From positions 62,001 to 126,000 of the forward strand of contig JAUQPL010000003.1 in assembly GCA_030550395.1 (NCBI GenBank): 64,000 nucleotides of DNA. Reading direction: 5' to 3'. The translations under genes were made by a program, and so were the position numbers. This DNA is from Bacteroidota bacterium (GTDB lineage: Bacteria; Bacteroidota; Ignavibacteria; Kapaibacteriales; HRBIN21). Positions within the stretch are counted from its first letter, which is position 1. Every line of letters begins with the position of its first letter. Below, in pieces: positions 1-64,000 of this stretch. The notes under the pieces are model-generated. The model made no database searches and had not been told where the DNA came from. It saw only the letters and a program-made list of their open reading frames with translations.

Positions 1-186
1 GTCACTCAGTTTCTCAAGCAGCATCCGGAGTGGGAGGCGGAGCCTATTGAGCCGGTATTTCAGTCGATGGGAATTCAGCTCCCGTGGATTCTGCCCCAGC
101 GTCCGGAGTGTCTCCTGCTGCCCTCTCGGCATGGTACCGATGGCTTTTTCATCGCTCGGTTCCGCCGTCGGCACTCTAAGCGGTAG
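1..186 (+). CDS. rsmB: RsmB-type 16S rRNA m5C methyltransferase, C-terminal fragment
   Basis: The reading frame is open from the first base of the window to a TAG at 184-186 and encodes the last 61 residues of a protein. The ending LLPSRHGTDGFFIARFRRR is the characteristic C-terminus of the RsmB/Sun family, SAM-dependent enzymes that methylate a cytosine (C967 in E. coli) of 16S rRNA. The N-terminal part, including the catalytic cysteines, lies outside the window. Its last 112 bases overlap the 3' end of the convergent methyltransferase gene. The family call rests only on this C-terminal motif, but the motif is distinctive. Confidence 0.8.
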   Translation, partial: VTQFLKQHPEWEAEPIEPVFQSMGIQLPWILPQRPECLLLPSRHGTDGFFIARFRRRHSKR

Positions 187-1004
187 CAGGCTTTGCGGGG
201 GGAGATATCCAGCGAAAGATGACCTCCGTGCCGTAGTTGCCCCGGCGCCGAAAGTCTAGGAGGAAGAGGTCTCCTTGGCGTGGAGACATATGCCCAATTA
301 GAACATTGCCCTGCGCGGCAGATTTCCTCTTCCCCATGGCGGACACTGAGGTAGAAGAAGAGCACATCTCCTGCTTCCCCACACAAGTTTGGCGGCGTAA
401 GGCGAAGTCCTTCACCGAAGCGCCATTGTGCCACGATCCATCGTCCTTGGAGGTGTTCGGCGTCCAATAATCCAGAGACCAGGACACCGGCGAAGGCGTG
501 GAAGACCTCTGGGGTGACGGTCCGATCGCATACAAGTCGGCTCTCGGTCAGGCCTGCCATGAGGAAGCCGCTGTCCGGGAGCACCAAGCTAGGGCGGAAG
601 GGGAGCTCTTCCAGTACCCACAGCTCTTCGTCGTAGAGCATCATGCCGTAGAAGTCGTGTACCAGCACATCAATGGGCTCAGGGGGTACGAACTCCCGGA
701 CATCGGCGCAGAGGAGATGTACCCGCCGGTGGTTGCCCAAGCGTCGCTGCGCAAGGCGGTAGAGCAGTCGGTTCCGTTCTACTGCGTAGACACGGCGTGC
801 CCCTAGCCGGAGCAGTTCTTCAGAGAGTATACCCAGACCGCAACCGGCTTCCATGCAGACAGAACCCCGAATACGGTGCTGGTGCCTCCGCAGAAGGCGA
901 CGGTATTCCCGCAGCCGCTGCCGGTCGTCGTAGATGCTGATGAAGGCTAATAGGTCATCGTACGTCCGGAATTGCCGGGGCGAGAGCCGATTGACAATAT
1001 CCAT
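75..1004 (-). CDS. PRMT-like SAM-dependent methyltransferase
   Basis: This 309-residue protein has a Rossmann-type SAM site (EAGCGLG at about 52-58, then an acidic AVER at 74-77). It is followed by HDFYGMMLYDEEL (116-128), which sits where protein arginine methyltransferases carry the double-E loop. A beta-sandwich-like second half follows, as in PRMTs. The first loop glutamate is replaced by Asp, so arginine methylation is not assured. Homology appears to end near residue 272 (YRLE). The last roughly 37 residues are Arg-rich and read antisense through the end of rsmB, so they look like read-through tail rather than domain. The gene starts 12 bases after sppA and probably shares its transcript. 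A generic small-molecule or protein methyltransferase is the alternative. Confidence 0.7.
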   Translation of the reverse strand: MDIVNRLSPRQFRTYDDLLAFISIYDDRQRLREYRRLLRRHQHRIRGSVCMEAGCGLGILSEELLRLGARRVYAVERNRLLYRLAQRRLGNHRRVHLLCADVREFVPPEPIDVLVHDFYGMMLYDEELWVLEELPFRPSLVLPDSGFLMAGLTESRLVCDRTVTPEVFHAFAGVLVSGLLDAEHLQGRWIVAQWRFGEGLRLTPPNLCGEAGDVLFFYLSVRHGEEEICRAGQCSNWAYVSTPRRPLPPRLSAPGQLRHGGHLSLDISPRKACYRLECRRRNRAMKKPSVPCREGSRRHSGRWGRIHGS

Positions 1005-1016
1005 GCCGACCGAGCA

Positions 1017-2909
1017 TCAGAGTAGAGGGAGTGCCCACCATGGCAGAACCTTCACAATCGGTTCCCGTTGGCTGAGTTCCCAGAGTTGGAGTGTGGAAAG
1101 GGCATAGCGGCGGAAATGTCGTGGCACACTGCCGAACGTGGCAGACAGGAAAGCTTTGCGTGTATCATCGGTCGGTTCTACCTGGAAGAGCTCCAATAAC
1201 AGTTCCAGCGGCTCTTTGCGGCGGGGAAATTCCAGGATGCGTACGGGTTTCTCAGGTGCGATACCCAGTCGCCGTTTGGCAAGCGCAATAGCTGTAGACA
1301 GGCCGCCCAAGGTGTCAACGAGCTTCACCCTGAAGGCTTCCTCGCCCGTCCAGACCCTGCCGCGAGCGCGTTCGCGAATCTGTTCTAAGCTCATCCGACG
1401 CTGTTGGGAGACGACCTGTAAGAAGTGCTGGTAGATGGCGGCTCCGAGTGTGCGGAAGCGTTGTCTCTCCCGCTCGCTGTAAGGGATGAAGGGGGTAGCT
1501 AGGGAGAAAGCCTCGGGATTACTCCCGACAGTGTCAATGCCAACTCCCAACTTCTGCGCAGTGCCGGCGAAGTTGAACATTATGAAAATCACCCCGATGG
1601 AGCCAGTCAGGGTTGACGGATGCGCAATGATGGTGTCGCAGCCGACAGCTAAGTAGTATCCTCCGGAAGCAGCAACATCGCTCAGAGAGGCATAGAGGGG
1701 TTTGTGCCGCGCGATTCGGCGCAGTTCCGTCCATATTGCATCCGATGCGAGGGCAGAGCCACCGGGACTATCCAGGCGTACAATGATAGCACCTACGTCT
1801 TCATTTCGCTCAGCTTCCCGAAGGGCTGCAATGAAGTCATCGGAAGCGATAGTCGGCTCGCTGAAGGGGTCCCCTGGACCTCTTCCCGGGACGATTCCTC
1901 CAACACCGTACACAATGGCAATAGCTGGCTTTTTGACCTCACGCTGGTGCCACTTCCGTACGGCTGTCGAACCTAAGTAGCGAGCAATGCTGATGAGGCG
2001 TTTAGACACCTGCAAGGTGTCCCGTAACGAAAGGCGGTGGGCGATGAGGTTCCGCACCTCGGTTTCATGGGCGATACCGTCGATAAGTCCCCATGCCTTC
2101 AACGAATCCGGACGGTGGAGAACTTGAGGAAAGACACGCTGCTGCAGTGTAGAGGCGGAAATCCCTCGACGCTGCTCCACCCACTTGAGGAAGCGATGAT
2201 AGCGGTGGGCAAGAATTGCTCGTATGTTCTCCCGTGCTGCTGGGCTGAAGGAGTGTCGGGCGAAGGGTTCACCGGCGGACTTATACTCCTCAAACTGCTC
2301 TACGTAAGCGGTAACGCCAAGCTTCTGGAGGAAGCCCGGAAGGAAAACTCCCACAGCGGCGAAGCCACTGAGCTTGAGGAAGCCTTCGCTCGGCATGAAA
2401 ATGGAATCCGCCGCCAGGGCAAGGGCATAGTCTTTCTCAGCCCCGACATCCATGTAGGCGTAGATGAACTTCCCGCTCTGGCGGAATGCAACGAGTGCAT
2501 CCCGGAGTTCCTCCAATTTTGCCCATCCCAGTTCGGTGCCGATGAGGCGAAGGTAGAGCCCACGGACGGAGGGGTCCTCCTGTGCAACCTGCAGTGCTGT
2601 CAGAACTTCGGAGAAGGTAACCTCTTTGCGCTTTCCGAAAAGTTCGGCTATTGTTGCCTGGCGCCATTCGGGCAGGTCGCCCAGTTCTAACAGGAGAACC
2701 GAGGGTTCCTCCCGAGGCATGCTGAGGCGGGGAAACTGAAACGGAGAGAAGGGAATATCGGAAGGCAGGAGAAGACCGAGCACGCCCGCAACAACTATGA
2801 GTCCTATGACGATGAGAGGCGGGAGCCACCAAGGAGTTTTCCGCTGCTGGGTAGACGGCAGAGTCGGGAAATCCGGAGTCGTCTGGCCAGATGGGAAATT
2901 GGTGTTCAT
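1017..2909 (-). CDS. sppA: Signal peptide peptidase SppA, 67K type
   Basis: This membrane-anchored serine protease degrades cleaved signal peptides. The product of about 630 residues has one transmembrane helix near residues 29-50 and two tandem SppA/S49 domains, the long (67 kDa) architecture of E. coli SppA. The catalytic lysine lies in EYKSAGEPF (about residue 210). The serine lies in DVAASGGYY (about residue 415). The SPGG motif of the second domain is also present. An ATG at 2909 is chosen as the start, but a GTG directly before it (2912) is possible. The methyltransferase gene follows after 12 bases, so the two probably form an operon. Confidence 0.93.
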   Translation of the reverse strand: MNTNFPSGQTTPDFPTLPSTQQRKTPWWLPPLIVIGLIVVAGVLGLLLPSDIPFSPFQFPRLSMPREEPSVLLLELGDLPEWRQATIAELFGKRKEVTFSEVLTALQVAQEDPSVRGLYLRLIGTELGWAKLEELRDALVAFRQSGKFIYAYMDVGAEKDYALALAADSIFMPSEGFLKLSGFAAVGVFLPGFLQKLGVTAYVEQFEEYKSAGEPFARHSFSPAARENIRAILAHRYHRFLKWVEQRRGISASTLQQRVFPQVLHRPDSLKAWGLIDGIAHETEVRNLIAHRLSLRDTLQVSKRLISIARYLGSTAVRKWHQREVKKPAIAIVYGVGGIVPGRGPGDPFSEPTIASDDFIAALREAERNEDVGAIIVRLDSPGGSALASDAIWTELRRIARHKPLYASLSDVAASGGYYLAVGCDTIIAHPSTLTGSIGVIFIMFNFAGTAQKLGVGIDTVGSNPEAFSLATPFIPYSERERQRFRTLGAAIYQHFLQVVSQQRRMSLEQIRERARGRVWTGEEAFRVKLVDTLGGLSTAIALAKRRLGIAPEKPVRILEFPRRKEPLELLLELFQVEPTDDTRKAFLSATFGSVPRHFRRYALSTLQLWELSQREPIVKVLPWWALPLL

Positions 2910-2941
2910 CACCGGCCGGCGAAGCGTTCAACAGCACTGGT

Positions 2942-2950
2942 GTAAAAATA
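2942..2950 (-). promoter_or_regulatory. Possible -7 promoter element for sppA
   Basis: On the minus strand this reads TATTTTTAC, one mismatch from the Bacteroidota -7 consensus TAnnTTTG, 33 bases upstream of the sppA ATG. No clear -33 element is visible. It is suggested mainly by similarity to better matches elsewhere in the window. Confidence 0.3.
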
Positions 2951-3007
2951 CAACGCTTGTTCCGTTGCTAACGTCCTTAGAAGCGGTGCTGAGCGTCGTT
3001 TGAGGAA

Positions 3008-4300
3008 ATGGAATTGACTGTGCCGATTCCTATTGACCAGTATTCGTACGAGCTTCCCAGCGAGCGAATTGCTCAATACCCATTGCCGGAGCGAGACCAG
3101 TGCCGCTTGTTGGTGGCGGATTGTCAGAGGGAAGAAATCCGGCATCACATCTTTGCAGAGCTTCCGGGGCTGCTTCCGGCGCGGTCGCTTTTGGTCCGGA
3201 ATGTGACGAAGGTCGTTCCGGCGCGGCTTTTCCTCCGGAAGCCCACGGGCGGCAGGGTTGAGGTATTGCTTCTGCGTCCTGTTCAGGGCTTGCCGGAGGA
3301 AGGATTTGCAGCGCACCCACCGGTTGAGTGGTGGGGGCTTGTGCGGGGACATCGGTTGCGTCCGCAGATGGAGCTTGTTGCAACGGCAGGGGAGCGGGTG
3401 CTCCGGGTACATCTCTATGAGCTCCTCTCCGGTCTGGCTCGGCTGATGGTAAGCTGGGAGCCGGGGACGGAGACCATGGCGGAGATGCTGCATGCCTTCG
3501 GTCAGATCCCTTTGCCACCGTATTTGCGCCGCAAGGCAGAAAGCAGCGATTGGGAACACTACCAGACGGTCTACGCTCTGGTTCCCAGTTCCGTAGCAGC
3601 TCCAACGGCTGGATTGCATTTTACGGAGCGACTCCTCAAAGCATTGAAGCATGCCGGCATTGCCATTGCCGATGTCTGTCTCCACATTGGGATGGACACG
3701 TTCAAACCCGTGCGCGTCGAGGACGCCCGTCAGCATCAGATGCAGAGCGAGTCGCTGAGCATCCCCAGACAGGCGGTGCAGGTACTTGAGAATTTTCTGC
3801 GGATGTCTGACCGCGGGTGGCTTGTTGCTGTAGGGACGACATCAGTGCGATCGTTGGAGAGCCTCTACTGGCATGGGGTGCGCTTGGTCCGCCGGGAGCC
3901 AGGGGTGTGGGACTCTTCGGAACTTCTGCTGTCGCAATGGGAAGCCTATTGCCTTCTCCAGAAGGCCTTGCCCCCGACAGATGAAGTCTTTGATGCACTC
4001 CTCCAGTGGATGGAAACTCACCGCATAGAGTCCATCCGAGGAACCACGCAGCTTATGATTGTGCCGGGGTACCAATACCGGCTCTGTGATGCGCTCATTA
4101 CCAACTTCCATCAACCCCGGAGTACGTTGTTGCTTCTTGTCGGGGCTTTTGCTGGGGAGTTTTGGCGACGCATTTACGCGGAGGCCTTGGCGCAGAACTA
4201 TCGCTTCCTGAGTTATGGAGATGCCTCGTTGCTGGTTTATCCCGTTGCGGCACGAAGTGGCTTTACTGCTCGGCTGGAATTCAAGCAGGCTGAGGGGTAG
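3008..4300 (+). CDS. queA: QueA-family tRNA ribosyltransferase-isomerase (paralogue 1)
   Basis: QueA transfers and isomerises the ribosyl group of SAM onto preQ1 in tRNA, giving epoxyqueuosine. This copy is 430 residues, longer than the usual 340-360. It keeps the family motifs PTAGLHFT, HIGMDTFKPV, VGTTSVRSLES, ITNFHQPRSTLLLLVGAF and the C-terminal YGDASLLV. It is preceded by GAGGAA two bases before the ATG. It is divergent from sppA and convergent with acpS. A second homologue lies at 55218-56273. The long paralogue retains the canonical TNF(H)xPxST motif while the short one does not. Which copy acts in queuosine synthesis cannot be decided from sequence alone. Confidence 0.88.
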   Translation: MELTVPIPIDQYSYELPSERIAQYPLPERDQCRLLVADCQREEIRHHIFAELPGLLPARSLLVRNVTKVVPARLFLRKPTGGRVEVLLLRPVQGLPEEGFAAHPPVEWWGLVRGHRLRPQMELVATAGERVLRVHLYELLSGLARLMVSWEPGTETMAEMLHAFGQIPLPPYLRRKAESSDWEHYQTVYALVPSSVAAPTAGLHFTERLLKALKHAGIAIADVCLHIGMDTFKPVRVEDARQHQMQSESLSIPRQAVQVLENFLRMSDRGWLVAVGTTSVRSLESLYWHGVRLVRREPGVWDSSELLLSQWEAYCLLQKALPPTDEVFDALLQWMETHRIESIRGTTQLMIVPGYQYRLCDALITNFHQPRSTLLLLVGAFAGEFWRRIYAEALAQNYRFLSYGDASLLVYPVAARSGFTARLEFKQAEG

Positions 4301-4336
4301 ACGGCCCCTATGTCCGTGATGGCAAGGTTTGTACTT

Positions 4337-4738
4337 TTAAGCTGTTGTTGTGTCCGGAGGTGCAGTTGGAAGGAGGGCCACTACAACGGCAACGGCGTGG
4401 GTGGCCGAATGGGAAAGGGACAGGTGGAAGGCATAATGAGCATACTGGCGCTGAAGCTGCCCGGACAGGCGGAGTTCGGGTTTGCCGGATTGACCATTGA
4501 CGACGCTAATATCCTTCCAGCGGCAAGGAGCACGCATACCAGTTCCAATCGCCTTGCTCAGCGCTTCCTTGGCTGCGAAGCGAGCGGCATAGTGGGAGGC
4601 TCGGTGTGCTCCGAAGCGATCGCAGTATTGCCGTTCCGCGTCGGTAAAGATGCGCCGGAGGAAGTGCTCTCCGTAGCGCTTGATGGCGGCCTCGATCCGC
4701 TGAATTTCCACGATATCAATACCGATGCCGGCGATCAT
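4337..4738 (-). CDS. acpS: Holo-[acyl-carrier-protein] synthase
   Basis: AcpS transfers the 4'-phosphopantetheine arm of CoA to a serine of acyl carrier protein, activating fatty-acid synthesis. From the chosen start the protein is 133 residues. It carries both Mg-binding signatures: GIDIVEIQRI with Asp8, and RFAAKEALSKAIGTG with Glu58. The start at 4738 is preferred because its ATG overlaps the sirtuin stop as ATGA, indicating translational coupling. An upstream ATG at 4762 would add eight residues lacking homology. It is the last gene of the leftward operon beginning at 6730. Confidence 0.93.
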   Translation of the reverse strand: MIAGIGIDIVEIQRIEAAIKRYGEHFLRRIFTDAERQYCDRFGAHRASHYAARFAAKEALSKAIGTGMRAPCRWKDISVVNGQSGKPELRLSGQLQRQYAHYAFHLSLSHSATHAVAVVVALLPTAPPDTTTA

Positions 4739-5508
4739 GGTGTTGGGATTTCTTGGCGGCATTGCTGGAGGCGGCGGAGGAGTTCTGGTAGTGCGTGGGC
4801 TGCTGTTGTGCGAAGGATGATATCGGCAGCAAGGCTGAGCTCGCTCGGAGAGGGGTTGATTTCAATGATGGTGGCTCCAAAGGTCTTTGCCCGCCAGACC
4901 AGACCAGCGGCAGGGTAGACTTCTCCTGAGGTTCCGATACAGAGCAGGAGGTTGCAGCGTTCAACCGCACGTTCAGCGGCGGCAAAGACTTCTTCAGGTA
5001 GGGGTTCGCCGAACCAGACAACCGCTGGGCGGACCCGTCCGCCGCAGACGGGGCATATGGGGGCGGTGTCTTCCGGTAGCGTATCGGCGCTATAGGGTCT
5101 GCCGCACCGATGGCAGCGGTTTTCCAAGAGTGTACCGTGGAGCTCCAAAACATGGCGGCTTCCAGCCCGGTGGTGGAGTCGGTCGACGTTCTGCGTGATA
5201 ACCGTGAACTCCTCAAAGTACGGCTCCATTGCTGCCAGAGCATGGTGACCGGGATGGGGGGAAGCTGCTTCAATGACCCGTCGGCGTTGTTGATACCATG
5301 CCCAGACGCGATCGGGGTCGCGTTCGAAAGCTTCAGGGGTTGCCAGCTCCTCGGGGCGAAATTGTTCCCACAGTCCACCAGGGTCGCGGAAGGTAGGAAT
5401 ACCACTTTCGGCCGACATACCAGCGCCGGTAAAGGCTACAACTTGCCGGGCTTGGCACAGCGGCCGTGCCGCCTGGTCTAGCAGAGTATGTATGTCCGCC
5501 GTAGGCAT
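4735..5508 (-). CDS. cobB: SIR2-family NAD-dependent deacylase (class III sirtuin, CobB-like)
   Basis: The enzyme removes acyl groups from protein lysines using NAD. In its 257 residues I see the NAD motif GAGMSAESGIPTFRD (28-42), TQNVDRLHHRAGS (105-117), catalytic His124, and a zinc ribbon with Cys132, 135, 152 and 155. Tyr72 and Arg75 form the Y-x-x-R signature of class III sirtuins (SIRT5/CobB type), which bind succinyl or malonyl lysine, so desuccinylase/demalonylase activity is likely. The ATG at 5508 lies inside the 3' end of the ubiquitin-like gene. A GGAGGAGG purine run abuts it directly, so initiation may depend on coupling. The gene overlaps acpS by four bases. Confidence 0.93.
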   Translation of the reverse strand: MPTADIHTLLDQAARPLCQARQVVAFTGAGMSAESGIPTFRDPGGLWEQFRPEELATPEAFERDPDRVWAWYQQRRRVIEAASPHPGHHALAAMEPYFEEFTVITQNVDRLHHRAGSRHVLELHGTLLENRCHRCGRPYSADTLPEDTAPICPVCGGRVRPAVVWFGEPLPEEVFAAAERAVERCNLLLCIGTSGEVYPAAGLVWRAKTFGATIIEINPSPSELSLAADIILRTTAAHALPELLRRLQQCRQEIPTP

Positions 5509-5744
5509 CCTCCTCCAGGGGCTAAGAGCAACAAATCCCCCGCCTTCGTCCCCCGTTGGGCAAGGCTGTCGGTCGGGAGGTATTCAAAGTCCTGCGTCAG
5601 ATTGTACAACCCCACGCTCTCCGGAGGAGTCCACCATTGTAATTGCTGCATGAGTTCTGCCAGCAGTTCTTTTACCGGTGTGTGCGAGGGGAGGCAGACT
5701 CGTACAATCTGCCCGGAGGAGCCTCGACATACGAACACTTCCAT
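5478..5744 (-). CDS. Small ubiquitin-like (beta-grasp, YukD/EsaB-like) protein
   Basis: This 88-residue protein starts at an ATG that overlaps the upstream stop as TGATG. The pattern of a short strand pair (MEVFVCRGSSGQIVRVCLP), a helix beginning PVKELLAELM, an LYNLTQDFEYLP stretch and the ending SLAQRGTKAGDLLLLAP resembles beta-grasp ubiquitin-like proteins of the YukD/EsaB kind. The fold is followed by a triple glycine and nine more residues, CLRRTYILC. The glycine codons double as the purine-rich stretch before the sirtuin ATG, so the two genes overlap by 31 bases. No E1-like, JAB or type VII secretion gene is visible nearby. The function is unknown and the fold call is by eye. A start at 5759 would add five residues. 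Confidence 0.6.
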   Translation of the reverse strand: MEVFVCRGSSGQIVRVCLPSHTPVKELLAELMQQLQWWTPPESVGLYNLTQDFEYLPTDSLAQRGTKAGDLLLLAPGGGCLRRTYILC

Positions 5745-6730
5745 CACAGGCTCTGCCATAGGAGCTGACCGGTAAGGTGTCGGAGAGTCGTGCGGAAAGC
5801 GGATACAGAGTCTTCGGTCACCAAGGCCTCTGTGCTCCGCAGGAGCTCCGGGATGACGGTATCGCCCTTCCGGCGGAGTCGGTAGAGTCCTAACTGTAAC
5901 TGCCCACCGTTCGGGATGCGGTAGAAGGAGCCGCTCACGATGTGTTCGACCCCCATTCGTTCCAGAAGCTGAAGCTCCAGCGAAGTCGGAGGATTGTAGT
6001 TTTCCGGTTCCAGCCATTTGCCTGTGGCATAGATAGAGTCACGGGTGTCTATGTCGCAGACGACAAATCGTGGGTGGAAGCGGGCCGTATCAATGATGTT
6101 CAAGACAGCGTCGTAAGAGGTCACAGTCTTCTGGGCAAAAAGCTGCCAAGGGGGAAGGTGCGGGTCATCTACATAGGCGATACTACTGACGGCCAATACG
6201 GCTGCGGGGTAAACGCGGAATGGAGGTTCCCGCTGAGCATAGAGCATGCTATCGCCCAACGCTGTGGCAAGGGCACGCTGCGCCGCCTCCAAGAGGACGG
6301 GGTCATAGAGGGGCTCATCGGAATCCCGGCGCGCATAGCGTGCCAAAGCATAACCGACACCGCGCTGCTCGGGTTCAAAGGAGGGACCCCAGCGAAGGAC
6401 TACCTCTACTCGGACCAAGTGGACGAATCGTTCTGCTAAGGCAAAACAAAGGGCAGAACAGTTCAACCGGTGGGCAACTTCCAACGCCGTCGGGGGAATC
6501 CCTTCCCGTGACAGTGCGCTCACGATGGAATCCCGAACCGCAACGGGGACGACACGGTACCTCTCTGTCAACTCCAGCGCCAATGTCAGTGCAGCCTCCA
6601 GCTTGGTGGGGCTGAGGTGGTGGAATCCTTTCCCCATGCGCGCCTGCGCAATGAGGACCACTGCCACCGAATCCTTCCCCTGTGCCCAGCTAAGGGAAAG
6701 CGTACTGGCAAGGAGAACAACCCAGCGCAT
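5744..6730 (-). CDS. Exported protein with two TolB-N/CsgG-like modules, function unknown
   Basis: This 328-residue protein has a cleavable signal peptide (hydrophobic core then SWAQ at about 14-17), suggesting a periplasmic or envelope location. The segment RMGVEHIVSGSFYRI followed by LQLGLYRLR resembles the alternating pattern of TolB N-terminal, CsgG or FlgO-like domains. An earlier segment, RLNCSALCFALAERF followed by VRVEVVLR, looks like a weaker copy. No catalytic motif is evident. It heads the leftward operon with the ubiquitin-like, sirtuin and acpS genes and is divergent from pdxA across 116 bases. The domain assignment is tentative. Confidence 0.6.
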   Translation of the reverse strand: MRWVVLLASTLSLSWAQGKDSVAVVLIAQARMGKGFHHLSPTKLEAALTLALELTERYRVVPVAVRDSIVSALSREGIPPTALEVAHRLNCSALCFALAERFVHLVRVEVVLRWGPSFEPEQRGVGYALARYARRDSDEPLYDPVLLEAAQRALATALGDSMLYAQREPPFRVYPAAVLAVSSIAYVDDPHLPPWQLFAQKTVTSYDAVLNIIDTARFHPRFVVCDIDTRDSIYATGKWLEPENYNPPTSLELQLLERMGVEHIVSGSFYRIPNGGQLQLGLYRLRRKGDTVIPELLRSTEALVTEDSVSAFRTTLRHLTGQLLWQSL

Positions 6731-6846
6731 CCGAACTACAGTATGTGGGAAGCCACAGACGCCGAGCGAGCGGATGTCATTGTAAGCCGTACACGTTGCC
6801 GTGATACTGGGCGTCTATCTAGCTGGCGCGGACTTGGGGTAGGCGT

Positions 6847-7860
6847 ATGCGCATTGTATGTACAGTGGGGGATAGCAACGGTATTGGCTTGGAGGTATGG
6901 GCGAAGGCTTTGTATGCGCTGCGTCGGCACAGTGTGTGGCGGGAGGTGACCCTGGCATTGGTTGCTCATCCCCGTACGGTTGCCGAATATGCGCAAGCAT
7001 GCGGTTTGCCGCTCCGTGTCCGGGATACCATTTTCCAGATTGGGCAGCTCCGGGGGGAGCTCATTGCCTGTTCCACCTACGCCCCCGTGCGATGGGGCTA
7101 CCCGGATCCGGTGGCAGCTCAGCAGGCGTGGGAAGCTTTAGACATTGCCCTTGAACTGGCACAACGAGGGCAATTGGATGCCGTTGTGACGTTACCGATT
7201 ACCAAGCATGCTCTCTACCTGTTGGGCTGGCGGTATCCAGGGCAGACGGAGTATCTGGCGCATCCGTATGCCAATTACAGCCCTATTATGCTCTTCGTTG
7301 CCGATAGCTTCCGAGTGGCATTGCTGACAACCCATGTTCCCCTGCGGCAGGTCCCTCTTGCCGTGACAGCTGAGGGGATTTGCAGTTTCGTCTGCCGGTT
7401 GTGCGGGGCTTTGGAGATTGATTTTGGCTTAGAGCATCCGCGAATGGCATTGCTGGGGCTGAATCCACATGCTGGGGAAAATGGGATGCTGGGCAAAGAG
7501 GAACTGGGATGGCAAGCCGTTTTGGAGCGTTTGCGGCAGGAGGGCTATTTTCTGGAAGGTCCCTTCGCTGCCGATGCTTACTTTGGACGCCAGAGGTGGC
7601 GACAGTATGATGTCACAATTGCACTCTACCACGACCAAGGGCTTGTTCCCTTCAAGTTGCTGGCACAGGGCAAGGGAGTAAACGTCACGCTCGGTTTGCC
7701 CTTTGTACGGACTTCACCTGACCACGGCAGTGCATACGATATTGCTGGTCAAGGTGTTGCGGATCCGAGCAGTATGCAGCAAGCGCTACTACTGGCCGCC
7801 GAGCTTGTCCGCCGGCGATATGCCTGTGGTATGCTCCCACTGCGGCGGAGGGCTCTCTGA
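6847..7860 (+). CDS. pdxA: 4-hydroxythreonine-4-phosphate dehydrogenase
   Basis: PdxA oxidises 4-phospho-hydroxythreonine in the DXP-dependent pathway to pyridoxal phosphate. The 337-residue protein has the family length. It carries the three metal-binding histidines expected: His163 (TTHVPL), His208 (LNPHAGENG) and His262 (YHDQGLVPFK). The TSPDHGSAYDIAG motif is near the C-terminus. The N-terminus MRIVCTVGDSNGIGLEV is typical. A GGGGTAGG stretch precedes the ATG. The stop overlaps the mtnA start as TGATG, so the genes are translationally coupled. Confidence 0.93.
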   Translation: MRIVCTVGDSNGIGLEVWAKALYALRRHSVWREVTLALVAHPRTVAEYAQACGLPLRVRDTIFQIGQLRGELIACSTYAPVRWGYPDPVAAQQAWEALDIALELAQRGQLDAVVTLPITKHALYLLGWRYPGQTEYLAHPYANYSPIMLFVADSFRVALLTTHVPLRQVPLAVTAEGICSFVCRLCGALEIDFGLEHPRMALLGLNPHAGENGMLGKEELGWQAVLERLRQEGYFLEGPFAADAYFGRQRWRQYDVTIALYHDQGLVPFKLLAQGKGVNVTLGLPFVRTSPDHGSAYDIAGQGVADPSSMQQALLLAAELVRRRYACGMLPLRRRAL

Positions 7861-8963
7861 TGCGGGTCAATGGGGTGCATTACCGTACAATTTGGCGGCA
7901 TTCGCCCGGAACAATTGCTCTGGTTGATCAACGCTTCCTGCCGCACCGGTTTGTGGTTGAAGAAATTCGCACCCTCGATGCCCTTGCCGAGGCAATCCGG
8001 CAGATGCATATCCGGGGTGCGATTGCTCTGGGTGCTGCGGCGGCTTATGGACTGGAGTTGGCGGCGGAGGGGGCATCCGATGCTGAGCTCTGGTCGGCAC
8101 TTCAGGAGGCCGCCAGGGTGTTGAAACAGACTCGTCCGACGGCCATCAACATCGCTTGGGCTGTTGATTCAATTATGGCGGTGCTGCAGGATGTGGAAGA
8201 CCCTGCTCAGAGGCGGCAGTGCTTGCGTGGGGCTGTGGATGCCCTCGTGGAAGGCGAAGTGGAGCGCTGCCGCCGGATTGGGGAGCATGGAGCACGCCTG
8301 CTGCAGCAGATTGCCCAAGAGAAAGGGAATCGGTGTATCCACGTCCTGACGCACTGCAATGCGGGTTGGCTGGGCTGTGTGGATTACGGAACAGCCCTTG
8401 CCCCAGTTTACATCGCCGCAGATCGCGGCATTCCCCTTCACGTCTGGGTGAGCGAGACCCGTCCCCGCAATCAGGGAGCAGCTTTGACGGCGTGGGAACT
8501 GCAGCAGCAAGGTATCCCGTATACAATTGTTGCCGATAATGCCTGCGGGTACTTACTCCAGCGTGGGATGGTGGACCTTGTCCTTGTTGGAGCCGATCGC
8601 ATTACTCGGCGGGGGGACGTTGCCAACAAAATTGGCACCTACCTCAAAGCGCTTGCCTGCCGCGAGCACGGGGTGCCCTTCTACGTTGCTGCACCGACTT
8701 CGTCGGTGGACTGGGAGCTGGAGGATGGTGCGGCTATCCCTATTGAAGAACGCAATCCAGAGGAGGTCCACACAGCTTGCGGGTTACATGCCAGTGAGAT
8801 TCTAAGCGTCCGCCTCACCCCGCAGGGGGCTGCGGCCTGGAATCCCGCCTTTGATGTGACCCCGGCGGCACTGGTCACGGCTATTCTAACCGAGCACGGC
8901 CTCTTCCCTGCTACCCCGGAAGGGTTGAAACGGCTGGAGCTCTGCGCCCATGCTCAAGCCTGA
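7860..8963 (+). CDS. mtnA: S-methyl-5-thioribose-1-phosphate isomerase
   Basis: MtnA converts methylthioribose-1-phosphate to methylthioribulose-1-phosphate in methionine salvage; relatives also act on 5-deoxyribose-1-phosphate. The 367-residue protein has catalytic Cys166 (THCNAGWLG) and Asp246 (VGADRI), plus WVSETRPRNQGA and NKIGTY. The phosphate-binding loop reads IRGAIALGAAAAYG at 51-64, whereas most homologues have RGAPAIG, so the Pro-Ala-Ile part is altered but Arg-Gly-Ala is kept. The start is coupled to pdxA and the end overlaps the aldolase gene by 14 bases, consistent with a salvage operon. Confidence 0.9.
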   Translation: MRVNGVHYRTIWRHSPGTIALVDQRFLPHRFVVEEIRTLDALAEAIRQMHIRGAIALGAAAAYGLELAAEGASDAELWSALQEAARVLKQTRPTAINIAWAVDSIMAVLQDVEDPAQRRQCLRGAVDALVEGEVERCRRIGEHGARLLQQIAQEKGNRCIHVLTHCNAGWLGCVDYGTALAPVYIAADRGIPLHVWVSETRPRNQGAALTAWELQQQGIPYTIVADNACGYLLQRGMVDLVLVGADRITRRGDVANKIGTYLKALACREHGVPFYVAAPTSSVDWELEDGAAIPIEERNPEEVHTACGLHASEILSVRLTPQGAAAWNPAFDVTPAALVTAILTEHGLFPATPEGLKRLELCAHAQA

Positions 8964-9648
8964 AGGCGTCATTAAGTTCCACGATGTGTGGCAGCAGGGG
9001 CCATTGCCGGATTCCCCTCTGCTGTGGGAATTGTGCCGGTGGAGGAACCTGCTCTTCCGATGTGGGCTCATTGGAGCTACCGATGGGGTGGGATACGGTA
9101 ACCTCAGTGTGCGGTGTGGGGAGGGAGTGCATTTCTTCATTACCGGCAGTGGTACTGGTTGCCTTCCAGAGCTGCGACCGGAACACTGCGCTGAAGTTTT
9201 TGCCGTGGATATAGAGCACAACAGGCTTTTTTCCCGTGGGCTTGTCCGGGCATCTTCGGAAAGCCTCAGCCATGCTGCTCTGTACCGCTCTTCGCCCCTC
9301 ATTGGGGCCGTGCTCCACGTCCACCATCACGGGCTGTGGCAGCGCCTTCGGGGGCGAGTGCCCACAACCGAGGAGCATTATACCTACGGCACACCGGAGC
9401 TTGCCCTTGCTCTACAGTCCCTGTACCACCGCTTTTCGCTTGGCCAGAGGGGACTCATTGTGATGGGTGGGCATCCGGATGGATTATTGAGCTTTGGGGC
9501 GACACTGGAGGAGGTAGCTTCGCTTGTGTTGGAAGCTTTGCAAACAGAAGGGCTCCCTCCTACGGTGTCACCCGGATACTCAGCACCCCCCGAACATCTC
9601 CCAGGCGGAAACCGCGTGCCCGATCCTCGGGATAGCGCTCCGCAATAG
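8950..9648 (+). CDS. Class II aldolase/adducin-family protein (MtnB-like or deoxypentose aldolase)
   Basis: This zinc-dependent sugar-phosphate aldolase/dehydratase family member has YGNLSVR (49-55), the glycine-rich TGSGTG (65-70), ASSES-LSH with a probable catalytic Glu104, zinc-site VLHVHHHG (His123, His125) and GHPDGLLSFG with His175. Co-translation with mtnA suggests it acts on methylthioribulose-1-phosphate (MtnB-type dehydratase) or cleaves it to dihydroxyacetone phosphate and an aldehyde. Sequence alone does not separate these. The conserved domain ends near residue 201. The last roughly 30 residues are Pro-rich and read antisense through the 3' end of the DUF3365 gene, an 89-base convergent overlap. 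Confidence 0.8.
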   Translation: MLKPEGVIKFHDVWQQGPLPDSPLLWELCRWRNLLFRCGLIGATDGVGYGNLSVRCGEGVHFFITGSGTGCLPELRPEHCAEVFAVDIEHNRLFSRGLVRASSESLSHAALYRSSPLIGAVLHVHHHGLWQRLRGRVPTTEEHYTYGTPELALALQSLYHRFSLGQRGLIVMGGHPDGLLSFGATLEEVASLVLEALQTEGLPPTVSPGYSAPPEHLPGGNRVPDPRDSAPQ

Positions 9649-10159
9649 CGGTGGCGACCGTGGGCGGGATATCCTGGACGTCCCCGTGACAGAGCAGACA
9701 CAAGGGCGTTGTGATGACAATCGGGCGCAGAGTACGGACTTCTACACCCTGCGTAATGACTACAAACGTGTCCAGCGAACGTCCTTCAGCTTTCCATCGC
9801 TGGAACTGCTCGATCCACCATGCTTCGGTGCTGTCGGGCTGGTTGCGGGGATTTCGCCATCGGAGAGCCGTTCGCCGGAGCTGGATACCATGCTGGCGGG
9901 CAAAGAGCTCGGTGAAATGCTGGGCTGTATCGGCGCAGACGGAAACAGCCTGTTCCGGTCCACGCTCCAGCGCAGAGCTCAAAAGCTGCTGGAGCTGCTG
10001 GAGGAATCCACGTCCGAGGCTGTCCAGAGCTTGTGCAGTCCACGGAGGACGCTGCGCGTGAAGCTCCTGCTGCATTTGCTGCCACCAGATGAGCGCCAAG
10101 ATGATGCCGAAGATAAGCAGCACAACAAGCCCTCCGACAAGAGTATGTTCGCTCTTCAT
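9560..10159 (-). CDS. Membrane-anchored DUF3365 (Tll0287-like) c-type heme protein
   Basis: The 199-residue protein has one N-terminal transmembrane helix (about 8-27) and an extracytoplasmic domain. That domain carries RNPRNQPD (102-109), a single heme-binding CLLCH (154-158) and the closing motif YPEDRARGFRLGDVRG typical of the DUF3365/Tll0287 family. It probably binds one covalent heme and may sense redox state or ligands. It follows the DCC-family gene with a four-base ATGA overlap. Its 3' end overlaps the aldolase gene convergently. The ccmB gene at 18785 would fit a need for cytochrome c maturation. Confidence 0.82.
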   Translation of the reverse strand: MKSEHTLVGGLVVLLIFGIILALIWWQQMQQELHAQRPPWTAQALDSLGRGFLQQLQQLLSSALERGPEQAVSVCADTAQHFTELFARQHGIQLRRTALRWRNPRNQPDSTEAWWIEQFQRWKAEGRSLDTFVVITQGVEVRTLRPIVITTPLCLLCHGDVQDIPPTVATAIAERYPEDRARGFRLGDVRGVLSIRVTP

Positions 10160-10515
10160 GGCTTATCGTAGTTGAGGGGACATGTAGCACGACCAAAGAG
10201 CGCATAGCGGTGTTGTGCAACCCAGCGGTAACACCCCTGGCGGAGTCCGGTAGGCAGCCGTTGGAGGAGCCAGGCTGCTATACGGAGGCTACCTCCAAGC
10301 TGAGAGAGCATGACACAGAGGGCTTCAGCGGCTTCCCAGCGATGGTGCCCATCCTCCACAACCAGTGCCTCACTGCCGGCAGGTAAGGGGAGAAGCCTCA
10401 GCGAGAGACCCCGGCTCTGGGCTCTCTGCTGAATCCAGCGCCCCAGACGGCTGCAGAGCGCACAGTCAGCGTCAATCCAGACGGTTAGAGAGCTGAGATC
10501 TCCAGGGTGCGCCAT
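10156..10515 (-). CDS. DCC-family (DUF393) thiol-disulfide oxidoreductase-like protein
   Basis: The 119-residue protein begins with VWIDADCALCSRLGRWI, the DxxCxxC hallmark (Cys18, Cys21) of the DUF393/DCC family. It also has the mid-protein HHRWEAAEALCVMLSQLGG and ends YALFGRATC, both typical. The family is thioredoxin-like and inferred to act in disulfide chemistry, but substrates are unknown. The ATG at 10515 lies 31 bases inside the amidohydrolase gene, and the end overlaps the DUF3365 gene by ATGA. The heme protein next door makes a redox role plausible. Confidence 0.82.
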   Translation of the reverse strand: MAHPGDLSSLTVWIDADCALCSRLGRWIQQRAQSRGLSLRLLPLPAGSEALVVEDGHHRWEAAEALCVMLSQLGGSLRIAAWLLQRLPTGLRQGCYRWVAQHRYALFGRATCPLNYDKP

Positions 10516-11672
10516 GCAACAGCTGCTAACAGTGCGGCACCAATTGGTAATGCTCGTTCATCGGGAGCGAAGGACGGATGGTGTAGTCCCGGCATTGTCT
10601 GCTGTTCCGGGGGGCGAACGCCAAGGAGCCAGAAAGCTGCGGGAAAGCGTTGGCTATAGTAGGCAAAATCCTCTGCCCACATCACCGGGCGGAAAGGCAC
10701 AATGTGATCGCTACCGAGCAGTTCCAGGGCAACTTCTCGGACAAGCTCCGTTGCCTGTTCATCGTTGATCAATGGAGGATATCCAGCTCGGACTTCCAAG
10801 GTAGCCTCCACGCCGTGCAGGGCTGCAAGGCTTTCTGTTGTCTGCCGGAGCCAGTCAAGGGCTTCTTGGCGCCATTTCTGGTCGAAGCTGCGGAGAGTTC
10901 CCTGGAGCTGTACCTCTGGGGGAATGATGTTGGTAGCGCTTCCCCCATGGATTGCCGTAATGGAGAGCACAGCCGGCGTTAGTGGATCCCGTCGGCGGCT
11001 GATGAGGGTCTGTGCCTGGCAGATGAAGGAGGCTGCTGCCACGATCGGGTCGCCCGTCTGCTGCGGTTGTGCCGCATGCCCACCGGCAGCCCGGAAACGC
11101 CAGTAGAGCTCATCGGTTCCTGCAAAAATTGGTCCTGCTGCTATGGCAATGGAGCCGACAGGCAATTCGGGCAAGACATGTTGTCCGAATACAGCAATCG
11201 GTGCCGTTTCATCCAAGGCTCCTTCGGCAAGCACTCGGCTGGCTCCTCCTGGGAGCTGCTCCTCGCCTGGCTGGAAGAGAACAAGTACGGTTCCGGGTAA
11301 CTCCGCCTCCCGTTCCTTCAGCAGCGCTGCGGCTCCCAGCAGCATGGCTGTGTGCATATCGTGACCGCAGGCGTGCATGATTCCTTCATGCTCAGAGGCA
11401 AAGGGAAGCCCTGTTTGTTCCACGATGGGTAGGGCATCAATATCGGCGCGGAGCACAACGCGTCGCTCCCCCGTGCCGATTGTAGCGAGCGTTCCAGTAG
11501 TAGCGGTGGTCGTGTAGGGGATACCGAGTTGGCGAAGAACTTCCCGGATATAGGCAGCAGTCCGGTGCTCCTGGAAAGACAACTCTGGGTGTTGGTGCAG
11601 CCACCGACGATGCCGCTGGATTTCGGCAGAAAGTCCTAGAGCACGCCGGTAGAGAGCCTGTTCCCGCTTCAC
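10485..11672 (-). CDS. M20-family amidohydrolase (N-acyl-amino-acid deacylase type)
   Basis: This two-metal peptidase-family enzyme hydrolyses N-acyl amino acids. The 395-residue protein has RADIDALPI, HACGHDMHTAM, FQPGEE and the lid-domain GGSATNIIP, followed by WAEDFAYY near the end. The start is GTG at 11672, because it overlaps the dapF stop (GTGA) and has GGAGGAGG six bases upstream. The frame stays open to an ATG at 11843, but that extension is only antifold Gly/Pro-rich sequence. Position after dapF raises the possibility of an N-acetyl-diaminopimelate deacetylase, though hippurate or aminoacylase activity fits equally well. Confidence 0.88.
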   Translation of the reverse strand: MKREQALYRRALGLSAEIQRHRRWLHQHPELSFQEHRTAAYIREVLRQLGIPYTTTATTGTLATIGTGERRVVLRADIDALPIVEQTGLPFASEHEGIMHACGHDMHTAMLLGAAALLKEREAELPGTVLVLFQPGEEQLPGGASRVLAEGALDETAPIAVFGQHVLPELPVGSIAIAAGPIFAGTDELYWRFRAAGGHAAQPQQTGDPIVAAASFICQAQTLISRRRDPLTPAVLSITAIHGGSATNIIPPEVQLQGTLRSFDQKWRQEALDWLRQTTESLAALHGVEATLEVRAGYPPLINDEQATELVREVALELLGSDHIVPFRPVMWAEDFAYYSQRFPAAFWLLGVRPPEQQTMPGLHHPSFAPDERALPIGAALLAAVAWRTLEISAL

Positions 11673-12508
11673 TCGTCCTCCTCCAAGGAAACTTCCACAG
11701 TATCCGTCCCTAAGACTTCCACGCTTCCCTCTAAGAAGAGGGCCTGGAGCTGTTCCGGGGCTTCGCCTTCCCAGTCTACCCGTAGGGGGCTTCGGCTCGG
11801 GGGCAGGATTGTAATCGGGGGGTGGAGTCGTTCCGCGCTCCATGCTGTGAGCGCCACTGCCATGGCTGCCGTCCCGCAGGCTTGGGTCTCTTGCTCAACT
11901 CCACGTTCGTACGTGCGGACCTGGATGGAGCCGTCCTCTGCGATGGTATAGAAGCTGACATTTACCCCTGTAGGGGCAAATGCTGGATGGAAACGCAGCA
12001 GGCGTCCAAGCTGCTCTACAGGGAGCTGCTCCAGGCTACTGTGGATGCCGGTGGAGGAGAGTTCGTGGATAGGAATGACTACGTGCGGGGCGCCAACATC
12101 GGCGAACCAGAGGCGAAGGTCTCCCGTAGGAAGACGGAGTTGACGTTCCTGCGGGAATATTCGGGGTGGAGGCAAACGTAGGCGGATCCCGCCTTCGACG
12201 GCAACGGCGCTGATTGGCATGTCCGCAAAGAGCAGGGTGAGTTCACGGTGCCGTTCGCCCATTGCAATAGAAGCGGCACAACGTGCCCCATTGCCACAGA
12301 GCATGCCCGTAGAGCCGTCGGGATTGAAAAACAGCACGGGGACAACCCCGCGTGCATCTGCCTTTCTGAGCACTAACAGTCCGTCCGTCCAACGGCATAG
12401 CTGCGGAGCTAAACGTTGCCAGACCTCCACCGGAAAGCGCCGGCGTCCTTCCCGCACCAGCGTAAAAGTATTCCCTGCCCCTGATACGTATGTGACGGCA
12501 ATGTTCAT
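11669..12508 (-). CDS. dapF: Diaminopimelate epimerase
   Basis: DapF interconverts LL- and meso-diaminopimelate for lysine and peptidoglycan synthesis. The 279-residue protein has the two active-site cysteines in their usual settings, Cys71 in CGNGARCAAS and Cys211 in ETQACGTAAMA. It also has the N-terminal GAGNTF motif and DVGAPHVV. It starts seven bases after the end of the inositol-phosphatase gene and overlaps the M20 gene, placing it in a leftward operon. Together with asd at 24311 it covers two steps of the diaminopimelate route in this window. Confidence 0.93.
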   Translation of the reverse strand: MNIAVTYVSGAGNTFTLVREGRRRFPVEVWQRLAPQLCRWTDGLLVLRKADARGVVPVLFFNPDGSTGMLCGNGARCAASIAMGERHRELTLLFADMPISAVAVEGGIRLRLPPPRIFPQERQLRLPTGDLRLWFADVGAPHVVIPIHELSSTGIHSSLEQLPVEQLGRLLRFHPAFAPTGVNVSFYTIAEDGSIQVRTYERGVEQETQACGTAAMAVALTAWSAERLHPPITILPPSRSPLRVDWEGEAPEQLQALFLEGSVEVLGTDTVEVSLEEDE

Positions 12509-12514
12509 CCCCCG

Positions 12515-13321
12515 CTATGCCTGAAGGATTGCAAGAAGCTGTTCGTGCAATTGCCCGTTGCTGGCGACAATAGATGAGCGCAGATGCAAACGATACACGG
12601 TGTTGTCGTAGTGTGTGACTCGACCTCCTGCCTCTTGTACCATCAACACTCCGGCGGCGACATCCCATGGGTTGAGAGCAATTTCCCAGAAGCCGTCAAA
12701 GCGTCCGGCGGCGACGTAGGCTAAATCCAGTGCTGCCGAGCCTAAGCGCCGAACTGGGATACCGAGGCGGAGAAAGCGCAGGAAGTGCTCCATACAGTTG
12801 CCCGGGTTCTCTGCAACGTTATACGGAAAGCCTGTTACCAAAATTGCCTCCTCCAAGGCAGAGGTTTCCGAAACCCGAAGCCGCTGCCCATTAAGCCATG
12901 CCCCTTCTCCCCGGACGGCTGTGAAGAGCTCTCCCAGAAGAGGCTGGTAGATGACGCCGCAGAGAATCTCCTCATTCCACACAGCGGCAATACTGACGCA
13001 GAAGATGGGAATCCCATGCGCAAAGTTGACAGTGCCATCCAGGGGGTCAACGAGCCAGCATACGGAATCGGCAGATTCTGTGCCTGACCGCCCACTCTCT
13101 TCTGCCCAAAAGTACGATTGGGGGAAGCGCTGTCGGAGCCGTTCAACGATAAGAAATTCCGCCTGGCGGTCGTACTCTGTCACCACGTTGTGGTGCCCTT
13201 CCTTGCGCTCTACTACCGATGCCCGACCGAATCCCGTGCGGAGTAGTGCTCCGGCCTCTACCGCTGCCTCTATCGCAGCGGCAAGGAGTTCCCGAAGCTC
13301 CGTCCTTGCGATTGTGCCCAT
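12515..13321 (-). CDS. Inositol-1-monophosphatase family phosphatase (SuhB-like)
   Basis: This magnesium-dependent sugar/inositol phosphatase has the family metal motifs WAEESG, WLVDPLDGTVNFAHG and, near the C-terminus, NPWDVAAGVLMVQEAGG. The start at 13321 gives 268 residues and is preceded by GGAAGG with good spacing. Upstream ATGs at 13339 and 13375 add residues that read into the MFS gene. Substrates in bacteria range from inositol-1-phosphate to fructose-1,6-bisphosphate or 3'-phosphoadenosine phosphate, so the specificity is open. It overlaps the MFS gene by 52 bases. Confidence 0.9.
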   Translation of the reverse strand: MGTIARTELRELLAAAIEAAVEAGALLRTGFGRASVVERKEGHHNVVTEYDRQAEFLIVERLRQRFPQSYFWAEESGRSGTESADSVCWLVDPLDGTVNFAHGIPIFCVSIAAVWNEEILCGVIYQPLLGELFTAVRGEGAWLNGQRLRVSETSALEEAILVTGFPYNVAENPGNCMEHFLRFLRLGIPVRRLGSAALDLAYVAAGRFDGFWEIALNPWDVAAGVLMVQEAGGRVTHYDNTVYRLHLRSSIVASNGQLHEQLLAILQA

Positions 13322-14466
13322 CGTATCCGACCTTCCCATACTCGCCATCCGCCCACAATCCCGATGACCATGCATACAACAGTAGCTGCAACCAATCCCG
13401 GTGGCAGTATCCCCGTTATTGCCCCAGCAACCAGGGGTCCGCTGACAATCCCACCGGAGTAGAAGACGTAGAGGAGAGCAAAGGCAGAGCCGCGGAGAGT
13501 AGGAGGTGCGTACTCAAACGTTAAGAAGTGAAGCGAGGGGAAGACAAGCCCAAAGCCCACACCGTATATACCCATGACAGCAACAAGTTGCCAAAGTTCG
13601 GGGATCCACCACAGCACTGCCATGCAAGCAGCGATAATGCTCAATCCCAGCAGGGTTCGTCCCAGAGAATGCCACTGGCGTAGGAACGCCATCACGGGAA
13701 CAGCTACCAGTGCCATCCATCCCAGCAGCGCTCCCGCCGTCGCTGTCGTATAGCCCCGTTCCGTAAGGAGGAGGGGAAACCCGTATGCCAGCACCCCCGT
13801 GCAGAAGGTGAATGCAGCAGTAACCCCGTAGAGGGCAACCAACATTGGGATGCGCAGGAGCGCCAATGGTTTGATAGCCGAAGGATCCACCGCTTTCTGA
13901 AAAGTTTCCGGCACAGAGCGCCATAGGAGAAGCGCCGTCATTGCCATCATCAGGGCAATCCCGATGAAAAGGGTTGGAGCTCCCCAAGCTCGAGCGACAG
14001 CACCCCCGATGGGTGGGGCTACAATTGCTGCAATTCCGACCAATGCCCCGGCATATCCCATAGCTTCCGCACGACGCACGCCAGCGCGTTCACCAATGAG
14101 AGCGAACAGCGCCGGAAGGAAGAAGGCACCGGCAAGTGCATGCAGGACCCGGAACACAATGAGCCACCACACCGATGGCACTGCCCCGTAGAGCCCAACA
14201 GCGAACGCAGCTCCCAGAAAGCTCACAAGCAGAGGAGGCTTGCGCCCGACCACATCCGCTGCATATCCGCCCACAACCTGCATAAGGAGCCCAACGAGCG
14301 AATACACGCTCACGGCAAGCCCGATCTGCCATGCCTCAGCCCCCAGTGAATGCACGTAGACCGGAAGGACCGGCAGAAGGGCAAATGTGTCGAAGAAGCC
14401 TACAAATACCGCCACTGCCAGAACCCATGCTGTTCTGCCTTCCCTGCCCGGTCCCGACTGTGCCAT
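13270..14466 (-). CDS. Major facilitator superfamily transporter
   Basis: This is a twelve-helix secondary transporter of about 398 residues. The motif-A-like loop GYAADVVGRKP follows helix 2, and long hydrophobic segments run throughout. The closest resemblance is to drug-efflux MFS proteins (YfcJ/YhhS-like), but the substrate cannot be read from sequence. The true start is the ATG at 14466: the frame is open further upstream only because it runs through the tRNA-Leu gene. It lies downstream of the two tRNAs and their terminator, so it likely has its own promoter or depends on read-through. Confidence 0.85.
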   Translation of the reverse strand: MAQSGPGREGRTAWVLAVAVFVGFFDTFALLPVLPVYVHSLGAEAWQIGLAVSVYSLVGLLMQVVGGYAADVVGRKPPLLVSFLGAAFAVGLYGAVPSVWWLIVFRVLHALAGAFFLPALFALIGERAGVRRAEAMGYAGALVGIAAIVAPPIGGAVARAWGAPTLFIGIALMMAMTALLLWRSVPETFQKAVDPSAIKPLALLRIPMLVALYGVTAAFTFCTGVLAYGFPLLLTERGYTTATAGALLGWMALVAVPVMAFLRQWHSLGRTLLGLSIIAACMAVLWWIPELWQLVAVMGIYGVGFGLVFPSLHFLTFEYAPPTLRGSAFALLYVFYSGGIVSGPLVAGAITGILPPGLVAATVVCMVIGIVGGWRVWEGRIRWAQSQGRSFGNSLPLR

Positions 14467-14490
14467 GTTCGAATATGTGTCTGCCCGAAT

Positions 14491-14521
14491 ACAAAGAAAG
14501 CGACCACCCGTAGGGTCGCTT
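14491..14521 (-). terminator. Rho-independent terminator after the tRNA pair
   Basis: On the minus strand the 8-bp stem AAGCGACC/GGTCGCTT (14514-14521 with 14498-14505, loop of eight bases) is followed by TTTCTTTGT. It begins seven bases beyond the tRNA-Leu 3' end and ends 25 bases before the MFS start codon. Confidence 0.75.
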
Positions 14522-14527
14522 CCTCTG

Positions 14528-14614
14528 TGCAGGAGGTGGGAGTCGAACCCACACGGGGTTTTCAGCCCCACCGGATTTTGAGTCCGGCGCGTCTGCCAAT
14601 TCCGCCACTCCTGC
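14528..14614 (-). tRNA. tRNA-Leu (anticodon CAA)
   Basis: This is an 87-base class II tRNA. The acceptor stem GCAGGAG pairs with CTCCTGC. The anticodon stem CCGGA/TCCGG encloses the loop CTCAAAA with anticodon CAA. A long variable arm (GGGG/CCCC) marks a leucine tRNA, and the T-loop reads GTTCGACTC. No 3' CCA is encoded. It is separated from tRNA-Val by a single base, so both must be cut from one precursor. Confidence 0.93.
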
Positions 14615-14615
14615 G

Positions 14616-14690
14616 TGGGCAGAGGGAGAGTCGAACTCCCGACCTCTTGCTTGTAAGGCAAGCGCTCTGGACCACCTGAGCTATCTGCCC
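14616..14690 (-). tRNA. tRNA-Val (anticodon TAC)
   Basis: This is a 75-base class I tRNA. The acceptor stem GGGCAGA pairs with TCTGCCC with discriminator A. The anticodon stem CTTGC/GCAAG has loop CTTACAA with anticodon TAC, and the T-loop reads GTTCGACTC. CCA is not encoded. It is the first gene of the two-tRNA transcript, with a -7-like element eight bases upstream. Confidence 0.93.
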
Positions 14691-14697
14691 GCCAAGT

Positions 14698-14706
14698 GCA
14701 AATTTA
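14698..14706 (-). promoter_or_regulatory. Bacteroidota-type -7 element of the tRNA operon
   Basis: The minus strand reads TAAATTTGC, an exact match to TAnnTTTG. With initiation about seven bases downstream, transcription would begin almost at the mature 5' end of tRNA-Val. No convincing -33 box is seen. Confidence 0.55.
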
Positions 14707-15152
14707 CAACACCGCCTCCCAAAACCGCTTTGGTTTCTGCCACATGTACTGAAGCTTCCCCAATGCCGACTGCACTGAAGCTGAGCGCAGCCATACTCCC
14801 TACGCTCGCAAAATACCCTGCCGCATACGGCATGCTCATCTCCATTGCCCTTGCGCTGGCCCTAACGGAAGCCTGCCACTGCTTGCCACCGGACAATGGG
14901 GCACGCTGACCATATCCGTGTCCGGCACATGGATGTAAAGCGTGCCCCCAACATGCCGCAGCAAGGCTAGTGGAACGTTCCGGCCCAGAACCGGAATCCC
15001 CGTGAGGCTTGTCCAGGCGAAGCACTGGACTCCTTCACAAGCTAGCCCCTGTCCCAACCAACCCCGGGAAGCTCTCGCTTGGCGAATAGATGCTGCCACA
15101 ATTAGCCAGAGTATTCGTCCACTGTCGTGTGGGATTATAGTGCAGGTGGCGC
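14707..15152. other. Intergenic stretch without a confident gene, upstream of icmF
   Basis: This is the longest gap in the window (about 445 bases). No structured RNA that I recognise is present, and the B12-box consensus expected of a cobalamin riboswitch is absent. A short open frame on the plus strand (14763-14909) encodes 48 residues starting MPTALKLSAAILPTL with one hydrophobic segment. A -1 shift near its end would lead into ATGQWGTLTISVSGTWM, suggesting a small or decayed membrane protein. Minus-strand frames at 14836-15099 and 14681-15025 look no better. The region must also hold the icmF promoter. Confidence 0.4.
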
Positions 15153-18100
15153 ATGAAACGGCAAGTTGCTCCGTATGTGCCTAAGCACCGCATTCGGATT
15201 GTCACAGCGGCTTCGCTGTTTGATGGTCATGATGCCGCCATCAACATTATGCGCCGCATCATGCAAGCGACTGGGGCGGAGGTAATCCACTTAGGGCATA
15301 ACCGCTCCGCTCAGGAAATTGTCGAAGCAGCCCTGCAGGAGTATACCCAAGGGATTGCCGTCACCAGCTACCAAGGTGGGCATATGGAGTTCTTCACGTA
15401 TATGTACGATCTGCTGCACGAACGTGGGGCGGGGCACATTAAGATTTTCGGGGGAGGTGGAGGGACGATTCTGCCGTCGGAAATCCAGCAGTTACATCGC
15501 TATGGAATTGCCCGCATCTACCATCCCGACGATGGGCGGGCGATGGGGCTCCAAGGCATGATCAATGACGTCCTGCAGAAGTGTGACTTCCTTCCCCCAC
15601 TGACATACAACGGGGATTTACTCACCTTCGTGACGCGGGGCGATACTTTAGCCATTGCTCAAGCGATAACTCTGGTGGAGGAGTATCCCGATCAGGCACC
15701 AGCGTTTCTGGAGTCTCTCCAACGGAATATCCCGCAGCGTCCTATCCCAGTTTTGGGGATTACGGGAACGGGTGGTTCGGGGAAGTCCTCCCTGACGGAT
15801 GAGCTGGTGCGGCGCTTCCTGACGGATTTCCCCGATAAGCGTGTAGCCATTCTCTCCGTTGACCCTTCTAAGCGTCGTACGGGTGGGGCATTGCTGGGGG
15901 ATCGGATCCGTATCAATATGGCGAGCCATCCGCACGTGTACATGCGCTCGTTTGCAACTCGGGAGGCAAACGTGGCGCTCAACCGCAATGTCCGAGCCGC
16001 TATTTCCATCCTCAAAGCAGCCAATTACGACCTCATCATTGTGGAGACCGCTGGCATTGGGCAGAGCGACACCAGCATTGTGGACATAGCCGACGTCACG
16101 CTCTACGTGATGACGCCCGACTACGGTGCCCCGAGCCAGCTGGAAAAGATTGACATGATTGACTACGCCGATGCCATTGCCATCAACAAGTTTGACCGCT
16201 TCGGCGCGCTGGATGCCCTCCGGGATGTGCGCAAGCAGTACCAACGCAGCCATGGGCTTTGGGAGAAGCCCCTGGAGGAGATGCCTGTGGTGGGGACTAT
16301 CGCTTCTCAATTCAACGATCCGGGCGTCAATGCCCTCTACGCTCTCCTCGTCCGCATCATTGCGGAAAAAGTGGGGCTGGACTGGAGACCGCATCTGGAC
16401 CTGCGGTATGAGTTGACCCGCAAGATTGAAATCATCCCGTCCAATCGCCGTGGATATTTGGGCGAAATTGTGGAGGCGGTGGAGCGGTACAATCGCTTTG
16501 TAGAAGAGCAAGCGGCGATAGCCTCGCGGCTTTATCAGTTGCAGGGGGCTCTTGAATATGCTCGGCAGCGTGGGTATAACGATGAAGTGCTACAGCGGGA
16601 GTATGAGCAGCTCTGGGAGCAGTTAGACCCGCAATGCCGCCAGATTCTGCAGTCTTGGGAAGAAAAACTCCAACGGTATCGGAAGCCGGAGTTTTCCTAC
16701 ATCGTGCGTGGGCGGGAGGTGCGGGTGCCGGCCGAAGTTCAAACCCTGAGCCGCCTCCGTATCCCGAAAGTTGCCCTCCCCCGCTACCGTGACTGGGGCG
16801 ATATCCTCCGCTGGGTACTGCAGGAGAACGTCCCCGGAGAGTTTCCCTACACAGCGGGGGTTTACCCCTTCAAGCGGCAGACGGAGGACCCCACGCGGAT
16901 GTTTGCTGGGGAGGGAACGCCGGAGCGGACGAATCGGCGTTTCCATTACCTGAGCCTTGGTATGCCGGCGGCACGCCTTAGCACCGCCTTTGATTCCGTC
17001 ACCCTCTACGGGGAGGACCCCAACTACCGCCCGGATATCTACGGCAAGATCGGCAATTCGGGGGTGAGTGTGGCAACGATTGACGATGCGAAGAAACTCT
17101 ACTCCGGCTTTGACCTCTGTGCCCCTACAACGTCGGTATCTATGACCATCAATGGTCCGGCGCCGATGATTTTGGCGATGTTCTTCAATGCAGCAATAGA
17201 CCAGCAGTGCGAGAAGTATATCCTGCAGGAAGGGCTCCGCGAAGAGGTGGAGCGCCGTATTGAGGAGCTGTATGCCCAAAAGGGAGTACCTCGCCCAACG
17301 TACCGAGGGGAGCTGCCCGAAGGGCATAACGGTTTGGGACTCCTGCTGCTGGGAGTCAGTGGGGATGAGGTGCTCCCGCCAGAGATCTACACGAAGCTGA
17401 AAGCGGAGGCGCTCCGCGTTGTCCGAGGGACAGTGCAGGCAGATATTCTCAAAGAGGACCAGGCACAGAATACGTGCATCTTCTCCACCGAGTTTGCTCT
17501 CCGCTTGATGGGGGATGTTCAGGAATACTTCGTGCGAAACCGTATTCGAAACTTCTACTCCGTGTCCATTTCCGGCTATCACATTGCAGAAGCTGGAGCA
17601 AACCCGATTACGCAGTTGGCTTTCACCTTAGCCAATGCCTTCACGTACGTGGAGTACTTCTTAAGCCGTGGGATGCATATAGATGAGTTTGCCCCGAACT
17701 TGTCATTCTTCTTCAGCAACGGGATGGACCCCGAGTATACGGTCATTGGGCGTGTGGCGCGCCGGATTTGGGCAAAGGTCATCCGCTACAAGTACGGGGG
17801 CAATGAGCGCTCGCAGATGCTCAAGTACCACATCCAGACCTCTGGGCGTTCACTGCATGCCCAGGAAATCGCCTTCAATGACATTCGGACGACCTTGCAG
17901 GCGCTCTACGCCATAGCGGACAATTGCAATTCGCTGCACACGAATGCGTACGACGAAGCTATTACAACGCCGACGGAGGAGTCAGTCCGTCGTGCTGTGG
18001 CAATTCAGCTGATCATCAACAAGGAGTTGGGACTGACGAAGAACGAGAACCCGTGGCAGGGTTCCTTCTTCATTGAGCAGCTCACCGACATGGTGGAGCA

Positions 18101-18524
18101 AGCAGTGCTGGAGGAGTTCTGCCGTCTCAACGAGCGAGGGGGTGTCTTAGGGGCGATGGAGCTGATGTACCAGCGGGCAAAGATTCAGGAGGAATCGCTC
18201 TACTACGAGCAGCTCAAGCACTCCGGCGAATTGCCGATCATCGGGGTAAACACCTTCCTGGATAAGCACGGTTCGCCGACCATTGTGCCGGAGAAGGTGG
18301 TGCGTTCTACGCAAGAGGAAAAGGAGCAGCAGATTCAGAATCTGCATGCCTTCTGGAGACGCAATGCCGATCGAGCTCCGGCGGCTCTAGAACGGGTAAA
18401 GCGGGCTGCTGTAGAAGGGCGCAATGTTTTTCAGGAGCTCATGGAAGCGGTCAAGGTTTGCTCGTTAGGGCAATTAACGCGCGCCCTCTACGAGGTCGGT
18501 GGGCAATACCGGCGGAACATGTAA
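15153..18524 (+). CDS. icmF: Fused isobutyryl-CoA mutase IcmF
   Basis: IcmF interconverts isobutyryl-CoA and n-butyryl-CoA with adenosylcobalamin, and has its GTPase chaperone built in. The 1123-residue protein shows the expected order. First is a B12-binding domain with DGHDAA (24-29, His26 as lower cobalt ligand) and SYQGGH (72-77). Next is a MeaB/MeaI-type G domain with P-loop [12 protein letters not shown] (202-213), ETAGIGQSD and NKFD. Last is the long TIM-barrel mutase domain beginning around [16 protein letters not shown], with [13 protein letters not shown]. It is a single-gene unit. The 260 bases to the convergent ccmB hold only a weak GCAGG/CCTGC repeat. Related pivalyl-CoA or 2-hydroxyisobutyryl-CoA mutation is less likely. 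Confidence 0.95.
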
Positions 18525-18784
18525 TCTCCGGCAGGATAGCGAGAGCAAAAAGCCTGCGGTCTGCCCCGCTCGGGTGTGAGTGTGGTCTGAGGGTGTACTG
18601 GGATGCAGAGGCTGTCGGTATTAGGGAACCGTGAGAGCAAGGTGCGTGGGATTGTCCCGGGTGTATGTCCTGGACCCTCGTGTTTTTTGCGCGCTGCCTC
18701 TGCCGGCTTGCGGTACTTATGCTCATGACGGGTGGCAGGAGGAAAGTGCCCGTACTCATTGTGCCGTGAGGGTAAACAAAGGGG

Positions 18785-19492
18785 CTATTCTCGCCATACC
18801 CACTCAAAGAGCCAGGAGCCCACAATGGAGGTGGCGCCGCTGTAGGCAAGCATGAGCTTCAAAGGGGGGAGGAGTTCGTTCCAAGTGGGATGGCGCAGTG
18901 CGGACAGAGTTGCAGCTATGCCGGACAGGAGAAGGGGGATCAACAGGGGAAGGCCGAGAATCGGAAGCAAGAGGTTTCGGTGCCGCGCCGTGGCAATGAG
19001 GGCAGAAAGCAAGGTCAACGCTGCTGCGAATCCAATCGCAATAGCGCCGACAACGATGGTCAGCCCCAGCGGATTCCGGATAGGGGGTGGGGAGAGGATA
19101 AGGCTGACAAGGGCATAGCCAATGCCGCTAGTAGCCCCGCCGAGGAGAATGTTTGCACTCAGCTTGCCCCAGTAGACTGCCGCGGGAAGAGTCAGCGTAT
19201 ACAAAAGCAGACGTGTTCCACGCTCTTCTTCGGTGAGGAAGGAGCGTCCCATCGCAGGGCTGAGGCTGAAGAAGAAGAGCAGCCACAGCAGAGCAGCGAA
19301 AAGCTCTTCCGAGAGGGTAATCCCCTGGAGGGCGAAGGAAAGGATAAGCCCGACCGTAGTGACGGAGAGGACAGTGACAGCGATACCGACCCGCTGGCGG
19401 AACTCACTGCGGAGCTCCTTCTCAACGACAGCCAGTAGTTGGCGAAAAAAGGCACGGGATGGCTCCAGGTGCAAAGGCGCGTCCATCGGCAT
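18785..19492 (-). CDS. ccmB: Heme exporter CcmB, ABC-type membrane subunit
   Basis: CcmB is the permease of the CcmABCD complex, which releases holo-CcmE during cytochrome c maturation. The 235-residue protein has six hydrophobic helices and the family signature AMGRSFLTEEERGT. An N-terminal cytoplasmic stretch (VVEKELRSEFRQR) precedes helix 1. No ccmA, ccmC or ccmE lies next to it in this window; the gene follows an unrelated envelope protein. ATGs at 19492 and 19486 are both possible starts. A two-subunit drug exporter permease is an unlikely alternative. Confidence 0.85.
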   Translation of the reverse strand: MPMDAPLHLEPSRAFFRQLLAVVEKELRSEFRQRVGIAVTVLSVTTVGLILSFALQGITLSEELFAALLWLLFFFSLSPAMGRSFLTEEERGTRLLLYTLTLPAAVYWGKLSANILLGGATSGIGYALVSLILSPPPIRNPLGLTIVVGAIAIGFAAALTLLSALIATARHRNLLLPILGLPLLIPLLLSGIAATLSALRHPTWNELLPPLKLMLAYSGATSIVGSWLFEWVWRE

Positions 19493-19541
19493 TGCTCTCT
19501 CGTTGTGCGAGGCATATCAAGGACACTCTAGCGCCACCGGG

Positions 19542-19563
19542 AGGCCTGTCAAGAAACAGGCCT
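19542..19563 (-). terminator. Hairpin downstream of the 19573-20469 gene
   Basis: A perfect 8-bp inverted repeat, AGGCCTGT/ACAGGCCT with a six-base loop, lies ten bases after the stop codon and about 50 bases before ccmB. There is no T-run on the minus strand, so it may be a processing or pausing structure rather than an efficient terminator. Confidence 0.5.
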
Positions 19564-19572
19564 TTGCGCCAA

Positions 19573-20469
19573 TCAGAAAGGCGTACAGACGGCATTGGCA
19601 GCGGGGATAGCATACGGATATCCGAACCAAAAGAGACCGAAGTCCAGCGCTACAAGCGTGTTTGCCAGCCGAATTCCCAGCAGTAGCCCTGTCCGCGATG
19701 GGCTCCGGATATCACTGTTCCAGAGCTCTACTAGCAAGTGCATTTCCCGTCGGGTCGGTAAGCGCACATCCAATCCCGCCCCAATTCCAACGGCACCCGT
19801 TGCATAGCCGAAGGTGACTGAACCCCAAGAGCCAGCACGAAGGGTTAGAATCTCGGGACCGGCAACTTTGCCGAAGACCATAGCACTCAGGTGCGAGCGT
19901 TCTCCTATGAAGCTGGCGACAGCATAGAGGTGTAGGAGCTGGTTCGGTGAATTCAGGGCGCTCAGTTGTGCCCCCAACGCAAGGCTGACCCGACCGGGCA
20001 TCAGGACATTTGCGCTGCTCAACAGGGTGAATTTGGCGTTGAACGCCCATATCTGCTCGGCCGCAGGAACGGTGGGGAAAAATGTTCGGGCAGCAACGAC
20101 CGAAAGCCAGTCCTGGAATCCAAACCCGCCGTAGAGGGCAAATAGCCCTGCCAGACCAACGAAGGCATCCCGTCCAATGGGTTCAGCCGTCGGTTGCACA
20201 AAAATGCGGTGCAGATGGCGGTATGCCTTTTCCTGCTCTATCAGTTCGGCAACCTCGCGACGGGCAATGGTGGCCGTCCCGATGAGGGTTCGGAAGCGCC
20301 ACGCCGGCAGGGAATCCTGCACGAATGTATCTGCCACGAAGACTCCTTCGATCAGATCGCCATTGATGAGCCGGATAAGGTAGAAGTTGCCCTCCTGCAG
20401 AGACGGCGGTGTTTGAGCAAAACAGAGGGCAGGGAGGATACTAAGCCCGATGAGTGTGGAGTTCCGCAT
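19573..20469 (-). CDS. Exported protein, probable outer-membrane barrel, function unknown
   Basis: The 298-residue product begins MRNSTLIGLSILPALCFAQ, a signal peptide. A small beta-rich N-terminal segment (FYLIRLINGDLIEGVFV and FRTLIGTATIARREVAELI) follows and resembles Sm/SH3-like folds. The rest alternates hydrophobic and polar residues with many Gly and Phe (GGFGFQDWL, SWGSVTFGYATGAVGIGAGLDVRL) and ends in an aromatic Phe, as outer-membrane barrels often do. The start at 20469 is chosen because the open frame upstream runs through a terminator. I do not recognise a named family. Confidence 0.55.
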   Translation of the reverse strand: MRNSTLIGLSILPALCFAQTPPSLQEGNFYLIRLINGDLIEGVFVADTFVQDSLPAWRFRTLIGTATIARREVAELIEQEKAYRHLHRIFVQPTAEPIGRDAFVGLAGLFALYGGFGFQDWLSVVAARTFFPTVPAAEQIWAFNAKFTLLSSANVLMPGRVSLALGAQLSALNSPNQLLHLYAVASFIGERSHLSAMVFGKVAGPEILTLRAGSWGSVTFGYATGAVGIGAGLDVRLPTRREMHLLVELWNSDIRSPSRTGLLLGIRLANTLVALDFGLFWFGYPYAIPAANAVCTPF

Positions 20470-20486
20470 CGTCAGCTTCCGGATAC

Positions 20487-20524
20487 AAAAAAGGGGCGGG
20501 TATTGCACAGAGGCAACCCCGCCC
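20487..20524 (-). terminator. Rho-independent terminator after the DUF1573 gene
   Basis: On the minus strand a stem of GGGCGGG/CCCGCCC (20518-20524 with 20494-20500) continues as TTGC/GCAA around the loop CTCTGT, then TTTTTT (20487-20492). It lies 27 bases after the stop at 20551 and 18 bases before the next start codon, so the downstream gene is read-through dependent or separately promoted. Confidence 0.85.
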
Positions 20525-20550
20525 ACATCCGCCTTACGCGCCCGTCAGCC

Positions 20551-21258
20551 TTACCGCGGTATGAAGACTGGCGAGCTGGCCTCAAGCACGTTCCCGTACA
20601 CTGGAATCTCCAGTGTCGGGTATTCCGGGTGCGATGTCTTCATGCGCACCATGGCGCTGTAATAGCCCTTCTGCTGCGGAATTACCCGAGCCACAAGCTC
20701 AATTTGCTGTCCAGGCTTGAGGACCGTGTTATTCTTGAGGTTGAGTGCCAAACCCGGGGTGGTTTCAATGTCGTAGAAACGCACCTCTTGTTGGGACATG
20801 TTCTTCACCGTCAGGGTCGCTTTTGCCTCTTGGCCAACCCGCATGTCAACGAAGACAAAGTATTGAGCTGGAGTAAACGCCAGTGGACGTACCACCTCTG
20901 CCTTCAGCCACAGCATCTTCGTTGGAGCGCTGGGGTCGTTGGAGTAGATAGCAACGCTTTTTGTGACAGGACCTGTGGCACCCCCAATGCGAAGGGAGAC
21001 GTCCATAATGGCACTTTCACCCGGCTTAAGCTCCGTCTTATCCAGCGGGGCCGTTGTACACCCGCAACCAGGCTGGACTCGCTCAATTTTGAGCACTTCT
21101 GTGCCTACGTTCTTCAGGGTGATCTTGGCCTTGAGTGGATCATCCTTCGGGCCGACTTTGCCCCAGTCGTAGGTATCGCCTCCGACGATTTCTAACTTCG
21201 GTTGTGCCCACAGCGTGAAGGTGACAGCAAGGACACTAACGACTGCCCGTGCAAACAT
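20551..21258 (-). CDS. Exported DUF1573 (ASH-like) domain protein
   Basis: From the ATG at 21258 the product has 235 residues. An AGGAG lies nine bases upstream; the earlier ATG at 21309 lacks this. It has a signal peptide (MFARAVVSVLAVTFTLWAQ) and then a DUF1573 immunoglobulin-like domain. That domain has the hallmark KITLKNVGTEVLKI and the PGCGCTTA cysteine motif with two cysteines. A second beta-sandwich follows (ATLTVKNMSQQEVRF). Such proteins are periplasmic or surface-exposed in Bacteroidota, with unknown function. A strong terminator follows the gene. Confidence 0.82.
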   Translation of the reverse strand: MFARAVVSVLAVTFTLWAQPKLEIVGGDTYDWGKVGPKDDPLKAKITLKNVGTEVLKIERVQPGCGCTTAPLDKTELKPGESAIMDVSLRIGGATGPVTKSVAIYSNDPSAPTKMLWLKAEVVRPLAFTPAQYFVFVDMRVGQEAKATLTVKNMSQQEVRFYDIETTPGLALNLKNNTVLKPGQQIELVARVIPQQKGYYSAMVRMKTSHPEYPTLEIPVYGNVLEASSPVFIPR

Positions 21259-21321
21259 GGATGGCTCTCCTATTGGTTTGACCCGCCGATGTCGGTGCAT
21301 AGGACGCAAGGCAGCAGAGCT

Positions 21322-22095
21322 TTAGTGTCGCCCAGTTCCCAAGCCGAAGAGCAGAGCAATTTCTGCCCCAATCTCCCATCGCTGCCAGGTTGCCGTATGG
21401 GCAAGGCTTACCAGAGAAGTTCCTACAACGAGAGCTGGGGCGGCATAGAGGGGGGAGTGCCGAGCCAGAGGAAGGTCATATCCAAAGCGGCAGCGGATAC
21501 CGGCACCGTAAGGGCGAACCTGGATGGAGCGCGCTTGGTCAAGCCGACGCTGCCGGGATGGCGGAAATGTGTTGAAAAAGTAGTCATCCGGGCGGAGAAC
21601 CACCTCCCATTGCTCTTGCCGAAGCTGCCACTGAACGGCGATCCATCCAGCTATGCTCCCCCATATCCAGCGCCAAAGGCGGCGTTTCCAAGACAACTCC
21701 CCGCGAAGGAGCCAGAAAGCGGACCGGAACTGGAACTCCGTCTGCAAGAAGTCGCCATTGCGGAGGGGAAGGGGTTCCCCTGGTGCGGTCAGTTGGAGGG
21801 TTGCGTACTCCATGGCAAGGAGTCCCCGGAGGGCACCCTCTGGGGCGCACCACCATTCCCCATGTATGCCAACGCTGAGGCTAAGTCCAGTACCCCGGCG
21901 ATAGGTGGCACAGCTCCACTCGTGCTCAACTGCTTGGAGTGTGGCAACGCTGGGAACGGTGAGCAATTGTCCGCTAATGCCCAGAAAGTGGGTCGGTGCC
22001 TTGACCGGTAGGCGGGGCGAAAGCTCCCACGGAAATCCTTGAGCCCATGCTATCAGGGGGAGTGCAGAGAGCAGTACCCGGCCTGCTTTCATCAT
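21322..22095 (-). CDS. Exported probable outer-membrane beta-barrel protein
   Basis: The start is taken at the ATG at 22095, which overlaps the T9SS gene stop as ATGA; a second in-frame ATG follows directly. The 257-residue protein has a signal peptide (AGRVLLSALPLIAWAQ). About eight amphipathic strands with aromatic girdle residues follow (GIHGEWWCAP, FQFRSAFWLLRGELSW, IAVQWQLRQEQWEVVL). It ends WEIGAEIALLFGLG. This suggests a small outer-membrane barrel of the OmpA/PorT-like size class. Co-translation with the T9SS cargo gene suggests a surface role. No specific family is recognised. Confidence 0.6.
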   Translation of the reverse strand: MMKAGRVLLSALPLIAWAQGFPWELSPRLPVKAPTHFLGISGQLLTVPSVATLQAVEHEWSCATYRRGTGLSLSVGIHGEWWCAPEGALRGLLAMEYATLQLTAPGEPLPLRNGDFLQTEFQFRSAFWLLRGELSWKRRLWRWIWGSIAGWIAVQWQLRQEQWEVVLRPDDYFFNTFPPSRQRRLDQARSIQVRPYGAGIRCRFGYDLPLARHSPLYAAPALVVGTSLVSLAHTATWQRWEIGAEIALLFGLGTGRH

Positions 22096-24311
22096 TGCCA
22101 CAGGAGCACCGGTCGCGTAAGGATGAGTTCGCCAAGTCGCAGGCGGCAGAAGTATACCCCTGGGGAGATGGAGTGGAGGAGGAAGCGCCGTTGGAATACC
22201 CCGGCCTTTTCCCATCCTTGCCACAGAGTTTGGATGCGAAGCCCGGCAGCATTGAAGAGCACCAGCTCAAGCTCTCCGTCCACAGGGACTTCGTATGTCA
22301 CGACTAACTCAGAGCTGCTTGGCAAGGCAGAAAGCTCCAACCGAAGGGGGGCTGCGGGAAGCAGCTTCGCTTCTAAGCCACAGACAGAGTCCAGAGTAAC
22401 CCGTCCGCTCTGGATGTGAAGCTGCCAGAAGTCAGGGCATAGGGTATCACCGAGAAACGCCTGCTGGGCCGTCAGTTCTGTACTGATCTGGCGGCCGAGG
22501 AAGACGCGAAAGCCCAGCTCTAGCAAGGTAGGGCGTTGGCGAAGCCGTCCGTATGGCTGGCGGGCTTGCAGGATGAGGGTGCCCCCTTGTTCCACACCGG
22601 TTATGTCCGCCCCTTCCAGAGCTGTTCCCCCCGAGCGGAATGTTTCCCACCGCAGGAGGCTGGGGTCGTACCGAAGGACCAGGCGACATTGATAGGCGCC
22701 TTCCGGAACGGTGTCTACAGTCAAGGGAATCCAGATTCGGCTGCCTGGCTTTGCACGAAGAAGTGGCAGCTGGAGGGTGATTGGAATAGGTTCCACCGCC
22801 ACGACATGGAGTGCAATGAAGCTGAGGCTGTTGCTTGGGATATTCGTGCGGACAAAGAGCGTGTCTGTAAACTCCCCGGAGGTCGGAGGTTCTACATGGA
22901 GGGTAAGCTCAACCTCATCCTCCGGATAAAGTAGGAGCGGGAGCGAGAGCGGTGGTATGGAGAAAGCACTTCCCGTTGCAAGCCGGAGAGTGTCAATCTT
23001 CAGGATATCTGTCCCGATATTGCGGAGCCGCAGAGTTACCGCCGTGGACTGCGGACATCTGGGTGTCCAGGGCATGCGGATATCCAGGGAGGGAGGGAGA
23101 AATTGCAGACGAGGTCCAATCCCGACTCCACGGAGCAGCAGGTGCCACTGCCGTGCTTCTGGAGGCACGTCTGCCAGACGAGTTCCCAAGTCGCTATACA
23201 GCGTGTAAGCAAGCTCGGCAAGTCCGGCTGTATGGGGAGTGAAAGTAATCTGAAGTGGTAATTCCGCCTGTGGGGCAAGCCCCGTGTCAGGGAAAGGTGA
23301 AGGGGAGACGGAAAAGGCGCCATGGGCTTCCGGCGTTTGAGGCAGGAGAGAGTCGGAGGCGTGGAAGCGGTAATTCCCTTCCTGCCGTAAGCGGAGGCGC
23401 AGATGTGCCTGATTCCCCAAGCGGATGCGACCGAAGTCAACTGTGTCACCGGCAACGCGGACACCGGGTGAACTGCTCTCCACCCACCATCGCCATTGGT
23501 GGGAGACCCCGAAACCAATAATGAGGCATGTGCTCTGCTGTTCCTCCGGTGCCTGTGGGTAGCGGCGGTAGAAGATCCGTAGCTCAATAGTGTCCGGACC
23601 CGGATCCTCCGGGCGGTAGTGGAGTCGGAGAGGGATTTCCGCAGAACGGAGGGGAACTTCTGTGGGTAGCTCTGCGCTTAGTTCGGTGCCACTGGGGAAG
23701 CTCCGGTAACGTATCTCCGACCGCAGCGGAACTGTGGTGTCTATGATTGCTGGAACAGGTGGCAGAAGACCGACGGCGAAGACCACCGAGAGGTCTTTAG
23801 TCCTTCCGACGAAAACGCTGTCAGCGGAGACAAGGGGTGGGGAAAGTGTTATGCGAACTTCCACTTTGGTGCCCCGGAGTACGAGAGTACGGGAGGTCGC
23901 AACTTGGGTTGTGTCGTGGTAATAGACAAGTCTCAACCGGAGGGCTGCTACCTTTACCCCTAGCGGGTAAAGCTCGGGTATAGCGGCGAAGGTAAGGCGA
24001 ACGACCCGGGTCTGGCGCGGTAACACGAGGATAGGGAATCGCTCCTGGCGGGCATCAAATTCTAGGAAGTCAAAGGCATCGCTGCTTTGCTCCGGGGTTC
24101 GCTCAATGGAAAAATACGGTTGCAAGGGAGCAGGCAGTACGAGAGTGTCATTGGTGGGGTTGACGAAATAGATGAGGCGGCTTACTTCTTGCCCGACCAG
24201 CGTGGTGCCGAAGTCTACCGTGTCCTGCTCTGGACGCTGGGGATCGACGACGATACGGGGTTGCGCCCAAAGGAGGAGGGCCGTCCAAAGAAAACAAATA
24301 GTGAGCCGCAT
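22092..24311 (-). CDS. T9SS-secreted multidomain surface protein with ASH/choice-of-anchor domains
   Basis: This 739-residue exported protein has a signal peptide (FLWTALLLWAQ) and repeated beta-sandwich modules of the ASH/choice-of-anchor D type. Examples are VDFGTTLVGQEVSRLIYFVN at the N-terminus, VDFGRIRLGNQAHLRLRL in the middle and LRLRNIGTDILKIDTLRL later. A cohesin-like stretch with VDTVPEGAYQCRLVLRYDP follows. The final 75 residues (LELVLFNAAGLRIQTLW and SPGVYFCRLRLGE) match a type A C-terminal sorting domain of the type IX secretion system. The start overlaps the asd stop as TGATG, an odd pairing of a housekeeping enzyme with a surface protein. No enzymatic motif is seen. Confidence 0.82.
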   Translation of the reverse strand: MRLTICFLWTALLLWAQPRIVVDPQRPEQDTVDFGTTLVGQEVSRLIYFVNPTNDTLVLPAPLQPYFSIERTPEQSSDAFDFLEFDARQERFPILVLPRQTRVVRLTFAAIPELYPLGVKVAALRLRLVYYHDTTQVATSRTLVLRGTKVEVRITLSPPLVSADSVFVGRTKDLSVVFAVGLLPPVPAIIDTTVPLRSEIRYRSFPSGTELSAELPTEVPLRSAEIPLRLHYRPEDPGPDTIELRIFYRRYPQAPEEQQSTCLIIGFGVSHQWRWWVESSSPGVRVAGDTVDFGRIRLGNQAHLRLRLRQEGNYRFHASDSLLPQTPEAHGAFSVSPSPFPDTGLAPQAELPLQITFTPHTAGLAELAYTLYSDLGTRLADVPPEARQWHLLLRGVGIGPRLQFLPPSLDIRMPWTPRCPQSTAVTLRLRNIGTDILKIDTLRLATGSAFSIPPLSLPLLLYPEDEVELTLHVEPPTSGEFTDTLFVRTNIPSNSLSFIALHVVAVEPIPITLQLPLLRAKPGSRIWIPLTVDTVPEGAYQCRLVLRYDPSLLRWETFRSGGTALEGADITGVEQGGTLILQARQPYGRLRQRPTLLELGFRVFLGRQISTELTAQQAFLGDTLCPDFWQLHIQSGRVTLDSVCGLEAKLLPAAPLRLELSALPSSSELVVTYEVPVDGELELVLFNAAGLRIQTLWQGWEKAGVFQRRFLLHSISPGVYFCRLRLGELILTRPVLLWQ

Positions 24312-25327
24312 CAGTGAAGCTGGAGAGAAGTAGGGGCACGTGGGACATACCCGAAGAGATGTTCGGCAATCTGGACGGCATTGGTAGCGGCGCCCTTGCG
24401 GAGATTATCGGCGACGATCCAACAGGCAAAGCCCGCAGGAACAGTATCGTCAAGACGGAGCCGCCCTACGAAAACCTCGTCATGCCCGGCAACAGTCTTA
24501 GGATGGGGGTACAGTTGGGCTTCGGGGTTGTCCAGGAGAACAATCCCAGGTTGCTGGCTGAGAAACTCTCGGAGTTCCGCGATAGAGACAGGGTGAAGGG
24601 TTTCAACCCAGACAGCTTCAGCATGTCCACCGAGAGTAGGCAGACGGACGCACGTTGCCGTAATTGGCAAGGTGGGTAACTCCAGAATGCGCCGAGTTTC
24701 TGCAATCAGCTTCCGTTCCTCCTCGCTCCATCCATCGACAGCCAAGGGGTGGAAAGCCGTCGTGAAGGCGATTCCCCCGGGAGCAACTATCTGCTCAGAA
24801 GCCGTACCGGCGAGCTCTGCTTGGAGCTGGCGGATACCTTTGTGTCCGGCGCCACTGATGGATTGGTATGTTGCCACGACCACACGCCCAAGTCCCCAGC
24901 GCCGGGCGATCGGGGCTAATACAACGACCAATTGGATGGCGGCGCAGTTCGGATTGGCGATGACACCTTGATGGTGGCTGAGTGTATGAGGGTTGACCTC
25001 AGGAACAACTAGGGGGACTCGCTCATCGTGGCGCCAGGCACTGCTATTATCCACGACGATACAATCCTTCTGGGCGACATGCCATGCATATTCTCGGCTC
25101 AGGGCAGCGCCAGCACTCCAGATAGAGAGCTCTACCCCGCGGAGCCGTTCCGGAGCAAAGGGTTCCACGGGGATGCTTTCCCCATTGAACGGGAGACGCT
25201 GTCCAGAGGAGCGGGGAGAAGCCAAAAGCCGTAGCTCCTCCACGGGGAAATGGCGCTCCTGGAGGACGCGGAGTATTGTCTGCCCAACCAAACCGGTAGC
25301 ACCAACGATAGCAAGGCGCACAGCCAT
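24311..25327 (-). CDS. asd: Aspartate-semialdehyde dehydrogenase
   Basis: Asd reduces aspartyl phosphate to the semialdehyde that feeds lysine, diaminopimelate, methionine and threonine synthesis. The 338-residue protein starts MAVRLAIVGATGLVGQ with the NADP loop. It has catalytic Cys128 in NPNCAAIQ, the QSISGAGHKGI segment and the acid-base His in TLGGHAEAVWVE. The start at 25327 is chosen over an ATG at 25354 that precedes the Rossmann fold by nine unneeded residues. A consensus -7 element lies 24 bases upstream. It leads an operon with the T9SS protein and a barrel protein. Confidence 0.93.
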   Translation of the reverse strand: MAVRLAIVGATGLVGQTILRVLQERHFPVEELRLLASPRSSGQRLPFNGESIPVEPFAPERLRGVELSIWSAGAALSREYAWHVAQKDCIVVDNSSAWRHDERVPLVVPEVNPHTLSHHQGVIANPNCAAIQLVVVLAPIARRWGLGRVVVATYQSISGAGHKGIRQLQAELAGTASEQIVAPGGIAFTTAFHPLAVDGWSEEERKLIAETRRILELPTLPITATCVRLPTLGGHAEAVWVETLHPVSIAELREFLSQQPGIVLLDNPEAQLYPHPKTVAGHDEVFVGRLRLDDTVPAGFACWIVADNLRKGAATNAVQIAEHLFGYVPRAPTSLQLH

Positions 25328-25350
25328 GAGAGGTACCCTATGTGGGCGAT

Positions 25351-25359
25351 GCAAAAATA
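25351..25359 (-). promoter_or_regulatory. Bacteroidota-type -7 element of the asd operon
   Basis: The minus strand reads TATTTTTGC, an exact TAnnTTTG match, 24 bases upstream of the asd ATG. The leader would be about 18 bases. It is back to back with the nitrilase promoter 26 bases away. Confidence 0.55.
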
Positions 25360-25385
25360 AGCCTCTCTGCCCTGCTTGTCTTGCC

Positions 25386-25394
25386 TATATTTGC
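25386..25394 (+). promoter_or_regulatory. Bacteroidota-type -7 element of the nitrilase gene
   Basis: The plus strand reads TATATTTGC, an exact TAnnTTTG match, 25 bases upstream of the nitrilase ATG. The short leader contains ATG-GTG-TAA, whose stop overlaps the real start as TAATG. Confidence 0.55.
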
Positions 25395-25418
25395 ACCGCT
25401 TGGGCGGTGGATGGTGTA

Positions 25419-26225
25419 ATGCTGAAGCTACGCGTAGCGGTTGTTCAGTTTACCCCTGTCTTCGGCGACCCTCGGCGCAATGTTGCCACGATGTTAACCC
25501 TATTGGATGCGGCCCGGTCAGCCCATGTTGTCATCTTCCCAGAATTAGCCACCACCGGTTACTTTTTCCAGACGCGTCAGGAAGTTGCGGCGTTGGCCGA
25601 GCCAGCCGATGGACCAACGTTGGAGCGTCTGCAGCGCGAAGCTCGGTGGCGCCAGCAGGTCTTGGTGGTTGGCTTTCCTGAACAAGCGAACAATCGCCTC
25701 TATAACTCCGCGGCCATTGTGCTTCCGGGGTCTGAGCAGTGCGTGGTCTATCGGAAGACACACCTATTCTACAAGGAGAAGCTGTGTTTTGACCCTGGAG
25801 ATACGGGCTTCTTCGTTGTCCATATTCCCGCTTTAGACCTGCGCCTTGGGGTCATGATCTGCTACGATTGGCGCTTCCCTGAGGCAGCCCGTACGTTGGC
25901 ATTACAGGGGGCAGACTTAATCGCCTGCCCTTCGAATCTGGTGACGACAGCCTGGGAGATGGTCATGCCAGTACGTGCTCTGGAGAATAAAGTCTATCTT
26001 GCGGTGGCAAACCGGACTGGGGTGGAGGAGCGCAACGGTGAGCGGCTTGTCTTCCGCGGGAAGTCAGCCGTCTATTCCTACAACGGTTCCGTGCTCTGCC
26101 AGGCGAATGCAGAAGAGACAACAGTGTTGATTGCTGAAATTGAGCCCGAACAGACGCGTACGAAAGCCTTCGATCCCTTCGACGACATCTTTGCTGACCG
26201 CCGTCCGGAGCACTATCGGCTATAG
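25419..26225 (+). CDS. Nitrilase-superfamily carbon-nitrogen hydrolase
   Basis: The 268-residue enzyme has the superfamily catalytic triad Glu42 (FPELATTGY), Lys113 (YRKTHLF) and Cys148 (MICYDWRFPE), so it hydrolyses an amide or ureido bond. Its length and overall pattern resemble omega-amidase and carbamoyl-type amidases more than true nitrilases, but the substrate is not defined. The start at 25419 follows directly from a three-codon mini-frame (ATG GTG TAA) by TAATG overlap. Upstream in-frame sequence is antisense to asd. The stop overlaps the convergent carboxypeptidase stop by six bases. Confidence 0.88.
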   Translation: MLKLRVAVVQFTPVFGDPRRNVATMLTLLDAARSAHVVIFPELATTGYFFQTRQEVAALAEPADGPTLERLQREARWRQQVLVVGFPEQANNRLYNSAAIVLPGSEQCVVYRKTHLFYKEKLCFDPGDTGFFVVHIPALDLRLGVMICYDWRFPEAARTLALQGADLIACPSNLVTTAWEMVMPVRALENKVYLAVANRTGVEERNGERLVFRGKSAVYSYNGSVLCQANAEETTVLIAEIEPEQTRTKAFDPFDDIFADRRPEHYRL

Positions 26226-27770
26226 GGTGTGAGCGTAGACGCGGTGGACCTTCGCGGTAATGTATTCCACGAAGTCGTCCGGCGTAAGGGGTTTGCCGGT
26301 CACACGCTGCAGGATTTCCGTCGGTGTCTCCAGAGCCCCGACGCTGTAGATATGGCGGTAGAGCCATTGGAGAATGGGGGTAAATTCACCGTCGGCGATA
26401 GCTTCTTCTACGTCGGGGAGCTCCTCTTGCAGGCGTCTCCAGAACATGGCTGCATAGAGTTTGCCCAGCGTATAGCTGGGGAAATAGCCGAAGTCGCCAA
26501 GTGCCCAATGGATGTCTTGCAAGCAGCCCGTGCGGTCGTCTGGCGGGCGGAGTCCCAGAAGCCGTTGCATTCCGGCGTTCCATGCTTCGGGAAGCTCACG
26601 GACAGGAAGGGTTCCGCGGAGCAGCTCCACTTCCAGCTCCAGCCGCAGGAGAATGTGTAGATGGTAAGTAACCTCGTCGGCTTCCGTGCGGATCAGCGAA
26701 GGACGGACGAGGTTGACGGCGGCGAAAAGTTCCTCAGGCGTCAAATGTTGCCAGGGGGAGTCCAGATCCCCGTGGAAATACCGTCGCCATAGTGGGGTTG
26801 CCCAGCGGCAGAAGGCAAAGCTGCGCCCAATGATATCCTCCCATAGCAGGGACTGTGACTCGTGGAGCGCTGTGGAAGCACCCTCGCCAGCGAAGGTATC
26901 TGCCAGTTCGGTGGGCAGGTTCTGTTCGTAGAGGGCGTGGCCTAGCTCGTGGAGCAAGCTGTAGATGCACACGCGTGGATCGGATTCCTGACAGCGGGTT
27001 GTGATGCGAACATCCTCCGGCGCCAGCCCGACGCAGAAAGGATGGGTGGAGTAATCAATCCGGCCTCGTTGGGGATTGAACCCAATGGCTTCACAGAGGG
27101 AGCGACCCAACATAAATTGAGCGGCGCACGGTACGGGGTTCCGGAAGCTCGGTGTCGGGGGATGGGGACGTTCGTGAACCCACGCGAGGAGATGGCGCAT
27201 CTTTTCTGCGACTTGGGTCAGGAGTGGGTGTAGCTGTGCCAGACGGAGATTGGGTTCGTAGAGCTCCAGCAAGGCGTCGTAGGGGTGTTCGGTGTATCCG
27301 TAGCATTCGGTTTGCTCACGCTTCAGTTCAAGGATTTTGCGTAAATAAGGAGCCAAGAGGCTAAAGTCGTTTTCTCGGCGGGCATAGCGCCAGCTTTCTA
27401 CTGCCAGGGCTTGTGTGTAAGCCAATTCACGGAGGAGGCGGCGGGGAAGAGAGGCAATTCGCCGATACTCGCGAAGGAAGAGTCTCACCATTGGCTGCTT
27501 GCTGTCGGGAAGCGAGGGGAGAAGTTCCTGCGCGCGTTCGGCAAGACGTCGGGTAGAGAGTGCCGTGAATTCCCGGTGGATGAGTTCCTCTAAGGTTGCC
27601 AATTGTTGGGCGCGCCGCTCCGCCGCATGAGCAGGCATATTCGTTTCTTGGTCCCAGCTGAGCAGGGCGGCTGTAGAGCGGAGATGGCGGATAGTACGCA
27701 TGAAAGCGGTAAGCGCTTCCAGGAAACGCTCTATTGTTCGCACCCGTACATAATGGGTCATGCGTGCCAT
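26220..27770 (-). CDS. M32-family metallocarboxypeptidase (Taq type)
   Basis: This zinc carboxypeptidase has broad specificity for C-terminal residues. The 516-residue protein matches the family length and is largely helical. The catalytic HELGHALYEQ has the usual M32 surroundings: DVRITTR about a dozen residues before it and GASTALHESQSLLWED after it. There is no signal peptide, so it is cytoplasmic. It follows dsbD by ten bases and is convergent with the nitrilase gene, the two stops lying in the sequence CTATAG. Confidence 0.93.
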   Translation of the reverse strand: MARMTHYVRVRTIERFLEALTAFMRTIRHLRSTAALLSWDQETNMPAHAAERRAQQLATLEELIHREFTALSTRRLAERAQELLPSLPDSKQPMVRLFLREYRRIASLPRRLLRELAYTQALAVESWRYARRENDFSLLAPYLRKILELKREQTECYGYTEHPYDALLELYEPNLRLAQLHPLLTQVAEKMRHLLAWVHERPHPPTPSFRNPVPCAAQFMLGRSLCEAIGFNPQRGRIDYSTHPFCVGLAPEDVRITTRCQESDPRVCIYSLLHELGHALYEQNLPTELADTFAGEGASTALHESQSLLWEDIIGRSFAFCRWATPLWRRYFHGDLDSPWQHLTPEELFAAVNLVRPSLIRTEADEVTYHLHILLRLELEVELLRGTLPVRELPEAWNAGMQRLLGLRPPDDRTGCLQDIHWALGDFGYFPSYTLGKLYAAMFWRRLQEELPDVEEAIADGEFTPILQWLYRHIYSVGALETPTEILQRVTGKPLTPDDFVEYITAKVHRVYAHTL

Positions 27771-27780
27771 GGGTGTACCC

Positions 27781-29736
27781 TCATGGGAGTGAAGCGCTGG
27801 AGGTGCTCAGAGCATTACGGAGGAAGGAGACGAAGGTATCCATATCGCGTGTGAAGCCAGCCGTTGCAATGACGGTGGTGTCCGGACGAAGGATAGCGTA
27901 GAAAGGAAGCTCGACCGTGCCAAAATGTTCCTGCTGGAAGCGCTTGTGCGAAAGGTATGGCTCAGTGCGCCGATCGGTGAAGAGGCGGGCACGGACCATC
28001 TGTGCCAGGAGCTGTTGAACCTGTGGCTTGGAGAACATATTGGTCTCCATCCAGCGGCAGTTGGTGCAAGTGAAGCCAGTGAAGTCAATGAAGATGAGCT
28101 TATGCAGGCGGCGGGCTTCGGCGAAAGCTGGTTCAAGGCTTTCATACCACGTCAGTGATGCCGACGATACCTCGGAACGGGCCACGGCATTCCCCTTGTC
28201 CAGCAGCTCGTAGTAGTCCCGTGGAGGGAGGTAAGCATCTAACTCACCTAATGGCTTGTCCCATAGACCCGTTGCCAGCCAAAGGGTGAGAGTACCGAAC
28301 GCTACCGCCACCAAAATCCGCACCGGTCCGACATGCTCCACCGGTGTATCATGGGGCAGCCGGAAGAGCCCGAGCACGTAGAGCGTGATGAGGGCTCCAC
28401 AGAATACCCAGCTGGCAAGGAAGAGCTCTCGCGAAAGGATGCCCCATCCCCAGACTAAGTCAGCATTGCTGAGAAATTTGACCGCAGCTGCCAATTCCAG
28501 TAGCCCCATAACGACCTTGAGGTTGTTCATCCATGTCCCTGTGCGAGGTAATGCCGTCAGGGCCGCAGGGAAAAGAGAGAGCAGAAAGAAAGGGGCAGCG
28601 AAAACAGCGGCAAAGACTGTCATGCCGATGAGAGGGTAAAACCACTTCCCGCTGGCAATGGCGACCAGTGCTGTGCCAACGAAAGGAACAGTGCAAGTGA
28701 ACGAGCTCAGGGAAAAGGTCAGCCCCATAAGTAGGACTCCGGTAATGCTTTGCTGTTCGGAGATTCGGTGGAGATAATTCAGCAGCTTTGCGGGTAGGAT
28801 CAGCTCGTAGGCACCGAAGAGATTCAAGGCAAAGGCGATGAAGAGGGCTGCAATCAAGAGGTTGACCCACGGATTTGTAGCAAACTCCTGGATTCCCGTA
28901 GCTCCAAAGAGGAGCGACAGGAGGAATCCAAGACCCACGAACGTCGTCATGATGCCGAGGGCATAGAGAAGGGCATTCCGGAGGACGCGGCGCCGATTAC
29001 GCTCGGCTTGCTTGGTGAAGAAGGAGACTGTAATCGGAATCATGGGGAAGACACAAGGGGTCAGAAGGGCAAAGGCTGCAGCACCGGCAGCGATCCCGAG
29101 CAGGGGCCAGATATCTTCCGGTGTTGCCATATTCATTGTGGTCGGGCGAGGGTTTTGGACATTGCGCCCTGTAAAGGTGGGTGGGGTTGCAGGGACGGAT
29201 GGTTCCGTTGTAGCTGAGGAGACAGCTTCCAGAGCCTTTTCCCCAGAGGAAGCGATCACTACTACTCGGACAGGGAGCCGGACCTCCTCCGGGGGAAGGC
29301 AGCGGGTGGAGTCGCAGACTTGGTAGACAATGGTCACGTATCCTGTGTACCTCCCGGGCTCTGAAGCACGGAGGCGTGCAGGGATATGGAAAGTTGCCGA
29401 ACCGGTGTAGTACTCCACCTCCATGGAGAAGCCTTCGTCATACTTGCGCTGCGGTTGGGGAGCGCGGATTGTTCCTGCCGGTTGCCAGAGTGAGGAGGGC
29501 GAGAGACTCAACTGGAGAGGTTCCGGTCCGATGCCCTCATCATTGAGCTGGGCTTTGAGTCCGTAAGTGTACCATCCTGCTGCCAAATGCATGCGGACAG
29601 TCACCGTGACTGTATCTCCAGCGGAACCCTGGAGGGAGCGTGGATGGACTTCGAGTCGGACGGGAGAAGGGGTCTGCGCCCATGCTGGGAGGACAATGCA
29701 GAGCATTCCTACAAAGAGGCAGAGGGGGGATCGCAT
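27781..29736 (-). CDS. dsbD: Thiol:disulfide interchange protein DsbD
   Basis: DsbD carries electrons from cytoplasmic thioredoxin across the membrane to periplasmic disulfide isomerases and to cytochrome c maturation. The 651-residue protein has all three parts. A signal peptide and alpha domain carry VCDSTRCLPP (a Cys pair). An eight-helix membrane domain carries CVFPMIPITV and SSFTCTVPFVG, the redox cysteines. The C-terminal thioredoxin-like gamma domain has FTCTNCRWME. Its start lies 28 bases inside the upstream helical-protein gene. It fits with the CcmB, DCC and CPPC proteins elsewhere in the window as envelope redox functions. Confidence 0.93.
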   Translation of the reverse strand: MRSPLCLFVGMLCIVLPAWAQTPSPVRLEVHPRSLQGSAGDTVTVTVRMHLAAGWYTYGLKAQLNDEGIGPEPLQLSLSPSSLWQPAGTIRAPQPQRKYDEGFSMEVEYYTGSATFHIPARLRASEPGRYTGYVTIVYQVCDSTRCLPPEEVRLPVRVVVIASSGEKALEAVSSATTEPSVPATPPTFTGRNVQNPRPTTMNMATPEDIWPLLGIAAGAAAFALLTPCVFPMIPITVSFFTKQAERNRRRVLRNALLYALGIMTTFVGLGFLLSLLFGATGIQEFATNPWVNLLIAALFIAFALNLFGAYELILPAKLLNYLHRISEQQSITGVLLMGLTFSLSSFTCTVPFVGTALVAIASGKWFYPLIGMTVFAAVFAAPFFLLSLFPAALTALPRTGTWMNNLKVVMGLLELAAAVKFLSNADLVWGWGILSRELFLASWVFCGALITLYVLGLFRLPHDTPVEHVGPVRILVAVAFGTLTLWLATGLWDKPLGELDAYLPPRDYYELLDKGNAVARSEVSSASLTWYESLEPAFAEARRLHKLIFIDFTGFTCTNCRWMETNMFSKPQVQQLLAQMVRARLFTDRRTEPYLSHKRFQQEHFGTVELPFYAILRPDTTVIATAGFTRDMDTFVSFLRNALSTSSASLP

Positions 29737-30134
29737 AGGTTCAGCTCAGTTAGCATAGACATAACTTCGTCCGCGATGCCAAGTCGCTGGGCAAAATGGC
29801 GCAGAATGATACCGGCGTCATGCAGAGGGTAGAGACTATAAAGGGCACCGGACAATTGTGCTCGTGCACCACCCTGGAGGCGTTCTGCGGCATGGCGTAC
29901 GGCTTCAGGCAGGGTTTCATCGGCGACCAGCCGGCGGAGGTTCTCCCCGACGTGAGAGCCGTACGATGCCAAGCCCATGTGGGAGAGCGTTTGCACAAGC
30001 CATGCCACGGCTCGGCGTGCGCAGGTTCGTGCCCTCCCTGCATTTCCTTCCTGCCATGCTCGGGCGCCTGTCAGGAGTTCCCAGCGGATGCGCCCAAGAA
30101 GTTCGCTGTATTCCTGGGCTTCGGGATTGTCCAT
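29709..30134 (-). CDS. Small helical cytoplasmic protein, possibly HEPN-like
   Basis: The 141-residue product is predicted to be almost wholly helical, with no signal peptide or membrane helix. The opening ELLGRIRWELLTGARAWQEGNAGRARTCARRAVAWLVQTL and the later LPEAVRHAAERLQG recall HEPN-type or DUF5618-like helical bundles. The RNase-type RxxxxH motif of HEPN toxins is not evident. It leads the dsbD-carboxypeptidase operon, with a consensus -7 element 32 bases upstream. Function is not recognised. Confidence 0.5.
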   Translation of the reverse strand: MDNPEAQEYSELLGRIRWELLTGARAWQEGNAGRARTCARRAVAWLVQTLSHMGLASYGSHVGENLRRLVADETLPEAVRHAAERLQGGARAQLSGALYSLYPLHDAGIILRHFAQRLGIADEVMSMLTELNLCDPPSASL

Positions 30135-30165
30135 GGAAGGTGCGGACGACGGCTTTTGCTAAATT

Positions 30166-30174
30166 GCAAACTTA
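30166..30174 (-). promoter_or_regulatory. Bacteroidota-type -7 element of the dsbD operon
   Basis: The minus strand reads TAAGTTTGC, an exact TAnnTTTG match, 32 bases upstream of the ATG at 30134. On the other strand TAAATTGC (30160-30167), a one-base-shorter variant, may serve glyS. Confidence 0.5.
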
Positions 30175-30214
30175 GTGACGGTTGATATGTTCCAGCAGGG
30201 GAAGCTCCTCACGG

Positions 30215-31648
30215 ATGGCGGCACCCTCATTGGAGGCGGTTGTTTCCTTGGTAAAGCGGCGGGGTTTCGTTTTCCAGTCCTCCGAAATCTACGGTGGACT
30301 CAATGGCGTATGGGATTTCGGTCCGTTGGGCGTCGAGCTCCTCCGGAATGTGAAGGAGGCATGGTGGAGAGACATGACATCGCGGGAGGATATTGAAGGA
30401 TTAGATGCGGCAATTCTGATGCATCCTCGCGTTTGGGAGGCCAGCGGGCATGTGGAGCAGTTTTCCGACCCCATGGTAGACAACAAAGTCAGCAAAGTAC
30501 GCTACCGAGCTGATACGCTGATTGAAGATTACATTGAGCGTCTCCGTGCCAAAGGGCGGCAGGAAGAAGCTTCCTACTGGGAGGGACGGCTCCGAGAGGC
30601 GTTGGAGCCGCAGGATTACTACCGCATTATCGTAGAGGCGCAGATTCCCGATCCAGTCTCTGGAACGCGGGAATGGACGGAGGTTCGCCGTTTTAATCTG
30701 ATGTTCAAGACCTTCTTTGGTCCAGTGGAGGATGACAGCAGTATCGTCTACCTGCGTCCGGAGACAGCACAGGGCATCTATGTGAATTTCCTCAACGTGC
30801 TACAGAGCAGTCGACAGAAAATTCCTTTTGGGATTGCTCAAATTGGCAAAGCCTTCCGGAACGAAGTGACGACGAAGAATTTTCTCTACCGCACGCGGGA
30901 ATTTGAGCAGATGGAGATGCAGTATTTCGTCAAGCCTGGAACAGAACGGGAGTGGTTTGACTATTGGCTACAGGAGCGCTACCGTTGGTATCGCCTGTTG
31001 GGCATACCGGAGGAGCGGTTGCGGATCAAGCCGCATGAGAAGCTGGCGCACTATGCAGCGGCAGCGGTGGATATTGAGTTTCTCTTCCCCTTCGGTTGGG
31101 GTGAATTGGAGGGGATACATTCGCGGACGGATTTTGACCTGCGACGCCATCAGGAGTATTCGGGCAAACGGCTGGAGTACGTAGATACGGTTACCCGAGA
31201 GCGCTACATTCCCTATGTGGTGGAGACATCTGCTGGAGCCACTCGCTCGTTTTTGGCGTTTCTCTGTAATGCGTATGATGAGGAAACTATCCCTGCTGAA
31301 CGAGGGAGTACGGAGAAGCGCATTGTCCTTCGCCTTCATCCAGCATTAGCCCCCGTCAAGGTGGCGATTTTCCCATTGGTGAACCGGGAGGGGATGCCGG
31401 AAGTTGCCCGCAGGCTCTACGAGGAGGTGCGTCGTCGTGTACGTGCAGAGTACGATGATTCCGGCGCCATTGGGCGCCGGTATCGCCGCCAGGATGAGAT
31501 TGGCACGCCGTTTTGTGTTACTGTAGATGGACAGACACTCCAGGATGAGACTGTCACCGTGCGGGATCGGGACACAATGGAGCAAGTACGAATCCCCCTG
31601 CATCAAGTGGCCACATATGTGTGGGAACGTGTTCAACTGCCCTTCTGA
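30215..31648 (+). CDS. glyS: Glycyl-tRNA synthetase, dimeric type
   Basis: This class II synthetase charges tRNA-Gly. The protein of about 477 residues is the single-chain (alpha2) bacterial/eukaryal type. It has SEIYGGLNGVWDFGPLG near the start, motif 2 GKAFRNEVTTKNFLYRTREF, PETAQGIYVNF, motif 3 GATRSFLAF and a C-terminal anticodon-binding domain (PVKVAIFPLV). The frame is open from a TTG at 30182. The ATG at 30215 matches the family N-terminus and has AGGGGAAG about ten bases upstream. It is followed after ten bases by ctpA. Confidence 0.93.
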   Translation: MAAPSLEAVVSLVKRRGFVFQSSEIYGGLNGVWDFGPLGVELLRNVKEAWWRDMTSREDIEGLDAAILMHPRVWEASGHVEQFSDPMVDNKVSKVRYRADTLIEDYIERLRAKGRQEEASYWEGRLREALEPQDYYRIIVEAQIPDPVSGTREWTEVRRFNLMFKTFFGPVEDDSSIVYLRPETAQGIYVNFLNVLQSSRQKIPFGIAQIGKAFRNEVTTKNFLYRTREFEQMEMQYFVKPGTEREWFDYWLQERYRWYRLLGIPEERLRIKPHEKLAHYAAAAVDIEFLFPFGWGELEGIHSRTDFDLRRHQEYSGKRLEYVDTVTRERYIPYVVETSAGATRSFLAFLCNAYDEETIPAERGSTEKRIVLRLHPALAPVKVAIFPLVNREGMPEVARRLYEEVRRRVRAEYDDSGAIGRRYRRQDEIGTPFCVTVDGQTLQDETVTVRDRDTMEQVRIPLHQVATYVWERVQLPF

Positions 31649-31658
31649 GGAGCACTGA

Positions 31659-33329
31659 ATGGGTCGTCGGGATAGGCGCTTTCTTTGGGCACTCGGCATT
31701 GGGATTCCGATGCTGTCGGGGGGTATTGCCGTTGTGGTAGCCCAGGAAGCCATCGTAACAAGGGTTGCCAAAGTAGTGGACATTTTCACTGCCTTGGTCC
31801 GCTCCGTACTGACGCAGTATGTTGAGCCGGTAGATCCTGAGCTTCTTCTGGAGGCGGGTGCAGAGGCGATGCTAAAGCAATTGGATCCCTATAGCCGCTA
31901 CATTGACGAGGAGGGTAGTGACGAGCTCGATATCCTCTCGACGGGCTCCTATACGGGTATTGGGATTGTTGCGGCGCTGCGGGAGGATAGCCTCCTGACG
32001 GTTGTGGAGGTCCATGAAAACTCCGATGCATGGCGTGCGGGAGTGCGTGTCGGAGACCGGCTCTACCAAATTGATAGTGTAGTTGTCTTGCGACTTCCTG
32101 CACGGCAGCTCCGCCGCTACACTCGTGGAGAACCTGGCACGACAGTTCGGTTGGTGCTCTTGCGCGAGCGGCTCACGGGTGGATATGATACCCTGCGGTT
32201 GATAGTCCGCCGAGAAGAGATTCGCCTTCCAGCAGTAACACTTGCCCAAGTTGTGAACGATACGATTGGATACGTGCGCTTGGAGCGCTTTTCCCGAAGG
32301 GCCGTGCAGGAGGTACAGCAGGCGTGGGCGGCGCTTCGCCAGCGGGCACTGCTGCGAGGGATTATCTTGGATGTCCGTGATAACCCAGGGGGATTGTTAG
32401 ATGTGGCTGTCAATATCTGCGGTCTCTTCGTTCCAGCAAATACCCCGTTGGTAACTGTCCGTGGGCGTGATTCGCAAAACGACCGGGTCTACTACGCCTA
32501 CGTTTCTCCACAGGAGACGGAGCTACCCTTAGCTGTGCTTATCAACGGTGGGAGTGCTAGTGCTTCGGAGATTATTGCGGCGGTCTTGCAAGATCTGGAT
32601 CGTGCCCTCATTGTTGGGACTCCTTCCGTGGGGAAGGGCTTGGTGCAGTCTGTGTTGTCGCTTCCTCATGGAACGGTGCTTCGGCTGACGACGGCGCGGT
32701 ACTACACGCCCTCGGGGCGCACGGTACAGAAGTTTGCGGTTCCTTTCGTTGCTCACAAAGCATCCCAGGAGACATCGCGCCCTTTTGCGACTCGGAATGG
32801 GCGCATTGTGTTTGGCAATGCGGGGGTGCAGCCGGATGTAGTGGTAGAAGCGGAGGATTCGCTGCCGGAAGCGCTGCGGTGGCTACAGCGTGAAGGCTGG
32901 CTGTTCCGCTTTGCAACGGCCTATGCGGCTCAGTATGAGCGCTTGCCCGATGGTTTCCGAGTAACGCCGAAGGTAATCGCCGAGTTTGAGAACTTCCTTA
33001 TCGCTCACGGAAAGGCAGAGAAACTCTATCCAGTGCGGGCAGCCTTGACAACGCTTTTGGAGCATGCGCGCCACACGGAGTCGCCGACCCTTCTCCGTCA
33101 GGTGGAGCGCCTTGCCGACCAGCTCCGGCAACAGGAGCGGTCGCTGTTGGTCCAACACCAGGAACATCTCTTGCCTTTGCTGGAGCGGGAAATTCTGGCA
33201 CGGTTTCTTCCGGCATGGCGTCTTAAGGAACGCTTCCTCCTGCAAGATGTCCAGCTTATGACCGCAGCTCGGTTAATTGGAAGTCAGCGCTACTACCAGA
33301 TTCTGGCGATCTCACCAGCAGAGCATTGA
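31659..33329 (+). CDS. Carboxyl-terminal processing protease (S41, CtpA/Prc type)
   Basis: This envelope serine protease trims C-termini of exported proteins. The 556-residue product has an N-terminal membrane anchor (9-28) and a PDZ domain (about 95-185, with YTGIGIV and AGVRVGDRLYQID). The S41 core carries NPGG, then NGGSASASE with the catalytic serine near 301, and SVGKGLVQ with Lys326. A C-terminal helical extension of about 170 residues follows, as in Bacteroidota homologues. It is co-directional with glyS and has GGAG before its ATG. Confidence 0.93.
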   Translation: MGRRDRRFLWALGIGIPMLSGGIAVVVAQEAIVTRVAKVVDIFTALVRSVLTQYVEPVDPELLLEAGAEAMLKQLDPYSRYIDEEGSDELDILSTGSYTGIGIVAALREDSLLTVVEVHENSDAWRAGVRVGDRLYQIDSVVVLRLPARQLRRYTRGEPGTTVRLVLLRERLTGGYDTLRLIVRREEIRLPAVTLAQVVNDTIGYVRLERFSRRAVQEVQQAWAALRQRALLRGIILDVRDNPGGLLDVAVNICGLFVPANTPLVTVRGRDSQNDRVYYAYVSPQETELPLAVLINGGSASASEIIAAVLQDLDRALIVGTPSVGKGLVQSVLSLPHGTVLRLTTARYYTPSGRTVQKFAVPFVAHKASQETSRPFATRNGRIVFGNAGVQPDVVVEAEDSLPEALRWLQREGWLFRFATAYAAQYERLPDGFRVTPKVIAEFENFLIAHGKAEKLYPVRAALTTLLEHARHTESPTLLRQVERLADQLRQQERSLLVQHQEHLLPLLEREILARFLPAWRLKERFLLQDVQLMTAARLIGSQRYYQILAISPAEH

Positions 33330-33411
33330 GCATAGATTACCTCGCCATAATTTGAGCTTTGGAACGTCACCATACCCTGCAGTGGTTACACAATGCCGTC
33401 GTGCCAATGCC

Positions 33412-33861
33412 ATGAGCACCTATATTGTCAACCCGGTGGAGGTGCGGATGGAAGAGGACAAGAGAGGTACCCTCTATCCCGCCATCGTGGCGATGAGCCT
33501 GCGGGCAAATGATTTGGCTGTCTATATCCGCCAGAAGTTGGAGGAGCGAATTGCCGACCTCATTGGCGATAGCGAGTCCGAAGGGGATATCTACACATCC
33601 CGCCGGTTGCAAGAGGAGCAGCTGCGGATTGCATTGGAGTTTGAGAGCATTCCTAAGCCGACGTTCCTGGCGATGAAGGAACGCTTTACTGGGCAGTTGG
33701 AGTACCGAATCCCGGAGGTTCCCGAAAGTCCCATTGACAGTGGAACTTCCCTATCTCGCCGATCCGCCTCTCGCTGGACCTCCGGGAGCGCTGAGGAGGA
33801 TGTATCGGTAAAAGAGTCTAAGAATACGCCGCTTCCCCAAGGTTCCGCTAAGGTTCGGTAG
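33412..33861 (+). CDS. rpoZ: RNA polymerase omega subunit, Bacteroidota type
   Basis: Omega helps assemble and stabilise RNA polymerase around the beta' subunit. From the ATG at 33412 the protein has 149 residues. GTLYPAIVAMSLRANDLA corresponds to the conserved YEAVxxxxxRANQI helix. The following acidic helix and FESIPKPTFLAMKERFTG match the Bacteroidota omega pattern (LPKPTLIA). A Ser-rich tail of about 45 residues after VPESPIDSG is unusual and poorly conserved. The open frame extends upstream to 33277 but overlaps ctpA there without homology. Confidence 0.82.
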   Translation: MSTYIVNPVEVRMEEDKRGTLYPAIVAMSLRANDLAVYIRQKLEERIADLIGDSESEGDIYTSRRLQEEQLRIALEFESIPKPTFLAMKERFTGQLEYRIPEVPESPIDSGTSLSRRSASRWTSGSAEEDVSVKESKNTPLPQGSAKVR

Positions 33862-33968
33862 GTAGAAGAAGCTCGCACGCAAAGGTTTCCCCACGGGATG
33901 GCTCTGGTGGGGATAATCTGTCTCCGACGAACCATCCGATAGAAGGGCGCCTTTCTGGCTGGTTGGGC

Positions 33969-36485
33969 TTAAATGGGATGTTCCAGGAGGTTGAGGTTTG
34001 TCACGGTTCGCTGATGAGGATCTACGCGGAGGGTTATGATCGCATATGGAGGTATGGCGATAGGGGTACTGAATCCAAAGGCAGGGAAGTGCAGGGTACA
34101 GCGCCGAGCTTGCCCGGTTGGCTCCCAGAGGCGGACGATGAGAGTGTCATCATCTTCGGCTTTTTTCAGGGCTGTGAGCACCACGCTGGGATCGTCCTCC
34201 AAGACAAGGAGCGGGGAGGTGGATGCCCCCGAGCCGGAAGGGTAGAAGAAATGGGTAATGGGAGGGTAGAGGTGAACTTGGACTTCCCGCTCAAGTGCAC
34301 AGAGACGATGGGTGCTTTCTCCGGCATTGAGCCAAAACCGGAATCGGTGCTCTCCTTGGTCAGTCCGAACAGTAAATCGGTCAGTTGGTACAATTTCCGA
34401 TTTTCCGGCGACGGGATGCCCAGAGTAAGCAGGCGAACGCACTAAAGAGAGACGGAGTTCACCACTTCGGCAGTCCAGCCCGTATGTGCTGTCGGTAATG
34501 CAGCTGAAAGCCCGTGGCTCCTCTACTAAGCAGATCCAGCGTTGAGCAACCTGCTCGGAACCATTGGTTGGGAGCTCTTCAACGGCGAAGAGGCTTTGTC
34601 CATAACAGCGGGCATGTATGAGCCGCGTTGGAAAGGCAAGCTTTAGGAGACTGTCCCGTTCGTTCCAGAATAGCCTCAGGCGGAGCTCTATTTCTGTTCC
34701 CTCGTGTGGGATTACATAGTGAAGGCAGGCAAACGAACGGTACCGATGGTGGAGGAGAACTTCGACGATAGTGCAAAGCTTTCCTTTCTCAATGATCCGG
34801 ACAGGGTGAAGAGGCTCTGGTACGCCGGCGAACCAGGCAGCCTTGTCTTTGGGCAGGAGACGGAAAGGGCGGGCTTTTCGGCGAAAGTGACGAACGTGCA
34901 TACCCCATGCGTCGGCAGTGTCGGCAATGACAAGGAGGCGTGCCATCCCACTGCGCGCATACTCTTGCCCATGGACACGGTAGTGTTCCAAAAGCCCAGT
35001 GTGCCGACTAATCCACACCTCCATCTCCGGTGTGTGGACCCGTATCCAGTTAGGGTCCGATGTCGTTGGCAATGGTGGCGGCGGGACCAGCTGGAGGTAA
35101 CATCGGAAGCGATGCATGCGCTGGGGCTGTAAGGTTGCACGAAAAACTATCCGTTTCCGGAAGTCTTGACGGAGATTGCTCTCAGGGCGTAATTCTTGAC
35201 ACGGTATGGGCTCATTCGTCTCGGTGAAAAGCACAGGCAGGGCATGCAGCTCGGAACGGTTAGGTTCCTCGGGTTGGAATTCACACTCTATGAGCGTCGT
35301 CACCGGGTAAGGGTGGGGATTGTAGACGAGGATGGGGAATTCTCCGGGGGCTGCTGGCGCTTGTCCGGCGCTGAAAGCCACAAAGGCACGGAAGAGGAGC
35401 TCGTCGGCTATGTGCAAAACCCGTTGGAGACGTTGCAGGGCCGAGAAGGTGGCCGATTCCGTACAGGTGCCGGCGAGGATGTCATGGAATTGGCAAAGGA
35501 GGAGATCTTGCCAAGATTGGCGAAGCTGCTCGGTCGGGTAGGGCAAAAGTCTATGAAATGCGGCGCATGTGGATACAAGTTCTGCGGTCAGTAAGCGTTC
35601 TTCGGCGCGGCGATACAGTTGTTTCAGGCGGATATTCGTGGTGTATGCGCCAACCGCCCACGGACGCAAGCTATGGGTAACGATGGGGAGTGCAGAAAGT
35701 GTGGATTCCACGGCGGTAATATATTCCTCGGGGGTGGCGTGATGGAGGCGCCAGGTGGGGAACTCTTTTTGTAGTTGCTCAAATGCACGGAGGTCCTGTT
35801 CAGTGGGGCCGCCCCCGTGGTTTCCAACACCCCAGAGAAAAAGGAGTGGAGCAGGATTGGCTGTGGTGGCAGCGACGGAGCGGAGCTTTTCTGCCGCTTT
35901 TCCGAAAGCCGTGTTGTAGTGGGAGTCTACTCGGAGCGCTATGATTCGGGAGCCATCCACTCCCTCCCATAGAAAAAGGGGCTGAGGCAGAGGGAGTCGG
36001 GCCCGTGAGGGACGGCAGAACAGGTAAGCCCGATAGCCGCTGCGTACCAGTATTTGAACGAGCCCGCGACTGTGTCCAAACGAGTCTACATTCAGGGCAA
36101 CGGTGGGTTCTACTCCAAACCGCTGAGCGAAGTAGCGGCGGCCCAGCAGGATTTGTCGTACCATTGCCTCCCCGCATGGGAGGTTGCAGTCGGGCTGTAG
36201 ATACCATCCCCCGGCAATATGCCATTGACCGCAACGGACAAGATGGCGAATCTGGTCGTATAGCTCCGGCTCGTAGTGCTCCGTCCACTGGTAGAGCAGG
36301 GCTTCATTTTGGTTGAAACGCAACTGAGGATATCGTCGGCACAGGGCGACGATGCTCCGAAAAGTTGCCAAAGTGATGGCGACACCTTCCTGCCAGTCCC
36401 AGAGCCAGACGGGGTCAATATGAGTCTGGGCGATTAGATAGATATCCCGAGTCTCTGTGGTCCCGAGCGTGGATGATGGATCCAT
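33969..36485 (-). CDS. GH38-family alpha-mannosidase
   Basis: This zinc-dependent retaining alpha-mannosidase has about 838 residues. The N-terminal catalytic domain starts with IAQTHIDPVWLWDW (zinc-binding His-x-Asp) and contains NVDSFGHS, where the Asp is the nucleophile and zinc ligand. RFNQNEALLYQW and LLFLWGVGNHGGGPT are also typical. The three-helix bundle and beta-sandwich domains follow. There is no signal peptide, so it is probably cytoplasmic. The ATG at 36485 sits exactly where the conserved end of SbcC is reached, and the genes overlap by 71 bases. An ATG at 36494 is also possible. The natural substrate is unknown. Confidence 0.9.
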   Translation of the reverse strand: MDPSSTLGTTETRDIYLIAQTHIDPVWLWDWQEGVAITLATFRSIVALCRRYPQLRFNQNEALLYQWTEHYEPELYDQIRHLVRCGQWHIAGGWYLQPDCNLPCGEAMVRQILLGRRYFAQRFGVEPTVALNVDSFGHSRGLVQILVRSGYRAYLFCRPSRARLPLPQPLFLWEGVDGSRIIALRVDSHYNTAFGKAAEKLRSVAATTANPAPLLFLWGVGNHGGGPTEQDLRAFEQLQKEFPTWRLHHATPEEYITAVESTLSALPIVTHSLRPWAVGAYTTNIRLKQLYRRAEERLLTAELVSTCAAFHRLLPYPTEQLRQSWQDLLLCQFHDILAGTCTESATFSALQRLQRVLHIADELLFRAFVAFSAGQAPAAPGEFPILVYNPHPYPVTTLIECEFQPEEPNRSELHALPVLFTETNEPIPCQELRPESNLRQDFRKRIVFRATLQPQRMHRFRCYLQLVPPPPLPTTSDPNWIRVHTPEMEVWISRHTGLLEHYRVHGQEYARSGMARLLVIADTADAWGMHVRHFRRKARPFRLLPKDKAAWFAGVPEPLHPVRIIEKGKLCTIVEVLLHHRYRSFACLHYVIPHEGTEIELRLRLFWNERDSLLKLAFPTRLIHARCYGQSLFAVEELPTNGSEQVAQRWICLVEEPRAFSCITDSTYGLDCRSGELRLSLVRSPAYSGHPVAGKSEIVPTDRFTVRTDQGEHRFRFWLNAGESTHRLCALEREVQVHLYPPITHFFYPSGSGASTSPLLVLEDDPSVVLTALKKAEDDDTLIVRLWEPTGQARRCTLHFPAFGFSTPIAIPPYAIITLRVDPHQRTVTNLNLLEHPI

Positions 36486-39400
36486 ATTGCTCATGGCGGG
36501 AGATGCGGACATAGCTATCCAGCTCTTGCTGCAATTCTTCCCGATGGGAGATGATACCAACCAGGCGCCCTTGACGACGAAGTTGGCGGAGGGTGTCTAA
36601 GACGAGTGCGAGGTTATCTCGGTCCAGATTGCCGAACCCTTCGTCGATGAAGAAAAGGCATCGTCGGAGTCCGGAGGTGGCGCGCACCATATCCGAAAGT
36701 GCTAATGCCAATGCCAGGGAGGCTTGGAAGAGTTGTCCTCCGGAGAGAGTTCGGACAGGGCGGAGGCTGGCATTGTGGGAGAAATCCCGGATAGTAAGGT
36801 GGGCCTCTTCGCTTACTTCCAACGCTAGGCTGCCGTGGGTCCATTGGCGAAAGTAGAGGTTAGCTCTTTCACAAAGGCTGTGCAAGTACGTTTGGGCGAT
36901 GAAGCGGATGAAGGCGCCGCCGCGGAAGAGTTTTTCCAGCTCCGTCAGTTGGTGATTCCGGATGGAGAGCCGTTCTATCTGGCGTTGGAGCTCCTTTTGC
37001 TGCTGTCGGTCGCGTTCGAGGCTGGACAATTTTTCCTGAAGTTGCCCTAGCCGATGCTGGAGTGTTTGTAAAGATTGCCGGGCGTGCTGGAGTTGAGTTC
37101 GGAGGTGCTCGTGGGCGATGGGGTCGTAGCGTATGGCTTCGGGTTCCAACTGGCGAAGTTGTTCTTCAAGGGCTTTCTGGTGGGCTTCTATGCGCTGGAG
37201 GCGATGCAGTTCTGAAGCGATGTCAGGGGTGTACTCCAAGCTGTTGGCCACCTCTTCGGGGGAGAGAGCTTCTTCGGTACATCGCTGCTGGAAGAGTGCA
37301 CGCTGGTGCTGGAGCTCAATCTCTAGTTCGTGGAGTCGGCGTTTGAGTTGTTCGCATTCTCCGAGGAGATGGGTGTGACGATGGTGCCGTTCTTGGTATG
37401 CCTGTTCTATGCGTGGGTATTCTTGCTCTAGGCGTTGGTGTTGCTCTTGTATCTCCTGGAGCCGACGGCGGAGGGTATCTGAGGGGGCGGTTAGAAGTTT
37501 GTCGGGAAGTTTCTGACGGAGGAATTCGCACTCTTCCTGCAGGGAATCTCGTTCGGCAGCAAGTCGGACATAGTGTTGGCTTAAGGAATCTTTCTCTTTC
37601 TGCACGGTAGCAAGCTGTTGTCGGAGTTGCTCCTCTTCTTTTGCACTGTTTTGGAGCTTCCGTCTGAGCTCATCGCAGTAAGACTGGGCGCGCTGACCTT
37701 CGCTGGGGTTTTCCGGATCCCAACAGCTCCAGCGGAAGCGGTGCCGGTGTTCGCGGAGAGACTGTTCAAGGCTAGCCAAGGAGTGCTGAATCCTTTGGCG
37801 TTGTTCAGTAAGCTCTTCCAAGCGACTCCGGAGTTCGGTAAGCCACTCCCGCAGGCAGTTGATGGTGTTTCGGAGATTTTCAACCTCAGTTCGGAGCTCT
37901 TGGGAACGGGTTTGCAGTGTGGGGTCAGGAGGGCAAGGATTGGGGTGTGAGGTAGAGCCACAGACTGGGCAAGGCGCACCAGGGACAAGAGAACGTGCCA
38001 GCTCAGCAGCGTGCTGAAGGCGTAAGAGGGATTCCAGTTGTTGCTGACTCTGGAGGAGGGTGTTCTCTAAGCGAATCACGATCTGCTCCAGCTCCTGGAC
38101 TGCTTCGGTGCTTTCAGCTGCGGTAGGACGTAGTTCTATCGGTAACGCCTGACACCGATGGTAGAGGTCACGGAGCAAGGCGCGCTCTTTCTGGTTCAAT
38201 CGCTCGTGTTCGGAGCGGGCGCGGATGAGCTCTCCTTGGAGAGACCGGGCGCGGTCGTACCAGTGGATGATTTCCGGAAGGAGGGAGAGCTCTTCGCTCC
38301 ACTGTTTCTGCCGGTAGTGAAGCTCCTCCAGCCGTTGGAGGAGCTCTTGGTACTTGTGCTCACGTTCGCGCAGAAGTTGTTCTCCTTTTTGCAGACGGAG
38401 GAGAAGTTCCTGTTGCTTTGCGCAAAGCTCGGTATAGTGGAGGGCGTCTTGGTGGAGCTGCTGTTCCTGCTGGAGCAGATGGCGGCGTTCGTAGATGCGC
38501 CTCATAGGTTCGTACTGTGCCCGCAGGGTATCCAGCTCGGAGCGAAGCTTCTTTTCCTCCTGTTGCTTTTGCTTTAGTTGCTCAGCAGCGCGGTTGTACT
38601 CCTCTTGAAGTCTGCGGAGGCGCTCCCAAAGGGGCTGGAGGCGGAGGCAGATTTCAAGAAGGCGATGCCGTTGCAATAGGGAGGATTCCTGCTGTTGGAG
38701 GGTTTGAAGCCTTTTGCGCAGCTCTTCGTATTTCTGCCAGTGGCTCTGCAGGAGGGAAAGCTGTTTTTCCTCTTCTTCCAGCTTTCGGATGTTGCTTTCG
38801 CATTGCTCTACTTGATGGCGGAGGTGTTCGGATTCCTGCTGCAGTTGTAGGAAGAGTTCGTCGGAGGTGCGTTCCTGAAGTTCGGTATAAGCTCGGTGGC
38901 GTTCGGTTAGGTGGATGGAGGTTTCACGGGCCAGTGTACTGATGGTGTCATATACGTCGTAGTGGGAGAGCTGGAAGAGTTGCTGGAGAACTTCTGCGCG
39001 CTCGGCGGGGGTGAGGAGAAGGAAGTTTTGGAATTGTCCCTGGGGCAGCAGGATGGCACGACAGAAGTTGGCATAATCTAGTCCGAGGAGTTCACTGATA
39101 ACGCTTTCCGGTGAGGTGCTACAGAGGCGCCATTCCCTGCCGTCCCAGTGTTGGAGAAGGTGCTTTTTGCTCCGGAGCTTCCCCTTTGGGGTGAAGCTTG
39201 CCTGGTAGAGGCAGCGGTATAGCTGAGCCCCATGGGCGGTTTCCAGCTGGAAGCGCAATTCTATGGAGAGGCTGCTGCTATTCCGGTTGAGGATAGGGGC
39301 AAGACTATTGCCCTCTTTCCGGGGACATCGGTCGTAGAGTGCCAGGAGGATTGCCTCCAGGAGGGCAGATTTTCCGCTACCGGTGGGTCCGAGGATTCCG

Positions 39401-39492
39401 AAGAGACCGGCGTCAATCAATGGACGGAAGTCCAATGTCTGGCGGCTGCGGTAGGCGAAAAGTCCTTCTAAGGAAAGCTCCAATGGGATCAT
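36415..39492 (-). CDS. sbcC: Nuclease SbcCD, ATPase subunit SbcC
   Basis: SbcC is the Rad50-like SMC ATPase that, with SbcD, cleaves hairpins and DNA ends. The 1025-residue protein has Walker A GPTGSGKSAL (35-44) and a Q-loop ILLPQGQFQNFLL. Two very long coiled coils, Gln/Glu/Arg/Leu-rich, flank the zinc hook PCPVCG near residue 500. The signature RTLSGGQLFQASLALALA, Walker B FFIDEGFGNLD and SHREE follow. The conserved protein ends about 22 residues before the stop; the tail overlaps the mannosidase gene in another frame. It overlaps sbcD by ATGA. Confidence 0.95.
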   Translation of the reverse strand: MIPLELSLEGLFAYRSRQTLDFRPLIDAGLFGILGPTGSGKSALLEAILLALYDRCPRKEGNSLAPILNRNSSSLSIELRFQLETAHGAQLYRCLYQASFTPKGKLRSKKHLLQHWDGREWRLCSTSPESVISELLGLDYANFCRAILLPQGQFQNFLLLTPAERAEVLQQLFQLSHYDVYDTISTLARETSIHLTERHRAYTELQERTSDELFLQLQQESEHLRHQVEQCESNIRKLEEEEKQLSLLQSHWQKYEELRKRLQTLQQQESSLLQRHRLLEICLRLQPLWERLRRLQEEYNRAAEQLKQKQQEEKKLRSELDTLRAQYEPMRRIYERRHLLQQEQQLHQDALHYTELCAKQQELLLRLQKGEQLLREREHKYQELLQRLEELHYRQKQWSEELSLLPEIIHWYDRARSLQGELIRARSEHERLNQKERALLRDLYHRCQALPIELRPTAAESTEAVQELEQIVIRLENTLLQSQQQLESLLRLQHAAELARSLVPGAPCPVCGSTSHPNPCPPDPTLQTRSQELRTEVENLRNTINCLREWLTELRSRLEELTEQRQRIQHSLASLEQSLREHRHRFRWSCWDPENPSEGQRAQSYCDELRRKLQNSAKEEEQLRQQLATVQKEKDSLSQHYVRLAAERDSLQEECEFLRQKLPDKLLTAPSDTLRRRLQEIQEQHQRLEQEYPRIEQAYQERHHRHTHLLGECEQLKRRLHELEIELQHQRALFQQRCTEEALSPEEVANSLEYTPDIASELHRLQRIEAHQKALEEQLRQLEPEAIRYDPIAHEHLRTQLQHARQSLQTLQHRLGQLQEKLSSLERDRQQQKELQRQIERLSIRNHQLTELEKLFRGGAFIRFIAQTYLHSLCERANLYFRQWTHGSLALEVSEEAHLTIRDFSHNASLRPVRTLSGGQLFQASLALALALSDMVRATSGLRRCLFFIDEGFGNLDRDNLALVLDTLRQLRRQGRLVGIISHREELQQELDSYVRISRHEQYGSIIHARDHRDSGYLSNRPDSY

Positions 39493-40727
39493 GGCAGCGT
39501 GGATCGGTTGCGATGTTCGCGCAAAATCTCCCGGAAGAGTTCCTGTAAAGCGGGGTCAGGGTCCATCCTCTTCCGGGAGCGGAAGAAGGCGGTAAACAGT
39601 GTAACGAAGTGTTCCTCAGAGGAGCCAAAACCTTGGGCAATTTCGGGCAGCGGGGGTGGGGGAGAGCTCTTCGTACTGGAAGTCGGAAGAAGGCGTACTA
39701 ACCGAGGGTGTGCGTGCCAGAGCTGCTGATAATCCTCGGCAGAGAGTGCTTGTTCTAGGTTGAGGGTAAGCTCTACATAGGCCTCCGTATGGTGGGTGAG
39801 GGCCGAGAGGGCTTCATCTACACTAAAGCACTGCAGACGGCGCAGGGGGTACCCTCCGCGGAGCGGTAGGCGTTGCCATCGCGGGGCGGTTGAGGGGGAT
39901 AGTTCAACCAGCACGGCGGATTTTTCTGTCTCCGGGTCGGAGAAGCTGTATTGGAGGAGGCTGCCGGCATAGACAATGGAGGGGCGATCGGAGCGGAGGA
40001 CGAGGAGACGGTGAAGGTGCCCCAGGGCAATGTAATCAACGCTTTCGGGGAAGATATCGGGAGGGAGCGGCTCAGTCCCACCGAAGATGATGGGCTTTTC
40101 CTCTTCATCTTCCTGAAAAATCTGACCATCAGCAGAGCGGCAGTACAGATGAGCTACGAGAACGGTTGGGGCTGTTTCCTCAGGACAACAGACCTGGAGG
40201 GCTCTGTTCCAGAAGTGACGGAGCCATTCCCCGAGGTTTTCGGGCAATTGAGCGAGGCGGTATGCGGAGGTGTAGGGAGTAAGTAGGATGCGGAGGGGAT
40301 ATCTCCAGCGAGGATGCTGAAGCACAATACAGCCTGGGGCGCTGGCAGAGATGAGGCCGTGTCCGAGTGGGCTTCCTGCTGGTGGGGGAATACTTTCGGG
40401 AAAGCCCAAAAGGAGAATGCCCAAGGGTTGTCCCCATGGAGCAGCGGCTTCCAGACGCTCAGGGGAGTCATGGTTTCCTGCGACAACAATGACAGGACGT
40501 TCCCCCTTCCGGGATAATTCGCTGAGAGTGGAGTAGAATAGAGACTGTGCCTCTGCCGAAGGATTGGCAGTATCAAAGATATCCCCGGCGATAAGCACGA
40601 CGTCAGCTTTTTCTTCGTCGGCGTAGTGTAGGAGTGACTCCAAAGCGCGCTGCTGCTCGGATAATCGTTCAAAGCGTCCCAGGCGCTTACCTAAATGCCA
40701 GTCAGCCGTGTGGAGAAGGCGGATCAT
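39489..40727 (-). CDS. sbcD: Nuclease SbcCD, nuclease subunit SbcD
   Basis: SbcD is the Mre11-like manganese nuclease partner of SbcC. The 412-residue protein carries the metallophosphoesterase motifs HTADWHLGK (6-14), IAGDIFDTANPS, AGNHDSPERL and YIALGHLHR. A C-terminal capping/SbcC-binding region follows. It is the first gene of the leftward sbcD-sbcC-mannosidase operon, with a consensus -7 element 23 bases upstream of its ATG, and is divergent from the acylphosphatase gene. Confidence 0.95.
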   Translation of the reverse strand: MIRLLHTADWHLGKRLGRFERLSEQQRALESLLHYADEEKADVVLIAGDIFDTANPSAEAQSLFYSTLSELSRKGERPVIVVAGNHDSPERLEAAAPWGQPLGILLLGFPESIPPPAGSPLGHGLISASAPGCIVLQHPRWRYPLRILLTPYTSAYRLAQLPENLGEWLRHFWNRALQVCCPEETAPTVLVAHLYCRSADGQIFQEDEEEKPIIFGGTEPLPPDIFPESVDYIALGHLHRLLVLRSDRPSIVYAGSLLQYSFSDPETEKSAVLVELSPSTAPRWQRLPLRGGYPLRRLQCFSVDEALSALTHHTEAYVELTLNLEQALSAEDYQQLWHAHPRLVRLLPTSSTKSSPPPPLPEIAQGFGSSEEHFVTLFTAFFRSRKRMDPDPALQELFREILREHRNRSTLP

Positions 40728-40749
40728 GGAATGGGGTACTGGGCCGGGA

Positions 40750-40758
40750 GCAAAATTA
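40750..40758 (-). promoter_or_regulatory. Bacteroidota-type -7 element of the sbcDC operon
   Basis: The minus strand reads TAATTTTGC, an exact TAnnTTTG match, placing initiation roughly 16 bases before the sbcD ATG. A shorter TAAATTGC on the plus strand at 40780-40787 may drive the acylphosphatase gene. Confidence 0.55.
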
Positions 40759-40841
40759 GGGTCGCTCCCTTAAAATGGGGTAAATTGCGCCAGGTCTTCT
40801 CTGCAATTTTGTTCTTGTGGAATGTCCTCCAGTGCTCAGAG

Positions 40842-41114
40842 ATGGTGGTGCGGGCTTATATCCGCGTTTGCGGGCGAGTCCAGGGAGTTGGGTTTCGCTA
40901 CTTCGTGCTCCACCATGCTCGGAGGTTGGGGATAAAGGGATACGTGCGCAATAACCCAGACGGGAGTGTGGAAGCAGTAGTAGAGGGTACGCCGGCAGCG
41001 GTGGAGGAGCTCATATCTTTGATACGCATTGGACCTCGGGCGGCTCGCATAGAGCGGGTGGATGTCCAATGGAGGGAAGCCGTCGGGGAGTTTACGGGGT
41101 TTGAGATTCGCTGA
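40842..41114 (+). CDS. acyP: Acylphosphatase
   Basis: This small enzyme hydrolyses carboxyl-phosphate bonds. From the ATG at 40842 it has 90 residues, the normal family length. It carries the phosphate-binding loop GRVQGVGFRYF with catalytic Arg19 and the partner Asn37 in GYVRNNPDGSVEAVVEG. It ends FTGFEIR as usual. The open frame extends upstream to 40695 but that part overlaps the divergent sbcD start. It is followed after 65 bases by the SDR gene. Confidence 0.94.
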   Translation: MVVRAYIRVCGRVQGVGFRYFVLHHARRLGIKGYVRNNPDGSVEAVVEGTPAAVEELISLIRIGPRAARIERVDVQWREAVGEFTGFEIR

Positions 41115-41179
41115 ATTGGGTGGCGGTGGTGTGGTGGTGAGGAGCGTGAGTTCGATATGGGATTCGAGAGAAAGAGACA

Positions 41180-42079
41180 ATGGAGTTGACGTCGGAGACA
41201 GTTGTTGTCATCACGGGGGCATCGTCTGGGATTGGAGCTGCAGCAGCGCGTCGCTTTGCACGGGAGGGAGTGCAGGTAGTTTTAGCAGCTCGACGGCGGG
41301 AGCGGTTAGAAGCTGTTGCAGGGGAGGTCCGTCGGTTGGGAGGAACGCCTTTAGTGGTGCCAACAGATGTAACCGATCCGCAAGAGTGTCGTCGGCTTAT
41401 TGGGCGAACAGTGGAGCATTTTGGACGATTGGATGTCTTGCTGAACAATGCCGGGCGAGGGAATCTGGCGTCTGTTGAGGAGACGACACCGGAGCAGCTG
41501 TGGCGCATCTTTGCTGTGAACGCGTTTGCGCTCTGGTATGTCACGGCACCCGCCCTCCCTATCATGAAAGCCCAGGGCCGTGGGCACATCCTGGTCATTG
41601 CTAGTGTGGCGGGGAAATGGGGGTATCCGTACAACAGTGCCTATGTGGCGGCCAAGCATGCAGCCGTTGGATTCGTTGCAGCTCTGCGGGCGGAATTGAT
41701 TGGAACCGGTGTGGAGGCCACAGTCGTATGCCCGGCGGCGGTGGATACGGAGTGGGGGATAGCAACGGAAGGGGGGCCCTTGGGGCTGTTGTTTGAAGAG
41801 GCAGTGCGGCGTTCACGGCAGATTGCCCGCCAGCGGGCTCTCCCGCTGGCACCTTTACCGAAGGTCCTCTCTGCCGATGAAATTGCAGAGCGCCTTGTGG
41901 AATTGGTGCGCCATCCACCACGCACGGACGTATTCACCCATGCTGGAACGGAAGAATTAGCCCTCTTAGCGCTCCGACACCGTCGGATGTTTGAGCAGCA
42001 AATGCTCCCCTTTTACTTGGGGGCGCAGCAGGTGTACGAGGAATGGAGACGGGATGGTCGGATTCCTAAGGCATCATAG
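41180..42079 (+). CDS. Short-chain dehydrogenase/reductase
   Basis: This classical SDR of 299 residues has the nucleotide loop TGASSGIG, the NNAG motif and the catalytic Ser (VIASVAG) with Tyr-x-x-x-Lys (SAYVAAKHA). An arginine pair after the second strand (AARRRERLE) suggests NADP preference. The C-terminal 60 residues ([17 protein letters not shown]) are specific to a subgroup of unknown substrate. It ends inside the patatin gene (26-base overlap), hinting at a lipid-related role, which is inference from context. Confidence 0.88.
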
Positions 42080-44726
42080 GTGGGGTGTACCCCTGCTGCT
42101 TGTTGGATTCTTTGGGGAGTCGGGGGGGCTTACGGCTCAGGCAGGGGAGTGGACGGTTGAAGAGCCTTGGCGCTTGCGTCCGCCAATTGTGCTTGTTCTC
42201 AGTGGGGGCGGTGCACGGGGGATTGCCCAAATTGGCGTACTTCAAGTTCTGGAACGGACGGGCATTGTCCCTGATGCGATCGTGGGAAGTAGCATCGGGG
42301 CAATTTTAGGAGGGCTCTACGCCTGTGGCTATACTGCTGAGGAATTAGAGGCGCTGGTCTATGCAACGGACTGGGAAGAACTGCTCTCCCTCCGACAGTA
42401 TGAACGTTCCGATCTCTTTGTTGACCAGCGAGCGGAGGAGGATCGAAGTCTGCTGACGCTGTACTTTGAAAACTTCCGTCCTGTGCTGCCATTGGCAGCT
42501 TCCTCAGGAATCCGGATGACGGCTTTCTTACAGGAGCTGGTTGGGGCATCGCCGTATGGTGCTGCTGATTTTGACCATCTGCGGTGTCGTTTTCGGGCCG
42601 TAGCCACTGACCTTGTCCGAGGGAGTCCTGTCCTGCTTCGCTCAGGGGACATTGCGTTGGCAATGCGGGCGAGCGCGGTCTTCCCGTTACGGTATACACC
42701 GGTGCAGTGGGACACGCTGCTGTTGGTCGATGGAGGGCTCCAGGCAAATCTGCCAGTGCGCCTTGCCCGACGGGAGTTTCCGAATGCCTTTATCGTTGCT
42801 GTCAACACGACGGCGCCTTTGCGCACAGAGTTAGAGACTCCGTGGGCAATTGCTGACCAGAGCATCTCGCTCCTTATGCGCACGTTTGTGGAAGCAGATC
42901 GTGCTGCGGCTGATGTTCTCATTGAGCCAGAGCTGGGGCAGCATGGAACCTTGGAGTTTCGCGGCTTTGCTGAGCTCATTGCTCGCGGGCGGGAGGCGGC
43001 GGAGCAGGCGATCCGGCAGCTCCAGGCTCGGCTCCAGCGCTTTTGGGATTCGGTTGCCCAGGTAGCCGTTGGAGCAGAGATCGGCGGAGGTTATGCTCCC
43101 AAGGTAGCAGCAGTGCACGCTATCGGCTTCCAGCGGGAGGATGCTGAGCAATGCACTCTTCTCCAAGGCATGTCCTTGCCATACGTTGTAGGGACCCTGC
43201 TTTCCATAGGTGCCTCTGGTTTTTATCGCTGCTTGTCTTTCCGCTGGCAGTGGAATGAAGTGGGATTTGTCTTGCAATGCCAAGCGGAGCCGTATGCAGA
43301 GTATTCCCAGGTAGAGGTATGGGGGGTGCCGGAGCCTATTGCTTTCTTCCTTGGGCAGCAGGTGAGTCGGGAGGGAGGGGTATCCTCCAGCCCAGTAGTA
43401 CGGAGGCAACTGGAGTGGCGACTTCTCCGATGGCTCCGCAGGTGTGGGTATTCCTTCGTTCGCCCGGTAGAATGGGCGGTCGGTGATTCTTGCCTCCAGG
43501 TGTGGTTGCAGGCTGAGAGGGTGCAGCAGATTACGTGTGCAGGGCTGCCGGCAACACAGTGCCGCGAGATAGCGGAGTTGTTGCATCTTCGTCCCGGAGT
43601 TTCACTCCAGTGGGCATTCTTCTGGCAGAGGTGGCAGCAGTTACAGCGGTCGGGGGTTTTCCGCACGTTGGAGGTCCGTATGTGGAAAGGGGATTCAGGA
43701 GTCCACATGCGTTTCGTGGCGGAACGGGAGCCCTCCGAGCGGCTCCACATTGGGATCCGTACGGACAATGAGCACTATACCCGCTTGTGGTTGGAGGCGG
43801 CTTACCGGAGGGGATTGTCGCAGATAGGTGAATGGCAGCTTTCTGTGGGGGTGGGACCCCGCGATGCGCTTGGAGTCTTGCAGCTGAGGGTGCAGCGGGT
43901 TTTCCCAGAAGTATGGGCAACAATGGCGCTACGGGCTTATGCCCAGAGCCAGCTTGTACGGGTATTCGCTCAACGTCCGACATCATCGGGTTGGAATACG
44001 GAGGTGGTCGGCGAACGTCGCCGACAGCGTTACGGACTGCGTGTGTCTGTTGGTTTTCCCTTCCAGCCGGTGGACTTATTAGAAGGGTGGTTGCGCTACG
44101 AGCGACAGCGGGAGAGTGCTACAGAGCAGCCCCCGTTTAACACGCTCTTCCTCTGGGGTGCTCAGTATGCCCATGATAGCCGAGATCGGGCTGAATTCCC
44201 ACATCGTGGGCAATTCATGGAGTTGAAGATTGAGGGAACCATGCCGGGGCTGCAAGGGGGTGTAGCTTTTGTGCGGGTTTCACTGGATTATGAGCGGGTT
44301 ATCCCTGTCGGTGTTGGACATAGCCTGTGGGCAGCTTTCCGTTTTGGGGCCGGGGATGCCACACTCCCGTTACCGGAATTCTTCTCTCTCGGAGGGATGC
44401 GGAGTTTCTTGGGAATGCGGGAAGAAGAGCAGCGGGGAAGGCAGTCTGTGAGCACATCTATTGCCTACTTGCTTCCAAGTCCTGTCCGGCTTGGAATGCC
44501 GACGGAAGTGTTTGTGCGCTGGGATGTGGGGGGAGTGTGGGAGATTCCGCAGCAAATTCGTCTGACTTCCTTGCGCTACAGTCTCGGAGGGGGGATTGTG
44601 GTGGAGACTCCCTTGGGGCTCGGTGCTATTGCCGTGGGGAAACCCTTTGAGTTTCGTGGTGAGGCTCCCTATGTGCGGGTAGGGCCCACCGTTGTTGCTT
44701 TTCAGCTTGGGAAGTTCCTGCCATGA
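42054..44726 (+). CDS. Patatin-like phospholipase fused to POTRA and outer-membrane barrel (PlpD/type Vd-like)
   Basis: From the ATG at 42054 this is about 890 residues with a signal peptide. The patatin domain has the oxyanion loop [12 protein letters not shown], nucleophile motif GSSIGA and catalytic DGG in [18 protein letters not shown]-like segments then lead to a BamA/Omp85-type barrel ([38 protein letters not shown] and the closing [14 protein letters not shown]). This order is that of type Vd autotransporters such as PlpD, which place a phospholipase at the cell surface. It overlaps both the SDR and LOG genes, so the three are co-translated. Confidence 0.9.
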
Positions 44727-45337
44727 GCGTCGTTATCACTGTCTTCGGGAGTGGGCGCGTAAGGGAAGAGGATGCTCTCTACCGAGGCGCTATGAGGTTC
44801 GGGCAGCTTTTGGGGGCAGCTGGCTTTGGGATTGCTACGGGGGGATATAGTGGGGTAATGGAAGCAGTGCTCCGAGGTGCAGCTCTGTATCCGGTACGTC
44901 GTATCGGCGTTGTTACGGCAGCGCTGAGTGCTCGGCCGGCGAATCCGTACGTGGATGAGCTGGTAACGGTCCACAGCTACATAGAGCGTCTGCAGAAGCT
45001 TGTTGAGATAGGGGTGGCGTATATCCTCTTTCCCGGAGGGACGGGAACGCTTTTGGAGCTGTTTGCCGTCTGGGCATTGCGGGAGAGGAATCTTCTTCCA
45101 GACAAGCCGATTATCTGCGTAGGGCAGGGATGGCAACCGCTGTTGCAGGCTGTCGTAGAGGCGTTTCCCGAGGCAGGAGCTTCCCGCCATCTGGTGCGGG
45201 TGGTGGAGACGCCGGAGCAGGCATTTGAGGAACTGCGTCAAGCGATGCGTCGTCTGGGGTGGACGGGAGAAGGCGCTCGTACGTCAGAGACCCTGAATCC
45301 AAGCAAGGGGTTAGACGATGAAGGCACTATGGCGTGA
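44723..45337 (+). CDS. LOG-family protein (TIGR00725-like Rossmann nucleotide-binding protein)
   Basis: The 204-residue protein has the LOG/lysine-decarboxylase-like signatures [12 protein letters not shown] (38-49) and PGGTGTLLE (104-112), the PGGxGTxxE motif. Known members release free cytokinin bases or AMP from nucleotides, but many bacterial ones are uncharacterised. The last 20 residues or so ([15 protein letters not shown]) lie beyond the fold and read into the rhodanese gene. It starts with an ATGA overlap with the patatin-barrel gene. Confidence 0.82.
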
Positions 45338-45959
45338 GGTTGCAGTGATTGTAGGGGCTGCTGCTGTAGTGGGGTTGGTGTACAATACGCTGAACCCCCG
45401 GGGGATCCCATTAGTGCGGAGGGAGCAGCGGTTACCAGTTGTTGATGATACCACCTTCCAGCGGGAGCTTCAGGAGTTGGCACGACAGGATGCTAACTCG
45501 GCAGAGCGTGGTGATACAGTGGTGGCATCGCAAGCAACAGTGACGGGATCACCACTGCGGCTGCCCAGCTCGGAGAAATCGCAGGCGGTGTCTCCGCCCC
45601 ATGCGAAGGCGGATACGGTAGCTTCGGAGGCGGAGGAAAATGTTATCCGGGCTGTGCGCTACGAGCATGTTCTCCAACTCCTCAAGCATCCGGAGATCCT
45701 GGTCATAGATGCGCGTCGTCCGGAAGACTATGCCGCTGGGCATATCCCGGGAGCCCGCAATATCTTCGCCTATGATTTCACGGCGCACATTCCTGAGCTT
45801 GTTGGGCTTCCTCGGACGAAGCCCATCGTTATCTACTGCGATGGTGGGCAGTGTGAGCTGAGTCACTTTCTGGCTGAGCAGCTGCGTGCGCTCGGTTTTC
45901 GGCGGCTCTATATCTACGAGGGTGGGTGGGAGGAATGGCGTCGCCGTCACAGCGAGTAA
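45318..45959 (+). CDS. Membrane-anchored rhodanese-domain protein
   Basis: The 213-residue protein has an N-terminal hydrophobic helix ([20 protein letters not shown]) and a Ser/Ala-rich linker of about 70 residues. A rhodanese domain follows (about 110-210) with VIDARRPEDYAAGHIPGARN and the active-site loop IYCDGGQCELS containing the sulfur-carrying Cys. It ends YIYEGGWEEWRR. The domain is probably periplasmic. Its partner in sulfur transfer is unknown. It overlaps the LOG gene by 20 bases and the regulator gene by 25. Confidence 0.87.
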   Translation: MKALWREVAVIVGAAAVVGLVYNTLNPRGIPLVRREQRLPVVDDTTFQRELQELARQDANSAERGDTVVASQATVTGSPLRLPSSEKSQAVSPPHAKADTVASEAEENVIRAVRYEHVLQLLKHPEILVIDARRPEDYAAGHIPGARNIFAYDFTAHIPELVGLPRTKPIVIYCDGGQCELSHFLAEQLRALGFRRLYIYEGGWEEWRRRHSE

Positions 45960-47194
45960 TTGCCGAAGAGGAAGCACAATTCCAGTTGTTGCAGTGGCGC
46001 TATGGAATCGTCGGGCACTCGGAGGCACTGCGCCGGGCGATGCGTCTTCTCTTGCAAGTGGCGCCGACAGAGCTCACCGTACTGATAACCGGGGAGACGG
46101 GCACAGGGAAGGAACTGTTTGCCCGGGCTCTCCATGGGCTGAGTCCTCGCCGACGCTTTGCTTTCGTCAGCCTCAATTGTGCGGCGATTCCAGAAACGCT
46201 GTTGGAGTCGGAGCTCTTCGGGCATGTCCGTGGAGCCTTTACCGGTGCAACTACCGATCGACAGGGCTTCTTTGAAGTTGCCCATCGCGGAACGCTCTTT
46301 TTAGATGAGATCGGAGATATGCCCTTGAGTACGCAGGCCAAGGTGCTCCGGGTACTGGAGACGGGGGAGTTTTCTCCCTTGGGTTCCTCGGAAGTGCGCC
46401 GAGTGGATGTCCGGATCGTTGCGGCTACCAACCGGGATTTGGAGGCTGCGGTCCGCCAAGGAGCATTCCGGCAGGATTTGTACTACCGCCTCAACACGGT
46501 TCGGATTCACCTGCCTTCGTTGCGGGAGCGGCCGGAAGATATCCCGCTGCTGGTAGAATACTTCGCCAGCCGTGTCTGTGAGAGGCTGGGTATTGAATTT
46601 GAAGGTATTGCTCCGGAGGCGCTGAACATGCTCCAGCAACAGCCTTGGCATGGGAATGTGCGGGAGCTCCGCAACTTTGTGGAAACATTGGTCACGTTAG
46701 AGCGCGGCGCCTACATTACGCCGGAGATTGTCCAGCAGTATTTATCCCAGCTTCAGCCTGCTTCGGTGGAGCGTCCCTTGGAGTATGAACCAGTGCCGAC
46801 CGAGCGTGCGATCGTGATGCTTGGGCGTGAGCGGTCAGGTGGGGGAGCTCTGGCCTCCTTTGATACTACCCTGCTTTACCGGGTGCTGTTGGATATGCGG
46901 AGCGAACTGTCTGAACTTCGTCGAGCACTACAAGCGTTCCTTCCCCTCCTCTATGGGCTTCAGGAGAGCGTGGAGCAGCTCCGGCAGGAAGGGGTCGGGC
47001 AGCGTGGGGAAGAGTCTGTTATCCCGATCCGAGGTGAAGCAGATTTCCGCTTGGAGGATATGGAACGCCGACTCATTATTGCTGCCCTCAAGCATTTTGG
47101 AGGGAATCGGCGTCAAGCGGCTCGGGCATTGGGGATTAGCGAGCGGACGCTGTACCGGAAGTTGGCGCAGTACGGCTTAGGAGATATTTTGTAA
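45935..47194 (+). CDS. Sigma-54-dependent transcriptional activator without receiver domain
   Basis: This NtrC-type AAA+ activator has about 419 residues. Walker A is ITGETGTGKELFA, the sigma-54 contact loop is GAFTGA, Walker B is GTLFLDEIGDMP, and the arginine-finger region (LYYRLNTVRIHLPSLRER) is present. A helical linker of about 100 residues (LLYRVLLDMRSELSELRRAL) leads to a C-terminal Fis-type helix-turn-helix ending ISERTLYRKLAQYG. There is no receiver, GAF or PAS domain. Activity must therefore be set by expression or a partner. An ATG at 45935 is chosen, with a GTG at 45926 possible. Targets cannot be inferred from the window. Confidence 0.9.
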   Translation: MASPSQRVIAEEEAQFQLLQWRYGIVGHSEALRRAMRLLLQVAPTELTVLITGETGTGKELFARALHGLSPRRRFAFVSLNCAAIPETLLESELFGHVRGAFTGATTDRQGFFEVAHRGTLFLDEIGDMPLSTQAKVLRVLETGEFSPLGSSEVRRVDVRIVAATNRDLEAAVRQGAFRQDLYYRLNTVRIHLPSLRERPEDIPLLVEYFASRVCERLGIEFEGIAPEALNMLQQQPWHGNVRELRNFVETLVTLERGAYITPEIVQQYLSQLQPASVERPLEYEPVPTERAIVMLGRERSGGGALASFDTTLLYRVLLDMRSELSELRRALQAFLPLLYGLQESVEQLRQEGVGQRGEESVIPIRGEADFRLEDMERRLIIAALKHFGGNRRQAARALGISERTLYRKLAQYGLGDIL

Positions 47195-47201
47195 GCTGCT
47201 G

Positions 47202-48092
47202 ATGCAGGCACTCCCCATCCGCCGACTGCAACGCGCACTCCTTCGGTGGTATTGCCAGCATGGCCGATTACTGTGGTGGCGTCAGCTTCCCGCCGACCCC
47301 TATCGAGTGTTGGTCACCGAAGTGATGTTGCAACAGACGCAGGCTAAGCGGGTTCAGGCAGTTCTTCCGGAGTTCCTGCGCCGATTCCCTACGTTGCAGA
47401 GCTTAGCGGAAGCATCGTTGGCGGAGGTGCTTCGGGCTTGGCAAGGACTTGGGTACAATCGCCGGGCGCGTCTTCTGTGGGAGTGTGCTCGCATGGTCGT
47501 GAACGTCTATAGCGGGCACCTGCCGTCTGAACCGCAGCAGTTGCGGCGTCTCCCGGGGATTGGGGCATACACGGCGGCGGCCATTGCAACGTTTGCTTTC
47601 GGACGTGGGGATGTTCCCGTTGTGGATACGAATGTGCGCCGGGTATTACAGCGCTTGGCAGGACTGCCGGCGGCGTCACCACGGCAGATAGAGCAGTTAG
47701 CCCGCAAGCTTATCCCCGTTGGTGCTTCGGCAGAGTGGCATCAGGGACTTATGGACATCGGGGCTCTGTACTGCCATCCGAGGCAACCGCGGTGCATGGA
47801 ATGTCCTCTGCAACGGTGGTGCCGTTATGCTGGGCGGTGTGATAGGGAAAAGGCACGAAGGCAAAGGCGACAGGAGCCATGTTTTGACGGGGTTCCGCGG
47901 CGGTTGTGGCGAGGACGCCTCTTGCGTATTGTGGCTGCTGCTGGGGAGCTCAGCGTGGAAGAGGCAGCCTGCCGCCTGTTTGGGGCGCAGCCGACGGTGC
48001 AACAGCGACGATGGTTTGAGGAGCTGGTGGAGCTTCTGTGTCGCGACGGACTCCTTTGCTTTTCTGATTCCCAGCTATCCTTGCCGAAGTAA
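47202..48092 (+). CDS. mutY: A/G-specific adenine glycosylase MutY, short form
   Basis: MutY removes adenine mispaired with 8-oxoguanine. The 296-residue protein has catalytic Glu40 (TEVMLQQTQ), the helix-hairpin-helix LPGIGAYTA, Asp142 (VVDTNVRRVL) and a 4Fe-4S loop of Cys191, 198, 201 and 207 with the C-x6-C-x2-C-x5-C spacing. The MutT-like C-terminal domain that recognises 8-oxoG is missing; only about 85 residues of different, helical sequence follow the cluster. That makes it similar in length to some actinobacterial MutY. It lies seven bases after the sigma-54 activator. Confidence 0.85.
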   Translation: MQALPIRRLQRALLRWYCQHGRLLWWRQLPADPYRVLVTEVMLQQTQAKRVQAVLPEFLRRFPTLQSLAEASLAEVLRAWQGLGYNRRARLLWECARMVVNVYSGHLPSEPQQLRRLPGIGAYTAAAIATFAFGRGDVPVVDTNVRRVLQRLAGLPAASPRQIEQLARKLIPVGASAEWHQGLMDIGALYCHPRQPRCMECPLQRWCRYAGRCDREKARRQRRQEPCFDGVPRRLWRGRLLRIVAAAGELSVEEAACRLFGAQPTVQQRRWFEELVELLCRDGLLCFSDSQLSLPK

Positions 48093-48106
48093 GGGTTGTC
48101 CCTTGC

Positions 48107-48134
48107 TTGCCCTCATGGCTTTTGTGTATTTTCG
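48107..48134 (+). promoter_or_regulatory. Possible promoter of the lipoprotein gene
   Basis: TTG, 17 bases, then TATTTTCG, one mismatch from TAnnTTTG. It sits in the 84-base gap after mutY, 43 bases before the next ATG. It is the only case here with a plausible -33 element at normal spacing. Confidence 0.35.
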
Positions 48135-48176
48135 TAGCTAACGGAAGCTGTCTGTCCCAGTGATACAGGGTTCCGA

Positions 48177-49190
48177 ATGCGAGCATATGCTCTCGGTGGT
48201 GTCGCTTTATTGTGTCTACTGAATGCGTGCCAGCCTTTACCAAAACCGGCCCCGATTGAGGGGTTCGAGCGCTATACGGATGAGGTCACGGGATTCTCCG
48301 TTCTCTATCCCCGGAATTGGTATGTGCGCTCTTTGGCAGGAGAGAGCTTTTTGGTTCTGTCCAGCGAAGCTGCATTGGAGCGCTTTCTCCGTTGGGATGC
48401 CGAGGGGCCAACGGCAGCCAAGATTGAAGTCACGGTCGTACCCCTAGAGGGCAGGGGGATTGATAGTCTACTGCAAGAGCGCAAAATCTTTGCCGATGAG
48501 GTGTATGCTCCGGTGCAGACAGTATCTATCGGCGGGGTAGAGGGGCGCAAGCTTCATTACCGCTTTCCTCTGCGAGATGGGGATGCGGAGGGCGAGCTCT
48601 ACATTGCTTCAGCTGATGGGCAGCTTGCAACAGTGGTGGAAGTTGCCGCCTTTGGTGGGACATTTCCGGCATATCGGACGTTGGTTGATACGGTCATTGT
48701 CAGTTTGACCTTGGCGCGCCAACCACAGCCGAAGCAGCCTACAGCCTCTGCACCAGCTCAGCCCGCTCCTCCGTCGCAAACGCTACGCAACTACATGGGT
48801 AATGGCTTCAGCATTCAAGTGCCGGAGAATTTCCGGGCTGAGCGTGCAAGTGTTCCCACGTCGCTGTTTTCCGTAAGGTTCGTTGGGGACCGCAATGACT
48901 GTATCATCCAGGTGGATGTCTTTGATGCATCCCAACAGCAGGACTTGCGCAAGATTGTGGAGGAAAATCGCCCGCGCTACCGTGCTGCAGAGGCTGTCTC
49001 TGTACGGATCTCTGGCAGTGAGGCGTACTACCTGGACTACGCTCCTGCAGCGCAGGTTCAGGGACGAGCCTATTTCCTCCTGGCGAACAAGCGCTTGTAC
49101 CGGATTATCATTACCTGGTACAAGCCCGAAGAGGCGGTCTACCGTCCCGTGTTTGAGCGAGTAGTCCAGAGCTTTCGCCTTCAGAAGTAG
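48177..49190 (+). CDS. Lipoprotein with two PsbP/DUF1795-like domains
   Basis: The 337-residue protein has a lipoprotein signal peptide ending in the lipobox LLNAC. Two related beta-rich modules follow, joined by a Pro/Gln/Ala-rich linker (about residues 180-200). Module one opens DEVTGFSVLYPRNWYV and module two opens GNGFSIQVPENFRAE. Each ends in a helix followed by a short strand (TLVDTVIVSLTL and VFERVVQSFRLQ). This pattern matches PsbP-like or DUF1795 domains and suggests an internal duplication. Envelope location is likely and function unknown. Confidence 0.75.
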   Translation: MRAYALGGVALLCLLNACQPLPKPAPIEGFERYTDEVTGFSVLYPRNWYVRSLAGESFLVLSSEAALERFLRWDAEGPTAAKIEVTVVPLEGRGIDSLLQERKIFADEVYAPVQTVSIGGVEGRKLHYRFPLRDGDAEGELYIASADGQLATVVEVAAFGGTFPAYRTLVDTVIVSLTLARQPQPKQPTASAPAQPAPPSQTLRNYMGNGFSIQVPENFRAERASVPTSLFSVRFVGDRNDCIIQVDVFDASQQQDLRKIVEENRPRYRAAEAVSVRISGSEAYYLDYAPAAQVQGRAYFLLANKRLYRIIITWYKPEEAVYRPVFERVVQSFRLQK

Positions 49191-49217
49191 GAAGGGCTGT
49201 TGCCGGGGGGCAGGGAG

Positions 49218-52200
49218 ATGTCGCAGTGGTGCTGCTGGAGTATTCTCCCTGCAGTGCTCTTCGTTGGAGCTATAGGGCAGGAGCTGCCGACGGTAGAGCG
49301 TGTAATGCCGCTCACCGCCGCGGATTCTGTCTTCTGCTTAGGGGTGCCGTTCATTCAGACGCTCACACTGCTTCTGGATTCCCTCTATACGCTCCAGACT
49401 CCGCTGGACTATGAAGTGGAGGCACGTCACGGGTGCGTGCGCCTGAGCTTCCATTTTCGGCGCCTCTTCCGGTACCGGGACACGGTACGGCTCTGGGTAA
49501 TGGCTCGCTATATTCCACTCTTTGTCCAAGCACGAGGTGCTGAGGCACTCCTTGCACAAGCTCAGCGACCTTCGGCACCATCCCCGATCCAGGAAAGGGA
49601 GAGCGCAAGAACGGAAGTCGGTATTCAGCGCCAAGGGCATCTGGTGCGAGGTTTTACGTTGCAGACGGGGTCTGGGCTTACGCTCTACTCAGGGCTGGAA
49701 TTAGGCTTCCACGGTTCTATTGCACAGCAAACAGAGCTGGGAGGACGCATTTCGGCAGAGCATCTCCCTCTGACCACCGACGGGAGTATTATCCCCTTGA
49801 CCGATGCCGATCGCCTGGCGCTCTATGTTCGTTCCCCCACGTTTCAGGCAGAAGCTGGGCAGCTTCCGGCTCCGCCGTTGATTCGGACTTCCACCGGCAT
49901 TGAACAGCTCTCCGGGGTTGAAGCAACCGCTCGCTTTGGCAGGGGGGAGCTTTCCGCACTCTTGGGCACTGCCGCGGCACGGACAGCCACAGTTGTGCTC
50001 CATGCTATCGATGGCCTTCCAGGACCATATCGCGTTCGGGAGCCTTCTAACGGAGCCTCTATCAGCATTGTCCCAGGAAGCGAACGGGTCTGGGTCAACG
50101 GAGTTTTGCAGGAGCAAGGGGAGGACAAGGATTACGTTATTGACTACTGGCGGGCAGAGATTACATTCCGTCCACGGCGTCCTGTAAGCGCTCGCTCTCA
50201 CATTGTGGTGGAATATGCGTTCGTGGAGGACGATTGCACCCAAATGATTGCCGCCCTTGCCTTTCGGAGCACTCCGGGGGAGACGCACAAGTATGCTGCG
50301 GGGTATACACACCGCTTCATCAACCCGTTGCAGGGCAGCTCTCCTCCACCGGACGGGCGGCTGACTGTTCGCCAGGGAGGTGGCTATGCTCTGGTGGATG
50401 GGGCAACCTGGGTTGGGGTAGATTCCGTCAGTGGATATGGTCGTGGGTGGTACCGTAAGCGGGATACGACTGAAGGTGGAGTTCCTTTGTCTATCTGGCA
50501 GTATGCTCCTGGTGCTCCAGATGCTGTGTACATGGTGCAGTTTAGCTTCGTGGGCTACGGGCGAGGCGACTACGAGAAGGCAGCCTCTGGCGCTTTCCGC
50601 TACGTTGGGCGGCGGAAGGGCAGCTATGCTCCCGTACGCTTTCTCCCTCTGCCTTCGCAGCAGCAGCGGTGGGATCTACGGTGGGAATGGTACCCACAAG
50701 GACGATGGTATACAGTGTGGACGGCTCATCTTGCCCGTGTCCAGCCGTACCGCTCTCGGACGGCGTGGCTCTACGGGGGTGGAGTGAGTCTGCAGACGCG
50801 CTACAGCACTGATCCCGATACCACGCAAGCCTGGTTTCTCTGGCAGACTCATACCGACTGGCGGGCAGTCCCATGGGAAGAACCAATGACATCGGAGGCA
50901 GAGCAGCGCGCCTTTGCGTGGAACTTGCCCCGCATGCCGGAGCAACCTGGCAGACGAGTAGTGCTCGGGCAGCGCTTCCGTCTGCAGAGGACAGCGGTGC
51001 GGGGGGAAACATCCATTGGATGGCTGTACTCCGGTGATAGCCTCAATGCCCTTCGGTGGGGACATGTCTTGGAGGTGATGCCACAAAAGAGTTTCCGTGC
51101 CACCTTGACTTACAGTGGGGGGATCGCCGTTTACCCTGCGGATATTCGAGGGAGGTGGCATCGGTTGTATGTGACGGGGTCTATAGACAAGCAAACGTGG
51201 CAATGGCAGGGGGAGTGGCGGTTGGAATGGCAGTCCTTACTTACGGGGACACGGTCGCAAAACACGGAAGGGAAGGTCTCGGTGCTATGGTATCCATCGT
51301 CCTCGTGGACGATAGAGTTTCAGTTCCCGTGGCGGTGGGAGAGGGAAACAGATGCTCAATGGTGGCAACCGGCTGTATGGCTCCGGTGGTTAAGGAAGCC
51401 TGGCGCCTCTCAACTCCGTATTGGCTGGAATGCGCTGCAGCAAATACACACGAACAGCAGTCTACCATTATTGCTGTGGCAAGGCAGATGGGAGAAGGAC
51501 TCCACCGGGAGCATCCGGTGGCTCTATGAGTCCGGTGTGGAATTATCTGGCAGTTCCACGCCGATGTTTCTCCGTGTAATGCCTGGTCAGGGCAGTTATC
51601 GGTATCGGGGCGATTTGAACGGGAATGGAGTGGCCGAACCCTCGGAATTTGAGCCGGTTCCTGTGGGAGGAGATCATCTCCTTGTTCCGGTGACCAGCCG
51701 TGAGCTGGTTCCGGGTTCCAGCCTGCGTGCGGAGGCAGCGTGGATGTGGACCATTCCATCGGTTACCCAGCGCCGAGGTCAATGGGAGGGGCGGGTTGCC
51801 TTAGTCCAGCGTAGGCACCTTCCCTCACGGTGGTGGGAGACCTTGCTCCCACGCTCAGTAAGGGATACTGCCGTGATGATGACTCGGTGGGCAATTGAGC
51901 AGCATGGACGCCTTTTCGGTATTTCGTCGGAAGGAGGTGTTCGGGGAGAGTGGTCTGGTGTGACATTCTGGACTGGTCTGGGGTGGGAGTTGCGGGACCG
52001 CGCGATGGGTGAGCTCTACCTCCAAGCTCCGGTTGCACCAGTACTCCGGATTGCAATAGCTGCCGGACCCGTGTGGGAGACACTCCGTTCTGTCTATTGG
52101 CAGGGAAGGGAGGCAGCTCTTCGGGCGGTGCAGAGTGAGGTGGAGCTGGTGTGGCAGCCTTCCCAGGCTGTGACTCTGACGCCCCAGTTCCGCTTGCTCT

Positions 52201-52502
52201 ATGGGAAGGTTGTGGAGCGTCGTGGAGTAAGGGTAGTGAATTTGTGCGGAATGTTAGCGATGCAGTTCCGTCCAGCACAACGGTGGACAGCAGGGCTAAA
52301 TGTGCGGTACGGTGCCTTGATGTCCCCTCTGGCTTCACAGGCACTTATGTCCCTGGGCACTCTTCAGATCGGAGGAACGGTCAGTGGAAGTATTCAGTAC
52401 CAGGCACGTGGGTCGGTATGGTTATTGCAGTACCAAGCAACGAAGGTTGCTGGATATTCACTCTGGCATGCTCTCAACGGTCAAGTGCATCTTTTGCTGT
52501 GA
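49218..52502 (+). CDS. Large exported surface/outer-membrane beta-strand protein, function unknown
   Basis: The 1094-residue product starts with a signal peptide (WSILPAVLFVGAIGQ) and is rich in Trp, Tyr, Arg and Gly, with long amphipathic strands through the C-terminal half, as expected of a large outer-membrane barrel. Recognisable elements are SERVWVNGVLQEQGEDKDYV then IDYWRAEITF; the pair FVGYGRGDY and FRYVGRRKGSYAPVRFLPLP; and an EF-hand-like DLNGNGVAEPSEFE. These occur in large surface proteins of FCB bacteria. I do not see a T9SS tail or enzyme motif. An in-frame TTG at 49200 is a weaker start. Confidence 0.65.
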   Translation: MSQWCCWSILPAVLFVGAIGQELPTVERVMPLTAADSVFCLGVPFIQTLTLLLDSLYTLQTPLDYEVEARHGCVRLSFHFRRLFRYRDTVRLWVMARYIPLFVQARGAEALLAQAQRPSAPSPIQERESARTEVGIQRQGHLVRGFTLQTGSGLTLYSGLELGFHGSIAQQTELGGRISAEHLPLTTDGSIIPLTDADRLALYVRSPTFQAEAGQLPAPPLIRTSTGIEQLSGVEATARFGRGELSALLGTAAARTATVVLHAIDGLPGPYRVREPSNGASISIVPGSERVWVNGVLQEQGEDKDYVIDYWRAEITFRPRRPVSARSHIVVEYAFVEDDCTQMIAALAFRSTPGETHKYAAGYTHRFINPLQGSSPPPDGRLTVRQGGGYALVDGATWVGVDSVSGYGRGWYRKRDTTEGGVPLSIWQYAPGAPDAVYMVQFSFVGYGRGDYEKAASGAFRYVGRRKGSYAPVRFLPLPSQQQRWDLRWEWYPQGRWYTVWTAHLARVQPYRSRTAWLYGGGVSLQTRYSTDPDTTQAWFLWQTHTDWRAVPWEEPMTSEAEQRAFAWNLPRMPEQPGRRVVLGQRFRLQRTAVRGETSIGWLYSGDSLNALRWGHVLEVMPQKSFRATLTYSGGIAVYPADIRGRWHRLYVTGSIDKQTWQWQGEWRLEWQSLLTGTRSQNTEGKVSVLWYPSSSWTIEFQFPWRWERETDAQWWQPAVWLRWLRKPGASQLRIGWNALQQIHTNSSLPLLLWQGRWEKDSTGSIRWLYESGVELSGSSTPMFLRVMPGQGSYRYRGDLNGNGVAEPSEFEPVPVGGDHLLVPVTSRELVPGSSLRAEAAWMWTIPSVTQRRGQWEGRVALVQRRHLPSRWWETLLPRSVRDTAVMMTRWAIEQHGRLFGISSEGGVRGEWSGVTFWTGLGWELRDRAMGELYLQAPVAPVLRIAIAAGPVWETLRSVYWQGREAALRAVQSEVELVWQPSQAVTLTPQFRLLYGKVVERRGVRVVNLCGMLAMQFRPAQRWTAGLNVRYGALMSPLASQALMSLGTLQIGGTVSGSIQYQARGSVWLLQYQATKVAGYSLWHALNGQVHLLL

Positions 52503-52511
52503 AGCTCTGCC

Positions 52512-53456
52512 ATGCCAACAGAGTTGGTGCGTAAAGGACGCCCGCTCCGGCGAGGTGATGTCATTGGGTTAGTGGCGCCCGCATCTCCAGTGGATGCGAC
52601 TGAAGTGGAGCAGGTTGTGCGTTACTTGGAGCGATTGGGGTACCGGGTAGAGGTTTCCGCACACGTGCACAGCACGTATCTGGGCTACTTAGCCGGCACG
52701 GATGAGCAGCGGGCCTCTGAGCTGAACCGCTTCTTTGCCAATCCACGGATTGCTGCTATCTTCTGTCTGCGGGGGGGCTATGGCAGTATGCGAATACTGC
52801 CGCATCTTGATTATCGCCTCATTGCTCGCCATCCAAAGCTCTTTGTAGGCTTCTCGGATATCACAGCCCTCCAAGTTGCCCTGTGGCAGCGGGTACACTT
52901 GGTGACGATTTCGGCATTCATCCCGGGGGCAGAGACTGTGCTTCCGGATCGGGAAGCATGGTTTTGGCAGTTGCTCAGCTCCGATAAGGAGCCTGGCAAA
53001 ATCCCGGAGCCTCTGCAACCCCTTTCACCGGCTCCTTCTGCCAGCATTAGTGGCACGCTCTTCTGCGGTACCCTCACCTTGTGGAGTGCTCTCTGTGGAA
53101 CGCCTCTGTTCCCGAAGTTGGGGGGAGCCGTGTTGGTGTTGGAGGATACGGGCGAGGCTGCCTATCGGCTAGACCGGATGATGACGCAACTGCTGCTATC
53201 GGACGCCCTGCGTGAAGTGGCAGCGCTTGTGTTCGGCGAGTTCCAAATGCCTTCTGCTTCAGAGCAGCGTCTGCCACAGCCGATGTTGAGTACCTTGCTC
53301 CGGGATTTTGCGACGCGGGCGGCAGTTCCTTGCTTTATTGGGTTGCCCTATGGACATACCCGCCAGCAATGGGCACTTCCTTTCGGAGTTGAAGTCCAAC
53401 TGGATCGCCACGGCTATCTTGTGCTGAAAGAGGCGGCAGTCCAGCCCGCTGGTTGA
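52512..53456 (+). CDS. ldcA: Muramoyltetrapeptide LD-carboxypeptidase (S66)
   Basis: LdcA removes the terminal D-alanine from tetrapeptides in peptidoglycan recycling. The 314-residue protein carries the S66 triad: Ser115 in VGFSDITAL, the Glu in VLVLEDTGE and the His in GLPYGHTRQQ. It also has FCLRGGYGSMRILPHLD. There is no signal peptide, as expected for the cytoplasmic enzyme. It starts nine bases after the large surface-protein gene and its stop is one base from the convergent DUF4139 gene stop. Confidence 0.93.
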   Translation: MPTELVRKGRPLRRGDVIGLVAPASPVDATEVEQVVRYLERLGYRVEVSAHVHSTYLGYLAGTDEQRASELNRFFANPRIAAIFCLRGGYGSMRILPHLDYRLIARHPKLFVGFSDITALQVALWQRVHLVTISAFIPGAETVLPDREAWFWQLLSSDKEPGKIPEPLQPLSPAPSASISGTLFCGTLTLWSALCGTPLFPKLGGAVLVLEDTGEAAYRLDRMMTQLLLSDALREVAALVFGEFQMPSASEQRLPQPMLSTLLRDFATRAAVPCFIGLPYGHTRQQWALPFGVEVQLDRHGYLVLKEAAVQPAG

Positions 53457-53457
53457 G

Positions 53458-54858
53458 TTACCGCTGCGGAGACTGGCTTTGGACCGTAAACTGAAGAATG
53501 CTCTCGCTGCGAGCATTGACGGGAACACGGAAGACAACCCTCATCGCATCGTGCCGCCGGTATGGGTGGGAGGAACTCGTTATGCGCCAGTTCTGTTGCT
53601 CCCACCGGAGATGGAAGAAGACTTCAATGTCCGTGGCTTCCCGACCCCCGTTCAGCACGATGATACGGTAGCTCTCCTCCACGAGATTACCTGCAAGCTC
53701 GCGGCGCTCGTGGAGAATCTGTCGGGCTTTCAGATCGACGGAAACTCCGATGTTGACGGTAATGGTGTCCCCAATGGCTGTCTCCGGTAAGGCAGACTCA
53801 CCAACGAAAGTGGAAAGTCCTTCGCTTGTTCGAGCGTGAAACTGAATAACGCCTCTCGGAAGGGGGATGCCCAACCCTGCTTCCTCAGTATTGGCGATCC
53901 GCAGGATTTGGAAGACTGGTAGGGTACTACTGCCACCGGCGTGCGCACGCACCTGGTGGAGGCGCCAGAACCGGACCTCGTTACGGGTGATTAAAGGAAG
54001 ATGCAGGTGCTCCCGTGGGTGGAGGGTGAAGGGACCCGGAAGGTCGTACCGATAAAAGCCCATAAGCTCCGTTGGTGGCTCCGGAGGTGAGGCAGCAATA
54101 GCTTCGGCTTGCTCCATGATTGCGCGTGCCGGTGGCACTGCGTCTTGCTCGTGCCGTGCCACTGTTCCTGCAACAAGGCTAAACATGGATGAGTCATAGA
54201 GCGCATCAGAAGAGCGGTTCTCCAGGGCTGCAAAGCCATGCAGTGACATTCTTGAGCCCTCCGCCGGTAGATGGGCTATGTAGCGCATCTGCCAACCGAT
54301 ATCCTCGGTGAAGTAGGACAGTGTAAGCTCGGACTCTCTACCGCGTTGGCTTTGTACCAGCACCTGTACCGCAGAGGAGAGCTGCGTAAGCAGGGAACCT
54401 TCTTTCTCCAGGAGCACTTGATAGCGGAGCGGGTCCGGTAAGGCTAAAAGTCCGGCAGGGGTCCGGAGGAGAACGTGTGAGGGCAGAACCTCTACTACTG
54501 TGCCTTCTACGACTTGCTGCCCATCGGGGCTAATCAGCCGCACGGCTTGTCCTCGTAGGAATTCAAAGATGTTTTTCCCATCCAGGTGCAAAGCAGGGCG
54601 AAAACGGTACCACCGAGCCTCACCGTCAGACAATTGGACGTGAATGCTGGAAGGGACAACAGAGGAGGGTAAATCCGTCAAGAAAACAATGGACTGCCCC
54701 TGTGGAAGCTGTACCTGGTAGCGCTCCACCACGGAAGCGAACCCATTGTGGTATACGGTTACCTGCCGCTGTAGACGGCGCGCCGTCCCAGTGGGCTGTG
54801 CCCACAGCAGGATGCCCCAAAGGAATACAACTGCAATTCTGAGCAGATTCCGTCCCAT
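53458..54858 (-). CDS. Exported DUF4139-domain protein
   Basis: The 466-residue protein has a signal peptide (RIAVVFLWGILLWAQ). Early on it has VTVYHNGFASVVERYQVQLPQG, matching the N-terminal region of DUF4139/mucoidy-inhibitor-A-like proteins. The DUF4139 core follows, with LTLSYFTEDIGWQMRYIAHL and LHGFAALENRSSDALYDSSM, and later EESYRIIVLNGGREATDIEV. Function in bacteria is unknown. It is the third gene of a leftward set after queA2 and the YvlD-like protein, spaced 12 bases from the latter. Confidence 0.82.
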   Translation of the reverse strand: MGRNLLRIAVVFLWGILLWAQPTGTARRLQRQVTVYHNGFASVVERYQVQLPQGQSIVFLTDLPSSVVPSSIHVQLSDGEARWYRFRPALHLDGKNIFEFLRGQAVRLISPDGQQVVEGTVVEVLPSHVLLRTPAGLLALPDPLRYQVLLEKEGSLLTQLSSAVQVLVQSQRGRESELTLSYFTEDIGWQMRYIAHLPAEGSRMSLHGFAALENRSSDALYDSSMFSLVAGTVARHEQDAVPPARAIMEQAEAIAASPPEPPTELMGFYRYDLPGPFTLHPREHLHLPLITRNEVRFWRLHQVRAHAGGSSTLPVFQILRIANTEEAGLGIPLPRGVIQFHARTSEGLSTFVGESALPETAIGDTITVNIGVSVDLKARQILHERRELAGNLVEESYRIIVLNGGREATDIEVFFHLRWEQQNWRITSSSHPYRRHDAMRVVFRVPVNARSESILQFTVQSQSPQR

Positions 54859-54870
54859 AGACGCCCTGTC

Positions 54871-55209
54871 TTATACAGACAGTAACCACCGTCCGAAAGC
54901 GGAGAGAAGCGAAATGAGGAAGGATGCAAGAATCGCATGCCAGAAGCTACTCAATGAGAAGCCAGGTACCAGGGCTGCCACCAGCCAGAGCCCGATAGCG
55001 TTGATAACCAGCATGAATAGCCCGAACGTTAGCACGACTGCCGGCAGAGTCAGCAGGATCAAGAGTGGACGAATGAGAGCATTGACAAGCCCCAGGGCCA
55101 AAGAAATCCCTAACGCTGTCCAGAAGCTGTGAACTTCAATGCCGGCTACCATATGGGCAACCAGCATAATGATTGCGGCATGGAGGAGCCAGCGGAAAAG
55201 AAAGCGCAT
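54871..55209 (-). CDS. YvlD/phage-holin-4-like membrane protein
   Basis: The 112-residue protein has four hydrophobic helices and the family pattern ALGLVNALIRPLLILLTLP followed by TFGLFMLVINAIGLWLVAALVPGF. This is typical of the YvlD (PF04020) family. Despite the holin name these are chromosomal envelope proteins in most bacteria, and nothing phage-like surrounds it. It starts eight bases after queA2 and is probably co-transcribed. Confidence 0.85.
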   Translation of the reverse strand: MRFLFRWLLHAAIIMLVAHMVAGIEVHSFWTALGISLALGLVNALIRPLLILLTLPAVVLTFGLFMLVINAIGLWLVAALVPGFSLSSFWHAILASFLISLLSAFGRWLLSV

Positions 55210-55217
55210 AGCATGCC

Positions 55218-56273
55218 TTAGAGAATGAGAAGAGCATCTCCGTAAGCAAACAAGCGGTAGCCTTCTTTGACGGCTGTCCGATACGCCTTCATGATGAGTT
55301 CTGCGCCCGCAAGGGCCGCCCCTACTAACAGAGAAGGAGAGTTCGGCGGGTGGAAGTTCGTAATCAGGCTCTTGACAATTCGGAAGTCATAGGGGGGATA
55401 GATGAAGCGGTCGGTCCAGCCACGGGTTGCCTTTAGCATGTTGACACGGAGAGCGCTTGCTTCAAGAGCACGAGCAACGCTACATCCGACAGCGCAGACA
55501 CGACGTTGCTGGCGCAAAGCCCGGTTGATTGTTTCAGCTGCTTGGGGACTGACTTCAAAGTACTCCGAACTCATTGTGTGTTTGCTCAAGTCCTCTACCT
55601 CAATCCGTTCAAAGGTGCCCAACCCAATGTGGAGAGTGATAGGGACGATATGAACTCCTTTGTCACGGAGCTTCTGTACCAATTCGAGGGTAAAGTGGAG
55701 TCCTGCAGTCGGTGGCGCCAGTGAACTGATTTTGGCGGGGTTAGCGAAAACAGTTTGATACCACTCCTTGTCGCCCTCTTCGGGTTGGCGCTGGATATAA
55801 TCGGGCAAAACCATGCTACCGATACGCTCGGCGACCTTGTAAAGATCTCCATCGTAGCTGAAACGCACAATCCGCCCGCGGGAGGTCGTGTTGTCCACGA
55901 TTTCGGCATAGAATCGGTTGTTGTCAAAGTAAATCTTGTTGCCAATACGCACTTTACGGGCAGGTTCCACCAACACTTCCCACAGGCGATCTTCTCGACT
56001 AAGCTCACGGGCCAGGATGATTTCAATGGGAGCATGAGTCCGTTCCTTTTTGCCGATGAGGCGGGCTGGACAGACCCATGTGTCATTGACAACGAGGCAG
56101 TCGCCTTTATGGAAGTATTCCACAATGTCGCGAAAGGTACGGTGCTCGATTTGCTCCGTTGCCGTGTGGACGACCATGAGGCGGGCGCTGTCGCGCGGGT
56201 CGGCAGGGAAGCGGGCAATTGCCTGCTTCGGATATGTGTATCGGAACGCTGAAAGCTTTGTGCGAAGAAACAT
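55218..56273 (-). CDS. queA: QueA-family tRNA ribosyltransferase-isomerase (paralogue 2)
   Basis: This copy has the usual family length (about 351 residues). It retains VNDTWVCPARLIGKK, PPTAGLHFTLELV, HIGLGTFERIEVEDLSKHTM and the terminal YGDALLIL. It differs from canonical QueA in ITNFHPPNSPSLLVGAALAG and VGCSVARALEA, where most members have TNFHLPxSTLLML and VGTTxxRxLE. Whether it acts in queuosine synthesis or on another substrate is open. The start at 56273 has GAGAGGAA before it. The alternative ATG at 56291 overlaps a palindrome and would leave almost no leader. It is divergent from uvrB. Confidence 0.87.
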   Translation of the reverse strand: MFLRTKLSAFRYTYPKQAIARFPADPRDSARLMVVHTATEQIEHRTFRDIVEYFHKGDCLVVNDTWVCPARLIGKKERTHAPIEIILARELSREDRLWEVLVEPARKVRIGNKIYFDNNRFYAEIVDNTTSRGRIVRFSYDGDLYKVAERIGSMVLPDYIQRQPEEGDKEWYQTVFANPAKISSLAPPTAGLHFTLELVQKLRDKGVHIVPITLHIGLGTFERIEVEDLSKHTMSSEYFEVSPQAAETINRALRQQRRVCAVGCSVARALEASALRVNMLKATRGWTDRFIYPPYDFRIVKSLITNFHPPNSPSLLVGAALAGAELIMKAYRTAVKEGYRLFAYGDALLIL

Positions 56274-56290
56274 TTCCTCTCGGTTGCTCA

Positions 56291-56304
56291 TCCAACATGT
56301 TGGA
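56291..56304. promoter_or_regulatory. Perfect 14-bp palindrome upstream of queA2
   Basis: TCCAACATGTTGGA is a perfect palindrome between queA2 and uvrB. It lies at or just after the probable queA2 transcription start, since TATTCTTG on the minus strand (56305-56312) is one mismatch from TAnnTTTG. A repressor operator is plausible; no factor is identified. Confidence 0.4.
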
Positions 56305-56337
56305 CAAGAATACGTGACGTAAATCGGGCTGATTTCG

Positions 56338-56354
56338 TTAGTTTCGTAAACTAA
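56338..56354. promoter_or_regulatory. Inverted repeat overlapping the probable uvrB promoter
   Basis: TTAGTTT-CGT-AAACTAA is a 7+7 inverted repeat 23 bases before the uvrB ATG. It contains TAGTTTCG, one mismatch from TAnnTTTG, so a protein bound here would block the promoter. An SOS-type (LexA) operator is possible, but the sequence matches none of the LexA boxes I know. Confidence 0.45.
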
Positions 56355-56376
56355 TGCTGCCGGAACCCCTTGAACG

Positions 56377-58449
56377 ATGGGGCAGAGAGCCTTTCAACTG
56401 GTTGCGCCATATCCCCCCGCCGGAGACCAGCCGAAAGCAATTGCCCAATTGGTTGACAACCTTCGTCGGGGAGTCAAACACCAAGTGTTGCTCGGGGTGA
56501 CGGGTTCGGGGAAGACATTTACAATTTCCAATGTCATCGCCCAAGTCCAGAAACCGACCTTGGTCATCTCTCCCAATAAAACCTTAGCAGCACAGCTCTA
56601 CGGTGAGTTCCGCCAGTTCTTTCCTCATAACGCCGTGGAGTTCTTCATCTCATACTACGACTACTACCAGCCCGAAGCTTACGTGCCGGCGACGGATACC
56701 TACATTGAGAAGGAAGTGGCTATCAACGAGGAGATTGACCGACTGCGGCTGCGGGCAACGAGTGCACTTTTGGATGGACGCCGTGACGTGATTGTCGTTG
56801 CTTCTGTCAGCTGCATCTATAGCATCGGGCGACCGGAGGATTTCCAGATGACATTACTGCCTCTCCATGTTGGGATGCGGATCAGACGACAGCAGCTGCT
56901 CTACCGGCTAACGGACATCTACTACAGCCGCAGCGATGAGGAATTGAACCGAGGTACCTTCCGTGTTCGGGGCGACGTCATTGATGTGGTCCCAGCCTAT
57001 GAGGCAGAGAATGCCCTAAGGATTGAACTGTTTGGCGACGAGATTGAGCGTCTATGCTGGATTGACCGCCTCAGTGGCACTCTGCTTGAGGAAGTGGAGT
57101 CTGTGACGTTGTACCCGGCTAAGCTCTTCATCACAACACGGTCGCAGTTGGAACGGGCCATCGTGGCTATCCGTCAAGAGCTGAACGAACGGCTTCGTGA
57201 GTTGCGCGCACAAGGCAAAGAACTGGAGGCACGGCGCCTGGAACAGCGTACCCTCTTTGACATAGAAATGCTTCGCGAGATCGGCTACTGCCCCGGCATT
57301 GAAAATTACTCCATGCATCTTTCGGGACGTAAGCCTGGTGAACGCCCCTGGTGTCTGCTGGATTACTTCCCGCGAGATTACTTGGTCATCATTGATGAAA
57401 GCCACGTCACTATTCCTCAGCTCCGTGGCATGTATAATGGGGACCGTTCCCGGAAAGAGACTCTTGTAGAACACGGCTTCCGATTACCGTCGGCACTGGA
57501 GAATCGCCCGTTACGCTTTGACGAGTTTGAGGCGCTTCTCAACCAAGTTATCTACGTGAGTGCAACCCCAGGGGAGTATGAGTTGGAGAAAAGCCAGGGA
57601 ATTGTGGTAGAGCAGATTATACGCCCCACGGGACTGCTGGATCCGGAGATTCAGGTTCGTCCAACTCGGAACCAGATTGATGATCTCCTGGCAGAAATCC
57701 GCCGTCGGGTCGAGCGAAAACAGCGGGTGTTGGTGACGACACTTACAAAACAGATGGCGGAAAACCTCGCCGAGTACTTCCATTCCCTTGGGGTGCGGGT
57801 GATGTATTTGCACGCGGATATTGATGCTGTTGAACGAGTAGAAATTCTCCGTGACCTGCGCTTGGGGCATTACGATGTCCTCGTCGGAGTTAATCTGCTT
57901 CGCGAGGGATTGGACTTGCCCGAGGTCTCGCTGGTTGCAATTCTGGACGCCGATAAGGAAGGCTTTCTCCGCAGCGAGCGCTCGTTGTTGCAGATTGCTG
58001 GACGGACTGCGCGAAATGCCGAAGGCATGGTCATTCTCTATGCGGACCGCGTTACCGAATCCATGCGCAAGGTGATTGCGGAAACGAACCGTCGTCGGGC
58101 ATTGCAGATGGAATACAACCGCCGCCATGGTATCAATCCACAGACGATTTACAAAAGCCTGGAGGAGATTCTGCAGACGACAGCTGTTGCCGATATTCAG
58201 CCACGGCGTTCTCGGACGGAATACCTCCTCCCACGTCGGACGGTGGGTGTTGCTGATCCCCTTGTGCGCTACATGACGACCGAGCAACGGCGCCAGTTAG
58301 CACAGGAACTCTATACGGAAATGCGCCGCGCTGCCCAGGAGCTTGATTTTGAACGAGCAGCAGAACTGCGCGATGCACTTCTGCAATTGTATCGGGATTT
58401 CCCGGAAGACTTCCCCGATGCCTCACTGCCTGGAGTGATGGCGTCGTAG
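56377..58449 (+). CDS. uvrB: Excinuclease ABC subunit B
   Basis: UvrB is the damage-verifying helicase-like subunit of nucleotide excision repair. The 690-residue protein has Walker [11 protein letters not shown], the beta-hairpin [20 protein letters not shown], the DEAD-like IDESHVT and motifs V/VI ([20 protein letters not shown] and QIAGRTARN). A C-terminal UVR motif ([21 protein letters not shown]) contacts UvrC. It is a single gene with an inverted repeat over its promoter. No strong ribosome-binding site is visible, which is common in this group. Confidence 0.96.
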
Positions 58450-58501
58450 GTAAAGAATGCACCCCTTTCGGTCGCGCTGCTTTTTGCCGTCTTGGTCTTT
58501 T

Positions 58502-60940
58502 TCAGCGCAGCACTGTGATCGGGAATGCAAAATGGCCGTGCTTGCTCCAAAGTACGAGCGTATATGTCCCGCTTGCCAAAGAGTGGACGGACAGGAAGAT
58601 TGGGGCTCCGCTTGTAGTAATCGTTTCCTGGAGCCAACAGCGTCCCTGGAGATCAAAGATTTCAACCGTCACCGTGGTTTCTGTGGCCTCGGGAAGCCGG
58701 ATTTGAATAAACTCACGAGCTGTTATTGGCGTTACCTGTATCCGCCCTGACTCTGTTTCAACAATGCCAGTGGCTTGCCGACCGACGCCGCTGAGAATAA
58801 CGACAGCATTTGGCTCGAGTGGATCGTTGGATACAAGAGTCAGCAGTGCGGTATGGTCTCCCTGACGGGTTGGACGGAATTGGACTTCTATGGAAGTTTG
58901 CTCTCCTGGCTGGAGGACGATAGGGACAACGTCCGCATCAGGGACGTTGAACGACGAGGCATTCGCACCGCTGAGCTGGATTTCCGTGATGCGGAGTTCT
59001 GCTTGCCCGACGTTGCTGACCTCTAAAGTCAGCGATTTTGTTGTGTTGATGTCTACCGAATCAAAGCGCAGGGAATATGTATTCAGCGAAATACGTGGTT
59101 GGGACTGCTGTCCACCCCCCAGGAGCCACTGTACGACGCGATCCCACAGGTCTTGCCGGAGAGATGTGTTCGCGATAGCTTCCGGACCGAAGCTGGTGTA
59201 CACCAGGCGATTCCCGTTGCTGAATTCTACCCGAACCCCTGCGAGGGAAGAAGGAGTGTTGTCGTAATAGAAAGCTGCTTGCGAAGGGCTACCCGGTCGG
59301 AGGCTGAAGATGTCGGTGTAGAGATTGTATCCTGCACTGACGCTGGTGTTTGCTGTCGCAGAAAAGCCGTTGCCTATAGGGTCGTTGGGTACCCCAGAGA
59401 TAGGGAAGGAGACAAGGCTATTGCCGCTGTAGCGCTGTTGGAGGCGGGTGTACTGTAGCTTCAGAGTGTTGGTAAAGAAGTTCTGGACGTCTAGAGAGCG
59501 GTATTGCGAATTGGGATCAAATGCCCAGTACAGTGCCGCATTAGCAGTAATCCAGACACGGGTATTAGCTTGCAGCGCTTGTTGGATAGCGCTGAAGATG
59601 TGATCCAATTCCCCACCTGGTGTCTTCAGGGGATAATCCAGCATCGGGAAGACAGCCAACCGGAAGTTCTCTATCGGGTAAGCTTCCATGTCCTCCGGTA
59701 GTAGAGGCAGAAAGGCAACATCTCCCTGGAGGGCGGGGAGCTGCCGTGCAATGTTCAGGTATGCCGATGTGAACCATGGCATGACACCGTAATAGAGCAC
59801 GAATTTGGTGTTTTCCGATAGGAAGCCGAGAACGACGGTTGTGTCCCTCAGCTCTAAAATGGAGCCACTTACTCGAGTCAGGAGTTCGGGCTTCAGGGTC
59901 AGACGAGCATAGCCAGCGTCCGTGGGAGCGGTGACTTGGATGGTGAATTGCTGCGAAGCACCGGGAGCAAGCACGACAGAGTCCGGGCTTACCGTTGCAT
60001 TCCATCCCCAACTCCGCATCAGGACAGAAGCGTTGGGATCAATGGTAAGCCGGAAGGCATAGCTCTGCGAACTCGTGTTCCGGAGTGTAACTACCTTTGT
60101 TTGAGAACCTCCACGGGCGATGTAGTCGAACTGGGGTAGCGGAGCGGTAAGTTGGACGGTGACGGCTGTAAGCTTCTGTTCCAAATTTGTACCAGCATCA
60201 ATGACTGCTCGGGTAGAGGTATTCTGCACGAATGCAATAACGTAGTCTTGTCCTGGAGGCCATAGCTGACCCGTGCCCAATGAGTAGACGAAGGGTCCAA
60301 AGCTCTGCTCCTGTCCTGGAGATAGGCTTCCGGAGAGAGCGGTTCCACTAGCACTGGGCAGCATTTTCATCATGGCATCATAGAAAACCGTCTCTCCGTT
60401 AGAGTTCTGCAGGCGCTGCGGCAAATCAGGGATATCCACACGCCGGTTGACCACCACCGTGTGGAGCACATGTCCGTTCAGAGAGATGGGCTGAGAGCTT
60501 ACGTTACGGATGCGGACGGTAACGCCAATATTGGGTGCTCCCTGACGATCCTCGGTGACGGTGATTTGTAGGCGCACCGGGCGCGACTGCTCTTGCTGGA
60601 TAGCAGCGTCAAAGCCGTTGTCGAGAGGGTGTCCTGTCCACGTACCCGCCACGGCGGCGAAGGGGATGCCGGTGACGCCGTAGTATTGGCGTCGAGCTTG
60701 GTTATCGTTCGGATTCGCAACATTGAATGGATCGCCCGGAGCAGGCCAGTTCATGTGGTAGCGAACGGAAATCAACCCACGTTCCACCCGCACCATGCCG
60801 TTGAGCTTCTCCGAGGCCGCCACACAAGGAGGACACGTAGCGCTGGTAAACTCTTCGATGAGCACGTACTTCTTGGGTGTCTGTTGTCCTAGCGCGGTAA
60901 CAATAGCAAAAGAAGCAAAGACGGTTACGTATCGCCACAT
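58502..60940 (-). CDS. T9SS-secreted thioredoxin-like/Omp28-type surface protein
   Basis: The 812-residue exported protein has a signal peptide (YVTVFASFAIVTALGQ). An N-terminal thioredoxin-like domain follows with EEFTSATCPPCVAAS (Cys36-Cys39) and TGIPFAAV, as in Omp28-like proteins. Then come Ig-like modules (VVTLRNTSSQSYAFRLTIDP), a central flavodoxin/DUF-like region, an ASH/choice-of-anchor D domain (LTLEVSNVGQAELRITEIQL) and a type A T9SS sorting domain (VTVEIFDLQGRCW and ASGTYTLVLW). The start has GGAGGAG six bases upstream and a consensus -7 element 39 bases upstream. A surface redox function is likely but unproven. Confidence 0.85.
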   Translation of the reverse strand: MWRYVTVFASFAIVTALGQQTPKKYVLIEEFTSATCPPCVAASEKLNGMVRVERGLISVRYHMNWPAPGDPFNVANPNDNQARRQYYGVTGIPFAAVAGTWTGHPLDNGFDAAIQQEQSRPVRLQITVTEDRQGAPNIGVTVRIRNVSSQPISLNGHVLHTVVVNRRVDIPDLPQRLQNSNGETVFYDAMMKMLPSASGTALSGSLSPGQEQSFGPFVYSLGTGQLWPPGQDYVIAFVQNTSTRAVIDAGTNLEQKLTAVTVQLTAPLPQFDYIARGGSQTKVVTLRNTSSQSYAFRLTIDPNASVLMRSWGWNATVSPDSVVLAPGASQQFTIQVTAPTDAGYARLTLKPELLTRVSGSILELRDTTVVLGFLSENTKFVLYYGVMPWFTSAYLNIARQLPALQGDVAFLPLLPEDMEAYPIENFRLAVFPMLDYPLKTPGGELDHIFSAIQQALQANTRVWITANAALYWAFDPNSQYRSLDVQNFFTNTLKLQYTRLQQRYSGNSLVSFPISGVPNDPIGNGFSATANTSVSAGYNLYTDIFSLRPGSPSQAAFYYDNTPSSLAGVRVEFSNGNRLVYTSFGPEAIANTSLRQDLWDRVVQWLLGGGQQSQPRISLNTYSLRFDSVDINTTKSLTLEVSNVGQAELRITEIQLSGANASSFNVPDADVVPIVLQPGEQTSIEVQFRPTRQGDHTALLTLVSNDPLEPNAVVILSGVGRQATGIVETESGRIQVTPITAREFIQIRLPEATETTVTVEIFDLQGRCWLQETITTSGAPIFLSVHSLASGTYTLVLWSKHGHFAFPITVLR

Positions 60941-60978
60941 AGGGGCTCCTCCGGAAGATTAGACAAGATATGGCAATC

Positions 60979-60987
60979 GCAAATGTA
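60979..60987 (-). promoter_or_regulatory. Bacteroidota-type -7 element of the 58502-60940 gene
   Basis: The minus strand reads TACATTTGC, an exact TAnnTTTG match, in the 155-base divergent gap before dctP. The leader would be about 32 bases and contains GGAGGAG. Confidence 0.55.
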
Positions 60988-61095
60988 CGCATTTTCTCGG
61001 GTCTATCCGTGCTGCTTCGTGTGGTTTGAGCGAGGAGCTGGGAGAGCTCCGTAATTTCATAGCCCGTTGTAGGGTTCAATTTTAGGGGTGTGCGC

Positions 61096-62193
61096 ATGCA
61101 GCGGCGGGATATCCTCCGGACAGGGCTTACAGCAGGGATAGCATTGCTGGGGGCAGCATGTCAGCAGAAGCGGCCCTCGGTAGGTGGTGGGATGATATCG
61201 GCCAATAGGCGAATACGCTGGCGTTTGGCAACTTCCTGGCCTCCTAATTTCCCTGTCTTTGAGCATGGTCCACGACGCTTGGCGGAGCTGGTGGAGAAAA
61301 TGTCCGGGGGACATTTTACCATAGAGGTGGATTCGGCTGGAAAGCACAAAGCACCATTTGGAGTCTTTGACATGGTGCGCAATGGTACTTACGAAATGGG
61401 GCATACGGCTGCCTACTACTGGAAGGGGAAGGAGCTTGCGATGTCCCTCCTGACTACAGTACCATTTGGGATGAATGTGTGGGAGCAGTATGCCTGGTTC
61501 TTCTATGGGGGCGGTATGGAGCTAATGCAGAAAGTGTTCGGCAAACACGGATTACTCTCTTTCCCTGCAGGCAATACAGGCGTACAGATGGGGGGATGGT
61601 TTCGGAAGGAGATCCGTTCGGTGGAGGATTTCCGAGGGTTGAAAATCCGAGTCCCTGGCTTAGGAGGGGAAGTACTGGCACGGTTGGGAGCAGAGCCTAT
61701 TACACTGCCTGCCGGAGAACTTTACACGGCGTTGGAGAAGCGGGTCATTGATGCCGTAGAATGGGTAAGCCCTGCTGTGGACCTAACGATGGGTTTCCAA
61801 GAGATTGCCGAGTATTACTACCTGGGGTGGCACGAACCTGCAGCGGAGTTGCAGTATTTGGTCAATAAACGCCGCTTTGAGGAATTGCCCCCAGACTTCC
61901 AGACCATGCTGGTCGTGGCGATGAAAGAAACAGCTCTGGATGCGACGAGTGAGTTCTTTGCCCGGAACGTAGAGGGCTTGGAGAGCCTGCGGATGAGATA
62001 TCCACAGGTCAAGATTCTCCGCTTTCCCGACGGAGTAATTGCCGAGCTGAAGCGGCAAACTCAGCTTCTGCTCCAGGAATATGCCTCCGCCAATCCGCTT
62101 TTCCGAGAGGTCTGGGAGCACCAGCAACGCTTTCTGGAGCGTGCCCGGCGATGGACGGAGCTTTCTGAGTTTTACTACTTGACCATCCGCTGA
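61096..62193 (+). CDS. dctP: TRAP transporter substrate-binding protein (DctP family)
   Basis: This is the periplasmic receptor of a TRAP transporter for organic acids. From the ATG at 61096 (AGGGG seven bases upstream; GTG at 61090 possible) the protein has 365 residues. The leader MQRRDILRTGLTAGIALLGAAC combines a twin arginine with a lipobox, suggesting a lipid-anchored, possibly Tat-exported receptor. LRGLKIRVPG-type (FRGLKIRVPGLGGEVL) and ELYTALEKRVIDAVEW segments contain the carboxylate-binding Arg and dimer/ligand region. The form resembles TakP-like keto-acid binders. Its 3' end overlaps dctM antisense by 19 bases. Confidence 0.9.
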   Translation: MQRRDILRTGLTAGIALLGAACQQKRPSVGGGMISANRRIRWRLATSWPPNFPVFEHGPRRLAELVEKMSGGHFTIEVDSAGKHKAPFGVFDMVRNGTYEMGHTAAYYWKGKELAMSLLTTVPFGMNVWEQYAWFFYGGGMELMQKVFGKHGLLSFPAGNTGVQMGGWFRKEIRSVEDFRGLKIRVPGLGGEVLARLGAEPITLPAGELYTALEKRVIDAVEWVSPAVDLTMGFQEIAEYYYLGWHEPAAELQYLVNKRRFEELPPDFQTMLVVAMKETALDATSEFFARNVEGLESLRMRYPQVKILRFPDGVIAELKRQTQLLLQEYASANPLFREVWEHQQRFLERARRWTELSEFYYLTIR

Positions 62194-63458
62194 AGCCCGA
62201 ACAGTTCGGGCATAGCGACGAGAGCAATGACACACAGAAGCTGTAGAGCAATGAAGGGGACCACTCCTCGGTAAATGTCCAACGTATCTAGCTGCTGGGT
62301 TGTGCCTTTGAGATAAAACAGACTGAATCCAAACGGCGGTGTGAGGAAGGAAGTCTGCAAGTTTATCCCAATGAGAACTCCCAACCAAGTGGGATCAAAG
62401 CCTGCCTGTAGAAGAGGCGGGGTAACGACGGGCACAACGATGTAGCTGATTTCTATGAAGTCCAGGAACAAGCCCAGCAAGAAGATCAGCCCCATAGTAA
62501 AGGTAAGCATGCCCAGCGTTCCTCCAGGCAGGGAGTGCAGGAAGTCGTGTACGGCTTGTTCGCCACCGGTGTAGGAGAAGACCATAGAGAAAGCCGTGGC
62601 TCCGATGAGGATAGCAAAGACCATTGCGCTGATGCGGGTTGTCTCGCGAGCCGCTTCCCAGAGCAGCTTCCAGGAGAAGCGGCGATAGAGGAAGGCTAAT
62701 CCAACACTGCCCAATGCCCCGACACTGGCGGACTCCGTCGGGGTTGCAACTCCGGTGAAGATAGAGCCCAAAACCAGCACGATCAGAAGCAGCGGGGGAG
62801 CAATTGCCCGTATAACCTCCCTCCAGGCTGGTGTCTGCTCTACAGGAAGTGGAGGAAGCCAGCTGGGCTTGATGAAGCCCAGAATAACAGTCCAGACAAT
62901 GTAGAGCAATGCCAATGCAAGTCCAGGCAAAAGAGCCGCACGGAAGAGTTCACCGACGGATACTTGTAAGACCTCTCCCAGTACAATGAGGACGACGGAG
63001 GGAGGGATAATCTGCCCCAGAGTTCCTGCGGCACAGATAATACCTGCCGCAAAGCGACGGTTGTAGCCATACTTGAGCATAACCGGCAGGGCAATAAGGC
63101 TCATGGCGACTACTGTTGCCCCGACAATACCGGTGGAAGCAGCTAAAATTGCCCCGACAATAACCGTCCCAATTGCAATGCCACCGCGCAAACGGCCGAA
63201 GAGCATGCCAATAGTTTCCAAAAGTGTCTCTGCCAGACCGGAGCGCTGCAGAATCATTCCCATAAAGACAAACAATGGTACCGCCATGAGCGGGACGTTC
63301 GTCATGATAGCGTAAATGCGCTCCGGCATCATGGCGAAGAGTTCCAACTGTCCCGTCACAGCAGCAAAGCCCATAGCGACGGCAGCAAAGGTGAATGCAA
63401 CCGGGTAGCCGAGCATCAATAACACGAATGCCGCTACGAAGAGCGCAATTCCTATCAT
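62175..63458 (-). CDS. dctM: TRAP transporter large permease (DctM)
   Basis: DctM is the sodium-coupled elevator subunit of TRAP transporters. The 427-residue protein has about twelve hydrophobic helices and family motifs such as VPLFVFMG, ASTGIVGATVVAMS, CAAGTLGQIIPPS, GVATPTESA and INLQTSFLTPPFGFSLFYLKG. It overlaps dctQ by four bases (ATGA) and is co-transcribed with it. It is convergent with dctP, the reverse of the usual co-directional dctPQM order. Confidence 0.94.
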   Translation of the reverse strand: MIGIALFVAAFVLLMLGYPVAFTFAAVAMGFAAVTGQLELFAMMPERIYAIMTNVPLMAVPLFVFMGMILQRSGLAETLLETIGMLFGRLRGGIAIGTVIVGAILAASTGIVGATVVAMSLIALPVMLKYGYNRRFAAGIICAAGTLGQIIPPSVVLIVLGEVLQVSVGELFRAALLPGLALALLYIVWTVILGFIKPSWLPPLPVEQTPAWREVIRAIAPPLLLIVLVLGSIFTGVATPTESASVGALGSVGLAFLYRRFSWKLLWEAARETTRISAMVFAILIGATAFSMVFSYTGGEQAVHDFLHSLPGGTLGMLTFTMGLIFLLGLFLDFIEISYIVVPVVTPPLLQAGFDPTWLGVLIGINLQTSFLTPPFGFSLFYLKGTTQQLDTLDIYRGVVPFIALQLLCVIALVAMPELFGLQRMVK

Positions 63459-63985
63459 AACCCGCCCTCTTTCCGGCCGGAATCCTCGTCAAGATTGCTC
63501 AGCCAGCGCCAGAGAAGCCCTATGGCCGCGAGTACTAACAGAAAAAAGCTGAGGGGCAAAACTGCCTTGAAAACAAAAAGTGCAGGAAGTCCGCCCGGAT
63601 TCGGGGAGGCTTCCCGGATGGAAAAAGAATATGCTACGAAGTCGTACGAGGCCCAGATGACCAAACCGGCAAATGGGAGAAGGAAGAAAAAGGTGCCTCC
63701 TACGTTAACCCACCGCTGCCATGAAGTGGGGAAACGGGCGTAGAAGGTGTCTATCCGCACATGCCGGTCTATCCATAGTGCTGGCGCCATCGCTAAGAGG
63801 AAACCGAAAGCGTGGAAGTACCACTGAAGTTCTTGGACTGCCATGGCACTCATACCAAAGACATAGCGCAGGAGGACGTTGACGAAGACCAATATTGCTA
63901 ATCCCATTGTCAAAGCTGTAGCAATGCCCTCAACCACCCGGAGGAAGCGCTCAATTTGCCGAGGAACCCATAGCATTCGGCGCAT
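63455..63985 (-). CDS. dctQ: TRAP transporter small permease (DctQ)
   Basis: The four-helix small subunit pairs with DctM. The 176-residue product has FVNVLLRYVFGMSAMAVQELQWYFHAFGFLLAMAPALWIDRHVRIDTFY-like order; its key pieces are NVLLRYVFG, a Trp-rich helix 2 (ELQWYFHAFGFLLA) and HVRIDTFYARFP. It ends in an acidic, basic tail after helix 4. The start at 63985 is close to the window edge with no visible ribosome-binding site. An upstream start outside the window cannot be excluded. Confidence 0.9.
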   Translation of the reverse strand: MRRMLWVPRQIERFLRVVEGIATALTMGLAILVFVNVLLRYVFGMSAMAVQELQWYFHAFGFLLAMAPALWIDRHVRIDTFYARFPTSWQRWVNVGGTFFFLLPFAGLVIWASYDFVAYSFSIREASPNPGGLPALFVFKAVLPLSFFLLVLAAIGLLWRWLSNLDEDSGRKEGGL

Positions 63986-64000
63986 ATACAGCAGAGGGCA

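Follow-up and report, generated by a model that had tools for sequence, protein, structure and literature searches.

A ubiquitin-fold protein family encoded beside [2Fe-2S] ferredoxins in some bacterial lineages and beside a sirtuin and AcpS in Kapabacteria

Organization of the locus

The 64,000-nucleotide stretch of DNA analyzed here, referred to as the window, derives from a Bacteroidota bacterium of the order Kapaibacteriales. At positions 4337-6730 it carries a row of four minus-strand genes that encode, in order, a putatively exported TolB/LpoB-like protein, a ubiquitin-fold protein (Ubl), a SIRT5/CobB-type sirtuin and the holo-ACP synthase AcpS. The first two genes meet at a TGATG (ATG 5744), those of the Ubl and the sirtuin overlap by 31 bases, and those of the sirtuin and AcpS are joined by ATGA (AcpS ATG 4738), exactly as the preliminary description of the sequence had it. 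The same order is found in all six genomes of the window genus (G005 included, its TolB-like gene being cut by a contig end), in two of the three genomes of family f8 and in the single genome of family f10, and because of this recurrence the row is more than chance. Across all 40 Ubl loci recovered, the Ubl adjoins a downstream sirtuin-AcpS pair in only 12. Among the remaining 28 is that of G120, the downstream side of which is cut off, but this genome gave no sirtuin match. Promoter and terminator scans of the locus gave no signal above shuffled sequences. The scan of genome contigs used one protein as query (10 loci), the class and phylum searches were samples of 391 and 395 genomes, and neighbor counts are blurred by contig ends near the Ubl in G005, G119, G120 and G121.

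The TolB-like protein (5744..6730, minus strand; 328 aa) would be exported, to judge by eye from its N-terminal hydrophobic segment, which precedes two α/β domains of the TolB-N/LpoB/PelC/CsgG type. Its AF2 model (pLDDT 91.8) matches LpoB (Foldseek E 4.6e-5, TM by target 0.65), TolB (6.2e-5) and CsgG (2.5e-3), each of which covers part of the protein, and these predicted fold matches favor the TolB/CsgG-like domain type originally proposed. PelC and GNA1162 are also among the matches with partial coverage. The Foldseek matches include ribosome-assembly chains with an rmsd above 20, which were taken as chance. The protein falls outside the Pfam families TolB_N and CsgG, there being no family match for the window protein at E≤0.1 and a TolB_N match in one of 14 members at 0.066. 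It is homologous from family f1 to family f16, and its gene lies upstream of that of the Ubl in 16 of the 40 loci.

The sirtuin (4735..5508, minus strand; 257 aa) matches PF02146 (E 2.8e-53) and carries the catalytic motifs of Sir2 proteins, comprising GAGMSAESGIPTFR, WYQQR, TQNVD, HG and two CxxC pairs. It scores over the cut-off of NF001753 and under that of NF040867, the CobB equivalog, and SIRT5 is among its relatives in the PDB. The Y-x-x-R within WYQQR is presumably the acid-binding pair of SIRT5/CobB-type class III sirtuins, and together these features point to an NAD-dependent protein deacylase, putatively of the desuccinylase/demalonylase type, as first suggested. AcpS (4337..4738, minus strand; 133 aa) was likewise correctly named, matching PF01648 (E 5.6e-23) and TIGR00516 (109.2 bits against a cut-off of 59.8).

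Start, fold and tail of the ubiquitin-fold protein

The gene of the Ubl (5478..5759, minus strand), recognized from the YukD profile, the AF2 model and Foldseek, had been described as encoding 88 residues. An open reading frame from ATG 5744 does exist, but the five same-genus homologues have Val or Ile codons (ATC, ATC, GTA, ATT and GTA) at the equivalent position and share a Met upstream of it (MAEPV, MAEPV, MAESI, MAAAV and MGGT), and therefore the true start is probably ATG 5759, giving a protein of 93 aa and a 16-base overlap with the TolB-like gene. The protein is under purifying selection, with a dN of 0.26 and a dS of 1.15 relative to G003, whereas the four remaining comparisons gave a dS of 2.2 or one that was saturated.

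The AF2 model (pLDDT 87.1) has strands at residues 5-12 and 18-24, a helix at 29-39 and further strands at 49-53 and 76-81, a ββ-α-ββ(β) arrangement that superposes on ubiquitin. The predicted β-grasp fold thus bears out the initial assignment; the model matches ubiquitin and other Ubls, with 626 PDB matches at E≤0.001 and a VIA Z of approximately 12 for the best rows against ubiquitin-fold chains. Sequence similarity is slight, at 10-21% identity to the ubiquitin-fold chains listed among the structural matches, and when the Ubl profile was searched against solved structures, the matches were uniformly weak (Ddi1 Ubl, 0.1). YukD is missing both from this search and among the structural matches listed, which carries no weight.

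The preliminary description drew attention to a triple glycine nine residues before the end of the 88-aa form, in which it occupies positions 77-79. It forms part of a GGGC element (5505..5516, minus strand; residues 82-85 of the 93-aa form) with the codons GGA GGA GGA TGC. The element overlaps the sirtuin ATG (5506-5508), and its three Gly codons, directly 5' of that ATG, resemble a Shine-Dalgarno sequence; the last residues of the Ubl are encoded within the overlap with the sirtuin gene. Among 24 tails of the order (G120 was left out, being cut by a contig end), GGG is present in five, GG in 18 and the Cys in all 24, such that within GGGC the Cys is invariant and the third Gly variable. A GG is missing from G003, a member of the window genus, and from all of families f5, f16 (0/5) and f63 (0/6). 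GGG can thus be ruled out as a conserved motif, and the accompanying caveat, that a tail reading into its neighbor may be neutral after the glycines, was well placed. A CHK tail is found in 16 of the 24 and in all five members of f16; two tail rows of family f14 were read by eye. A further Cys occupies the first strand in 22 of the 23 order members whose N-terminus is complete. The conserved tail Cys, within GGxCHK in many relatives, is the likely functional residue and could serve as a thiol or metal ligand.

Ferredoxin neighborhood in relatives

Among the 40 Ubl loci, a ferredoxin gene of the Fer2 type lies upstream in 15, that of a thioredoxin-like [2Fe-2S] ferredoxin (TLF) lies downstream in 14, and both are present in 13. 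The arrangement Fer2-Ubl-TLF is seen in all ten loci of families f14 and f63 and in three of the five of a third family, there together with the TolB-like gene. Fer2 belongs to PF00111 and has adrenodoxin-type relatives in the PDB (1i7h, 2mjd). The nearest Pfam entries to TLF, Suc_Fer-like/2Fe-2S_thioredx, fall below cut-off, and its PDB relative is the [2Fe-2S] ferredoxin 1f37 (4e-33), which is taken here to be Aquifex Fd4. A literature search turned up no publication in which a Ubl is encoded between an adrenodoxin-type Fer2 and a thioredoxin-like ferredoxin.

Within the order, Fer2 (E≤1e-12) is confined to one of 123 genomes, G014, which bridges the two contexts by encoding Fer2, TolB, Ubl, Sir and AcpS on one strand. 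TLF-family matches (E≤1e-6) occur in 64 of the 123, many as parts of long frames, compared with five of the 25 Ubl-bearing genomes (G013, G014, G021, G048 and G053); TLF and the Ubl are therefore each common in the absence of the other. At the same thresholds the window genus has neither ferredoxin (TLF in 0/6 genomes; no Fer2), and in family f9 the Ubl is without TolB, Fer2, TLF or sirtuin-AcpS neighbors at all 11 loci, three of them on short or truncated contigs. In a tree of the Ubl from 38 of the 40 loci, the sirtuin-linked rows need two changes; the joining to sirtuin-AcpS, to which the tree gives no date, may have had a single origin. Taken together, gene order in the relatives suggests that the older partners of the Ubl are iron-sulfur electron carriers.

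Alternative explanations

The four genes were initially read as a link between acyl-carrier metabolism, lysine acylation and the Ubl, in which the latter would be a regulator, substrate or modifier within a circuit shared with the sirtuin and AcpS. Ubl, sirtuin and AcpS do share one strand in 12 of the 25 Ubl-bearing genomes of the order, spanning four families, and of the 16 such genomes that have a sirtuin, 12 place it beside the Ubl. However, 76 genomes of the order lack the Ubl but have both a sirtuin and AcpS, and in 46 of these the two genes are adjacent. Of the 25 genomes with a Ubl, nine give no sirtuin match at E≤1e-20, and 28 of the 40 Ubl loci stand apart from the pair. To judge from gene order, sirtuin-AcpS is an independent and widespread pair unrelated to the Ubl. 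The plus-strand ORFs around 12 sirtuins that do not lie at a Ubl locus, 11 from genomes without a Ubl and one from G010, were inspected by eye and revealed no universal third partner; the G034 sirtuin was missed by the ORF filter. Three of the six Ubls of the genus contain no lysine, which rules out the Ubl as a substrate of lysine deacylation, and the proposed circuit as a whole is left unsupported and improbable. More doubtful still is the idea that the Ubl serves as a modifier or sulfur carrier in the manner of ubiquitin or ThiS/MoaD, with an E1 activating its glycines once the residues after GGG have been removed. The fold, the GG in most tails of the order and a ThiF-family protein over cut-off in 33 of the 40 Ubl-bearing genomes overall would suit such a role, but none of the six genus genomes has an E1/ThiF over cut-off (G004 reaches a sub-threshold 19.1 bits), compared with 12 of 14 known genomes used as a control. 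Moreover, the sole Prok-JAB match in the window genome, where a processing protease was sought, is RadC; the GG is neither terminal nor, in G003, f5, f16 and f63, present; and the Cys beyond it is itself conserved. Bar an unrecognized activating enzyme, E1-dependent modification or sulfur carriage is ruled out in the window genus, and the reading as a whole is hardly credible.

A further possibility is that the Ubl is a true YukD/EsaB protein, an accessory of type VII secretion. YukD (PF08817) is indeed its closest Pfam profile (E 1.6e-4), likewise a small standalone ubiquitin fold, and matches to it at E≤1 occur in five of 19 members; in NCBIfam, with no match for the window protein, the best of the weak matches is to the type VII protein EccD in two of the 19 (0.041). 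The window Ubl nevertheless scores 22.8 bits against a cut-off of 27, such that the YukD/EsaB-type label originally attached to it stands for the nearest profile but not for membership, and the SGxIxR core and tail Cys are a pattern peculiar to its own family. No type VII gene was noticed by eye among the neighbors listed for approximately 25 of the 40 loci, and this identity is very improbable. Somewhat less remote, albeit still unlikely, is a small metal-binding or delivery protein that hands metal to ferredoxins or other proteins by way of its first-strand Cys, its tail Cys-His and, in some members, His-rich extensions. The near-constant first-strand Cys, the frequent CHK tail, the His-rich N-termini of G489 and G498, the His-rich C-terminus of G014 and the ferredoxin neighbors would all fit. 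G001, however, has no first-strand Cys, all six genus members have lost the tail His and five the Lys, and f63, a family with the ferredoxin cassette, keeps its ferredoxins without either Cys (tail Cys in 0/6). A phage origin was rejected on one weak partial phage match (E 0.2), PHROG giving none for the window protein and three stray matches elsewhere (E≥0.34), as was a defense system, with no PADLOC match among 19 members.

Relation to known systems

TmoB and RnfH are described as non-conjugating bacterial Ubls of electron-transfer operons (PMC1779556), and by gene context they resemble the present family, in which a standalone Ubl is encoded beside electron-transfer genes. The partners here differ, being two [2Fe-2S] ferredoxins, the first of the adrenodoxin type and the second thioredoxin-like. 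The best Foldseek match of the window Ubl, 8tyx (TM 0.71 by query, rmsd 2.1), is a bacterial Ubl-deubiquitinase complex, yet identity is 16% and the window genome has neither an E1 over cut-off nor any JAB protein but RadC. The ubiquitin fold is also shared with Bacteroides fragilis ubiquitin (8hm2, a C-terminal cysteine mutant), the entry title of which points to a C-terminal cysteine; that protein is reported to be 63% identical to human ubiquitin (PMC3352274), far above the identities seen for the window Ubl.

A proposed non-conjugating family and its significance

The explanation tentatively preferred, with somewhat less than even confidence, is a new family of non-conjugating Ubls that arose in a small iron-sulfur or redox module, an unrelated sirtuin-AcpS pair having been added later. 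Against it stand the sparse ferredoxin link within the order, the lack of either ferredoxin in the window genus, the f9 loci that have none of these neighbors and the missing tail Cys of f63, and gene order is an indirect kind of evidence. The Ubl would most likely act by the non-covalent docking proposed for other bacterial Ubls, TmoB, RnfH and YukD among them, without conjugation to other proteins, at least in the window genus. It would be an accessory of a module whose older members are the adrenodoxin-type ferredoxin, the thioredoxin-like ferredoxin and the exported TolB/LpoB-like protein; in the window lineage, the TolB-Ubl pair would have come to be placed before sirtuin-AcpS. With the ferredoxin genes absent and TolB-Ubl preceding an independent pair, the four genes are therefore probably co-transcribed without forming one pathway.

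A bolder and more speculative version is that the Ubl belongs to a previously undescribed family and is a dedicated adaptor for electron transfer or iron-sulfur delivery, its gene having become fixed, in some lineages, between those of two [2Fe-2S] ferredoxins of different structure. It would work by docking, with the tail Cys of many members taking the place of a terminal Gly; in Kapabacteria, operon joining with sirtuin-AcpS would have re-wired it to NAD-dependent deacylation.

To our knowledge, non-conjugating bacterial Ubls are few and poorly understood. A GG near the C-terminus is not safely read as a conjugation signal, as the window protein exemplifies, its GGG being the Shine-Dalgarno-like bases of a neighbor and its conserved residue the Cys. 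The compact Fer2-Ubl-TLF cassette, which occurs in three families within a single class, offers a small system for asking what role a Ubl may play in electron transfer.

The four-gene row and its products

The four genes lie where the preliminary description placed them, all on the minus strand, beginning with a TolB-like protein (5744-6730) and continuing through the ubiquitin-fold protein (Ubl), a sirtuin (4735-5508) whose gene shares a 31-base overlap with that of the Ubl, and AcpS (4337-4738), joined to the sirtuin gene by an ATGA junction. The TGATG described between the first two genes is present, but is probably not the Ubl start: because the five same-genus homologues carry V or I codons at this site and have in common a Met further upstream (MAEPV or the like), the start is probably at 5759, giving 93 residues and a 16-base overlap with the TolB-like gene.

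The beta-grasp fold anticipated for this protein was borne out by structure prediction. The closest Pfam profile is YukD (1.6e-4, under the gathering score), a profile matched by 5 of 19 Ubl homologues. The AF2 model (19 sequences) has a pLDDT of 87.1, falling below 50 in the final nine residues, and Foldseek returned 626 PDB matches at E ≤ 0.001, headed by 8tyx, a bacterial Ubl-deubiquitinase complex, with ubiquitin and SUMO chains next and a VIA-align Z of about 12 for the best rows. As modelled, the window Ubl is a ubiquitin fold, and it is under purifying selection.

The sirtuin matches the SIR2 profile at 2.8e-53, scoring above the cut-off for one deacylase subfamily model and under that of the CobB equivalog model. 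Its PDB relatives include archaeal Sir2 and SIRT5 structures, along with 1s5p, which we take to be E. coli CobB, and it bears a WYQQR motif, presumably the Y-x-x-R signature of desuccinylases. AcpS exceeds the TIGR00516 cut-off, confirming its identity. A Pfam search assigned the TolB-like protein to no family; its model (pLDDT 91.8) comprises two alpha/beta domains with partial structural matches that include LpoB, TolB, PelC, GNA1162 and CsgG, and its N-terminus, judged by eye, suggests export. The TolB-like proteins of five families of Ubl-bearing genomes (f1, which includes the window genus, and f6, f8, f10 and f16) are mutually homologous.

The C-terminal tail and conjugation

The tail glycines of the window Ubl are encoded by GGA GGA GGA immediately 5' of the sirtuin ATG, which the tail Cys codon overlaps. 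A start ATG placed in that frame necessarily creates a TGN codon, so the overlap alone could fix the Cys in the window. In f9, f6 and f16, however, no sirtuin comes after the Ubl and the Gly codons are variable, and the Cys is just as invariant, a pattern that argues for the Cys as probably a protein-level feature and for the third Gly and post-Cys residues as probable by-products of the overlap, in keeping with an earlier caution that residues after GGG may be neutral. GGG is not a conserved motif, occurring in 5 of the 24 complete tails of the order (GG in 18, Cys in all 24). Tails of f16 have Cys (5/5) and no GG, f14 tails read by eye end in Cys in three of four cases, and the six f63 tails have neither Cys nor GG.

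Conjugation is very unlikely in the window genus: none of its six genomes has a ThiF/E1 (ThiF/MoeB family) match over the cut-off (best 19.1 bits, in genome G004), and the sole Prok-JAB match of the window genome, a candidate JAB-type processing protease, is RadC. The same ThiF/E1 search was positive in 12 of 14 known control genomes and in 33 of the 40 Ubl-bearing genomes (33/34 outside the window genus). Lysine is wholly missing from three of the six window-genus Ubls, which therefore are not side-chain substrates of a lysine deacylase.

Distribution and gene neighbours

Within the order, 25 of 123 genomes encode the Ubl, as do 35/391 of the class sample and 10/395 of the phylum sample; the ten named loci come from seven MAGs labelled Kapabacteria or Kapaibacterium, from Bacterium HR21 and from two MAGs whose title is only 'bacterium'. 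Across the order, sirtuin (E ≤ 1e-20) occurs in 94 genomes, AcpS (E ≤ 1e-4) in 118 and both in 92, and in 59 of these 92 the two are adjacent on the same strand with sirtuin directly upstream. Among genomes with both, adjacency is seen in 13/16 that bear the Ubl versus 46/76 that do not; the pair is therefore independent of the Ubl. Ubl-sirtuin-AcpS occurs in 12 of the 25 Ubl-bearing genomes, the remainder comprising one with the pair elsewhere (G010), three with a sirtuin outside such a pair, and nine without sirtuin at this threshold. These counts speak against the functional link among acyl-carrier metabolism, lysine acylation and the ubiquitin-like protein that had been proposed.

All 40 Ubl loci (25 within the order, 15 outside) were surveyed for neighbours. 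The order TolB-Ubl-sirtuin-AcpS is found in f1 (6/6) and f8 (2/3), Ubl-sirtuin-AcpS in f5 (3/3), and TolB-Ubl in f6 and the third f8 locus. An adrenodoxin-type [2Fe-2S] ferredoxin (Fer2), the Ubl and a thioredoxin-like [2Fe-2S] ferredoxin (TLF) stand in that order in f14 (4/4) and f63 (6/6), while f16 has TolB-Ubl in 5/5, Fer2 in 4/5, TLF in 4/5 and all together in 3/5. Fer2 belongs to PF00111, with adrenodoxin-type PDB relatives; TLF falls under the Pfam cut-off and matches 1f37, presumably the Aquifex thioredoxin-like ferredoxin, at 4e-33. The eleven f9 loci, three of them on short or truncated contigs, have no Fer2, TLF, TolB, sirtuin or AcpS beside the Ubl, and two f9 genomes (G013 and G048) have an opposite-strand sirtuin about 4.3 kb away.

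The single f10 genome, G014, has Fer2-TolB-Ubl-sirtuin-AcpS in a one-strand row (L062, about 4617-7834), which links two gene contexts that elsewhere occur apart, and the C-terminus of its Ubl is a long tail rich in His. In f14 and G014 alike, the gene preceding Fer2 is PolX-like (identified by eye), which further indicates that they share a single locus. In two f16 Ubls (L078, 4469-4981; L079, 2991-3512) the N-terminus is extended by a long stretch rich in His and Asp, which suggests that they bind metal. The f63 cassette (L080, L081, L084, L087, L088) is flanked on one side by UvrD-like/methyltransferase genes and on the other by endonuclease III-like and, mostly, MqnD-like genes, as named by eye.

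Implications for the Ubl family

Iyer et al. (2006; PMC1779556) place RnfH and TmoB in operons for electron transport and YukD in operons for ESAT-6 export, and a further source (PMC1949818) describes families of this kind as adaptors for interaction or as factors in assembly or stability. The window Ubl is best grouped with these docking-type bacterial Ubls, and the cassette Ubl resembles RnfH and TmoB in adjoining electron-transfer genes, here two [2Fe-2S] ferredoxins. Searches on Ubl-ferredoxin, Ignavibacteria/Kapabacteria-Ubl, Kapabacteria-sirtuin, AcpS-sirtuin and YukD literature, which left most subscription papers outside their reach, found no description of such a Ubl. Against a docking role tied to the ferredoxins, Fer2 is present in a single genome (G014) among the 123 of the order, TLF-family matches occur in 64/123 yet in only 5/25 Ubl-bearing ones, the window genus lacks Fer2 (0/6) and TLF (0/6), the f9 Ubl stands without these neighbours, and f63 retains the ferredoxins without the Cys. 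The ferredoxin link is thus context from outside the window lineage and not proof of the role of the Ubl in the window organism. Where the Ubl lies between two [2Fe-2S] ferredoxins, it would represent a new family of docking Ubls.
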